Below, piece by piece: positions 1-35,497 of a DNA stretch of 35,497 nucleotides (the stretch's first letter is position 1; each line of letters starts with the position of its first letter). A program made the position numbers and the translations under genes. Source of the stretch: a virus; IMG/VR virus record IMGVR_UViG_3300030109_001822, positions 1 through 35,497 of that record, one strand, 5' to 3'. Under the pieces are notes generated by a model that made no database searches, had not been told where the DNA came from, and worked only from the letters and a program-made list of their open reading frames with translations.

Positions 1-194
1 ACCTTACTTACTATTCCCCCTTTGTTAAAACGAAATTTCATTTGACCTGTCATTGGATTAATATCAAATGGAACTTTTCTTTTTCTATTCTCTATATCAT
101 TCTGTTTATCTCTACGGATACCATCACGTAGTTTTTTACTGCTAAATACATTTCTAGCTTCACTATCGCTTAAAAAACCACGTCTTTTCGACAT
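1..194 (-). CDS. Small basic phage protein, cut by the left window edge
   Basis: This frame is open from an ATG at 194..192 to the left edge, so the gene is partial (64 codons seen). It begins MSKRRGFLSDSEARNVF and is rich in Arg, Lys and Asp. Near the cut it carries RFNKGGIVSK, almost the same motif as GRFNKGGIVAKT in the 64-aa gene at 3200..3394. The start codon follows the TAA of the upstream gene with no gap (TAAATG), so the two are probably translationally coupled. It is the last visible gene of the terminase-portal operon. In P22-like phages a scaffold or capsid gene would follow soon after. I do not recognise a family. The shared motif suggests a small virion- or assembly-associated protein, which is inference. 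Confidence 0.7.
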   Translation of the reverse strand, partial: MSKRRGFLSDSEARNVFSSKKLRDGIRRDKQNDIENRKRKVPFDINPMTGQMKFRFNKGGIVSK

Positions 195-545
195 TTAGAA
201 AATGCCTTTATAATTCTGTCCAGACATTTGTGATGATGTACCACCTTTAACTTCACCACCTTTTTTCATAAAACCCATCTTGTTACGAACTTGAGTTGGC
301 AGTTTACCTAGACCTTTATTATTTTTAGGAACTGGTTTTAAGTTTTTCTTGACAGAGCCACCTTTAGCTTTTTTGACAACTTTAGGGCCAAACTGTTTTA
401 TCATTAATTTGTCGATTTCTTTACTTACAACATCTATTTCTTTATTGATGCTGTTAAAATCTTTATCTGACAATCCTGGTCCTAAAGTATCAACAAGTTT
501 TCCTTTTCGATCTAAAGCATAATCAAGTAAACTTTTTTTACCCAT
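195..545 (-). CDS. Basic 116-aa protein with GG-V motifs
   Basis: The N-terminal half (about residues 1-55) is charged and probably helical: SLLDYALDRKGKLVDTLG, then a Glu/Lys/Asp stretch that could form a coiled coil. The C-terminal half is Lys/Gly-rich and looks disordered. It contains AKGGSV and FMKKGGEVKGG and ends NYKGIF, like the FKGHF end of the 3200..3394 product. No known domain is recognised. It sits between the AT-hook-like gene (2-bp gap) and the partial gene at the left edge (adjacent), inside the late operon downstream of the portal. A DNA-packaging, head-completion or minor virion role is plausible from position only. Confidence 0.75.
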   Translation of the reverse strand: MGKKSLLDYALDRKGKLVDTLGPGLSDKDFNSINKEIDVVSKEIDKLMIKQFGPKVVKKAKGGSVKKNLKPVPKNNKGLGKLPTQVRNKMGFMKKGGEVKGGTSSQMSGQNYKGIF

Positions 546-547
546 AA

Positions 548-763
548 CTATTTCTCCTTTTTTGGTCTGCCTTTTTTCTTTAACTTTGGTTTTGTAACTT
601 TAGGTGTAGCTTTTACTTCACCACTGTCAATTACTTTCTTTACTTCAGGTTCTTTTACTTCATGAAACACTGGTTCAGGAGCAACACCTTGTTTAGCGTT
701 TCTTCTGTCAACCTTTTTTTGTTTCTCAACTTGGTAAATTTTTTCTCTAATTGAACTAACCAC
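548..763 (-). CDS. Small Lys-rich protein with AT-hook-like tail
   Basis: I start this gene at the GTG at 763..761, not at the longer upstream reading. An AGGAG Shine-Dalgarno lies 8 bases before the GTG, and this start overlaps the portal stop by only 8 bp. The 71-aa product begins MVSSIREKIYQ (charged helix) and becomes Lys/Pro/Val-rich. It ends KKKGRPKKEK, a GRP core flanked by Lys that resembles an AT-hook, the minor-groove binder of AT-rich DNA. In this AT-rich genome the tail could bind phage DNA. That is inference, because short basic tails can look like AT-hooks by chance. No enzymatic motif is visible. Confidence 0.7.
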   Translation of the reverse strand: MVSSIREKIYQVEKQKKVDRRNAKQGVAPEPVFHEVKEPEVKKVIDSGEVKATPKVTKPKLKKKGRPKKEK

Positions 764-3200
764 TTTGATTTCTCCTATTGTTTGCATTAAATTGTGCAAT
801 ATCTCTTTGAGTTTCAATACGCTCTTCTGCAATACGTGTTTTATCATTTAACGCTTCCTCCGAAATGTCAATTCTTTGTTGATCTACAAGTCTTTGATTT
901 CTTTCTTTCTCTTTATCAAGTTCTTGTTTCTTTTTAAATTCTTCTGCTTTTCTTTCTATATCTGCACCTTTTAAAGAAAGTTCTTGTTTTCTTATACTCA
1001 CTAGTGGGTCTTCTGAACTTTCTGGAGCAATTGCTTGTGCATATTTTTCTGTTAGTTCACCAATAATCTCGGCAGCTCTGTTTTGTACTTGATCTTGTAT
1101 TTGTTGTTGCATCTGAGGATTTTGTTGCATCATCATTTGTTGCTCTGGTGGAACTGTTTGCATGATCTCAGCTTGTGCCATAGCTTCTGCCATCATACCA
1201 ATATGTTCCTGTATGTGACCTTGTAATGTCATAACAATCGTTGCATTAACTTGAGCAACAGGTGTCGATAATATTGCTAAATGAGCTTCAATATGTGCTT
1301 CATGGTTCTGTTGTGGAAAAGCCTGTATTGTCTGACCACGCATAGCCTGTTGATTTTCCTTCGCAGGGTTCATTGGCTGTGGTGGCTGTGGTCGTGGTAA
1401 TATCTGATCAATATTCGACACACCTAATGCTTCATACATCTTACGATATGCCTGATACAAACCTTGTTGACCACCATGTATTTCAGGATTACTTTGAACC
1501 ATTTGAAGTTCTGTCTGTGCCAATTGAATACGTTGTGACATAGAAAATATGTTTGGATCACTGACAGGTATAACATCTATTCTATCATCAAAATCCATGG
1601 GCTTTGCTGTCGGTGGCAAACCTTGCATCTGATAGGGATATGGTGATGGATTTTCTTTAAATACAGTAGCTAATAACTTAAACTCCTGTTTCTGTGAGTA
1701 ATGAAGTCGCTTATGAATAGCACTCATTACCTTTGTGCCACGTTCCATAATCGCCATTGTTGTACCAACAGGTGTTTCACCACTCATTTCACCTATCTTC
1801 ATATCAGCCATAGAAGCGAAACGTCTGCCAGAGTCAACCAAAGTACCTAACAACTGATACAACGTACCTGAAGGTTCTTTAAAAGGCAAAGGCATCAATG
1901 ATTGACGTATATCCATACCAGCAACATCAATGTCTCTAAATTCACCAGGTGACAAAGGTGAATCTTCATCTCTGATCCTTGCACCTCTTGCTTTGAATCC
2001 AGCAGGTAAGTTACTCAATGTACCTGCATCAATTAACTGTCTAAGTAAACTCGTAGATGCCTTTGCTAATCCACCCATCATATGTGTTAAGCCAAATCCA
2101 TAGAAACCAAGACCTGGTAGAAACTTGTAATGAACAAAATATTGCTTCTTATTTAAAAGTGGATCATTCTCCTTGTAATTTCTTCTTATGGATAGTATCT
2201 CACCTGTTTTTTCAATCATTGAAACAATATAAGGGTATTGTAATCCTGTTTCCTCTCCGTTTTCGTCCTTATCTTCAAAACCCTCAATCTCTAAATTTGT
2301 ATGAATTTCATGGACAACAATATCTTCATCATAAGATGAAGGTGACATACCATAGTTCTTATCAAGCTCTTCTTTGACATCACTGTTGGTAGCTCCATCA
2401 CTGCCTGATGTCGGAATATCTATGTTTTTGTAAAATTTTGTTAATTGAAGTTTAATAATATCGTTTTTACTCATAGTTAAAACATGAGTAACACGAGTAG
2501 CAGTTAGTAAATCTATTGCAGAATAGGGAACTATTATGTCTTCAGCATGGACAAACTTACTAACTGCTCTTTGTAAAAGAGGATCAAAGTAAATTTTTTT
2601 AAATGTTGAACCTACAATAGGAAGATAAAACAACATTTGGTCAAGTTCAGGATCAAACTCTTCCATGTTATTTGTTATCTCATAATTCATGTAGTCTTTA
2701 ACACGTTCTGCCTGTGCAACAACTTCAGGTGTTTCTGTGCCTACTATTTGTACTCTAATTGGGCCACCTGAAGGTAAAAGTTCACGATAAGCCTGTGCTT
2801 GAAACTGTGTAATTGACTCAGAAAGCAATGGATGTATAACACCAGTTGCTCCTTCAAAAGGTTCAGTTCTGTCCTCATAACTAACGCCTAACAACTCTAA
2901 TCCAGACTTATATACCTGTTCCCACTCACTTCTTGATGAAATATCGTCTTGTACAGATTGTTTTAAATCAGATGATATTCTTCCTAGCTCATCATCACCT
3001 ATAAACTCAGCTAAGTTAGCATCAAAAGGTATTTGATCAGAAGCCATACCTTCTTCTTCTGGAAGATCGCCAATAATAGCACTACCATCTTCTAATTCTG
3101 TGACATTAGGCTGTGCAGGCATTTCAACAATATCAAGCTGTTCTGCCATTTGTTGTAGTTGTTCTTCAGGCCCACCTGCCCCTAAAGGTATTTCAGCCAT
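756..3200 (-). CDS. Portal protein (P22-like)
   Basis: This 814-aa protein lies directly after the large terminase and one small gene, the usual portal position. It would form the dodecameric ring through which DNA enters and leaves the head. The first ~75 residues are acidic (LPEEEG, IGDDELG). The core has EPFEGATGVIHPLLSE and FQAQAYRELLPSGGPIRV (about 112-150), features I associate with the large portal proteins of marine podoviruses related to the P22 portal family. Residues ~640-800 are Gln/Met-rich and then strongly charged and helical, matching the long C-terminal barrel or coiled coil of this class. The ATG at 3200 overlaps the preceding TAA (TAATG), indicating coupled translation. Function is assigned from family resemblance and position, and I consider it firm. 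Confidence 0.88.
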   Translation of the reverse strand: MAEIPLGAGGPEEQLQQMAEQLDIVEMPAQPNVTELEDGSAIIGDLPEEEGMASDQIPFDANLAEFIGDDELGRISSDLKQSVQDDISSRSEWEQVYKSGLELLGVSYEDRTEPFEGATGVIHPLLSESITQFQAQAYRELLPSGGPIRVQIVGTETPEVVAQAERVKDYMNYEITNNMEEFDPELDQMLFYLPIVGSTFKKIYFDPLLQRAVSKFVHAEDIIVPYSAIDLLTATRVTHVLTMSKNDIIKLQLTKFYKNIDIPTSGSDGATNSDVKEELDKNYGMSPSSYDEDIVVHEIHTNLEIEGFEDKDENGEETGLQYPYIVSMIEKTGEILSIRRNYKENDPLLNKKQYFVHYKFLPGLGFYGFGLTHMMGGLAKASTSLLRQLIDAGTLSNLPAGFKARGARIRDEDSPLSPGEFRDIDVAGMDIRQSLMPLPFKEPSGTLYQLLGTLVDSGRRFASMADMKIGEMSGETPVGTTMAIMERGTKVMSAIHKRLHYSQKQEFKLLATVFKENPSPYPYQMQGLPPTAKPMDFDDRIDVIPVSDPNIFSMSQRIQLAQTELQMVQSNPEIHGGQQGLYQAYRKMYEALGVSNIDQILPRPQPPQPMNPAKENQQAMRGQTIQAFPQQNHEAHIEAHLAILSTPVAQVNATIVMTLQGHIQEHIGMMAEAMAQAEIMQTVPPEQQMMMQQNPQMQQQIQDQVQNRAAEIIGELTEKYAQAIAPESSEDPLVSIRKQELSLKGADIERKAEEFKKKQELDKEKERNQRLVDQQRIDISEEALNDKTRIAEERIETQRDIAQFNANNRRNQSG

Positions 3201-3394
3201 TAAAAATGCCCTTTAAATTTTGAATTTGTTTTTGCTACAATTCCACCTTTGTTAAACCTACCTAAACCCATATCACGTAATAAATCTCTTATACCAATTT
3301 TTTTTGGTTTTTTTATTAAAGAATTTCTAATTTTTTTATCAAATTCTTTAAGTAATTGTTGTCTTTCTAAATTATCTTCTGTTTTAAAGTCCAT
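3200..3394 (-). CDS. 64-aa linker protein between terminase and portal
   Basis: This tiny gene is coupled on both sides by TAATG overlaps, to terL upstream and portal downstream. The first ~40 residues are charged and helical (LERQQLLKEFDKK, IRDLLRDMGLG). The tail carries GRFNKGGIVAKT and ends FKGHF. The FNKGGIV block is shared with the partial gene at 1..194, and the aromatic-KG-x-F end with the gene at 195..545. I know no function. Conservation of the tail in small proteins of one late operon suggests a shared binding partner, for example a head or portal component. Confidence 0.75.
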   Translation of the reverse strand: MDFKTEDNLERQQLLKEFDKKIRNSLIKKPKKIGIRDLLRDMGLGRFNKGGIVAKTNSKFKGHF

Positions 3395-4872
3395 TAGTAA
3401 TACTCCTTTTTATCACGATAATACTCTTCATCTTCATAGTCGGATGGTGTTATGATAAACCCTCCTTGACGAAAACGCAAGATAGCTTGTGTCATACTAT
3501 CTGCTAAATCGTCATGTTCCCCATTTGGAAACGCTGCACATTCTTCTACAACCTCGTCTGCAAAACGCTTGTCAGGTCGCCAAACCATACCACTTTCAAA
3601 GACAGGAGCACAGGAATTCATACGTGTAAACTTGTCTGCACCACGACTTGGTGTAAAAGGTGTCACAGGAATACCCATTCTCCTCAGTTCATGTGTCAAA
3701 GGCGTACCTGTTGCCTTTTGCTCTATTAATATCATATCTGGATCATATTCACGATATAATTTTTGTGCAACTTCTTTTAATTCTGGAAAATCCCAACGTC
3801 CTCTTTCAGCATCAAGCAGTATAATTGCTTCAGTATCACCCTCTTCAGGACTAAATATACCCCAAGTGGTAATAGCAGAATAATCGGCTCTTTCTGATTT
3901 ACTATATGCCGTATCATAAGATTGTATGATATAACTAACTTGTGGTGGTTCATCATTCTCCCAGATGTTCCACCACTCCCTTTTGATAATCGCACCTTCT
4001 TCAGCAGTTGGGTTTTGCAAATACTGTGCGTTCCATTTACCAATGGGAATAGAAGAACGTACTGCTTCAAGCTCTTCCCTTTTCCAATACTCAGGCCATA
4101 AAACATTGTTTGTGTCAGGAAATATTGCAGGAAACTCTACAACTTCCCAATTGTCTGCTCCACCCTCTGCCTGTTTCTTGAGAACTTTAGCTGTCAGATC
4201 ACGAACACTCCATCGTGTCATAACAATGATAATCGAACCACCGGGCTGTAATCTCTGTCTTGGCCCAGATGTATACCAATCATAAATATTGTCTAATGCA
4301 GTCGGACTCAAAGCATCTTGTTCAGAAACTGGATCATCAATGATGAGCAAATCAGCACCACGTCCAGCCAACGCACCACCCACACCAACAGCATAATACT
4401 CACCACCTTTATTCGTAGACCAACGACCAGATGCTTTCGCATCGGATGCCAGATTTACATCAGGAAAAATATCTGCAAACTCAGGTGAGTCAATCAAGTT
4501 CTTAACCTTACGTCCAAAACCAACAGCCAACTCAGATGTGTGTGTCGCCTGTATAATCTTACTTGTCGGCTTTCTTCCCATCAACCAAGAGGGAAACAGA
4601 TAACTTGCAAACTCGGATTTCGTATGTCTTGGTGGCATATTCACAATCAAACGATTAGATTTACCATCAGCAACATTCTGCAGCTTCTCAGCATATGTCT
4701 TGTGGTGTTTACCCTCAATGAAAGCAGGCCAAACGTGTTTGACAAAATCAATAAAGTTTTTTTGATAAATATCTCTGTTTTCTAATTCTGTTAAACGAGT
4801 TACAATATCGCCTAATTTTGCCATCTCATCATCTGTGAGATATTCTGTCGGAATGTTAAAGTTATTCGTCAT
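3394..4872 (-). CDS. terL: Terminase large subunit
   Basis: This ATPase-nuclease motor packages phage DNA through the portal. The N-terminal ATPase has the terminase-type Walker A PPRHTKSE, a Walker B LLIIDDP and the coupling region MTRWSVRDL. The C-terminal RNase H-like nuclease shows its acidic residues in QSYDTA, LIEQKATG and HDDLADS. At 492 aa it has the normal length for the family. I start at the ATG at 4872 (MTNNFNIPTEYL) because the longer reading begins with an isolated TTG. No strong Shine-Dalgarno precedes it, and the 11-bp overlap with the upstream gene suggests re-initiation. The small subunit is not adjacent but about 6.8 kb upstream (11640..12152). Motifs are complete and the assignment is secure. 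Confidence 0.96.
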   Translation of the reverse strand: MTNNFNIPTEYLTDDEMAKLGDIVTRLTELENRDIYQKNFIDFVKHVWPAFIEGKHHKTYAEKLQNVADGKSNRLIVNMPPRHTKSEFASYLFPSWLMGRKPTSKIIQATHTSELAVGFGRKVKNLIDSPEFADIFPDVNLASDAKASGRWSTNKGGEYYAVGVGGALAGRGADLLIIDDPVSEQDALSPTALDNIYDWYTSGPRQRLQPGGSIIIVMTRWSVRDLTAKVLKKQAEGGADNWEVVEFPAIFPDTNNVLWPEYWKREELEAVRSSIPIGKWNAQYLQNPTAEEGAIIKREWWNIWENDEPPQVSYIIQSYDTAYSKSERADYSAITTWGIFSPEEGDTEAIILLDAERGRWDFPELKEVAQKLYREYDPDMILIEQKATGTPLTHELRRMGIPVTPFTPSRGADKFTRMNSCAPVFESGMVWRPDKRFADEVVEECAAFPNGEHDDLADSMTQAILRFRQGGFIITPSDYEDEEYYRDKKEYY

Positions 4873-5536
4873 TATATAAGTTATCAAAAATCTTATTTAC
4901 ATCGAGTGTATAATCTAAATCTGATTTTGAATAGTGTGTATGCTGTGATGGTCTAAAATCTGGTGCACCCTCGCCTGTTTGAAACCAAGCGGGGTGCGTA
5001 ACTCTTACTCTATTATTTGGTAAAGCTACAAGGTTACCTGTCCACTCACCCGCATCAAGTAAATACATCACATGGCTCTGCTTATGCTGTGCAGGATCAT
5101 CAGCAATCTCGCTTTCAGTATAATCTACTGTAAAGAGATACTTTGCTGGGTACATCTCACCACCTATCTTTGCCAACCAAGGGCAAGGAGTGGCCCTATC
5201 CAATGTGTACACTGCATGATTATGCGAGGAGCAATCCCAGGGTTGAGCATCATGCGTTTGCATCGGATCAGGCCACTCCTCAACTGGTATATCTGCCATT
5301 AAACCTGTTATCGGCATCCTAGCCCACATAGCTCCACCATGAACATTAGGGCTTTTTGTTCCATCTGTCTCACAACCTGTAAAAATAACCTGAAAACTTA
5401 AACATCTATTTGGCATAGTCGTAACGGCTATTGCCATAGCGTGTATGAATTCTCCGTGGTACTTTTCGTGATTACAGGTGTACTCTCTCCTCACCCAACA
5501 CTTGAAGTGAGGAATGTTACTCTGTAAATACGGCAT
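4862..5536 (-). CDS. Conserved phage protein upstream of terL (unknown)
   Basis: The 224-aa protein begins MPYLQSNIPHFKCWVRREYT. I associate this opening with a conserved hypothetical protein found beside terminase genes in environmental marine phages and some prophages. It is rich in His, Trp, Cys and Pro (YHGEFIHAM, DCSSHNHAVY, SQHTHYSKSD), so metal binding is possible. MYLLDAGEWTGNLVALPNNRVRVTHPAWF gives the look of a compact globular protein. There is no signal peptide or membrane segment. It overlaps terL by 11 bp and abuts the Lys/Gly-rich gene. Its function is not known to me, and the position suggests a packaging or morphogenesis role. Confidence 0.8.
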   Translation of the reverse strand: MPYLQSNIPHFKCWVRREYTCNHEKYHGEFIHAMAIAVTTMPNRCLSFQVIFTGCETDGTKSPNVHGGAMWARMPITGLMADIPVEEWPDPMQTHDAQPWDCSSHNHAVYTLDRATPCPWLAKIGGEMYPAKYLFTVDYTESEIADDPAQHKQSHVMYLLDAGEWTGNLVALPNNRVRVTHPAWFQTGEGAPDFRPSQHTHYSKSDLDYTLDVNKIFDNLYNDE

Positions 5537-5817
5537 TATTTTTTAGTTTTTGCTTTTACCTTTTTGATAGCTTTTTTAAGATTGTTGACCTTGCCACCTC
5601 TCTTCATGCCTTTGGTCTTAACCTTACCACCCATCATCATGCCTTTAGCCATCATTTTTCTAGGTGAAACTTTACCACCCATAGCGTAGCCTTTTTTCTT
5701 AACCTTGCCACCCTTTTTCATTTTGACTTTACCACCCATTTTGTAGCCTTTTTTCTTCATCATTTTACCAACTCCTTTTTTAATTTGCTGTGGGATTTTT
5801 GATCTCGATATTGTCAT
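5536..5817 (-). CDS. Lys/Gly/Met-rich repeat protein
   Basis: The 93-aa product is almost entirely low complexity. After a short start (MTISRSKIPQQIKKG) it repeats variants of a K-[KM]-GGKV unit: YKMGGKVK, KKGGKVKKK, YAMGGKV, MMMGGKV, KRGGKV. The tail is Lys-rich (NNLKKAIKKVKAK). The predicted charge is very positive, so nucleic acid or acidic-protein binding is likely. I have seen similar short MGGKV-repeat proteins in uncultured marine phages, but their role is not established to my knowledge. It is joined by one-base stop-start overlaps to the transglycosylase-domain gene upstream and the 224-aa gene downstream. A DNA-condensing or scaffold-like role is speculation. Confidence 0.75.
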   Translation of the reverse strand: MTISRSKIPQQIKKGVGKMMKKKGYKMGGKVKMKKGGKVKKKGYAMGGKVSPRKMMAKGMMMGGKVKTKGMKRGGKVNNLKKAIKKVKAKTKK

Positions 5818-8213
5818 TATCTATAAGCGTTAATAAAATTGTCAATCGCAGAATCAAGCTGATTAACAGAACCACCTTGGTTCATATTCTTAACACCCAT
5901 ATTCTTAAATAAATCTTTAAAATAATTTGCTGATATAGCTGGTGGAAAAATAGGCTTGTACTCTGTCGGCATCCTAAACTGTGGATAAGGAGAAATCTTA
6001 CCTACATCAAAGCCTGGTAATCTATCAGACGGAACAACAACACTACCATAATCAGGTGCAACAGGATCAGCGACAGGTGCATCTGGTAAACCTACCATTG
6101 GTGGTGTAGGCGTTGTTGCTGCAGTTGGTGGCATCATACCAGCAATCATATTACGAATTCTTTGCTCTTCTTCCAGTTTTCTCTGTGCAGAGTCTTGATC
6201 ACGTTTTCTTTCTTCAGCAGCTCTGTTAGATGCTTCATTTGTTCTTTGCGTTAAATTATAAAAATCATAGCGATCAGATGTACTTGACATATCGTACTTC
6301 TGACCTGTATTAGGATTTGTCTGTAAACCAGCCATAAAGTTAACAAATGGAGATACATATTTATTTGCAGGATTAGCTTCAGCTTTTGCAAACCCTTCAT
6401 CTGCATAAGGTGTTGAGAAAACACCAGAGCCACCAAATGCTTCAGTTGCATCAATAATACCTTGACTTGGAATTGATTTAGCCTGATTAGCAACAGCCTG
6501 TTCCATGCCAATACCAGATATAGGTGCTTCGCTTTGAGCAAAATCAGAAAAGTTACCACCTACTGGTGTAAAAATATTTGTTGCACTACCTAAATCGTCA
6601 CTGTCTCTGTCTTTGAAAATAGGAGTAGCACTTCCTAAGTCATCGCTGTCTCTATCAACATACATATCATCATATTGCTGTAAAACATCTCTAATGACTT
6701 CATCTTCTTCTATCTGTCTAGCTCTTTCAGGCTCTGCAGCTCTCAAGTTTGATGTAAATCCACCATTGCTAAATCCCTGAACAATACCACCTTGGTTCAA
6801 TAATCTCTTGTCACCTGTCTTGCTTTGGTAAGATGCCAAAAACTTATCAAGATAATTCCTATTTTTTGGATTGTTCTTTGCACCAGCTTGTCCTAAATTA
6901 TACATCCTTATAATTTCTTCTTTAGAAGCTGTCGGATTGTTTCTCTGCAACGCAATCAAAAAGTTTTTAGCAAACTCTCTATGCTCTGCTTCAGAAGCAT
7001 TGTTTAAATCTAACGGCTTCAAATTAGGGTTTAATTGAATCAAACCAGCACCAGGATCAGCAGCAGTCGATGGCATAATCTGATAAGCACCCAACTCACC
7101 AGCAGCACCTAATGTCAACTGAGGTCTTGCAGGCCCTGCACCAGCCTGTCTTGTTTCAAAGTGACTGTTGCCTGTTTCAATATCTGCAATCGTGTCAAGA
7201 ACATCATCGTTAATCCAACTTGTATCAACACCACTTTCAGCATCTCTTATCTTTTCTTCAACATTGCTACTAACAATCTCTGGCATATCTTCAATAGTAT
7301 CAACATCACCAGAAATTAAACTACTTACCTGTGATTGTACGTCATTTAATAAATTGGCTATCTGATCCTGTGTTGATGTTTTTGCTAATCCAGTAATACC
7401 ACCTTGACCCTCTGATAATGAAGTGTCATCTACACCTGACTCTATTCCACCAAATGCACCTAACCCACCAAATAGTTCCTCTGGTGTTAAAGGTGAAACT
7501 CTTCTTTGATCTACATCTGGTGGTGGGCCGTCTGTCTTTGTAGGTGAAACAGTTACAGATTTATCTGGACCCTCTTGGTCAAAATAACTAAAAGGATCAG
7601 TGATTAAGTTTTTAGACTCAACAGAAGCTAACTCAGGTTGATTTGCAATTCGTTCTATACCTGTTAAATTTGCTTCATCACCAGTAAATTTAGGTTGAAC
7701 TGTCGTTGACAGTATCTTTTGTGAAATAACATCTCCCAAAGACGGCAATTGTTCATTCTCAATAATAGTTACTTTCGGCTCTGGCTGATTTGCTTTCGCC
7801 ATAGCTGCCTGTGCCATCTCATCAACCATCTGGTTCGACAATAACTGTGACACCATACGTCCTTTGTCCTCATCAAACACAGGTCTAGTCCTTATTTTAC
7901 CAGAATCATCAGTGGAAATCACAAATCCACCCTCATTCATGTATCTCGGATCAAAAACATCAACCATACCACCCATATTCATCATCATTGGTGGCTGTTG
8001 TGGCATCATCGGTGGCATCATAGGGGGTTGCATCGGCATTTGTGGTGGCATAGGAGGTGGCATCTGTGATGTTACAGCTTTTGACTTCACTCCTTCAAGA
8101 AATCCAGTAAACTTCGCTCTGTTTTCTGGAGAAACATTCATATTCAACGATTGTGGCTGTTGAGGAGAAGGTTGTGGTGGCTTACCACCCATTTGACCCA
8201 TGAAATTCATCAT
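5817..8213 (-). CDS. Large virion protein with lytic transglycosylase domain
   Basis: The 798-aa protein contains a soluble lytic transglycosylase (SLT, GH23-like) domain at about residues 338-460. The signs are IADIETGNSHF with a probable catalytic Glu near 346, then GELGAYQIMPSTA near 375, RMYNLGQAG near 438 and NYLDKFL near 452. Such domains cut peptidoglycan during DNA entry, so this is probably a virion component. The N-terminus is Pro/Met/Gln-rich and disordered (MGGMVDVF, MNEGGFV). LNQGGIVQGFSNGG and a tandem acidic repeat DRDSDDLGSAT (DNA about 6578..6660) follow the SLT domain. The end holds MNQGGSVNQLD. The first of two ATGs has AAAGGA 8 bases upstream, buried in the hairpin at 8215..8252. 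SLT assignment is good; the exact virion location is inference. Confidence 0.85.
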   Translation of the reverse strand: MMNFMGQMGGKPPQPSPQQPQSLNMNVSPENRAKFTGFLEGVKSKAVTSQMPPPMPPQMPMQPPMMPPMMPQQPPMMMNMGGMVDVFDPRYMNEGGFVISTDDSGKIRTRPVFDEDKGRMVSQLLSNQMVDEMAQAAMAKANQPEPKVTIIENEQLPSLGDVISQKILSTTVQPKFTGDEANLTGIERIANQPELASVESKNLITDPFSYFDQEGPDKSVTVSPTKTDGPPPDVDQRRVSPLTPEELFGGLGAFGGIESGVDDTSLSEGQGGITGLAKTSTQDQIANLLNDVQSQVSSLISGDVDTIEDMPEIVSSNVEEKIRDAESGVDTSWINDDVLDTIADIETGNSHFETRQAGAGPARPQLTLGAAGELGAYQIMPSTAADPGAGLIQLNPNLKPLDLNNASEAEHREFAKNFLIALQRNNPTASKEEIIRMYNLGQAGAKNNPKNRNYLDKFLASYQSKTGDKRLLNQGGIVQGFSNGGFTSNLRAAEPERARQIEEDEVIRDVLQQYDDMYVDRDSDDLGSATPIFKDRDSDDLGSATNIFTPVGGNFSDFAQSEAPISGIGMEQAVANQAKSIPSQGIIDATEAFGGSGVFSTPYADEGFAKAEANPANKYVSPFVNFMAGLQTNPNTGQKYDMSSTSDRYDFYNLTQRTNEASNRAAEERKRDQDSAQRKLEEEQRIRNMIAGMMPPTAATTPTPPMVGLPDAPVADPVAPDYGSVVVPSDRLPGFDVGKISPYPQFRMPTEYKPIFPPAISANYFKDLFKNMGVKNMNQGGSVNQLDSAIDNFINAYR

Positions 8214-8214
8214 A

Positions 8215-8252
8215 CGTAGTGTCCTTTTAATAGCTATTAAGAAAACACTACG
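8215..8252 (-). promoter_or_regulatory. Long hairpin covering the ribosome binding site of the 798-aa gene
   Basis: On the - strand two 19-base arms beginning CGTAGTGT and ending ACACTACG pair with one mismatch and two G-U wobbles. The centre is the palindrome TTAATAGCTATTAA. The Shine-Dalgarno AAAAGGA (8228..8222) lies in the 3' arm and the ATG (8213) follows after one base. The structure should reduce ribosome access or be an RNase III target. On the + strand the hairpin is followed by a T-rich run, so it could also stop stray + transcripts. Confidence 0.6.
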
Positions 8253-8261
8253 ATATTTTTT

Positions 8262-8645
8262 TTATTTTGACAATATGTTATCGAATTCTTTTATTGCTTG
8301 ACGACACATTCTAAAAATTTGGCTGAATTGTGGGTCATTATCACCCTTTTCTAACTCTTGAACTATGCCATCACGCAATCTTTCCATGCGTTCACGCTCA
8401 AAAGTCGTGAGTTTAGAAAACTCTTCTTCACTAAACTCACTCTGTACTAAATATTTCATCGCATACTCCATTGCTTTCGATACAGGCGTTCTACCACTCT
8501 CATAAAAATAATACATTCTCGGACTTACACCTAGTATTTTCGCTATTTCAGAAGCACTTTTATTCATCTTGATACGATGCTCTCTTAAAGTGTCAAATGT
8601 CCAAGAACTGTATTCTCTTTTTTTGCCATCAAATTTGCTTTTCAT
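8262..8645 (-). CDS. XRE-type helix-turn-helix regulator
   Basis: The 127-aa protein has a Cro/CI-type helix-turn-helix in the N-terminal half. RTEIG-like helices are seen as SASEIAKILGVSPRMYYFYESGRTPVSKAM (about residues 30-60), where the YESG-x-x-P ending is typical of XRE proteins. The C-terminal half is helical and charged (EEEFSKLTTFERERMERL), likely for dimerisation. It has no LexA-like peptidase region, so it would not self-cleave. It is coupled by ATGA overlap to the 79-aa gene, and their shared promoter holds one of the GAAC palindromes found at five other promoters. This makes it the best candidate repressor for that regulon, with autoregulation. That link is inference. Confidence 0.85.
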   Translation of the reverse strand: MKSKFDGKKREYSSWTFDTLREHRIKMNKSASEIAKILGVSPRMYYFYESGRTPVSKAMEYAMKYLVQSEFSEEEFSKLTTFERERMERLRDGIVQELEKGDNDPQFSQIFRMCRQAIKEFDNILSK

Positions 8646-8881
8646 GCAGTAATCTCTTCTAGCACACCAATGCTTATCAAATCTTCGGCAAATTCTTTTC
8701 TAGAACTGTAACGAATGTCCATATGATGCATGGAATTAAAGATACTTGCCTGCATCTTCATGAATTCAACGTCATTTGGATCAGCCATCATGTTAGTTTC
8801 TCTCATAACATCCACGACTTGCGTAGGAGACTCAGCTTCGAAAGTCTTACCATCTCCTGTTTTTAGTTTAAATTTTCTCAT
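8642..8881 (-). CDS. 79-aa protein upstream of the XRE gene
   Basis: I start at the ATG at 8881 (MRKFKLKTGDGKTFEAESP), preceded by a strong GGAGG. The longer upstream reading would run through the promoter. The N-terminal ~30 residues resemble a short beta-hairpin, as in proteins that begin with a lysine-rich 'K-F-K-L-K-T-x-D-G' strand. The rest is helical (VVDVMRETNMMADP, EFMKMQASIFNSM, SRKEFAEDLISIGVLEEI). No family is recognised. It is the first gene of a two-gene operon with the XRE regulator and overlaps it by 4 bases (ATGA). Such small partners are sometimes modulators of the regulator, but nothing here shows that directly. Confidence 0.7.
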   Translation of the reverse strand: MRKFKLKTGDGKTFEAESPTQVVDVMRETNMMADPNDVEFMKMQASIFNSMHHMDIRYSSRKEFAEDLISIGVLEEITA

Positions 8882-8909
8882 AATACCTCCAGTATTGTTG
8901 TTTTTTGTA

Positions 8910-8938
8910 AATGTAAGAACTATGTTACAAAAGGTCAA
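8910..8938 (-). promoter_or_regulatory. Promoter with GAAC palindrome, XRE operon
   Basis: On the - strand TTGACC (8938..8933), 17 bases and TACATT (8915..8910) form a sigma70-type promoter. The spacer holds GAACTATGTTAC (8917..8928 on +), the same 12-mer as at 15971..15982. A protein bound there would block polymerase. Confidence 0.75.
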
Positions 8939-9113
8939 GGGATTTTTTTAAAAAATTTTTTGGGGGTTGTCTGTTTTTTAAAAATTAGGCGAATGTTTGA
9001 GGAAAACTCAGTAAAAACCACAGATAAAAATTTTCTATAAAAAAGGGTGTTACAAGTCTTTACAACGTCCGAACTAGTTTCATTTTAGATTGATAGGGTA
9101 CCTTAGAATAATA

Positions 9114-9129
9114 GTGAACAATTGTTCGG
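9114..9129. promoter_or_regulatory. Perfect GAACAATTGTTC palindrome (class B site)
   Basis: The 16-mer GTGAACAATTGTTCGG contains a perfect 12-bp palindrome. No convincing promoter overlaps it on either strand. It lies in the ~210 bp without genes between the XRE-operon promoter and the amidoligase terminator. The rest of that stretch is A/T tracts (for example T7-A6-T6 near 8943..8961) with no reading frame I trust. Confidence 0.5.
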
Positions 9130-9151
9130 GTTTTAAGGCCCTTCAGTTAGG

Positions 9152-9186
9152 TAAAAAAAAGGTCCGACTACCTAGGTAGCCGAACC
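9152..9186 (-). terminator. Intrinsic terminator of the amidoligase gene
   Basis: On the - strand an 11-bp stem (GGTTCGGCTAC with GTAGTCGGACC, two G-U pairs) with loop CTAG is followed directly by eight T. It sits 24 bases after the amidoligase stop codon. Confidence 0.9.
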
Positions 9187-9209
9187 ATTGTTTCGTTTGC
9201 TGTGGACGT

Positions 9210-10403
9210 TTACGAAAGTTGGCCCATTCTCAATTGTGAATATTCAAATCTAGTATCAGTTACTAGATACCATATTGAAGGGTTAGCTATTCTATTACTT
9301 GGAACCCTTTCAACTGTTGCACGTTGGTTGCGTTTATTATAAGTTGAGTTAATAACATAGCCACTGTGAATTTCACCACTACCATATGGAAAGTTATTTT
9401 GTTGTTGGTTGGCTGTGGTTACAATATTATCACTATCAAATCTATCTCTTATTTCACTAATTCTAGATCGTATATTTTGAGCATCCATTCCAGTTTCAAT
9501 CATGAGATCACTAGTCATGGTTGGACGTTCAATTAGAATATCCCACATGACAGCTTTACGTGTTCCGTTTCTAAAAGGGTTGTTAGGAATTGTTAGTTGT
9601 TCTGGTTCGCCATTGTAAACAAGTCTAGAATGATCACTTGTATAAATCATATTTAAAATTAAACTTATAAAGTTTTTTAACTTTTCAATATTGCAAGTTG
9701 AATGCATTTGACGGCATTCAATTGTTCCCTTTTCATCTATAGATGACAACGTTAATGCATTATACTTTCTATCTAAATTAAGATCATTAAGTTGTCTTAA
9801 TGTGGTTGCGTCTTCTAATCTAGTGGCTAGACTTGCAATTGATGGACAGTAAGTATTATTACTACCACGTCTAGAATGTGGTAGCAACTTATCAATAATA
9901 GGGTTATTTAGTGAATACCTATAAAAGGTATCACATATTAATATATCATCCATTCTATTAACATCTAAATATTCAGTATACCACGTTGGCCGTGTATTCC
10001 ATTCACATCTTGAAACATGAGCCTTAAAATGATCTAACACTTTATGAAAATAAGAATTTGAATTAATGCCTATAACTTTTTTTACTGATATATGAAAATG
10101 GCCACCACAGTTATCAGTGGTACCATTGTTATTTTCAACTATATCCATAACACGTTTGATTAAGTCTAGTGTTAATTGATTAAAAGGTAACAATGGGAAT
10201 AGTATTTCACAGCCGTTTGACGTGGTTAGTTCACTTACTACACGTAAAAAGTCTAGATCGTTATCAATTAATAGTTCCTTCATTCTATCAGGGTTAATAT
10301 TGTTTATTTCATATTCCCAACCAACTAGTAAAAAATCGTTGGCCTTTTCAAGTGGTTCTAAGTAAGTATCAAATGATAAGTTGTCATTAAAAAAGTAAGT
10401 CAT
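9210..10403 (-). CDS. COOH-NH2 amidoligase (glutamine-synthetase fold) with C-terminal extension
   Basis: The 397-aa protein matches the Amidoligase_2 family, ATP-dependent enzymes that join a carboxylate to an amine to make isopeptide or peptide-like bonds. Visible landmarks are GWEYEI (residues 28-33, with E30 and E32), CGGHFHIS (99-106, H102 and H104), the central N-x-x-YCP (183-187), KYNAL (213-217) and GTIECRQMH (226-234). These are the metal/ATP-binding and substrate positions of the family. Residues ~275-330 add a helical segment (KAVMWDILIERP to SRISEIRDRF) that looks like a small helix-turn-helix. The gene stands alone with its own promoter, operator and terminator. The substrate is unknown: cell-wall peptides, a phage or host protein, or a small peptide are all possible. 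The ATG at 10403 has AGGA 9-10 bases upstream. Confidence 0.8.
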   Translation of the reverse strand: MTYFFNDNLSFDTYLEPLEKANDFLLVGWEYEINNINPDRMKELLIDNDLDFLRVVSELTTSNGCEILFPLLPFNQLTLDLIKRVMDIVENNNGTTDNCGGHFHISVKKVIGINSNSYFHKVLDHFKAHVSRCEWNTRPTWYTEYLDVNRMDDILICDTFYRYSLNNPIIDKLLPHSRRGSNNTYCPSIASLATRLEDATTLRQLNDLNLDRKYNALTLSSIDEKGTIECRQMHSTCNIEKLKNFISLILNMIYTSDHSRLVYNGEPEQLTIPNNPFRNGTRKAVMWDILIERPTMTSDLMIETGMDAQNIRSRISEIRDRFDSDNIVTTANQQQNNFPYGSGEIHSGYVINSTYNKRNQRATVERVPSNRIANPSIWYLVTDTRFEYSQLRMGQLS

Positions 10404-10518
10404 TGATTTTATTCCTTTTTTTAAGTGTCATCTAATTATTAGATGATTTCATGTCTATTTTATACACTAGTATGAACTATAGTACAAGAAAAAAGAATTG
10501 AATAAAATCAATGACTTA
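10396..10518. repeat. Inverted pair of an 18-19-nt repeat flanking the amidoligase promoter
   Basis: AATAAAATCAATGACTTA occurs on the - strand at 10413..10396, where it covers the amidoligase start codon. It occurs again on the + strand at 10501..10518. A G before both extends the match to 19. A third copy is at 12332..12349. In the two extra copies the ATG is followed at once by a stop (ATG ACT TAG or TAA). Confidence 0.8.
10459..10487 (-). promoter_or_regulatory. Amidoligase promoter and operator
   Basis: On the - strand TTGTAC (10487..10482), a 17-base spacer and TATAAA (10464..10459). The palindrome-like GAACTATAGTAC (10474..10485) overlaps the -35 box and the spacer. It is one step from the perfect GAACTATAGTTC at 16027..16038. 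Confidence 0.75.
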
Positions 10519-10537
10519 GCAGCTTTTTTATTTGTTG

Positions 10538-10553
10538 CCGAACAATTGTTCAC
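10538..10553. promoter_or_regulatory. Class B palindrome CCGAACAATTGTTCAC
   Basis: It contains the perfect 12-bp palindrome GAACAATTGTTC, extended on one side by CC as in the CCGAA repeats nearby. No clear promoter is attached. Confidence 0.5.
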
Positions 10554-10635
10554 ATTACATTACTTAAGACGTGTATGCATATACATACATATACATATTA
10601 TAATTCTACTTATACTTATAATGATTACTGTAAAA

Positions 10636-10700
10636 GTCCGAAGTCCGAACACCGAACACCGAACACCGAATACCGAATACCGAAGGCCGAAGGCCGAACA
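10636..10700. repeat. Tandem array of nine 7-bp CCGAANN units
   Basis: CCGAA starts at 10638, 10645, 10652, 10659, 10666, 10673, 10680, 10687 and 10694, a strict 7-bp period. The two variable bases run GT, CA, CA, CA, TA, TA, GG, GG, CA, so neighbouring units are often identical, as expected of recent slippage. A second, broken array lies at 11484..11552. Confidence 0.92.
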
Positions 10701-10725
10701 AAAAAAAGAGGGCCGAAGCCCTCTT
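10700..10725 (-). terminator. UUCG-loop intrinsic terminator of the 161-aa gene
   Basis: On the - strand AGAGGGC, loop TTCG, GCCCTCT and then eight T. This is a textbook UUCG tetraloop terminator about 20 bases after the stop codon. Confidence 0.95.
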
Positions 10726-10745
10726 AGTTTAAATAAGTTTTGTTA

Positions 10746-11231
10746 TTAACAATAACCAGACTGAGGACAATCATAAAAATCTATTTCATTTCTTGCGACC
10801 TCTTCAAGTGCAAACCAAGAAAGAGCATTTAAAATTTGATCTTTACATTCGCCAGTATAATCATAAAAGGCATCAGCTACATCTGAGGGTTTTAAATTCA
10901 TTTCTCTTAAACAATGAAAACCACAAACCATTTTTAACCAATCTGTATCAAAGCACTCTGCTTGTTTTTTTAGTAAGTCTAATATATCTCTTTTATTTTC
11001 GTTAACAAATTTAACTGTTTCTGTGTAATAAATAAACCCACTAAATCCACCATCTGCACCATTGTTGACAATATCTCTTAATACTTGCAATGCATCGTCA
11101 AAATTATCTCCTCCACCATGATAAGTATTAGTTAATCCTAGTTGGCTTATAACTGAATTTTTTAAACTTGTTTTAACAATCTTTTCTAATTCTTCTACAT
11201 TTGATAAATTATTTAACGCTGTTGTAGTCAC
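10746..11231 (-). CDS. 161-aa phage protein with GGFSGFIYYTET motif (unknown)
   Basis: I recognise only a type. The central NGADGGFSGFIYYTETVKF (about residues 57-75), followed by an alpha-helical C-terminal half, resembles a widespread uncharacterised phage family whose name I cannot confirm. The rest is mostly helical (EELEKIVKTSLKNSVISQLG, KRDILDLLKKQAECF, ILNALSWFALEEVARNEIDFY). There are four Cys, the last in the C-terminal DCPQSGYC. No catalytic signature is clear. The gene has its own promoter with operator (11264..11292) and its own terminator (10700..10725), so it behaves as an independent 'moron'. It lies between the small terminase and the amidoligase. Its function is unknown; co-regulation with the amidoligase is suggested by the operator. 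Confidence 0.75.
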   Translation of the reverse strand: MTTTALNNLSNVEELEKIVKTSLKNSVISQLGLTNTYHGGGDNFDDALQVLRDIVNNGADGGFSGFIYYTETVKFVNENKRDILDLLKKQAECFDTDWLKMVCGFHCLREMNLKPSDVADAFYDYTGECKDQILNALSWFALEEVARNEIDFYDCPQSGYC

Positions 11232-11263
11232 TGTTTTTGCTCCTGTTAATTAAATATATATAT

Positions 11264-11292
11264 AATATAGTGAACAATGTTTCACAAGTCAA
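11264..11292 (-). promoter_or_regulatory. Promoter of the 161-aa gene with operator filling the spacer
   Basis: On the - strand TTGACT (11292..11287), 17 bases, TATATT (11269..11264). The spacer is almost entirely GTGAACAATGTTTCAC (11270..11285), an inverted repeat with GTGAA/TTCAC arms related to the GAACAATTGTTC sites. Confidence 0.8.
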
Positions 11293-11349
11293 CAACAAAA
11301 AACATTTTTTTTTATTTTTTTTTGGCCTGAAATATTACAGGCGTACAGG

Positions 11350-11365
11350 CCAAACAATTGTTCGG
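11350..11365. promoter_or_regulatory. Class B site CCAAACAATTGTTCGG
   Basis: One mismatch from the ideal palindrome CCGAACAATTGTTCGG. It lies 16 bases before the + strand promoter at 11381, so a bound protein could also affect that promoter. Confidence 0.45.
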
Positions 11366-11380
11366 ACTTTTAAACAGGCG

Positions 11381-11410
11381 TTGACAGGTCGAACAATTGT
11401 ATGATATTTT
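11381..11410 (+). promoter_or_regulatory. Plus-strand promoter with operator, possible small-RNA promoter
   Basis: TTGACA (11381..11386), 18 bases, then TATTTT (11405..11410) preceded by TG at 11402..11403, an extended -10. The spacer contains GAACAATTGT (11391..11400). No protein gene follows, but a terminator does at 11448. Confidence 0.55.
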
Positions 11411-11416
11411 TAATTA

Positions 11417-11477
11417 TTCTCAATATTTCCTCCGAGATAATAAACTTGGCCCAGTTAATTTAACTGGGTCTTTTTTT
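11417..11477 (+). ncRNA. Candidate ~60-nt regulatory RNA
   Basis: The segment is bounded by a good + strand promoter and a strong + strand terminator, with no open frame between. The single-stranded 5' part has UUUCCUCCGAG (about 11425-11435), which is complementary to GGAGG ribosome binding sites such as that of the 79-aa gene at 8881. The 3' part is the terminator hairpin. This is the layout of a small base-pairing RNA. It is inferred from sequence only, and the start point is approximate. Confidence 0.4.
11448..11477 (+). terminator. Plus-strand intrinsic terminator
   Basis: GGCCCAGTT pairs with AACTGGGTC (one G-U) around a 5-base A/T loop, followed by seven T (11471..11477). There is no + strand protein gene upstream for several kilobases, which is the reason to suspect a small RNA. 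Confidence 0.8.
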
Positions 11478-11483
11478 CCTGAA

Positions 11484-11555
11484 CTCCGAAGTCCGAACAA
11501 TTCTTCGGCATATAAGTCCGAAGTCCGAAGTCCGATCAGTCCGAACACCGAACAA
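11484..11555. repeat. Second, interrupted CCGAANN array
   Basis: CCGAA (or CCGAT) starts at 11486, 11493, 11518, 11525, 11532, 11541 and 11548, mostly 7 bp apart. One segment forms CCGAACAATTCTTCGG (11493..11508), an inverted repeat with 5-bp arms. Confidence 0.85.
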
Positions 11556-11639
11556 GTTATTCCACGTATTTCTGTTATCTGTACGCAAAAGTCTCCGTCA
11601 GACACCGAAAATGGTGTTATTTCCCAATATTTCCCATCA

Positions 11640-12152
11640 TTAGCTATTATCGACTATCTCGATCTTAGCGTCCTCAGAGGGCGTTACGTTTCTCATCCTA
11701 CCTTGAGCCAGTTTTTTAAATTCTTCCAGTTTCTCAAGGATTTGATCTCGATTAAGCGTATTCATATCCTCGTGCATTATGTGCTGTTTGTTGACAAGTA
11801 GTCCTGTGGCCTTCAATCTTAGCTCTTCTGCACGTATTGCTTCCCCTATTTTTCCATTCTCCCACGCTTCATTACGCATCTTCAAAAGATCACGCACCGA
11901 CTTCTCAACAGTGACACCGAACCTCGCATTAGCTTCCATACGCATCTCCTGATATCGCTCCTGAATAACAGGATTACGCAAAAGCCGAACAGCATCGACT
12001 GTCGGATTACTATACCCAGACTCTCGTGCTGAAGCTGTTTGTGTCATATCTCGATACATAAAATTATCCAAAAACCTCTGCTGTTTGGCCGTTAATCTCT
12101 TCCAACCAGCTTTAGACTGCTCCTTTGTTAATGTTTCACCAACTTTGCTCAT
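11640..12152 (-). CDS. terS: Terminase small subunit
   Basis: The 170-aa protein matches small terminases of the Terminase_2 type, which recognise the packaging site and hand DNA to TerL. LTAKQQRFLDNFMYRDMTQTASARESGY (about 20-48) is the family's N-terminal helix-turn-helix; LLRNPVIQERYQEM (about 57-70) is the helix that follows it. Residues ~75-125 form the helical oligomerisation core (VEKSVRDLLKMRNEAWENGKIGEAIRAEELRLKATGLL), and the tail is charged. Unusually it is separated from terL by about 6.8 kb of accessory and virion genes. A dense repeat cluster just upstream (12268-12481) may be its binding site. Confidence in the family is high. Confidence 0.88.
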   Translation of the reverse strand: MSKVGETLTKEQSKAGWKRLTAKQQRFLDNFMYRDMTQTASARESGYSNPTVDAVRLLRNPVIQERYQEMRMEANARFGVTVEKSVRDLLKMRNEAWENGKIGEAIRAEELRLKATGLLVNKQHIMHEDMNTLNRDQILEKLEEFKKLAQGRMRNVTPSEDAKIEIVDNS

Positions 12153-12281
12153 ATGTTCTCCTTTTCGCTATAGGTGTTAATGTGCCATACTCATAATCAT
12201 CTATACTCATAATCATCCAACCGAACAAATCTTCGGATTGACGCTAAAAAAAATGGGTGGTGGTGGTGGGTTACTTACCAC

Positions 12282-12305
12282 CCCCCTATACCCCCTTATA
12301 GGGGG
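12282..12305. repeat. C/G-block hairpin
   Basis: CCCCCTATA (12282..12290) pairs perfectly with TATAGGGGG (12297..12305) around the loop CCCCCT. An alternative shorter hairpin uses the loop bases as arm. It is strikingly GC-rich against its surroundings. No T-run follows on either strand. Confidence 0.8.
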
Positions 12306-12331
12306 TAAGTCGTGGTAAGTTGGTAAGTAGC

Positions 12332-12349
12332 AATAAAATCAATGACTTA
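12332..12349 (+). repeat. Third copy of AATAAAATCAATGACTTA
   Basis: This is identical over 18 bases to the amidoligase start region (10413..10396, - strand) and to 10501..10518. Here ATG ACT is followed by TAA. After it both + strand copies continue with CAGC after one differing base. Confidence 0.8.
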
Positions 12350-12429
12350 ACAGCCATAATTAACTTACCATAACAAGATGTAACCATTGTAACCACTTCC
12401 CAAATTAAGTAATAAAAACAAACACTTAA

Positions 12430-12480
12430 CAGGTTACCGACCAATCTACTTACCATGGTAACTTGGTAAGTGGTAACCTG
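12430..12480. repeat. Nested inverted repeats around TTACCATGGTAA
   Basis: The outer arms are CAGGTTACC (12430..12438) and GGTAACCTG (12472..12480). The inner arms are ACTTACC (12448..12454) and GGTAAGT (12465..12471). The inner left region centres on the perfect 12-bp palindrome TTACCATGGTAA (12450..12461). It could form a cruciform or be a multi-subunit protein site. Confidence 0.85.
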
Positions 12481-12503
12481 TTGTTCACGTTTCGTACTAA
12501 TTT

Positions 12504-12935
12504 TTACTGCTCCCATCTGTAAAAACAATGTGCATCAATACACACTGTTTGAGTAAATGAACTAGCCCAATATGGGCTAACATAATTAGCATGATAATGT
12601 GTTGAACCATCGGTAACGTCAATACTAATTTGTTCGTTTAGGACAACCCAAGCGATTGACTCGGCCCAATCATATGCTCGTGGATCATTAATCACTTCTG
12701 GTTTACCATCGCAATAAAAACTAAAAGCACATTTATTCCGAACAATTTTTCGGTTATCCCATGAATATCTAAGCCCATCGGTAACAACTCCACACACTGT
12801 GTTCGGAAACCTATTGTCATGAACCCTGTTATAGACTGTTTGTGCAACTGCCAACTGTGCCAATGTACTTTCCGATCTGCTCTCAAAATAGATAGCATAG
12901 CTCATACAAACTAAAGCTGTCGCTGTTTCAAGCAT
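12504..12935 (-). CDS. SleB-like cell wall hydrolase
   Basis: The 143-aa protein matches the Hydrolase_2 / SleB family, which cuts peptidoglycan glycan strands. AIYFESRSE (about residues 14-22) carries the presumed catalytic Glu. The family pattern continues as LAVAQTVYNRVHDNRFPNTVCGVV, CAFSFYCDG, DGSTHYHANYVSPYW and ends DAHCFYRWEQ. It consists of this domain only. The N-terminus (MLETATALVCMSY) is hydrophobic but short, so it is a weak export signal at best. It overlaps the 69-aa HTH gene by 8 bp. The phage has two other muralytic domains, so this may act in lysis or in a different step. Confidence 0.85.
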   Translation of the reverse strand: MLETATALVCMSYAIYFESRSESTLAQLAVAQTVYNRVHDNRFPNTVCGVVTDGLRYSWDNRKIVRNKCAFSFYCDGKPEVINDPRAYDWAESIAWVVLNEQISIDVTDGSTHYHANYVSPYWASSFTQTVCIDAHCFYRWEQ

Positions 12936-13137
12936 TTTTCTTACCTTTTATATAGACAATTCTTCTGGCTTGACCAACTGTAAGATTAAAATGTTCGGCT
13001 AAATCATCCATAGTAAACTTTCTATCAATGTTAACTTTCCTGTGGACACCACCTTCTTTTTTATATTTAATATCGTTCTTATGTTCGTGCCAATACTGTT
13101 GAACTTCTTCTATAAAATCATCGTTAAATTTTGTCAT
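12928..13137 (-). CDS. Small helix-turn-helix protein
   Basis: The 69-aa product starts at the ATG at 13137, which has GAGG 9 bases upstream and overlaps the previous gene's end by 14 bp. A longer frame reading is not needed. The C-terminal part, FTMDDLAEHFNLTVGQARRIVYIKG, is a clear helix-turn-helix (first helix TMDDLAEHF, recognition helix VGQARRIVY). The N-terminal ~35 residues are charged and helical. It probably binds DNA as a dimer and may regulate the following SleB/terS genes. No effector domain is present. Confidence 0.7.
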   Translation of the reverse strand: MTKFNDDFIEEVQQYWHEHKNDIKYKKEGGVHRKVNIDRKFTMDDLAEHFNLTVGQARRIVYIKGKKNA

Positions 13138-13570
13138 TATTTTCTTCCTCAAAATATTCTTTAACAGTAAGATACATTCCTTCCCAATCTTCAAAGATTG
13201 TATAATCTCCATGTTGCTCTCCTGTAACAGAACAATATATACCTATATCCTTATGAAAATGAACCTCTCCTTGTGGATGATTGTAATCATCAACTTCAAA
13301 TCCAAGATTATTTTTATCACATATTCTTTTAAATTTTCGATAGTAAGATTTTTCTCTTGCACGATATTCTTCATGACTTAATCCATCTATATTACCTTTG
13401 GTGCAAGGTAATCCACCAACCTTATAAACTTTAGGTTCTTTAGGAATTGCAACTCTAGGAACTGATAACAAGTGATTAAAAAGATTAGGATAAATCTGCC
13501 CACCATCTTCACTATTATAATAATAATTTTTATGATTTTTAGGCAATTTGCATTTAGCTATTTTTGTCAT
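13124..13570 (-). CDS. 148-aa unknown protein
   Basis: The start is the ATG at 13570 (MTKIAKCKLPKNHKN) with GGAG 6 bases before it. An in-frame TTG further upstream overlaps that ribosome site and is unlikely. The sequence is polar and aromatic, with GGQIYPNLFNHLLSVP, HEEYRAREKSYYRKFKRICDKNN and a His/Tyr/Gly-rich part (EVHFHKDIGIYCSVTGEQHGDYTIFEDWEGMY). It ends in an acidic stretch. No domain is recognised. It is the last gene but one of the run starting at 15066. The gap upstream (13571..13743) shows only an AT-rich stretch and an imperfect GGGGA/TCCCC inverted repeat. Confidence 0.65.
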   Translation of the reverse strand: MTKIAKCKLPKNHKNYYYNSEDGGQIYPNLFNHLLSVPRVAIPKEPKVYKVGGLPCTKGNIDGLSHEEYRAREKSYYRKFKRICDKNNLGFEVDDYNHPQGEVHFHKDIGIYCSVTGEQHGDYTIFEDWEGMYLTVKEYFEEENNDKI

Positions 13571-13743
13571 TATTTTCTCCAATTAAATTAATGTGGGTAA
13601 TCTATAAATTTTATCGTCATGACTTAGGTTGTTTCGATATTTGCACTATAATAAAATCCAAAAAGATTGAAGGGGAAATTTTATTCAGTGATTTATAGTT
13701 TTGACGTACCCACTCGCCAGAGGAACAAGTTAAACAACTCCCC

Positions 13744-13968
13744 TTATTCTTTATTTTTTGTATTACGTTCATTCCAAACATCAGATAAAAAACCACTCGT
13801 AGATGAACCATCTGCATAGAAACCTAAAATTCTAATATTGTTATTATAAATGTATTTATTAATTTTCTTTGCAAACTCTTTAAAAGTTTTACATTCAGAT
13901 ACGATACTCCAAACATATTCATTTAGCTTTTCTTCATCTTCCATAATCCATGCTTTAACTCTCCCCAT
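13744..13968 (-). CDS. 74-aa unknown protein
   Basis: It begins at the ATG at 13968 (MGRVKAWIMEDEEKLNEYV) with an excellent GGAGG 7 bases upstream and a TAATG overlap with the previous gene. The body is helical (WSIVSECKTFKEFAKKINKYIYNNNIRILGFYADG). It ends with a short polar tail. I see no known motif. It belongs to the operon of small early-type genes driven from 15129. Confidence 0.65.
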   Translation of the reverse strand: MGRVKAWIMEDEEKLNEYVWSIVSECKTFKEFAKKINKYIYNNNIRILGFYADGSSTSGFLSDVWNERNTKNKE

Positions 13969-14228
13969 TAGAACACCTCCGATTTTTGAGTTTTGATATA
14001 TTTCTTTACCCAATAATCAAAATTTTCTTTAAATGGATAACCAATACATTCTAGATACTCTCCTTCAAAAAGTTGCTCAATTGCATTGTTATAATTTTGT
14101 TCGGCCACAAAAACTTGATTTTTATTTAAGTTTTTGTAGCTCCACTTAGGTGTCGCATTTTTGTGAATTGATACAGAATACAACCCATTAGATTGCTTCT
14201 TAAAAGTAAATTTATTTTCTTTCATCAT
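13968..14228 (-). CDS. 86-aa unknown protein
   Basis: It begins with two adjacent ATGs (14228 and 14225). AAGG lies at the better distance for the second. The sequence has an N-terminal beta-rich part (KFTFKKQSNGLYSVSIHKN), then KWSYKNLNKNQVFVAEQNYNNAIEQLFEGEY and an aromatic end (FKENFDYWVKKYIK). It looks like a small folded domain, but I recognise no family. It overlaps both neighbours by 1-4 bases, so translation is coupled. Confidence 0.65.
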   Translation of the reverse strand: MMKENKFTFKKQSNGLYSVSIHKNATPKWSYKNLNKNQVFVAEQNYNNAIEQLFEGEYLECIGYPFKENFDYWVKKYIKTQKSEVF

Positions 14229-14410
14229 GCTACCTTTTTTTTACAAGTATCGTGTAATTCAACTACTTGAACTAAATCTTCATCTGATAATTTATTAAGC
14301 ATATTTAAAATAGCTTTACGAATGTCGTTGGCTTGTACAGATTTATCAACACATTTATTTTTGTGATCAACACTAAATCCTAAAAAACCCACACTATTAT
14401 ATTTCATCAT
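14225..14410 (-). CDS. 61-aa unknown protein
   Basis: It starts within the metallopeptidase stop codon (ATGA). The first part, MMKYNSVGFLGFSVDHKNKC, is mildly hydrophobic and the second is helical (NDIRKAILNMLNKLSDEDLVQVVELHDTCKKK). There are two Cys. No family is known to me. Its end KKVA-stop and the GGTAGCATGA junction match two other gene ends in this window (14407 and 21072). Confidence 0.6.
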   Translation of the reverse strand: MMKYNSVGFLGFSVDHKNKCVDKSVQANDIRKAILNMLNKLSDEDLVQVVELHDTCKKKVA

Positions 14411-14865
14411 GCCACCTCATTTACATAAAAAACTTTATCATTTAAGTCATTAATATCTTCTGCTCTAAAAGTTAGTGCAAAGCTGACACATTCTTTTAAT
14501 ATGCCACTATATTGACCATTTGTTATACCATAGGACATTAAGGCCTTCTTCATGATCCTATCGGCTGTTTCAGTCCATACAAGAGCATGACACATAGCAA
14601 ACTTCCATGCACCTATCTCTCTTTCAATTGTATCGTGCCTAGACGATTGATTACAGCCAACAATATGACCAATCTCATGTAAAGCTGACACATAGTACCC
14701 TGTGTTCTTTGTGGGCCTAATACATATCAATCTATCTTTTTGGTTAGCATAATACTGTGGAACTTTATGCCTTAAAGATTGATACTTTACTGTAATATTA
14801 TGCATTGCACATAACTCTTGTACATGGATAGCCATGTCGATACGTTTTACTAATTCTCTACTCAT
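14407..14865 (-). CDS. HExxH zinc metallopeptidase-like protein
   Basis: The 152-aa protein carries YVSALHEIGHIVG (about residues 60-72), an HExxH zinc site. Downstream IEREIGAWKFAMCHAL supplies the Glu in the spacing seen for the third ligand of the ImmA/IrrE (DUF955)-type and related small metallopeptidases. The N-terminal ~35 residues form a helix-strand region (ELVKRIDMAIHVQELCAMHNITVKYQ). Some family members cleave phage repressors, so a role in inactivating a regulator is possible; others are of unknown target. It has no signal peptide. It overlaps the next gene by ATGA and is second in the operon starting at 15066, whose promoter carries the GAAC palindrome. Catalytic residues look complete; substrate unknown. 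Confidence 0.75.
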   Translation of the reverse strand: MSRELVKRIDMAIHVQELCAMHNITVKYQSLRHKVPQYYANQKDRLICIRPTKNTGYYVSALHEIGHIVGCNQSSRHDTIEREIGAWKFAMCHALVWTETADRIMKKALMSYGITNGQYSGILKECVSFALTFRAEDINDLNDKVFYVNEVA

Positions 14866-14874
14866 TTTAATTCC

Positions 14875-15066
14875 CTACTTTAAACGTGTTATAATTGTGT
14901 AGCCTTGTCCACTTGCCATAGCAAACTGTTGGCCTTTAGCTAAACCTTCAAGCATATTAATTTCATCTTTATCAAGTTCGTTATCATTAATAAACTCGAC
15001 CATTGAACCAATATGTATGATGTCATCATTTTCTTGAATTGATATTTTTTTATCTGGATTTTTCAT
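14875..15066 (-). CDS. 63-aa acidic protein, first gene of the metallopeptidase operon
   Basis: A clear CTCCTT-complement ribosome site (AAGGAG) precedes the ATG at 15066. The product is acidic: KKISIQENDDIIHIGSMVEFINDNELDKDEINMLEGLAKGQQFAMASGQGYTIITRL. The alternation of short strands with a central helix suggests a small folded domain. No family is recognised. As the gene nearest the operator-controlled promoter it is expected to be made most. Confidence 0.65.
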   Translation of the reverse strand: MKNPDKKISIQENDDIIHIGSMVEFINDNELDKDEINMLEGLAKGQQFAMASGQGYTIITRLK

Positions 15067-15100
15067 TTTTTGCTCCTTGTTAAATTGATAGTATAGAATA

Positions 15101-15129
15101 GTTTTATTAGAACTATATTACAGTGTCAA
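15101..15129 (-). promoter_or_regulatory. Promoter with GAAC palindrome, metallopeptidase operon
   Basis: On the - strand TTGACA (15129..15124), 17 bases, TAAAAC (15106..15101). The -35 is perfect and the -10 weak. GAACTATATTAC (15110..15121) lies in the spacer, the same position as at the other promoters. Confidence 0.65.
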
Positions 15130-15165
15130 ACACTTTTTAATTTTATTTTCCTTTTATTATAAAAT

Positions 15166-15207
15166 AGAGGGGTACAATCATACTCGGACATATCATTCCA
15201 CCCCTCT
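15166..15207 (-). terminator. Probable terminator of the 64-aa gene
   Basis: AGAGGGGT and ACCCCTCT arms pair perfectly, with extra imperfect pairing inside. On the - strand the hairpin is followed by ATTTTAT, a weak T-run. It ends the transcript of 15240..15434 before the next promoter. Confidence 0.5.
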
Positions 15208-15239
15208 GAGGGCCTTTAAAACGGACCATTATTTGGTTA

Positions 15240-15434
15240 TTACAGTTCATTGTTCTGAAAATAATTCCAAATCATACAAAAACTATTAGCAAATTCTTTT
15301 TGCTTTTCATTAGGTTGTTCATCTGGTTGATAACCTATCAACCCTTCTGCAATTTCATCTGCTGATACAAGTGGTAATTTTTGTTCTCTACAAAAATCTT
15401 CCCAAATCTGTATTAAAGTAGCTTCGTGTTTCAT
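15240..15434 (-). CDS. 64-aa unknown protein
   Basis: AAAGGAGAG stands about 6-8 bases before the ATG at 15434. The sequence is MKHEATLIQIWEDFCREQ, KLPLVSADEIAEGLIG and a helical, aromatic end (KQKEFANSFCMIWNYFQNNEL). It is mostly alpha-helical and mildly acidic. No family is recognised. It follows the papain-like gene by 15 bases, is probably co-transcribed with it, and is closed by the hairpin at 15166..15207. Confidence 0.65.
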   Translation of the reverse strand: MKHEATLIQIWEDFCREQKLPLVSADEIAEGLIGYQPDEQPNEKQKEFANSFCMIWNYFQNNEL

Positions 15435-15449
15435 ATACTCTCCTTTCGT

Positions 15450-15929
15450 TTAACTTATTTTTTGAAGAAGTAAATCTGACAATGATGTCATACTTAATTT
15501 TTCAACATTAATTTCTGGCTCTGGTTTTTTTTCTAAAACCCAATATGAAGATACTGTTCTTTCATCTAACCATGTATCTCTTTGAACATTGTCAACAACA
15601 GCTACTAAATGCTCTCTTGTTAAAACAAGAACAGAACCACTTGGAGCATCTGCCGACCAATTACGGATGGACATTTTTTTACCCCTTTTATCTTTGGGTG
15701 TTGAATGTCTAACAAAACCTTTTTGTTCTGCATATGCTTTCCAAACAGGATGTGAATTAGGCAAGTCGCCCATTTCTAAACCAAGTTTAAACATCTCTCC
15801 CATTGTAACTTTATAGTCTTGATCAAGTGCAATGGAAAAAGCTCTAATGACACAATCGCCAATATTTTTACTTGAAAAATATTTTGATCTGCCACCATCG
15901 TCTTTGGAAAATGTACCTTTAAATCTCAT
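15450..15929 (-). CDS. Papain/C39-like cysteine-peptidase-fold protein
   Basis: I start at the ATG at 15929 (MRFKGTFSKDDGGRSKYF), with AAGGAA 6 bases upstream and a perfect promoter before it. The layout fits a compact papain-like fold: KNIGDCVIRAFSIALD (Cys near residue 26 in the position of the active-site thiol), a helical middle with HPVWKAYAEQKGFVRHS, then SGSVLVLTREHLVAVVDNVQRDTWLD, with a His (HLVAVV) and an Asp/Asn (DTW). This Cys-His-Asp order recurs in small phage proteins of this kind. The C-terminal ~35 residues are a separate helix. Activity is unproven; it could cut or rejoin peptide-like bonds. It diverges from the cyclotransferase gene, both under GAAC palindromes. Confidence 0.6.
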   Translation of the reverse strand: MRFKGTFSKDDGGRSKYFSSKNIGDCVIRAFSIALDQDYKVTMGEMFKLGLEMGDLPNSHPVWKAYAEQKGFVRHSTPKDKRGKKMSIRNWSADAPSGSVLVLTREHLVAVVDNVQRDTWLDERTVSSYWVLEKKPEPEINVEKLSMTSLSDLLLQKIS

Positions 15930-15963
15930 GATGAGTTCCTTAAAAAGTTGAAGTTGTAAAACC

Positions 15964-15992
15964 ATTATATGAACTATGTTACACAATGTCAA
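15964..15992 (-). promoter_or_regulatory. Consensus promoter with GAAC palindrome, papain-like gene
   Basis: On the - strand TTGACA (15992..15987), 17 bases, TATAAT (15969..15964): a perfect sigma70 consensus. The spacer contains GAACTATGTTAC (15971..15982). So strong a promoter would need tight repression, consistent with an operator. Confidence 0.92.
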
Positions 15993-16015
15993 TAGAAAAA
16001 AAATATTTTTTTTAC

Positions 16016-16044
16016 TTGACTATTATGAACTATAGTTCTATATA
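16016..16044 (+). promoter_or_regulatory. Promoter with perfect GAACTATAGTTC operator, cyclotransferase gene
   Basis: TTGACT (16016..16021), 17 bases, TATATA (16039..16044). The last 12 bases of the spacer are the perfect palindrome GAACTATAGTTC (16027..16038), touching the -10 box. It faces the promoter at 15964..15992. Confidence 0.9.
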
Positions 16045-16078
16045 CAAAATATATTTAATTAATTATAAGGAACAACAA

Positions 16079-16561
16079 ATGACTAAATTATATTTTGCTT
16101 ATGGTTCAAATCTCAATTTTGAACAGATGTCGATGAGATGTCCAAATGCTGTATCTCTTGGTCCTTTATACATTCCAAGTTGGAAACTTGTATTTAGGGG
16201 TGTTGCTGATATTGAACAATCAGATAACAATGATGATCTGTTACCTGTCGGTGTTTGGAGAATAACAGAACAATGTGAACAATCTCTTGATATTTATGAG
16301 GGTGTTAATCCTAATTCTAGTAATGACGGATTATATAAGAAGATAGAAGTTTGTGGTATGATGACCTATAAAATGAATAGTGATGGTTATTCTCCACCTT
16401 CATCTTATTACTTTAATGGTATACTTGATGGCTATCAAAACTTTGGCCTTAACAGTAGCCATTTATATGATGCTCTTGGTTGGTCTTATTACAATAAGTT
16501 AAGTAAGGCTGAACGATTAGGATATGGTAGATACAGTGATTACGTTAAGGAGATTGTATAA
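16079..16561 (+). CDS. Gamma-glutamylcyclotransferase-like (AIG2/GGCT) protein
   Basis: The 160-aa protein opens MTKLYFAYGSNL; YGSNL (residues 8-12) is the substrate-binding loop of the GGCT/AIG2 family. The presumed catalytic Glu is E74 in SLDIYEGVN, followed by LYKKIEV, as in the family. The tail (GWSYYNKLSKAERLGYGRYSDYVKEI) is typical of a short helical end. Such enzymes cyclise gamma-glutamyl groups to 5-oxoproline, releasing an amine, and so can undo gamma-glutamyl links made by ligases. AAGG is 8 bases before the ATG. It is the first gene of a + strand pair (TAATG overlap with the 31-aa gene) under a perfect operator. It is a natural counterpart of the amidoligase at 9210..10403; the pairing is inference. 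Confidence 0.85.
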   Translation: MTKLYFAYGSNLNFEQMSMRCPNAVSLGPLYIPSWKLVFRGVADIEQSDNNDDLLPVGVWRITEQCEQSLDIYEGVNPNSSNDGLYKKIEVCGMMTYKMNSDGYSPPSSYYFNGILDGYQNFGLNSSHLYDALGWSYYNKLSKAERLGYGRYSDYVKEIV

Positions 16562-16656
16562 TGAAAATATTAAATAAAATAACAAACATTGGATTAATCA
16601 TTATTCCAATATGGATGATAGCTCTAATAGTAATTCAATCAATTATATTATATTAA
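16561..16656 (+). CDS. 31-aa single-span membrane microprotein
   Basis: MKILNKITNIGLIIIPIWMI, then ALIVIQSIILY: a short basic start and one hydrophobic span. An AAGGAG is placed exactly 8 bases before the ATG, and the start overlaps the cyclotransferase stop (TAATG), so translation is likely. It ends 9 bp into the end of the convergent Mom-like gene. With one span and a positive N-terminus it would insert in the inner membrane. It could be a pinholin-like lysis protein, an accessory of the cyclotransferase, or a small toxin. No homologue is known to me. Confidence 0.65.
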   Translation: MKILNKITNIGLIIIPIWMIALIVIQSIILY

Positions 16657-17313
16657 ATTCATTTGAGTTGATATTGTATCTTCTATTTTATAATTAATTG
16701 TTTCTGTTTTTGGATACGGATAAATAGGATAATTTAAATTATTCATAAAAATTTTCTTTTGTCTTTTGTCGCCTAGAAAATATACATATCTATGTTTTCT
16801 AGGCCGATTAACAACTTCAAATTTATCTTTATCATTTACTCTTTGTTCTAATGTATACTTTTCACATATTGTTTTAGAGTGCATATTAGAATTTTTTATT
16901 CTCCATTCAGTTCTTTTGTCCGATAATCCTGTATAAATAAAATTGGTTGCTTGATATATGTATCCTGTGTGGTTCATACTTGTATCGGCATAAGAAACAA
17001 CTATTTGTGGCTTTGGCAATAACTTTAAACTATTGCCTACAAGATAAGATGCATTATTTTTATCGTTATCAATTAAACATAACCGATTAAGTTCGATTAC
17101 ATTATATTTAAATTGTTCGCCACATATACCGATACACAATGATGAACTTGGTGGAGAGCCATATGTTATGATCCCTATTAAATCACTATGTGAATACAAT
17201 CCGAAAGAAAAAGATATTGAAGGAATTCTTTTAGCATAATGTAATCTTTTTAACCATTGATACGTTTCTTCTTTTTTAATCTCTAACACTCTTTTATTTT
17301 TAAAATCAGTCAT
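16648..17313 (-). CDS. mom: Mom-family DNA (adenine) modification enzyme
   Basis: The 221-aa protein agrees along most of its length with phage proteins annotated as Mom-family adenine methylcarbamoylation enzymes: LHYAKRIPSISFSFGLYS, GIITYGSPPSSSLCIGICG, VIELNRLCLIDND, ASYLVGNSLKLLPKPQIVVSYADTSMNHTGYIYQATNF, IYTGLSDKRTEW and RPRKHRYVYFLGDKRQKK. In phage Mu, Mom changes adenine to N6-carbamoylmethyladenine and protects DNA from host restriction enzymes; the fold is GNAT-like. It is the last gene of the replication operon and overlaps the Cys-rich gene by 4 bp (ATGA). Mu's own translational regulator Com is a small zinc-finger protein; a small CxxC protein lies directly upstream here (17310..17501), which is suggestive. 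Confidence 0.85.
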   Translation of the reverse strand: MTDFKNKRVLEIKKEETYQWLKRLHYAKRIPSISFSFGLYSHSDLIGIITYGSPPSSSLCIGICGEQFKYNVIELNRLCLIDNDKNNASYLVGNSLKLLPKPQIVVSYADTSMNHTGYIYQATNFIYTGLSDKRTEWRIKNSNMHSKTICEKYTLEQRVNDKDKFEVVNRPRKHRYVYFLGDKRQKKIFMNNLNYPIYPYPKTETINYKIEDTISTQMNLI

Positions 17314-17501
17314 ATTAAATTTCTTTTTTTTATTTCTCTCTGTCGAAAAACTATTTCTTTTTTATTTAATTCTTTTAGCTGTCTATCACAGGAGCCACAG
17401 CTTACATCTGTTCGGCCTTTGTAAACTCGACCTCTTGTTTGTACCCCACACCAATCGCAATCAATGTGTTTATCGTAGTATCTCCAATAAGAATCTGTCA
17501 T
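17310..17501 (-). CDS. 63-aa zinc-ribbon protein
   Basis: MTDSYWRYYDKHIDCDWCGVQTRGRVYKGRTDVSCGSCDRQL: two CxxC pairs (CDWC, CGSC) about 16 residues apart form a zinc ribbon. A basic/helical tail follows (KEIVFRQREIKKRN). GAGGG is 7 bases before the ATG. It overlaps the Mom-like gene's start by 4 bp and starts inside the previous small gene (32 bp overlap). Position directly before mom recalls the Com-mom pair of Mu, where a zinc finger protein activates mom translation. The sequence itself is not obviously Com, so this is a hypothesis only. Confidence 0.7.
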   Translation of the reverse strand: MTDSYWRYYDKHIDCDWCGVQTRGRVYKGRTDVSCGSCDRQLKELNKKEIVFRQREIKKRNLI

Positions 17502-17664
17502 ATGTTATCCCTCGTTGTTGTTGTTCTTTTTTAATTCTTTCTTTACATCTATCACAATGACTACAATTACAAACATAACCTAGTCTAATTTCGTCTTCTT
17601 TAGTTCTTAATGAATGGTGATGAATTTCTGGATTAAATAAAGTTTTATTGCTTTTAATTTCCAT
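17470..17664 (-). CDS. 64-aa Cys/His protein
   Basis: MEIKSNKTLFNPEIHHHSLRTKEDEIRLGYVCNCSHCDRCKERIKKEQQQRG: one dense Cys cluster (CNCSHCDRC) with nearby HHH, likely metal binding. It begins at 17664 with AAAGG about 9-10 bases upstream, just after the primase stop. It overlaps the next zinc-ribbon gene by 32 bp, which is larger than usual for this genome. Its end (DRFLLEIL) is helical. Function unknown. Confidence 0.6.
   Translation of the reverse strand: MEIKSNKTLFNPEIHHHSLRTKEDEIRLGYVCNCSHCDRCKERIKKEQQQRGITYDRFLLEILR
17501..17525 (-). repeat. 25-nt direct repeat, copy A
   Basis: It matches 17680..17704 with two mismatches (core ACGAGGGATAACATA on the - strand). Copy A is the ribosome-binding region of the 17310..17501 gene and is also read as QQQRGIT in the 17470..17664 product. 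Copy B encodes the primase end TTARDNI. Confidence 0.8.
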
Positions 17665-17676
17665 TTGTAAAAACCT

Positions 17677-19839
17677 TTATATGTTATCCCTCGCTGTTGT
17701 TGCTTCATATTCTCCTCTACTCATAGAACCATTAATTGTACCGAGCCATTTACGACCACCAGCTGTGCTAAAGCTAAACTTATCAATCCGACCTTCAGTT
17801 ATTAATTCACGAACAATTCCATCCATCACACGTTGAGAAAGATTATCCAATACATCAGGTGCATCTGCATCGCTCATTCTAGTCGTCAAAGAATCAGCAC
17901 CACCCTGTTGACATAAAGCTCTACCTTCACGTTCACAACGGCTAATCCACTCATACAGAGTATTTTTTCTTATATCTCGATTTGTTCCAGAGTTAAGTTG
18001 AAGCATATCTTCAGTCCGATCAACCAATAATCCAGTGTTTAAATCACGAACAAATTTTCGGATTTGACGTTTTGCAGGTCCATTTGATTTGACAACTGCT
18101 CCATCAAAGCACCGATTACGCTGATATTCTATGTTTAACTCCTTACACTGGCGTTTTGCTGTACCTTCATCCAACTGCCACAGGGCAAAAGCACACCGAA
18201 CACCATCAACAATTGCTGATGTACCCCTGATAAGGTTTCTGGCTTGTTCTGGTGTTGATATAACTGTATCATCTTTAACCTTTGTCATGTGGTGACACAT
18301 CATTACTGACGCTCCAGTTTCCGAACAAATCTTCGACATCAGCCCAGTTAATGCAGCACCTGCTGCTGGATCAGAATTTACATCTGCATGAACAAAAGAA
18401 GCCAGTGGATCAAATATGATCAGCTTCAGGTTGTTAATCTGTAATATTTGTTCGTATATACGCTCAAACTCTGCTGAAGTTGTTAACTCTCCGTGTACGC
18501 TCTGTAGTACAGGAAATACGCCACCGACATTAGGTAACGCCACAACACGAAGCTCATTTTCATAATCAAATCGTTGATTATCTGGGTCTAAACGCTCTAT
18601 TCTCCTGTGCATTTCAGCTTCATCATCCTCTGCTGTAAAGATAACCACGTTACCGAACTCAGTAACATGACCACCGAAGGAATTACGCATTGGAAAAGCA
18701 CCAGTAACTTTCATCGCTAAATCCAGTGTCAACATACCTTTACCAGCATCACCCGCTGCTGATAGTATAATAGGAACACCCAGTGGAAACGTACCATCTA
18801 CAAGAAACTTTTGTTCTGGTGCAGAACCAACAAACCTAGAGATTAATAAGCTGTCATCCAGTAAGTTAATGTTTTGCTTTGTAAAAGTATTTGTGGTGTT
18901 TAAAAAATCATTAATGTCAAAGCCTTCACTTATAGCATCTGCTACATCCCATCTTTCAGGTTTGCCACGAGGAAGTGTAAGCATTTTTACTGATTTTGCA
19001 TTTGCGTTCAAGGCTAAATCCTGAACAAGTTCGGCTAACTTCTTACCAGAGTTATCATTATCAGCCCATAAGATAAGTTCTTTTCCTTGCAATGGAGAAA
19101 AGTCATACTGGGTTGCAGACTTCTTAGTTAGCATACCAGCTCCACCCATTGTACAAGTCGCTGTATAACCTAAATTATTTAACGCATCAGCACATTTTTC
19201 TCCTTCAACCCATATTACTGTATCCGAAGCTAAAATGTTCGGAATATTATACAAAGGCCTGACATCTGGCATACGAGGATATGGATGTTCACCAGTAAAT
19301 TGCCTGAATTCTTTCTTAGGTTTTCCGTGTGTATCTAACATTGGAGTGCCTGAACCATCTCTTACAAGATACTTACGAACCGAACAAATTATCTGATTAT
19401 CAGAATTTTTATATAGATACTCCGAATCGTAAGGTGTTTGTCTATTGATCTGTACTTTAACTGGGTTCTCTGGCTGTTGTTCCCTGACAAAATTTGTTGG
19501 TTCTCCAATATATTCTGAAAACATCTCTTTAATTTCAGGTAATCTTAACCCTTGACCCTCCATTAGTATCTTAACGATACCACCGATACCGACACCACCA
19601 TTGAAATCCTGACCCTTCATAAAGTATGGACTGCGTGGATTAATATCTATCTTCAAAGATTTACCTTGCTCTCCTGAAATAGAACCGATTGTAAACAAAT
19701 CTCCAGTTACCTTCCCTTGTGGAAAGGTATTCCGAAGAACATCTATCTGTACTTGTCTTGGTACTTTTTGACTTATTTCCTCAACCAATTCACTTGCTGA
19801 CATACTAGATTTAGTATTGCCAAATGGTAATATACGCAT
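17677..19839 (-). CDS. Primase-helicase (TOPRIM plus RepA/DnaB-like)
   Basis: I start at the ATG at 19839 (MRILPFGNTKSSM) with AGGAG 8 bases upstream; a TTG 33 bases earlier is less likely. The 720-aa protein has a degenerate N-terminal region, then TOPRIM: WVEGEKCADAL (about 210) and LWADNDNSGKK (about 260). A RepA/RecA-type ATPase follows: SAAGDAGKGMLTLDLA (about 355, with K-G in the usual K-T/S position) and LIIFDPLASF (about 470), plus MCHHMTK and RGTSAIVDGVR. The C-terminal ~110 residues look winged-helix (NLSQRVMDGIVRELITEGRI). It would prime and unwind DNA at the phage fork. No phage DNA polymerase is seen in the window, so host polymerase may be used. Confidence 0.85.
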   Translation of the reverse strand: MRILPFGNTKSSMSASELVEEISQKVPRQVQIDVLRNTFPQGKVTGDLFTIGSISGEQGKSLKIDINPRSPYFMKGQDFNGGVGIGGIVKILMEGQGLRLPEIKEMFSEYIGEPTNFVREQQPENPVKVQINRQTPYDSEYLYKNSDNQIICSVRKYLVRDGSGTPMLDTHGKPKKEFRQFTGEHPYPRMPDVRPLYNIPNILASDTVIWVEGEKCADALNNLGYTATCTMGGAGMLTKKSATQYDFSPLQGKELILWADNDNSGKKLAELVQDLALNANAKSVKMLTLPRGKPERWDVADAISEGFDINDFLNTTNTFTKQNINLLDDSLLISRFVGSAPEQKFLVDGTFPLGVPIILSAAGDAGKGMLTLDLAMKVTGAFPMRNSFGGHVTEFGNVVIFTAEDDEAEMHRRIERLDPDNQRFDYENELRVVALPNVGGVFPVLQSVHGELTTSAEFERIYEQILQINNLKLIIFDPLASFVHADVNSDPAAGAALTGLMSKICSETGASVMMCHHMTKVKDDTVISTPEQARNLIRGTSAIVDGVRCAFALWQLDEGTAKRQCKELNIEYQRNRCFDGAVVKSNGPAKRQIRKFVRDLNTGLLVDRTEDMLQLNSGTNRDIRKNTLYEWISRCEREGRALCQQGGADSLTTRMSDADAPDVLDNLSQRVMDGIVRELITEGRIDKFSFSTAGGRKWLGTINGSMSRGEYEATTARDNI

Positions 19840-19865
19840 TATATTTACTCCTATATACTCATTGT

Positions 19866-19895
19866 AACCCAAGCAGCTCCCTCGCTGTTTGGGTT
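19866..19895 (-). promoter_or_regulatory. Hairpin in the primase leader
   Basis: AACCCAA/TTGGGTT (7 bp) and CAGC/GCTG (4 bp), one mismatch, loop GAGGGA on the - strand. It overlaps the stop codon of the upstream nuclease and is 27 bases before the primase ATG. No T-run follows, so it is more likely an mRNA stability or processing element than a terminator. Confidence 0.6.
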
Positions 19896-20679
19896 ATTCC
19901 CAACAACTTTTCCTAAACTCACATCTCTTACACAAAAAATAATCAGAATTCATAGCAACTCTAGGTAAAACTTCATTATGTTTAACTGCTTTTAAAATTT
20001 CAACAGCTTTATCACTTGTTTTCTGTGCTAAATATTTATCAAACGGAACTAATTCATGATATATCTCACAGTTGTTTTTATTAACCACTGTAAATAAAGC
20101 AGGGTTATCTGTCAAATTCATGTATGCTTGATACAGTGCAATCTGAGAAGCATACACTAAATTAACTTCTTTTACACCCTTCCGAACAAATTCATTAAAG
20201 CTCTTTTCATTCGCTGACTTACATTCCCAAAGCATAGGATACTTTATATCTTCAGGACCACTACAGATAACACCATCTATATGACCTTTGACCTGATCAT
20301 CTGCTATTGAGAAACCAAATTGTTCGCCATTTTTATCTGTGCTTCTTAAATCAAATCCTGCATTAACAATCCATCCATGAGCCATGTCCTCAATTACATG
20401 ACCGAATTGAAATATTCTTAATAATTTAGCACTAAAATCACTATCTTTATCAGGTTCCTGACCCATATACCTATATTGTATCTTACGAGAACAAGGGTCG
20501 CCTAAAGATGAAGCACCTAGATAAGTTCTTTTCTTCTCTTTTTTATTCTTTTCTTTTATTGCTTCATCAATTGAATTGTGTATTATTTGGTGCATTTTTT
20601 CCGAATGGGAATTCTGCTTCTTTGTTGCTGACATTGAACTTGAGCCAGATTGCTGCCAAATAAGTTTCGATAAATTCAT
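19894..20679 (-). CDS. Cas4/RecB-type PD-(D/E)XK nuclease with Fe-S cysteines
   Basis: The 261-aa protein has GASSLGDPCSRKIQYRY (C63), FGHVIEDMAH (His of motif I), GHIDGVI (Asp) and LWECKSA (E-x-K), the active site of the PD-(D/E)XK fold. The C-terminus FLCKRCEFRKSCWE gives C250, C253 and C259 (C-x2-C-x5-C); with C63 these make the four ligands of a Cas4/AddB-type 4Fe-4S cluster. Such enzymes are 5'-to-3' exonucleases that prepare ends for recombination, fitting the Sak4-like annealing protein nearby. The start at 20679 has GGAG 10 bases upstream but overlaps the previous gene by 113 bp. Later ATGs at 20634 or near 20595 are possible. The family is firm, the start is not. Confidence 0.85.
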   Translation of the reverse strand: MNLSKLIWQQSGSSSMSATKKQNSHSEKMHQIIHNSIDEAIKEKNKKEKKRTYLGASSLGDPCSRKIQYRYMGQEPDKDSDFSAKLLRIFQFGHVIEDMAHGWIVNAGFDLRSTDKNGEQFGFSIADDQVKGHIDGVICSGPEDIKYPMLWECKSANEKSFNEFVRKGVKEVNLVYASQIALYQAYMNLTDNPALFTVVNKNNCEIYHELVPFDKYLAQKTSDKAVEILKAVKHNEVLPRVAMNSDYFLCKRCEFRKSCWE

Positions 20680-20833
20680 CTTCTATTTTCTCCATTCTCT
20701 GTATACACATTATTAAATACAATACATCTTGTTCATCAAACTCTGTAAATTTTTTATTCCAACCTAACTGGCCGAACAATTTTCCGACTTGTTTTAATGT
20801 ATCGTTGGTTCTCTCTGGTAATTCGTCACCCAT
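20567..20833 (-). CDS. 88-aa unknown helical protein
   Basis: It begins MGDELPERTNDTLKQVGKLFGQLGW; AGAGG lies about 10 bases before the ATG. The body is helical, with DEQDVLYLIMCIQRMEKIEDEFIETYLAAIWLKF. It resembles small proteins seen in phage replication operons, and I cannot name a family. Overlaps with both neighbours are long (40 bp upstream, up to 113 bp downstream), so one of the flanking starts may be later than given. No motif suggests a function. Confidence 0.6.
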   Translation of the reverse strand: MGDELPERTNDTLKQVGKLFGQLGWNKKFTEFDEQDVLYLIMCIQRMEKIEDEFIETYLAAIWLKFNVSNKEAEFPFGKNAPNNTQFN

Positions 20834-21075
20834 TTTTTATCATCCTCTGTATTCATAAATGTCATTGTAAACAATTCATCGTTCTGCCATAAAGCAACAG
20901 CAAAACCAGATTGCAAAATTTTATTATATTTTAATAAACAATTGTTAATTTTATCTGATATTCTTTCTATTATATCTTCTTCCGTTCCGTCACCACTAAT
21001 CATTGTAAAAAAATTTACATTTTTTAAACCATCGTCAGTATTTAAAACCATTCTTATTTCTACTTGTGAGATCAT
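20794..21075 (-). CDS. 93-aa unknown protein
   Basis: It starts in the helicase stop (ATGA). MISQVEIRMVLNTDDGLKNVNFFTMISGDGTEEDIIERISDKINNCLLKY reads as beta-strand followed by helix. Then ILQSGFAVALWQNDELFTMTFMNTEDDKKW gives more strands. It looks like a small alpha/beta domain. It is upstream of the 88-aa gene and downstream of the helicase in a tightly packed operon. Not recognised. Confidence 0.6.
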   Translation of the reverse strand: MISQVEIRMVLNTDDGLKNVNFFTMISGDGTEEDIIERISDKINNCLLKYNKILQSGFAVALWQNDELFTMTFMNTEDDKKWVTNYQREPTIH

Positions 21076-22748
21076 GCTACCTCTTTTTGTATTACATTAT
21101 TTATCATTGTATCTATCCTATCTTTATTCCACAAATAGTTCAAATAACAGGCTGCCCTGTATTTTGTCCAAGAGAAATCAAATCCAGATACAGTAACACC
21201 AGATCGGAATAACATTTCTTTTTGCTTGTCACTAATTCTTTCATTAAGCCATCTTTTACCTTTCTTAGCAGAGTTACTATCCTCAATCTCTCTTAGAAAG
21301 TCATCAGCAGATGCAATAGCTTGTTGCTTAGTTCCAATACTAACCATTCGTAATTTACCACCTGAACTCTTTACAATACCACAAGACAAATCGCCAAGAT
21401 CAGCAACAAGTGCAAAACCATTAAAGCCTGTTGCAGACAGACATTTTCCTGTTCCGAACAAATCTGTCCATCTAAACGGAGAACGATCAATCAAATCAAT
21501 CTCTGTCATACTAAATTCTTCTAAATCAGTATTATTATTTTGACCAAATTCATAACCACAAATAGGACAATCTCTTACACCTAATGGCACTACTGAGTCA
21601 CATTCAGGACAAACTTTCTCTGGTGCTTCACCTTGCATATCCGATTCCGAACCTTCAAGGTTAACGTCATCTTCTAATGAGCCATGTGTTAATACCGAAG
21701 TACCAAAATCTAAAACAATACAATCAGTCTTAATTACATTTGGATGTTCATCAGGATCAATGGTACGAAGACCTCTGCCAATCATCTGTACCATAGTTGC
21801 TTTATACGAACAGGGTCTTGTTAAAATAATACAAGATACAGGTGGTGCATCAAAACCTTCTGTTAAAACAGCTACATTTACTACTACTTGTAAATCACCA
21901 TTTGCTAGATCATTTAAAACATTTGCCCTAACATTTTTGTCAGTTTCTCCTGTAACAATCTCTGCTTTTACATTTTGCTCAACAAATTCTTCACATAAAT
22001 CTTCAGCATGAGCAACTGTTGAACAAAATACAACAGTTTTCCTACCTTTTGCCTTATCCAACCATTCGCTTACAACCCTTTGATTGATTGCTCGTTTATT
22101 CATAATACGAGCTACCTGATCCATATCAAAATCAACCACTGTTTTCCGAACATTTTGAAGTTCAGCACGTACACCCACGTCAATGACGTAGGTTTTTGGG
22201 GTGACAAGAAAACCCTCACGAATAAGGGTTGATATTTCGATCTGGTGAGAGCAATTGGTGAAGACTTTACGTAAACCTTTCTTATCCCCACGATTAGGTG
22301 TAGCAGTGAACCCAACGATCTCAACTTTATCATTAATCTCTTTAGCATAATCTATAATCCGAGTGTAAGTATCAGCTACTACATGATGACTTTCATCAAC
22401 AACCACCATATCTACAGGCTTCATCTTATTTAAATTGTTCGGCCTTGATAATGTTTGCACCATAGAGAATACAGCATCACCATTCCAATCTTTCTGTTCA
22501 GCATTAACTACACTAGTAGTTATCTTTGGATTAACTCTTTTAAATTTGCTCATGTTTTGATTAACAAGCTCATCTCTATGTTGTAATACCAAAACATTTT
22601 TATTTGAACTATGACGTTTACCAATCAAAGATGATAACATAATTGTTTTACCAGCTCCTGTTGGAGCAACAACAACAGTATTACCATGTTTGTCTAAAGC
22701 ATCTATTGCAGAACTGACAGCTATCTCTTGGTATGGTCTAAGTAACAT
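21072..22748 (-). CDS. Superfamily 2 DEAD/DEAH-type DNA helicase with zinc ribbon
   Basis: The start is the ATG at 22748 (MLLRPYQEIAVSSAIDAL) rather than an in-frame TTG. The 558-aa protein has the Q-like RPYQ start, Walker A APTGAGKT (28-35), motif II VVDESHH (about 127), TATPNR (motif III type), VLTEGFDAPPVSCIILTRP and QMIGRGLR (motif VI). After the second RecA lobe comes a zinc ribbon CPECDSVVPLGVRDCPICGYEF. The last ~140 residues (FRWTDLFGTGKCL and WLNERISDKQKEMLF) form a conserved extra domain. Similar helicases act in phage recombination and replication-fork remodelling. It follows two tandem hairpins (22770..22835). Confidence 0.92.
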   Translation of the reverse strand: MLLRPYQEIAVSSAIDALDKHGNTVVVAPTGAGKTIMLSSLIGKRHSSNKNVLVLQHRDELVNQNMSKFKRVNPKITTSVVNAEQKDWNGDAVFSMVQTLSRPNNLNKMKPVDMVVVDESHHVVADTYTRIIDYAKEINDKVEIVGFTATPNRGDKKGLRKVFTNCSHQIEISTLIREGFLVTPKTYVIDVGVRAELQNVRKTVVDFDMDQVARIMNKRAINQRVVSEWLDKAKGRKTVVFCSTVAHAEDLCEEFVEQNVKAEIVTGETDKNVRANVLNDLANGDLQVVVNVAVLTEGFDAPPVSCIILTRPCSYKATMVQMIGRGLRTIDPDEHPNVIKTDCIVLDFGTSVLTHGSLEDDVNLEGSESDMQGEAPEKVCPECDSVVPLGVRDCPICGYEFGQNNNTDLEEFSMTEIDLIDRSPFRWTDLFGTGKCLSATGFNGFALVADLGDLSCGIVKSSGGKLRMVSIGTKQQAIASADDFLREIEDSNSAKKGKRWLNERISDKQKEMLFRSGVTVSGFDFSWTKYRAACYLNYLWNKDRIDTMINNVIQKEVA

Positions 22749-22769
22749 TAATCTCTCTTTCAATAATGT

Positions 22770-22798
22770 GGGAAGTTTGTACGTCCTGCGTACTTCCC
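22770..22798 (-). promoter_or_regulatory. Leader hairpin 1 of the helicase mRNA
   Basis: On the + strand GGGAA, GTTT, GTACG, loop TCCTG, CGTAC, TTCCC: a 10-bp stem with a 4-base bulge and a 5-base loop. It is 21 bases before the helicase ATG. Confidence 0.6.
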
Positions 22799-22808
22799 AA
22801 ACGCAGTT

Positions 22809-22835
22809 CTAGCACACATGAGGTGTTGACGCTAG
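22809..22835 (-). promoter_or_regulatory. Leader hairpin 2 of the helicase mRNA
   Basis: CTAGC and ACAC pair with GTGT and GCTAG around a 5-base loop, with a 4-base bulge (TGAC). The architecture is similar to hairpin 1, 10 bases away. No T-run follows either, so a plain terminator is unlikely. Confidence 0.55.
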
Positions 22836-22844
22836 AAACTAGGA

Positions 22845-23702
22845 TTAATCTATTGGTGTAATTAGGCTATCACTTTTAATAACCATGTCATCTTTAACAA
22901 ATCTTTTTTTGTTTAAATAACAATCCCACACTCTTGTTAAGATTATTGAATAATGATGAGATGATAAAGGTATCCTCTCAATTTTCATTGTCTGAATATT
23001 AGATAAAGCCTGTCTAATTGGTGACAAAGAACCTAATGTTGAATAAATATCTAAATCATCAAAAAACTTTGAGATAACTTTATAATGACCTTTTTTATTA
23101 GCCATATAATACAAAGTTGCTAAATGAGATAATGGATATTTATTCTTTAACTTTCTAGCACATTTAATTGAATCCTCTAATAATTTTATATCAGTGTCAT
23201 TTTCATAAATTGCCTGTAAGTCTTTGTTTTGAAGGTTACAAGTTCTAGTGCTTGATTTGCCCTCTTCCCAAGCATTTATTAGACGTAGCACATTAGGAAT
23301 TCTAGAATGATAACGTACACCCATTATCTTAAATACGTCTTGTGCATTTCTACTTACACCTGTATCTAAATTAAGAAAATATTTAGGTTCTAATCCAAAA
23401 TGAACGCAAGATACAAAATCTTTTTTAGATTGAAAACAAGCCTTTAATCTATTTTGACCATCTTTTAAAAGACCATCATAACCAAATTTAATACTTTCTC
23501 CGTTTAATTCCCAACAGTTATCAAGCATACTCTGTCTATATAATTTAATTTTAGTTGGCTTATCATTTCTATTGCCAAGGTTTAAATTAATTAAAATATA
23601 CTCTGCTAGTTTTGGAGTAAATTTAAAAATAGTGTGAGTTAATGACTTGCTTTTCAACAAGTCATTAAATATTTTTTTATTATCTTTAATATTAACCATC
23701 AT
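22845..23702 (-). CDS. ParB/sulfiredoxin-fold phage protein
   Basis: The 285-aa protein has the pattern NCWELNGESIKFGYDGLLKDGQNRLKACFQSKKDF (about 64-98), with DGQNRL like the DGQHRL motif of ParB-type and phage ParB-like nuclease-domain proteins. LNLDTGVSRNAQDVFKIMG follows, as in that family. The C-terminal half is helical. ParB-fold proteins bind nucleotides and DNA; some phage members cut DNA. The partner DNA site is unknown. It begins at one of two ATGs (23702 or 23699), AGGG upstream suiting the second. It lies between the SSB-like gene and the helicase. Confidence 0.75.
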   Translation of the reverse strand: MMVNIKDNKKIFNDLLKSKSLTHTIFKFTPKLAEYILINLNLGNRNDKPTKIKLYRQSMLDNCWELNGESIKFGYDGLLKDGQNRLKACFQSKKDFVSCVHFGLEPKYFLNLDTGVSRNAQDVFKIMGVRYHSRIPNVLRLINAWEEGKSSTRTCNLQNKDLQAIYENDTDIKLLEDSIKCARKLKNKYPLSHLATLYYMANKKGHYKVISKFFDDLDIYSTLGSLSPIRQALSNIQTMKIERIPLSSHHYSIILTRVWDCYLNKKRFVKDDMVIKSDSLITPID

Positions 23703-23708
23703 AATACC

Positions 23709-24302
23709 CTATTTAGCCCAACTAGGAACATTTGAACTTGTTGTAGGTTCAGTTGCAGTATTAGTCTGTGCAACATTTTTTGAGTTTCCTACAATGTAGC
23801 CTGAAGCATTAGGAGTTAAAGGAGCTATCATTCGATTACGATCAGCATAACCATTAGTACCTTCTTCAATACCAATCTTAATACACAATTCCATGCCATT
23901 AAGTTGTTCAATGCTGTTAAGCTCTCTACCTTGCTGTGCTTCTGGTGAGTTGTCATTAGGATCAATATTCCTTGCACTTTCAATTATTGCTCTCATAGTT
24001 CTAAGACCAATCTCTTTTGCAATAGGCATATTTTTTTGATCATTCATTTTATCTCCATCAACAAATAGTCTGTGCCAAACTTTACGACCATTATGTCCAC
24101 CACCTACTATTGTAAATTCAAGTGGCAACCATTTTGATCTTTTACCAGCTGAACTAGACTTAAAAAAAGTACCTTGTCCGAACTCTGGTATTTGTGTGTC
24201 TCCACCTTGTAAAGTCAAGACAGCACGAGCTATAGTATTATTAGGAATTAATTCAAATTCACCTGAATTTGAGTCAGGTTGTATATCGTTAAAATTAAGC
24301 AT
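23709..24302 (-). CDS. Probable single-stranded DNA-binding protein
   Basis: It begins at the ATG at 24302 (MLNFNDIQ) because GAGG is 9 bases before it and only 3 before an earlier ATG (24308). Residues ~20-100 are beta-rich: NNTIARAVLTLQGG, KWLPLEFTIVGGGHNGRKVWHRLFVDG. ALTHOUGH no OB-fold motif is certain, the order 'LEFTIVGGGHNGRK' and 'MRAIIESARNIDPND' recalls the DUF669-like ssDNA-binding proteins next to Sak4 in phages. The tail (TNTATEPTTSSNVPSWAK) is flexible, Ser/Thr-rich, as in SSB linkers. It overlaps the Sak4-like gene by 8 bp, a good functional link. Confidence 0.65.
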   Translation of the reverse strand: MLNFNDIQPDSNSGEFELIPNNTIARAVLTLQGGDTQIPEFGQGTFFKSSSAGKRSKWLPLEFTIVGGGHNGRKVWHRLFVDGDKMNDQKNMPIAKEIGLRTMRAIIESARNIDPNDNSPEAQQGRELNSIEQLNGMELCIKIGIEEGTNGYADRNRMIAPLTPNASGYIVGNSKNVAQTNTATEPTTSSNVPSWAK

Positions 24303-25155
24303 TATCATTTACCTCATTTTCTTTTGCTAAATTAAAATTTAATGGACGTTCACTTAATGGTTTGTTGCCAGACATTTTTTGTAACAGTTTGCCAAGATGT
24401 GGCTCTTCTATTAAATCTAATCTGCCAGACCTATCTTTTGCAGGATAGTTCCATTCATTTAATGTGTGGCAAACAAATGCTCTATACGAAGAATTGTTTT
24501 CATCACCAGGCATAACTGCCATAGTAATTACTTCATCAACAATACCAGGTAACTCACGTCCTGTTTTAGAACCCTCTAATTGAAGTTCATGTATAGAACG
24601 GCCAAAATCATCCGTTCTGCTATCAAGGATGCCTACAAATATAACATTTTTATCTCTTATATGTTGTAAATGTGTTAACCATCCCATCATTTCTCTGCCT
24701 TGCATACCATAGGCAGCTCTTGTATCTAATCGACCATTTGATGTTTTACAATCTGGTTGATTTTGACACCACTGAAAGCACAATCTTCCTGCGACAGTAA
24801 TACTATCAATAAAAATTGTATCATACTTATCTAACAATTCTTTTGGATTACCATATGTTTGACACACAGAATCATAATGTGCTTGTGAATATATTTGCTC
24901 TTCATTTATTGCAGGGTTTGCACCACCAAGAAAACAAGCAAAATCTCTACATTCGCTCCACGTTTTAGGCCGTATTACATCTATGGGCCAACCTTCTATA
25001 GCTGCATCTCCTGCTTCCAAATCCATAAATAAAGTTGTATCTGGGTCTAGTGTTCGAACTAAACTAGTTTTTCCAACACCCCAACTACCCACGACAACTA
25101 ATTTATGGCCACGTTTTTCTCTCATACGTTCTTCTGCTGAAACAATATTAAACAT
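24295..25155 (-). CDS. Sak4-like RecA-fold ATPase
   Basis: The 286-aa protein has Walker A VGSWGVGKTS (22-31) and a Walker B-like KYDTIFIDSIT, both in a single RecA core. Also visible are LFMDLEAGDAAIEGWPIDVIRP, GREMMGWLTHLQHIRDKNVIFVGILDSR and TGRELPGIVDEVITM. This is the phage nucleotide-binding / Sak4 pattern. Sak4 proteins help pair homologous single strands, usually with a dedicated SSB. Here an SSB-like gene overlaps its end and a nuclease gene is nearby, as expected of a recombination module. The ATG overlaps the previous stop (TAATG). Family assignment good; activity inferred. Confidence 0.87.
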   Translation of the reverse strand: MFNIVSAEERMREKRGHKLVVVGSWGVGKTSLVRTLDPDTTLFMDLEAGDAAIEGWPIDVIRPKTWSECRDFACFLGGANPAINEEQIYSQAHYDSVCQTYGNPKELLDKYDTIFIDSITVAGRLCFQWCQNQPDCKTSNGRLDTRAAYGMQGREMMGWLTHLQHIRDKNVIFVGILDSRTDDFGRSIHELQLEGSKTGRELPGIVDEVITMAVMPGDENNSSYRAFVCHTLNEWNYPAKDRSGRLDLIEEPHLGKLLQKMSGNKPLSERPLNFNLAKENEVNDNA

Positions 25156-25577
25156 TATTCTTTCTCCTCAAAAGTTACTTTCACACCTTGCAAAGATATT
25201 GTACGAAACTCTTTAAGTTTCTCTTGCATACTAGGCATTGCATTTGTGAATTTTGATTCTGGAATACTTACCGAAACTTTTACTAAATGATTTGATTCTT
25301 CTCGATCAAGAGTATTCAAAAACTCTGTAAGTCTTTCTTGATCCCACTCTACTTTTTTACGTAACTCAATTTTAACTTTTGAATTACCCTCAAAAATATT
25401 AACTGTACCAAAGTCTTTACCTTCATTACGAAGTTTTTCTTTGGCTTTATCCATGTAACGATTTTCAAGATAATTATTAAAGTCTTTTAATTTAGATTGT
25501 GCTTCTTTTAAATCTTCCATAAGTTTAGATTGTATTGAAGCTAAATTGAATTCATCAATATGCTGAACTGTAGTCAT
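25155..25577 (-). CDS. 140-aa helical protein upstream of Sak4 (unknown)
   Basis: The N-terminal ~60 residues are a long charged helix, likely coiled coil (IQSKLMEDLKEAQSKLKDF, KAKEKLRNEGKDF). The middle has strands (GTVNIFEGNSKVKIELRKK). The last third alternates helix and strand (QERLTEFLNTLDREESNHLVKVSVSIPESK, KLKEFRTISLQGVKVTFEEKE). GAGG precedes the ATG at 25577. It is the first gene after a promoter whose spacer holds a palindrome (25608..25636) and is coupled to the Sak4-like gene. A recombination accessory role is suggested by position only. Confidence 0.7.
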   Translation of the reverse strand: MTTVQHIDEFNLASIQSKLMEDLKEAQSKLKDFNNYLENRYMDKAKEKLRNEGKDFGTVNIFEGNSKVKIELRKKVEWDQERLTEFLNTLDREESNHLVKVSVSIPESKFTNAMPSMQEKLKEFRTISLQGVKVTFEEKE

Positions 25578-25607
25578 AATACCTCACTTTAAATTGCTAG
25601 AACTTAT

Positions 25608-25636
25608 AGTATGGGAATTTCCCATAAAGATGTCAA
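25608..25636 (-). promoter_or_regulatory. Recombination-operon promoter with a different palindrome
   Basis: On the - strand TTGACA (25636..25631), 17 bases, CATACT (25613..25608). A perfect 17-bp palindrome TATGGGAATTTCCCATA (25610..25626) lies over the spacer and -10. It is unlike the GAAC sites, so a second regulator is expected. The ribbon-helix-helix protein at 26030 is a candidate. Confidence 0.65.
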
Positions 25637-26008
25637 CTACTTTTTTTTAGAAATTTTTATATCTATGTTAAAAACAGCTTTCATTAATTTCATTTTTAGT
25701 TTGAAATCAGTGGTTTGCACACCTTTTGCATCTTCAACAATTTTTTCTTGAGAACCATCATCATGTACTAAAGTATAAACAAAATCTGCAACGTAACGAC
25801 ATATTTTATAATTGTTAACTACAATTTCATATTTAACTTGTCGCTCTAAATCTTTAACAACACCAGCTAATGCCATTGATGCAAGTTGACCATAACGCTC
25901 TGCTTCCCATTTGGAATCAAACTTAAATCCCATAAACTCAGTTTTTTTAGCGTTATACTTATTATACTTCCCATACTGTCTAGGATAGTGTATATTTTTT
26001 TTAAACAT
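25637..26008 (-). CDS. DUF1064-like PD-(D/E)XK nuclease
   Basis: The 123-aa protein has KYNAKKTEFMGFKFDSKWEAERYGQLASMALAGVVKDLERQVKYE, then RYVADFVYTLV and EKIVEDAKGVQTTDFKLKMKLM. This is the pattern of the DUF1064 group of small phage nucleases. Glu in WEAERY, Asp in VADFVY and E-D-A-K form the active site. They are thought to cut branched or recombination DNA, possibly as a Holliday-junction resolvase-like enzyme. It is the most upstream gene of the recombination block. It starts 22 bases from the divergent RHH gene, so their controls must overlap. Confidence 0.85.
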   Translation of the reverse strand: MFKKNIHYPRQYGKYNKYNAKKTEFMGFKFDSKWEAERYGQLASMALAGVVKDLERQVKYEIVVNNYKICRYVADFVYTLVHDDGSQEKIVEDAKGVQTTDFKLKMKLMKAVFNIDIKISKKK

Positions 26009-26029
26009 ATCTTAGAAAGGATACTGTAT

Positions 26030-26218
26030 ATGGCATCAAATGAAAAGTGGAAAAGTGTTAGTGTAAGTCTTAACACTTACAATCAACTAAAAAAAATAGC
26101 TATGGATGAAGATCGTAAAGTTGGTCAACAAATAAGTAATCTTGTTAAAAAAGAATTTGAATTAAGATATAGTAATGAAATTAAAGAATTAGGGATTGGT
26201 TCTGCCAGTAAAATATAA
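26030..26218 (+). CDS. Ribbon-helix-helix DNA-binding protein
   Basis: I choose the ATG at 26030 with AGAAAGG 9 bases before it, not the longer + frame, which runs over the opposite gene. The 62-aa product, MASNEKWKSVSVSLNTYNQL, has an N-terminal beta ribbon (KSVSVSL) followed by two helices (YNQLKKIAMDED, KVGQQISNLVKKEFELRY). This is the CopG/Arc layout. It would bind a palindrome as a dimer of dimers. It overlaps the next gene (TAATG). No -35/-10 of good quality was found upstream, so it may use a weak promoter in the divergent space. Confidence 0.75.
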   Translation: MASNEKWKSVSVSLNTYNQLKKIAMDEDRKVGQQISNLVKKEFELRYSNEIKELGIGSASKI

Positions 26219-26400
26219 TGAATAAAGAAGTTTATATATATGCTTCACAAGAAACAAAGGACACCCCTATATTAATTAATATATTAGAACGTAACAAAGA
26301 ACTTAAACATGATTTTCAACAATATGAGATAACTTCACATCAAGCTATGAAATTAGTCACAGAAATATTGTTGATGTTAAAAAGTAAAGTTAAAGACTAA
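26218..26400 (+). CDS. 60-aa unknown partner of the RHH protein
   Basis: MNKEVYIYASQETKDTPILINILERNKELKHDFQQYEITSHQAMKLVTEILLMLKSKVKD: short strand then helices; the last ~25 residues form an amphipathic helix. It is coupled to the RHH gene by TAATG and overlaps the convergent lysozyme gene end by 11 bp. The arrangement (small RHH protein then a small partner) resembles antitoxin-toxin pairs, but the second product shows no toxin family motif. Other roles, such as a co-regulator, are equally possible. Confidence 0.6.
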   Translation: MNKEVYIYASQETKDTPILINILERNKELKHDFQQYEITSHQAMKLVTEILLMLKSKVKD

Positions 26401-26836
26401 CTTCTTCCATACGTTTACATAAACGCTCTGCTCTATTTGGCACCTGCTTGTGCCACCTCGAATCACGCATTTGATTAGCACTTTCTTGCCAATTGCCGTC
26501 CATAACAGCTTGGATATGTTTGCGAAATCTGCTATAACGTGGCAATCCGAGATTGAACATCATATTCGCTATTACTTGTTTTACAGGCTCTGGCAATTTA
26601 TCCCAATCATCATAGACTTTCTTACAGTCTCGTATAACACTCTGTATATCTTGTTCAAAAAGTTCTGTAACTCTGTCCTCAGATATTTCTGCACCTAACT
26701 CTAAGTCGTATTCTGGCTCGTCCTCTCTGCACAAATGACCTATCCCGCAGGTCTTCAGCGAAAGGTGATCTAGGTAAGTCTCATATTTTACGCCCTCATC
26801 AATGATGAGTTGATCTTTTAATTTTGATATGTCCAT
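26390..26836 (-). CDS. T4-type lysozyme (GH24 endolysin)
   Basis: The 148-aa protein matches GH24: DEGVKYETYLDHLSLKTCGIGHL gives E14, D23 and T29, the same spacing (9 and 6) as E11, D20 and T26 of T4 lysozyme. ANMMFNLGLPRYSRFRKHI and SRWHKQVPNRAERLCKRM follow as in T4. It hydrolyses peptidoglycan glycosidic bonds at lysis. No signal peptide or anchor is seen, so it needs a holin, and none is certain (the 31-aa gene at 16561 is one candidate). Its ATG overlaps the stop of the 946-aa virion gene (TAATG), giving late expression. Confidence 0.93.
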   Translation of the reverse strand: MDISKLKDQLIIDEGVKYETYLDHLSLKTCGIGHLCREDEPEYDLELGAEISEDRVTELFEQDIQSVIRDCKKVYDDWDKLPEPVKQVIANMMFNLGLPRYSRFRKHIQAVMDGNWQESANQMRDSRWHKQVPNRAERLCKRMEEVSL

Positions 26837-29676
26837 TAAATATTTCCTTGTAATTGTTTTGCTAATGCTTGTGTTGTAGGATTAGGATTAACAATTGGAT
26901 TTGTCGCTAAATTTGGTTGTGGTTGAGTTACGTTTATACCACCTATTGAAGAAGATTGAACAGGAGCGTTTACATTAGGAATTGGTGTAAATGCTCTTTG
27001 TATTTCTTGATTAGTTTCACCAATTTGTTCGGCTAATGATTGAGCTGCTAATTGTCTTGTTCCTGCTGTTGTTCTTGCTATTGCACCAGTTACTGTTCCA
27101 AGAACATCCATAGTTTTCTTTAACCTTTGATTTGGTGTGCCTGTTTTAGCAAAGAAATTTAATGTTGTAGGACTTGCAAACAGTCTTGCCATACCTTTCA
27201 TTCTTACGTTAGCTGGTAATTTACCAATAGGATGAGCTGCAAATGTTGCTGCATATATACTACCTTCTTTACCAACATCACCTAAATAAACTAAATCTTT
27301 TGCAAATTGTTCGACAACTTTGTAATGATCTTTACCTATTATTTTTTCTAAAACACCTGGCCTATATTTATTCATAGCATCAAGTAAAACTCTTGATTTT
27401 GCAGGAGATGTAAATACATCATCACCAACAGAACTAAATAAATCTGAAACAACAGCTTGTCTAATTGTTTCAAGTTCTGTAGTATTGTTTCCAAAAAACT
27501 TTTGTAATCGGCCAACTTCTGAACTAGTTATGTTAGTTCTTATCATTTCTCTAGCAGCATCTTCTGCTGTTAAAGTTCCATCATTAAATTTTTTAACAAT
27601 AGATATTGAATTAGCTTCCTGAAACTCTTTAGTTATCCTCGCTAATTCTTGAACCGAACTGGTAACGCCTTTGTTAGCATTTAATTTAACAATGTTTTGT
27701 AGTGCTACATCATCAATATTAGTTAAACTTACTTGGCCTATTGTATCAGCTAACTTTTGAACATCATTCCATTGATCACCGAACAATTGTTTCCCAGTTG
27801 TGCCTAATTTATTAATGTGATTTCTAAAAGACTTACCATTAAACATTTTAGGATTAAATAAATCTAAGTTTGTTTTTCCAAGAGCATTATCTAAATATGA
27901 TCTTGCTAACTGTGATCTTAATTGTTCTTGAGCATCTTTATTAGGCAAAGAGTTAAGTATAGTTTTTAATCTTTCAGGAGAATTATCTTGAATAACTCTG
28001 TCAAAAAATTTATCTGTGTCAAACTTACCATTTGTATTGTAGGTTTGTCTTATATCTCTTATTATTCCAAATTGTTCTAAATTATCAAAAGGTTCTTTGC
28101 CAACTTTATAATATTCAAATGCTTCATCTCTTAATTTAAGAACTTGTTTAAATTTTTCTTTTTGTGCATTTGTTAATTTTATACCTTTAGGTAAGTTATC
28201 TAAAGTTTTTAAAGATAAGGTTGCATCAAAGTCCTCTAAAAGTTTTTGTAAAGCATCTTTACCAGCTGTAGATAAATCACCTGTTCCATAATACAATGTA
28301 TCATTAACAATTTTTCTTTGATTTGCTAATTGATTGTAAGTTGCTCCTTTTTTACTTAAAGCCTGTATTCTTTTTATTACTGCACCAACTTGAGGTTCTA
28401 ATAAATTTGAATCAAGTTTTGGAGACACATCTCTCATTATTGTATTAGCTGTATCTTTCAATCTATCAGTTGGCAAAAATTGAAATTTTTGACGAAATGT
28501 TTTATCACCTTTAACTAAATCATCTAAACCACTTAAAGCATTATCTAATGCTGTATACCTTGTATTTGCACCTTTTTGAAAAATGTCAAAAGAATCTCTT
28601 ATAGAATTTAAAGCAACTTTATCAATATCAAAATCACCTTTAACACCTTTTTCTAAAACATCAATGCTATCTTTAATAGCTTGTAATGATGTTTCACGAG
28701 ATTTATTTAAATCTTTAAGTAATTGTTGATATTTTGGACCTGCAACACTTGCAAATGATTGACCTGCAGTATCTAAATCTGCTAAATTTTTTAATAATTT
28801 ATCTCTTTCTTGGAACGCTAGATTAGTGTTATTAATTATTCTTGTGTAATCTCTTGTCGCACCTTCAGCAAATTTTTGTGAATAAGCCAAAGGAGCAGGA
28901 GCACCTAATCTTTCTAAACTGGGTTTATAACCTCTTTTAACAAGATCAGCACCTCTTACAGCATCTAATGGATCACCTGATAATTTTTTTGCACCAGCAC
29001 CTATTAATCCTTTTGCAGCTCTAAATGTTCCAAGAGTTACAAAATCAACCACGCCAGCTAAAGCAGCTTCTTTTGCTAAATCTTTTCCTACTTCTGGTAA
29101 TGTTTGTTTTTGAACTCCAAGTAAACTTTCCACACCTTCTTCAACAGCTTGACCAGCTGCTGCACCCGCACCAGCACCTGCAGCACTTCCAAGTAGTCCA
29201 CCAGGTAAACCTAATATACCACCAACAATTGATCCTACTGTTTCAGGAACTACACCTGCCATGTCAGCAAAGTCACGAGCAGAAAAACCTTTTTCTTCTA
29301 ACACTACATTTTTGTCAGATGGCTTCATACCAACTTTTTCTTGGCCAATTGGTGTTAATGCTAATCTACCTTTTGAGTCTTTTGTATAACCATCTTGACC
29401 AACTTTTTTAAGGAGTATAGCTTCTTTTTCTTCTTCTGTTTCTCCAAAAGATACTAAAGCTCTTAGTCCACCTGTTGCACCAGTTGTATAATCAAAGTCT
29501 TCGTCAAATTTTTCTGATTCTGATTGTTCTAATAAATCTTTAAATGATGATGTTTTAGATTTAGATTTTTGTGATCTTAATGTTTTGTAGGCATTAGCAA
29601 CTTTTTCAAAATCTTCTGTTCCTTTTTTATCTTGATTTTCTGTAAGCCAGTTAGCATATTTCTCTATTCTACTCAT
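26836..29676 (-). CDS. Large internal virion/ejection protein
   Basis: The 946-aa protein sits in the row of probable ejection genes. A strong glycine-rich hydrophobic segment at about residues 150-185 (PETVGSIVGGILGLPGGLL, then GSAAGAGAGAAAGQAVEEG) looks like a glycine zipper able to enter membranes. Most of the rest is charged alpha-helix with several coiled-coil stretches (FDIDKVALNSIRDSFDIFQKG, RQKFQFLPTDRLKDTANTI). The last ~80 residues are Gln/Asn/Pro-rich, including PIPNVNAPVQSSSIGGINV. Podovirus ejection proteins have this make-up. No enzyme domain was seen. Followed directly by the lysozyme. Function inferred from place and composition. Confidence 0.72.
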   Translation of the reverse strand: MSRIEKYANWLTENQDKKGTEDFEKVANAYKTLRSQKSKSKTSSFKDLLEQSESEKFDEDFDYTTGATGGLRALVSFGETEEEKEAILLKKVGQDGYTKDSKGRLALTPIGQEKVGMKPSDKNVVLEEKGFSARDFADMAGVVPETVGSIVGGILGLPGGLLGSAAGAGAGAAAGQAVEEGVESLLGVQKQTLPEVGKDLAKEAALAGVVDFVTLGTFRAAKGLIGAGAKKLSGDPLDAVRGADLVKRGYKPSLERLGAPAPLAYSQKFAEGATRDYTRIINNTNLAFQERDKLLKNLADLDTAGQSFASVAGPKYQQLLKDLNKSRETSLQAIKDSIDVLEKGVKGDFDIDKVALNSIRDSFDIFQKGANTRYTALDNALSGLDDLVKGDKTFRQKFQFLPTDRLKDTANTIMRDVSPKLDSNLLEPQVGAVIKRIQALSKKGATYNQLANQRKIVNDTLYYGTGDLSTAGKDALQKLLEDFDATLSLKTLDNLPKGIKLTNAQKEKFKQVLKLRDEAFEYYKVGKEPFDNLEQFGIIRDIRQTYNTNGKFDTDKFFDRVIQDNSPERLKTILNSLPNKDAQEQLRSQLARSYLDNALGKTNLDLFNPKMFNGKSFRNHINKLGTTGKQLFGDQWNDVQKLADTIGQVSLTNIDDVALQNIVKLNANKGVTSSVQELARITKEFQEANSISIVKKFNDGTLTAEDAAREMIRTNITSSEVGRLQKFFGNNTTELETIRQAVVSDLFSSVGDDVFTSPAKSRVLLDAMNKYRPGVLEKIIGKDHYKVVEQFAKDLVYLGDVGKEGSIYAATFAAHPIGKLPANVRMKGMARLFASPTTLNFFAKTGTPNQRLKKTMDVLGTVTGAIARTTAGTRQLAAQSLAEQIGETNQEIQRAFTPIPNVNAPVQSSSIGGINVTQPQPNLATNPIVNPNPTTQALAKQLQGNI

Positions 29677-29677
29677 T

Positions 29678-31549
29678 TTAACCTACTATTTTATCAACTG
29701 CATCATAATCAACATTTTGATTTTCAGGTTGTTGATCTTCTTCAAGATAGCTTTGTAACTCAGAATTACCAAAAGTTCCTAAATTAGCTTTAAATTGAGC
29801 TATATCTTTTTCACGTTGACCAATAACTGTTTTATATAAGCCATCTAATGTTGCTATTAATTCGGCTCTGTCAGCTTTTTCAAAATTTACTTCTCCAACA
29901 ATATCATCAACTCTTCTTCTATCATTATCTGATAATGTTTTACCTGTTTCACCAAGTATTTCTGCAGCTCTTAAAGCAGACATTTTTTTCAATAATCTTC
30001 TTAATTGTGTTATAGGAGGAACATCAGAAGTTATTGGTATACCCAAATTTCTTGATAGTTGTTGTACTGACTGAACTATTTGTGTTGGTATATCAGTTTC
30101 TGTAGCAGAAACTAATTTAGCAATTTCAGCAAAATTAGATTTTCCTGTTTCCAAACCTTTATTTAATCTAATTAATTGATTTATAGCTTCACCTGGTCGT
30201 ACAAGAAGTGGTTTATAACCTGAATTTGGATCACTTGGTACATAATACTTAAATTTAGTGTCTAAAGTTTCAAACATTGTTGCATCTGCTAATGCTTTAT
30301 TGTAATGAGATTTTGCTTCAGGTGTTTTCATAGCTTCTTCAAGAATACTATTATAATCAGATGCTTTAACAATTTCAAATTTATCATTAAATTGTTGATT
30401 TTGATCTAACTTTGATAACTCAAATTTATTAACTCTAATAAATTCACCATCTCCTTTTAAAATAGAATTAACAGCACCCATAGGGCCACCTTTTTCACCT
30501 TTAGGTACAACATAATATTGTTCTCTATTAAGCATTTCTTCTTTTTCTAATTTCGCTGTTGCTTTATCTTCTGCAACTTTACCTAATGCATATTCACCAG
30601 CTTTAGCTGCAGCAAGTTTAGCTTGTTGTTTGGATTTTTCAAATACAGGTAATGCTTTTGCTCCAGCTTCACCAACTGCACTTAACATATTACCTACATT
30701 AAAACCTTTACCAGCTTTATTCTGCATAAGTGCTAAACCTAATGCCATGAGTGCACCTGATTTATCAACCTTACCAGATGCATCAATACCTGTTGCATCA
30801 GAAAACTCTTTTTTATAATCTGCTAAAGTTTTTCTTTTTGTTGGTTGTCCTTCTCTTGCATCCGCTGCTGATTGTAAAGCAGAAGTAAATAATTCATCTA
30901 ACTTATCTTGTTCTTGATCTTTTTTTGATTTTTCTGGAACTTCACCAGTTAATCCAAAAGTCTCGTCATCATCCATTGTAAGATTTGGTTCTTTTGTTAC
31001 TTCAGTTAGTCCAAAAGTTTCATCGTCATCCATTGTAAGTTGGTCTTCTATTGGCTGTAATTCTGAAAACTCTTCAAACCCATCATTCTTTCTTTTAGAA
31101 GTTATTATTTCTTGCAAATTTTTGTTTAATGAACTTATATCTTTTGGTGCAAATTCTGGATCAAATATATCTGCTTTATTCGACATTTGTCCTGAACCAA
31201 ATCCTGTAGTTCCACTAGGGTCTAATTGACTTGATCTTGGTGCTAATGTTAATTCTGGTGGCATTTCTTCTATAATTTTAGCTTGTACGTTAGGACTTTC
31301 TTCTGTCAAATAATTAAAAAGTTTTCCATATCCTGCAAAAGGCAGTTTAAATAAATCTAAAAGAGGATCAACAGTTGCTCCTATTCCTCTTCCAATGTCA
31401 TCAATACGAGTCGATCCTTTTTCACCTTTTTTCTTAAATCTGTCGCTAATTATTCCAGAGTCTTGCAAATAAGTTTGCATTATACCAGAATTCATAATTT
31501 TATCTTTTAAAGGTAGTGTATACTTTTTATCAAATTCTCTTATCCCCAT
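29678..31549 (-). CDS. Internal virion protein with acidic tandem repeat
   Basis: The 623-aa product starts MGIREFDKKYTLPLKDKIMNSG. It contains a tandem LTMDDDETFGLT repeat (DNA about 30952..31040), separated by only a few residues. Residues ~260-340 are Ala/Gly-rich (SGALMALGLALMQNKAGKG, FNVGNMLSAVGEAGAKALP), a possible membrane-active helix. The remainder is charged helix. It lies between the 946-aa and 352-aa ejection candidates, with gaps of 1 and 3 bp. It may belong to the channel or core of the virion. I know no named family. Confidence 0.7.
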   Translation of the reverse strand: MGIREFDKKYTLPLKDKIMNSGIMQTYLQDSGIISDRFKKKGEKGSTRIDDIGRGIGATVDPLLDLFKLPFAGYGKLFNYLTEESPNVQAKIIEEMPPELTLAPRSSQLDPSGTTGFGSGQMSNKADIFDPEFAPKDISSLNKNLQEIITSKRKNDGFEEFSELQPIEDQLTMDDDETFGLTEVTKEPNLTMDDDETFGLTGEVPEKSKKDQEQDKLDELFTSALQSAADAREGQPTKRKTLADYKKEFSDATGIDASGKVDKSGALMALGLALMQNKAGKGFNVGNMLSAVGEAGAKALPVFEKSKQQAKLAAAKAGEYALGKVAEDKATAKLEKEEMLNREQYYVVPKGEKGGPMGAVNSILKGDGEFIRVNKFELSKLDQNQQFNDKFEIVKASDYNSILEEAMKTPEAKSHYNKALADATMFETLDTKFKYYVPSDPNSGYKPLLVRPGEAINQLIRLNKGLETGKSNFAEIAKLVSATETDIPTQIVQSVQQLSRNLGIPITSDVPPITQLRRLLKKMSALRAAEILGETGKTLSDNDRRRVDDIVGEVNFEKADRAELIATLDGLYKTVIGQREKDIAQFKANLGTFGNSELQSYLEEDQQPENQNVDYDAVDKIVG

Positions 31550-31552
31550 AAC

Positions 31553-32611
31553 TTACTTCCCATATGGAGCAACACCCTGTAGGGCTGTATAAGCACCTAT
31601 ACCTGCTAAGAACGGATTAGTTGCTGGTGTTACTGCTGATTGAAATGTACTTGCTATATCAGAGCTAGGCATACCTGATAAGAAGCTAGACCCTAATTGA
31701 AGTCTTGTATATGGCTCCATGATGTTCTGCATTTGATTTTGTCTATAAGAGTCAAGCATTTGTTGTTGATAGTTACGACCCATCTGACCTAAACTTGAAA
31801 TTGATCCTAAATCAGCACGGCCAAGCTCAGATGTTAATCTTCCTAAATCTCCAGTAGTGCCAGCAAAACGATTATAGACATCACCCAAACCTCCGAATTT
31901 ACCACCAATATCTCCAAAACGAGTACCCACCTCTCCTAGTTGACTGCCTAATCGACCAGATAATTCTGTGCCACCAAGAAAATTCTTCATGGCATTTTGA
32001 AAACCACCTGATCGTAAGCCACCTAATGTTCTTGCTTTTTGGTCTGCTGTGTTTCTAGCTAACTCTGCTTCTAGTACAGCACTACGACCACTGCCTGTAC
32101 CAGCTCCTATGCCTTGACCTTTACCTTGCAAACCACTAAGAAGTTGTTGTCTTTTTTGACCATAATCTCTGTCAATATCTTTCTCAGCTTGTTGTATAAC
32201 TTGCTCTTGATATGGGTCAAAATACTTTTGAACTCCTGCTGATGGATCATTTAAAGCACCTATACCTTGTGATATAGCTGTACCAGCTGCACCTAAAGGT
32301 GTCATGGCTGTTCCTAATGCTTGTTGTGCAGTTCCTAAAGAACCGAGTCCTGCACCCACTTGATCTGACGCACTCTGTACAAATGGTGCATATGATCCGA
32401 ACATTTGTGGTGCATAAGAAAAAGCCATCTGTTGCAATGGGTCTAATCCAGCTAATTTAAAATCAGGTAAATTTATTGGTTTATCAAGTAAACCTGGTGT
32501 TGTCTGACTTTCTCCATCAAACTGTCCAAATAAACTTTGAAGAAGACGTTTTTGCAATCCTTCAAGATAAGGTGGTAAGCGTTTTACTTGTTCGACTGTT
32601 TGAACTGCCAT
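31553..32611 (-). CDS. 352-aa Gly/Gln-rich internal virion protein
   Basis: The N-terminal PPYLEGLQKRLLQSLFGQF is amphipathic. The middle is small-residue rich (VGAGLGSLGTAQQALGTAM, AAGTAISQGIGAL), then YFDPYQEQVIQQAEKDIDRDYGQKRQQL and a Gly/Leu series (LGGLRSGGFQ, GRLGSQLGEVGTRFGDIGGK). The pattern PY-x-E-V-x-x-A-x-x-D-I is one I have seen in marine phage internal proteins. It fits proteins that leave the virion and line a channel through the envelope. It overlaps the 251-aa gene by 1 bp (TAATG). Assignment to the ejection group is from context. Confidence 0.72.
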   Translation of the reverse strand: MAVQTVEQVKRLPPYLEGLQKRLLQSLFGQFDGESQTTPGLLDKPINLPDFKLAGLDPLQQMAFSYAPQMFGSYAPFVQSASDQVGAGLGSLGTAQQALGTAMTPLGAAGTAISQGIGALNDPSAGVQKYFDPYQEQVIQQAEKDIDRDYGQKRQQLLSGLQGKGQGIGAGTGSGRSAVLEAELARNTADQKARTLGGLRSGGFQNAMKNFLGGTELSGRLGSQLGEVGTRFGDIGGKFGGLGDVYNRFAGTTGDLGRLTSELGRADLGSISSLGQMGRNYQQQMLDSYRQNQMQNIMEPYTRLQLGSSFLSGMPSSDIASTFQSAVTPATNPFLAGIGAYTALQGVAPYGK

Positions 32612-33366
32612 TATGCCATCCTCTCTAAATTATTCATCATGTCATAGGCTTTTTGTATACCTAATCTTTGATTACCATTACCTAAACCCTTTACAGCATC
32701 TTTTGTCAATACAAACTCTCCAGCCGTTAACATAGCTGGCACATCATCTTTTGTACCAGAACCTTCTGATGGGTCTATTCCACCATCACGTCTAGGAAAT
32801 TCCATCTCACCACCCATTGCAGCGTAAGTAATGCCACCTACTTGTCCACCTGGGCCACCTCCACCAAAAGGTCTTTGCTCAAATCCATAAGGAGATTTCT
32901 CTTCTTCATCTCCTGATGCTAACAATTGTGCTAACAATCCTGCAGCTAAACCCTCTCCTATATTAGTATTTAAAAGTTTACCTACCATTGAATCTTCCAA
33001 ACCTAAAGTTTGTGCAAACTCCCCAGAATATGTTTTTGGTTCAAATGGTGTTTTTGTTTGTATGTTTTGTTGACCAGAACCTTGAAGAGCATAATTTACT
33101 CCTTGACCACCAAACTTAGGATGACCAGATTGTTTTATTAATAAATCTTGAATAGGATTGCTTTGTTGAGTTGTTGTTTTAGGTTTTGTTTGAGAGCCAA
33201 TACCTTTCATAAGAAGGTCTTTTAACATATTTTCTGGCTTGTTTCCTTGTATAGCACCTAACAATAGACTACCTGCAGCAGAACTACCTAACCCTTGACT
33301 TAAACCAGGTGCAAAATAGTTTAATGCTATTGGAGCAACTTTTTTTAATATATCGCTTAATCCCAT
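32611..33366 (-). CDS. 251-aa virion protein with GTKDDVPAMLTAGEFV motif
   Basis: It starts MGLSDILKKVAPIALNYFAP, an amphipathic Gly/Ala-rich N-terminus able to meet membranes. The C-terminal ~50 residues hold GGIDPSEGSGTKDDVPAML, then TAGEFVLTKDAVKGLGNGNQ, a motif found in many podovirus and other tail/ejection proteins. MGGEMEFPRRDGGIDP adds the GG-x motif of this phage. The central region (SNPIQDLLIKQSGHPK, LAAGLLAQLLASGDEEEKS) is helical. Probably part of the tail or the ejection complex. ATG overlaps nothing upstream (9-bp gap). Confidence 0.75.
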   Translation of the reverse strand: MGLSDILKKVAPIALNYFAPGLSQGLGSSAAGSLLLGAIQGNKPENMLKDLLMKGIGSQTKPKTTTQQSNPIQDLLIKQSGHPKFGGQGVNYALQGSGQQNIQTKTPFEPKTYSGEFAQTLGLEDSMVGKLLNTNIGEGLAAGLLAQLLASGDEEEKSPYGFEQRPFGGGGPGGQVGGITYAAMGGEMEFPRRDGGIDPSEGSGTKDDVPAMLTAGEFVLTKDAVKGLGNGNQRLGIQKAYDMMNNLERMA

Positions 33367-33375
33367 AACCTTATC

Positions 33376-33699
33376 CTAACTTATTTCTAAATAACTTACA
33401 ACCAAATGTAAACGATTAGCTGTAGCTGCTGTTGCTTTTAATATTTCAGAGTCTTGTAAAACCAATGGTTGAGTCAATAACTCAACTGTTGTATTCGCAC
33501 CAACAGCCTTTACTTTAAATAAACTAAATACTGCACTTGCTGTATCTGTAATAGTTAGTGTAATTGTATCTGCATTTCCACTATCTTCTGAAGCCAAAAT
33601 AGATTTTATTATATTTGTAGAACCAACAGGTGTTGTCAACACAGTCGTTGCATTAGTGGTTGTTAAATCTACTTTAGCATTTTTATATGTATTAGCCAT
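33376..33699 (-). CDS. 107-aa small beta-rich structural protein
   Basis: The start is the ATG at 33699 (MANTYKNAKVDL), which overlaps the previous stop (TAATG); an earlier GTG-type start would overlap it more. The sequence is alternating strand and turn: TTTNATTVLTTPVGSTNIIKS, ADTITLTITDTASAVFSLFKV, GANTTVELLTQPLVLQDSE, ANRLHLVVSYLEIS. It looks like a small beta sandwich, common in head-decoration, neck or tail-hub proteins of marine phages. Position next to the gp10-like gene supports a virion role. No named family. Confidence 0.7.
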   Translation of the reverse strand: MANTYKNAKVDLTTTNATTVLTTPVGSTNIIKSILASEDSGNADTITLTITDTASAVFSLFKVKAVGANTTVELLTQPLVLQDSEILKATAATANRLHLVVSYLEIS

Positions 33700-33857
33700 T
33701 ATCCTGTAAACCAACCAAATGCTTGTGCATCATCCTCAACAGTGCTCGTTGTTTGTTGAGAAATAAACAATTCTAATGCTCTTATCAAATCTTCTACGTA
33801 CTGTCTATCAATTTGTTCGGGTGGTTCAGGTAATCTTGGAGGTATAACAACTGACAT
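33699..33857 (-). CDS. 52-aa protein, coupled both sides
   Basis: This short gene reads MSVVIPPRLPEPPEQIDRQY, then a helix (VEDLIRALELFISQQTTST), then VEDDAQAFGWFTG. Stop and start codons overlap as TAATG at both ends (33857 and 33699), so it is very likely translated. Proline-rich start and an amphipathic helix suggest an adaptor. Similar tiny genes with a conserved 'PPEQ.. . YV..LI..LE.F' pattern occur next to tail genes in podovirus-like genomes as far as I recall. Function unknown. Confidence 0.75.
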   Translation of the reverse strand: MSVVIPPRLPEPPEQIDRQYVEDLIRALELFISQQTTSTVEDDAQAFGWFTG

Positions 33858-35497
33858 TACCTTCTCCCATCTGGTCTAATATTGACTCTAGGCGTACCTA
33901 ACTTCCATTTCATACCTGTTGCACTTGAGTCAACACGCAATGCAAAAGATCGACCTCTTGATCTTAAATCTATTTGATTTGTAAATAACTCCACAGGTGA
34001 CGTTGCTGTTCTTGTTGCCGTGCCACTAGATGTATTGCCGTAATCTTCACCAGGCTCGTTTCTTGCCTTGATTGTAAAGTTTGCTGCAGGTGTGCTTTGA
34101 TTGACAGAACCTTCAAATGTTAGATCAGGTATAACTTTTTGTATAAGCGTAAACTTGTCACCATCACCTATATCCATAGGAGATGACTCAATAAATGATG
34201 TCATAGCAGAGCCATCATCATCATATCCTGTCTCGTGATTGTATAAATAAGATGAACTAGCTGCTATAGGAAATGTTCGGATACCTCTGTCTATCCAAGC
34301 TGTTCTAGCTAAACTACCAAAGTACCATATCTTTTGACCATAGTTATATACAACATACTTATCTATATCGCCTGTGCCACCATTGTTTAATGAGTTTGAC
34401 TCTGATGGATAAAACCAAATAACTTCTGTAAACTCAGAGTTAATACCTGCAACAACTTTGTCACTTTGAGCACTGTTAAAATCAAGAAATACTTTATCTT
34501 TTACAGTACAAGGCAAAGTCTGTGTTCCACCAGCATATACATAAAAATTATCTTTACCCATCCAAAATACAAAATCCTGTGTAGCAACAGCAGCTTTTGG
34601 ACCCATTATAGTTATATTAGATGCTATTTGTTCTATACCATAGTAAAGTGGTGCACCTAAATATCTAAGAGTATGCAAAGATACATCTGTAAAAACCAAT
34701 ATTTCACGTTTTGTTTTGACTGCCTGTACAAACTCTGAACCAGAACCTATACTTAAAAAACCTGCACTTGTTGTTGCTGATACAGTGTAGACAAGAGGAT
34801 TATCAAAAGACGAAAATCTAACTAATAATGGGTCTTGTGTTGTAGTGTTGTAAGTATTTGCACCAAATGCAAACACATGACCCTGATCACTTACAATAAC
34901 TTGTTTTGCAACTGTAGGTACGTTTTCTGCACCAGATATAGTGCTTAATTCTACAGCCCTTGTAGATAAACCATTTGTTTTATCCCAACGATATACTGCA
35001 CCATCTCTTGGATTAATCAATAAATCTTCACCAAAGTTGTCATGTGACCATGTGCGTATCTCACGAGTTGTACCAGTAACGGCAGCTATACCCCAACCAG
35101 TAAAATCATCTGCTGATGATGCGTTTCCTACAGCTAACCGAACAATTGTATCATCATCGTGAGCTACAGCCGTTGTACCACTATGACCTCTTGCAACAGT
35201 AAGTGTATTGTCATCTGTTGTTGCTGTTACAAGCATCAGTTCTTCATCAACGAGTATAACATCATTATCTGTTGTAATACCTGTTTCATCATCTACATCA
35301 ACGGCTGTCTCACTGTTATCTAAGGCTTCATTTAACTGTGTTGTCAAAGCACCTGCCGTTGTGCCACCAAACAGTCCAGCACCCCAACCTGTACCACCTA
35401 CCTGTGAGTCAAGACCAACAGTTATCTGATACTCAGCATCTGTTGCACTGCCACCATTACCACTGTCAGATGCGTTAGCTGTTACACTGACTGTAAT
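33857..35497 (-). CDS. Packaged-DNA stabilisation / tail protein (P22 gp10-like), partial
   Basis: The frame stays open to the right edge, so at least 546 aa are seen and the true start lies outside; the internal TTG at 35347 is not the start. Conserved blocks are DNFGEDLLINPRDGAVYRWD, REILVFTDVSLHTLRYLG, PLYYGIEQIASNITIMGPKA, DFVFWMGKDNFYVYAGG, LPCTVKDKVFLDFN and a terminal WKLGTPRVNIRPDGRR. These recur in the gp10-like family, which closes the portal in P22-like phages. Near the edge GTGWGAGLFGG is followed by a ~70-residue insert (VDVDDETGITTDNDVILVDE to RGHSGTTAVAHDDDTIV) before the GWG core resumes. Function by family; the insert may be an extra beta domain. Confidence 0.82.
   Translation of the reverse strand: MTVSVTANASDSGNGGSATDAEYQITVGLDSQVGGTGWGAGLFGGTTAGALTTQLNEALDNSETAVDVDDETGITTDNDVILVDEELMLVTATTDDNTLTVARGHSGTTAVAHDDDTIVRLAVGNASSADDFTGWGIAAVTGTTREIRTWSHDNFGEDLLINPRDGAVYRWDKTNGLSTRAVELSTISGAENVPTVAKQVIVSDQGHVFAFGANTYNTTTQDPLLVRFSSFDNPLVYTVSATTSAGFLSIGSGSEFVQAVKTKREILVFTDVSLHTLRYLGAPLYYGIEQIASNITIMGPKAAVATQDFVFWMGKDNFYVYAGGTQTLPCTVKDKVFLDFNSAQSDKVVAGINSEFTEVIWFYPSESNSLNNGGTGDIDKYVVYNYGQKIWYFGSLARTAWIDRGIRTFPIAASSSYLYNHETGYDDDGSAMTSFIESSPMDIGDGDKFTLIQKVIPDLTFEGSVNQSTPAANFTIKARNEPGEDYGNTSSGTATRTATSPVELFTNQIDLRSRGRSFALRVDSSATGMKWKLGTPRVNIRPDGRR

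Follow-up and report, generated by a model that had tools for sequence, protein, structure and literature searches.

Several described small RNAs block the initiation regions of mRNAs. The csRNAs of streptococci have strong promoters, hairpins followed by a terminator and unpaired anti-Shine-Dalgarno (anti-SD) stretches accompanied by an anti-start triplet (CAU in 53 of 61 cases); their sequences and genomic locations vary, and a block of initiation was inferred for them by their authors (PMC3091779). Among phages, the c4 RNA of P1/P7 has loops whose pairing surrounds a ribosome binding site (PMC12197685). SmelA075 and SmelA099 possess 3-4 hairpins with CCUCCUCCC loops (PMC3927594). Little of the non-coding RNA of uncultured marine phages has been charted so far. 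Here we describe a predicted RNA that can be recognised by its sequence, is found repeatedly in a phage group related to HTVC023P and has no Rfam family.

The window, that is the whole stretch of 35,497 nt that was analysed (IMG/VR record IMGVR_UViG_3300030109_001822), has no DNA similarity to isolated phages. The TerL and portal proteins of the record are closest to those of the Pelagibacter phages HTVC023P/HTVC027P and of the phages 023Pt_psg01 and DSL-LC04 (43-62% identity), and its source is a marine podovirus-like phage of a group related to the HTVC023P-type pelagiphages. A search of bacterial genomes with TerS for a prophage or host found none, and the TerL matches to two Verrucomicrobiota MAG contigs and one Planctomycetota MAG (62%), which lack the palindrome described below, were too weak for a host call. 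Small RNAs were not found mentioned in papers on HTVC023P-type phages. Elsewhere in the window there is a Mom-like DNA modification protein (16648-17313, - strand; nearest isolates Listeria phages, 43% identity) and a promoter that matches the sigma-70 consensus at 12 of 12 positions (TTGACA-17-TATAAT; 15964-15992, - strand). The latter overlaps the beginning of the ORF for a gamma-glutamyl cyclotransferase-like protein on the + strand (15986-16561). The features of the locus of interest are as follows:

10746-11231, - strand: DUF7222 gene, the other flank of the cassette
11344-11369, no strand assigned: left arm of the inverted repeat (26 nt, imperfect) that brackets the gene; contains the palindrome CAAACAATTGTTCG
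11381-11410, + strand: sigma-70-type promoter, TTGACA at 11381-11386 and extended -10 element TGATATTTT with TATTTT at 11405-11410
11390-11403, no strand assigned: degenerate palindrome CGAACAATTGTATG in the promoter spacer, an overlap that is not conserved
11413-11441, + strand: 5' hairpin that exposes the core (AUUAU-U-CUC / GAG-AUAAU)
11416-11477, + strand: predicted small RNA of ~62 nt (likely start; 11413-11418 possible)
11421-11423, + strand: anti-start triplet CAA, 5 nt 5' of CCUC, able to pair with UUG
11426-11433, + strand: anti-SD core UUUCCUCC, unpaired in a loop
11448-11477, + strand: intrinsic terminator with a 10-bp stem, 3-nt loop and 7 T
11489-11514, no strand assigned: right arm of the inverted repeat (CGAACAATTCTTCG)
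11640-12152, - strand: terS, encoding the small subunit of terminase; conserved neighbour that served to find relatives

The promoter was found as the original prediction had it. TTGACA and TATTTT are 18 nt apart, and a TG stands at 11402-11403; an alternative -10 element, GATATT at 11403-11408, lies at a 16-nt spacer from TTGACA. The terminator had been described as a 9-bp hairpin with seven T; the T run is there (11471-11477), and the stem at 11448-11470 is slightly longer, at 10 bp of which 5 are G-C. That no protein frame or + strand gene is near holds for the flanking genes, which are both on the - strand, but a mechanical + strand ORF (11397-11801, TTG start) does cross the site, beginning inside the promoter and running antisense to terS. 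The element has a promoter of its own and an intrinsic terminator, with the stretch between them free of genes. The predicted RNA folds into a 5' hairpin and the terminator (MFE -17.3, z -4.3 against shuffles), and the fold prediction places UUUCCUCC within a 12-nt loop closed by a helix of 8 bp with one bulge. The lower pairs of this hairpin need a transcription start at or before ~11414, and a start at A11416 retains five pairs.

A strict promoter-terminator cassette of this kind occurs once in the 35.5-kb window and in none of 150 shuffled windows. It might nonetheless be fortuitous or purely transcriptional, that is a promoter and terminator which serve as an insulator or interference site and have no RNA function. 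The region is rich in terminators and palindromes, and single promoter-like sites in the window are no commoner than chance (53 against 71 in shuffles), both of which would suit such an element; against it, the 6-8 nt core is the sole conserved part of the transcribed body while its flanks diverge and its orientation flips, and we regard this explanation as highly improbable.

The conservation was established on relatives gathered by TerS scans, which yielded 41 loci at first and then 80. The conservation set comprised the 24 loci, the window's own sequence included, whose TerS has an identity of 79% or more and whose sequence extends for 600 nt or more past terS (L078, whose sequence ends at 248 nt, was left out). 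In 23 of the 24, TTCCTC with a downstream T run lies 3' of terS, no more than about 430 nt from its end, and a same-strand TTGAC promoter accompanies it in 21 of those 23; the promoter is not clear in L066/L003 and L068/L005, and the one exception, L085, has a TTCCTC copy elsewhere, 4 kb away. Around the element the sequence is otherwise divergent between relatives, and nearly all retain an exact TTGACA followed at 16-18 nt by a TA.. hexamer. As the family had first been noticed by its core, cassettes were picked again by promoter and terminator only, as a control for bias: TTCCTC was recovered in 9 of 11 clusters, and no 6-mer rose above 6 in 500 shuffled sets. The pattern TTGACA-N16-18-TA-N10-40-TTTCCTCC had exactly one match in each of 9 of 20 whole records, and its reversed form had no match in the same 20. 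An alignment of 16 RNAs has a mean column identity of 50%, with UUCCUC and the U-tail as the invariant columns. The terminator stem varies in sequence among groups and is always present as a stem; (C)AUUCUC/GAGAAU(G) closes the 5' hairpin at the same position in L004, L008, L009 and L013, and several relatives contain a further C-rich element (UUUCCUCAC or CCUCGCUUA), located either ahead of the terminator loop or within it. The core is a seed region both conserved and predicted to be accessible. The 5'-hairpin pattern, searched across all viral contigs, gave outside the terS group chance matches only, with neither promoter nor terminator, and inspection by eye of Pelagibacter phages and DSL-LC04 for analogous cassettes turned up only RBS or coding matches. 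Taken together, the comparison of related phages strongly supports the original proposal of a small-RNA gene with an anti-SD stretch, and 11381-11477 is best described as a single cassette encoding a conserved predicted RNA.

The cassette occurs in two orientations. In the window, L067, L069, L071-L075 and L042 it runs counter to terS, and the others have it in the same direction as terS. At least 2 changes of orientation are needed on the terS tree, one of them forced by well-supported branches. This bears on the possibility that the opposite strand is the functional one, with GGAGGAAA-N5-AUG as the ribosome site for a gene or short leader peptide expressed together with terS. The SD and start codon are indeed correctly spaced on the - strand in the window, L003, L004, L008, L009, L015 and L020, but the frame they would open is not conserved, ranging from 4 to ~34 codons in the window-type relatives, which speaks against a leader peptide; moreover, whichever way the cassette points, its promoter and T run lie on the strand of the RNA, and the supposed ribosome site is antisense to terS transcription in the flipped phages. 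We give a coding role of that strand very little credence.

Recombination between the arms of the inverted repeat could explain the flips. The arms were found in the six regions checked. In the 14 terS-linked modules that were measured, the palindrome stands on both sides of the RNA gene, about -63 to -131 and +57 to +111 nt away from the core. With up to 2 mismatches allowed, CGAACAATTGT has 46 matches where 15 are expected, and the palindrome CGAACAATTGTTCG is thus over-represented. The original prediction had noted that the promoter spacer contains GAACAATTGT, which is correct (11391-11400, + strand), and had proposed from this that the RNA belongs to the same control circuit; that step is unproven, and the overlap is not conserved: only the window has the palindrome within the spacer, whereas it abuts the -35 box in L067/L069 and elsewhere just flanks the gene. 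CGAACAATTGTTCG palindromes are located at 9115, 10539, 11351, 11390 and 11494 of the window, are intergenic 3' of terS in most relatives and form arrays beside terS in several, at ~50-70 nt spacing. They also fit a GAAC-N4-GTTC (LexA-type) box, and are possible TerS/packaging or repressor sites. Tandem 7-nt repeats (CCGAACA/CCGAAGT) are likewise intergenic, at 10631-10700 and 11511-11554 of the window.

Of 13 representative RNAs, 7 have a CAU 4-8 nt 5' of the core, where shuffled flanks give a mean of 1.6 (P 0.0002, without tree correction), and CAU, CAA and CAC together account for 9 of the 13 (P 0.0006 against shuffled flanks, not corrected for relatedness); the triplet is absent in some relatives (L005, L007, L021). 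Since CAU/CAA stands 5' of an anti-SD core, the predicted RNA would be antisense to a whole initiation region, i.e. SD, spacer and start codon. The anatomy of the RNA thereby predicts a mechanism. A sigma-70-type promoter would give rise to a ~60-nt RNA ending at the intrinsic terminator, which would expose UUUCCUCC and the anti-start triplet, either within a loop or in an unpaired 5' region; UUUCCUCC would pair with GGAGGAAA, in trans, within translation initiation regions, and such pairing of SD and start codon would keep ribosomes off the bound mRNAs. We consider it fairly probable that the cassette encodes a stand-alone phage small RNA that masks the SD and start codon in this manner, with host mRNAs as its likely targets.

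As to those targets, the original prediction had supposed pairing with the GGAGG ribosome sites of the phage itself. This is possible at 5 bp only: GGAGGAAA, the complement that the conserved 8-mer requires, is found nowhere else in the window than opposite the predicted RNA. Scoring of cognate RNA duplexes against all phage initiation regions recovered no phage target common to all carriers. Across 34 ortholog groups, the best partner had a mean rank of 0.15 in 5 genomes, where the 5% point of the null was 0.18, and cognate RNA-phage pairing barely exceeded the non-cognate. Further, by our own rough gene calls, none of the 29 carrier genes with an upstream GGAGG has AA directly after this motif, whereas 9 of 21 do so in Pelagibacter phages (Fisher P 1e-4). 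Because GGAGGAA is missing from the carrier genes and no phage partner is consistently good, the phage's own mRNAs are doubtful targets, their GGAGG sites being possible weak ones, and host mRNAs appear the better guess. Avoidance of GGAGGAA as a trait specific to carriers was rejected, as non-carrier relatives (same rough calls) have 3 of 30 (P 0.24, not significant), and its absence may merely be a habit of the clade.

A real RNA could instead control one or a few phage genes, as c4 RNA of P1/P7 does on ant mRNA (PMC12197685). The candidate target is the small gene at 8645-8881 (GGAGGUAUUAUGAGAA) ahead of an HTH regulator gene: in the window and G009, UUCUCA..CCUCC of the RNA makes a bipartite match to GGAGG..AUGAGAA, and in most relatives the small gene has a strong SD and is followed by the conserved HTH gene. 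In G001, G010 and other carriers, on the other hand, the site is GAGG or lacks AUGAGA, and no partner gene among the ortholog groups stood clearly above the null. We therefore judge control of so few phage genes rather unlikely. The gene pair itself (8262-8881, - strand), made up of an unknown protein of 79 aa and then an HTH_3 protein (8262-8645), is conserved in a large part of the terS clade, with identities as low as ~27%.

Returning to the masking of initiation regions in trans, the mRNAs bound would be host mRNAs with GGAGGAA-type sites rather than those with the GGAGGU-type sites of the phage. If so, one would expect selective repression of a GGAGGAAAUAAUAUG site relative to GGAGGUAAUAUG, and the phage would have a cheap RNA route to host take-over. 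A bolder version, which we hold to be distinctly unlikely, is a broad host shut-off RNA that masks host GGAGGAA initiation regions while phage GGAGGU sites escape, encoded in a palindrome-bracketed cassette able to invert and to change its pairing sequence between phages.

Other candidate RNAs were observed in the relatives. The other terS subclade (L024, L025, L027, L029, L113, L117, L133) has a different cassette in the same place, on the opposite strand and 450-590 nt 3' of terS, with TTGACA-17-TATATA, AUUUCCUUUG or AUCCUUUGUUU preceded by CAU, and then a terminator; it may encode an equivalent RNA with anti-AAAGGA specificity. A third conserved cassette lies 2-6 kb from terS (L089 +1103, L090 +1447, L097 +944, L099 +33, L123 +4227, L129 +3212). 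It comprises a strong promoter, a 5' hairpin whose sequence changes with pairing retained in most, CCUUUUGUUUUAAA(A)AUGUUUGU and a terminator, and is probably another small RNA; three of its loci, scanned against Rfam, gave no match. The contigs L184 (3720, - strand) and L186 (4040, - strand), which have no terS in the sequence covered, contain TTGACA..CAUAAUUUUCCUCC with a GC-rich terminator after it, and may represent this kind of RNA in a further group of phages. The manA RNA (RF01745) scores above gathering in L069 (4559-4732), L013 (3506-3677) and L004 (3559-3732), and was not found in the window.

How then does the predicted RNA relate to the known ones? With the csRNAs it shares the unpaired anti-SD and the anti-start codon, which in the window is CAA; the csRNAs are bacterial and controlled by CiaR, whereas the present RNA is phage-borne. 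The CiaR box is TTTAAG-N5-TTTAAG. This motif has no match at 11340-11410, even with up to 2 mismatches allowed. The predicted RNA differs from c4 RNA of P1/P7 in having no Rfam match, and the target scans gave a candidate phage gene but no ant-like target with conserved pairing. With SmelA075/SmelA099 and mmgR/suhB (RF00519), all alphaproteobacterial, the likeness is an anti-SD in a loop or single strand; unlike SmelA075/SmelA099 with their multiple hairpins, the present RNA has one UUUCCUCC, one 5' hairpin and one terminator, some relatives adding CCUCGC/CCUCAC to the single UUUCCUCC. The whole window yielded no Rfam match at gathering score; the RF00519 model does align at full length (UUUCCUCC..ACUU..terminator), at 22.2 bits, below its gathering score of 41 (20.9 bits in L010), and by this alignment mmgR/suhB appears the nearest in kind among Rfam families. 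Hence, judged by analogy, the predicted RNA resembles the known RNAs that block initiation regions, while standing outside every family tested.
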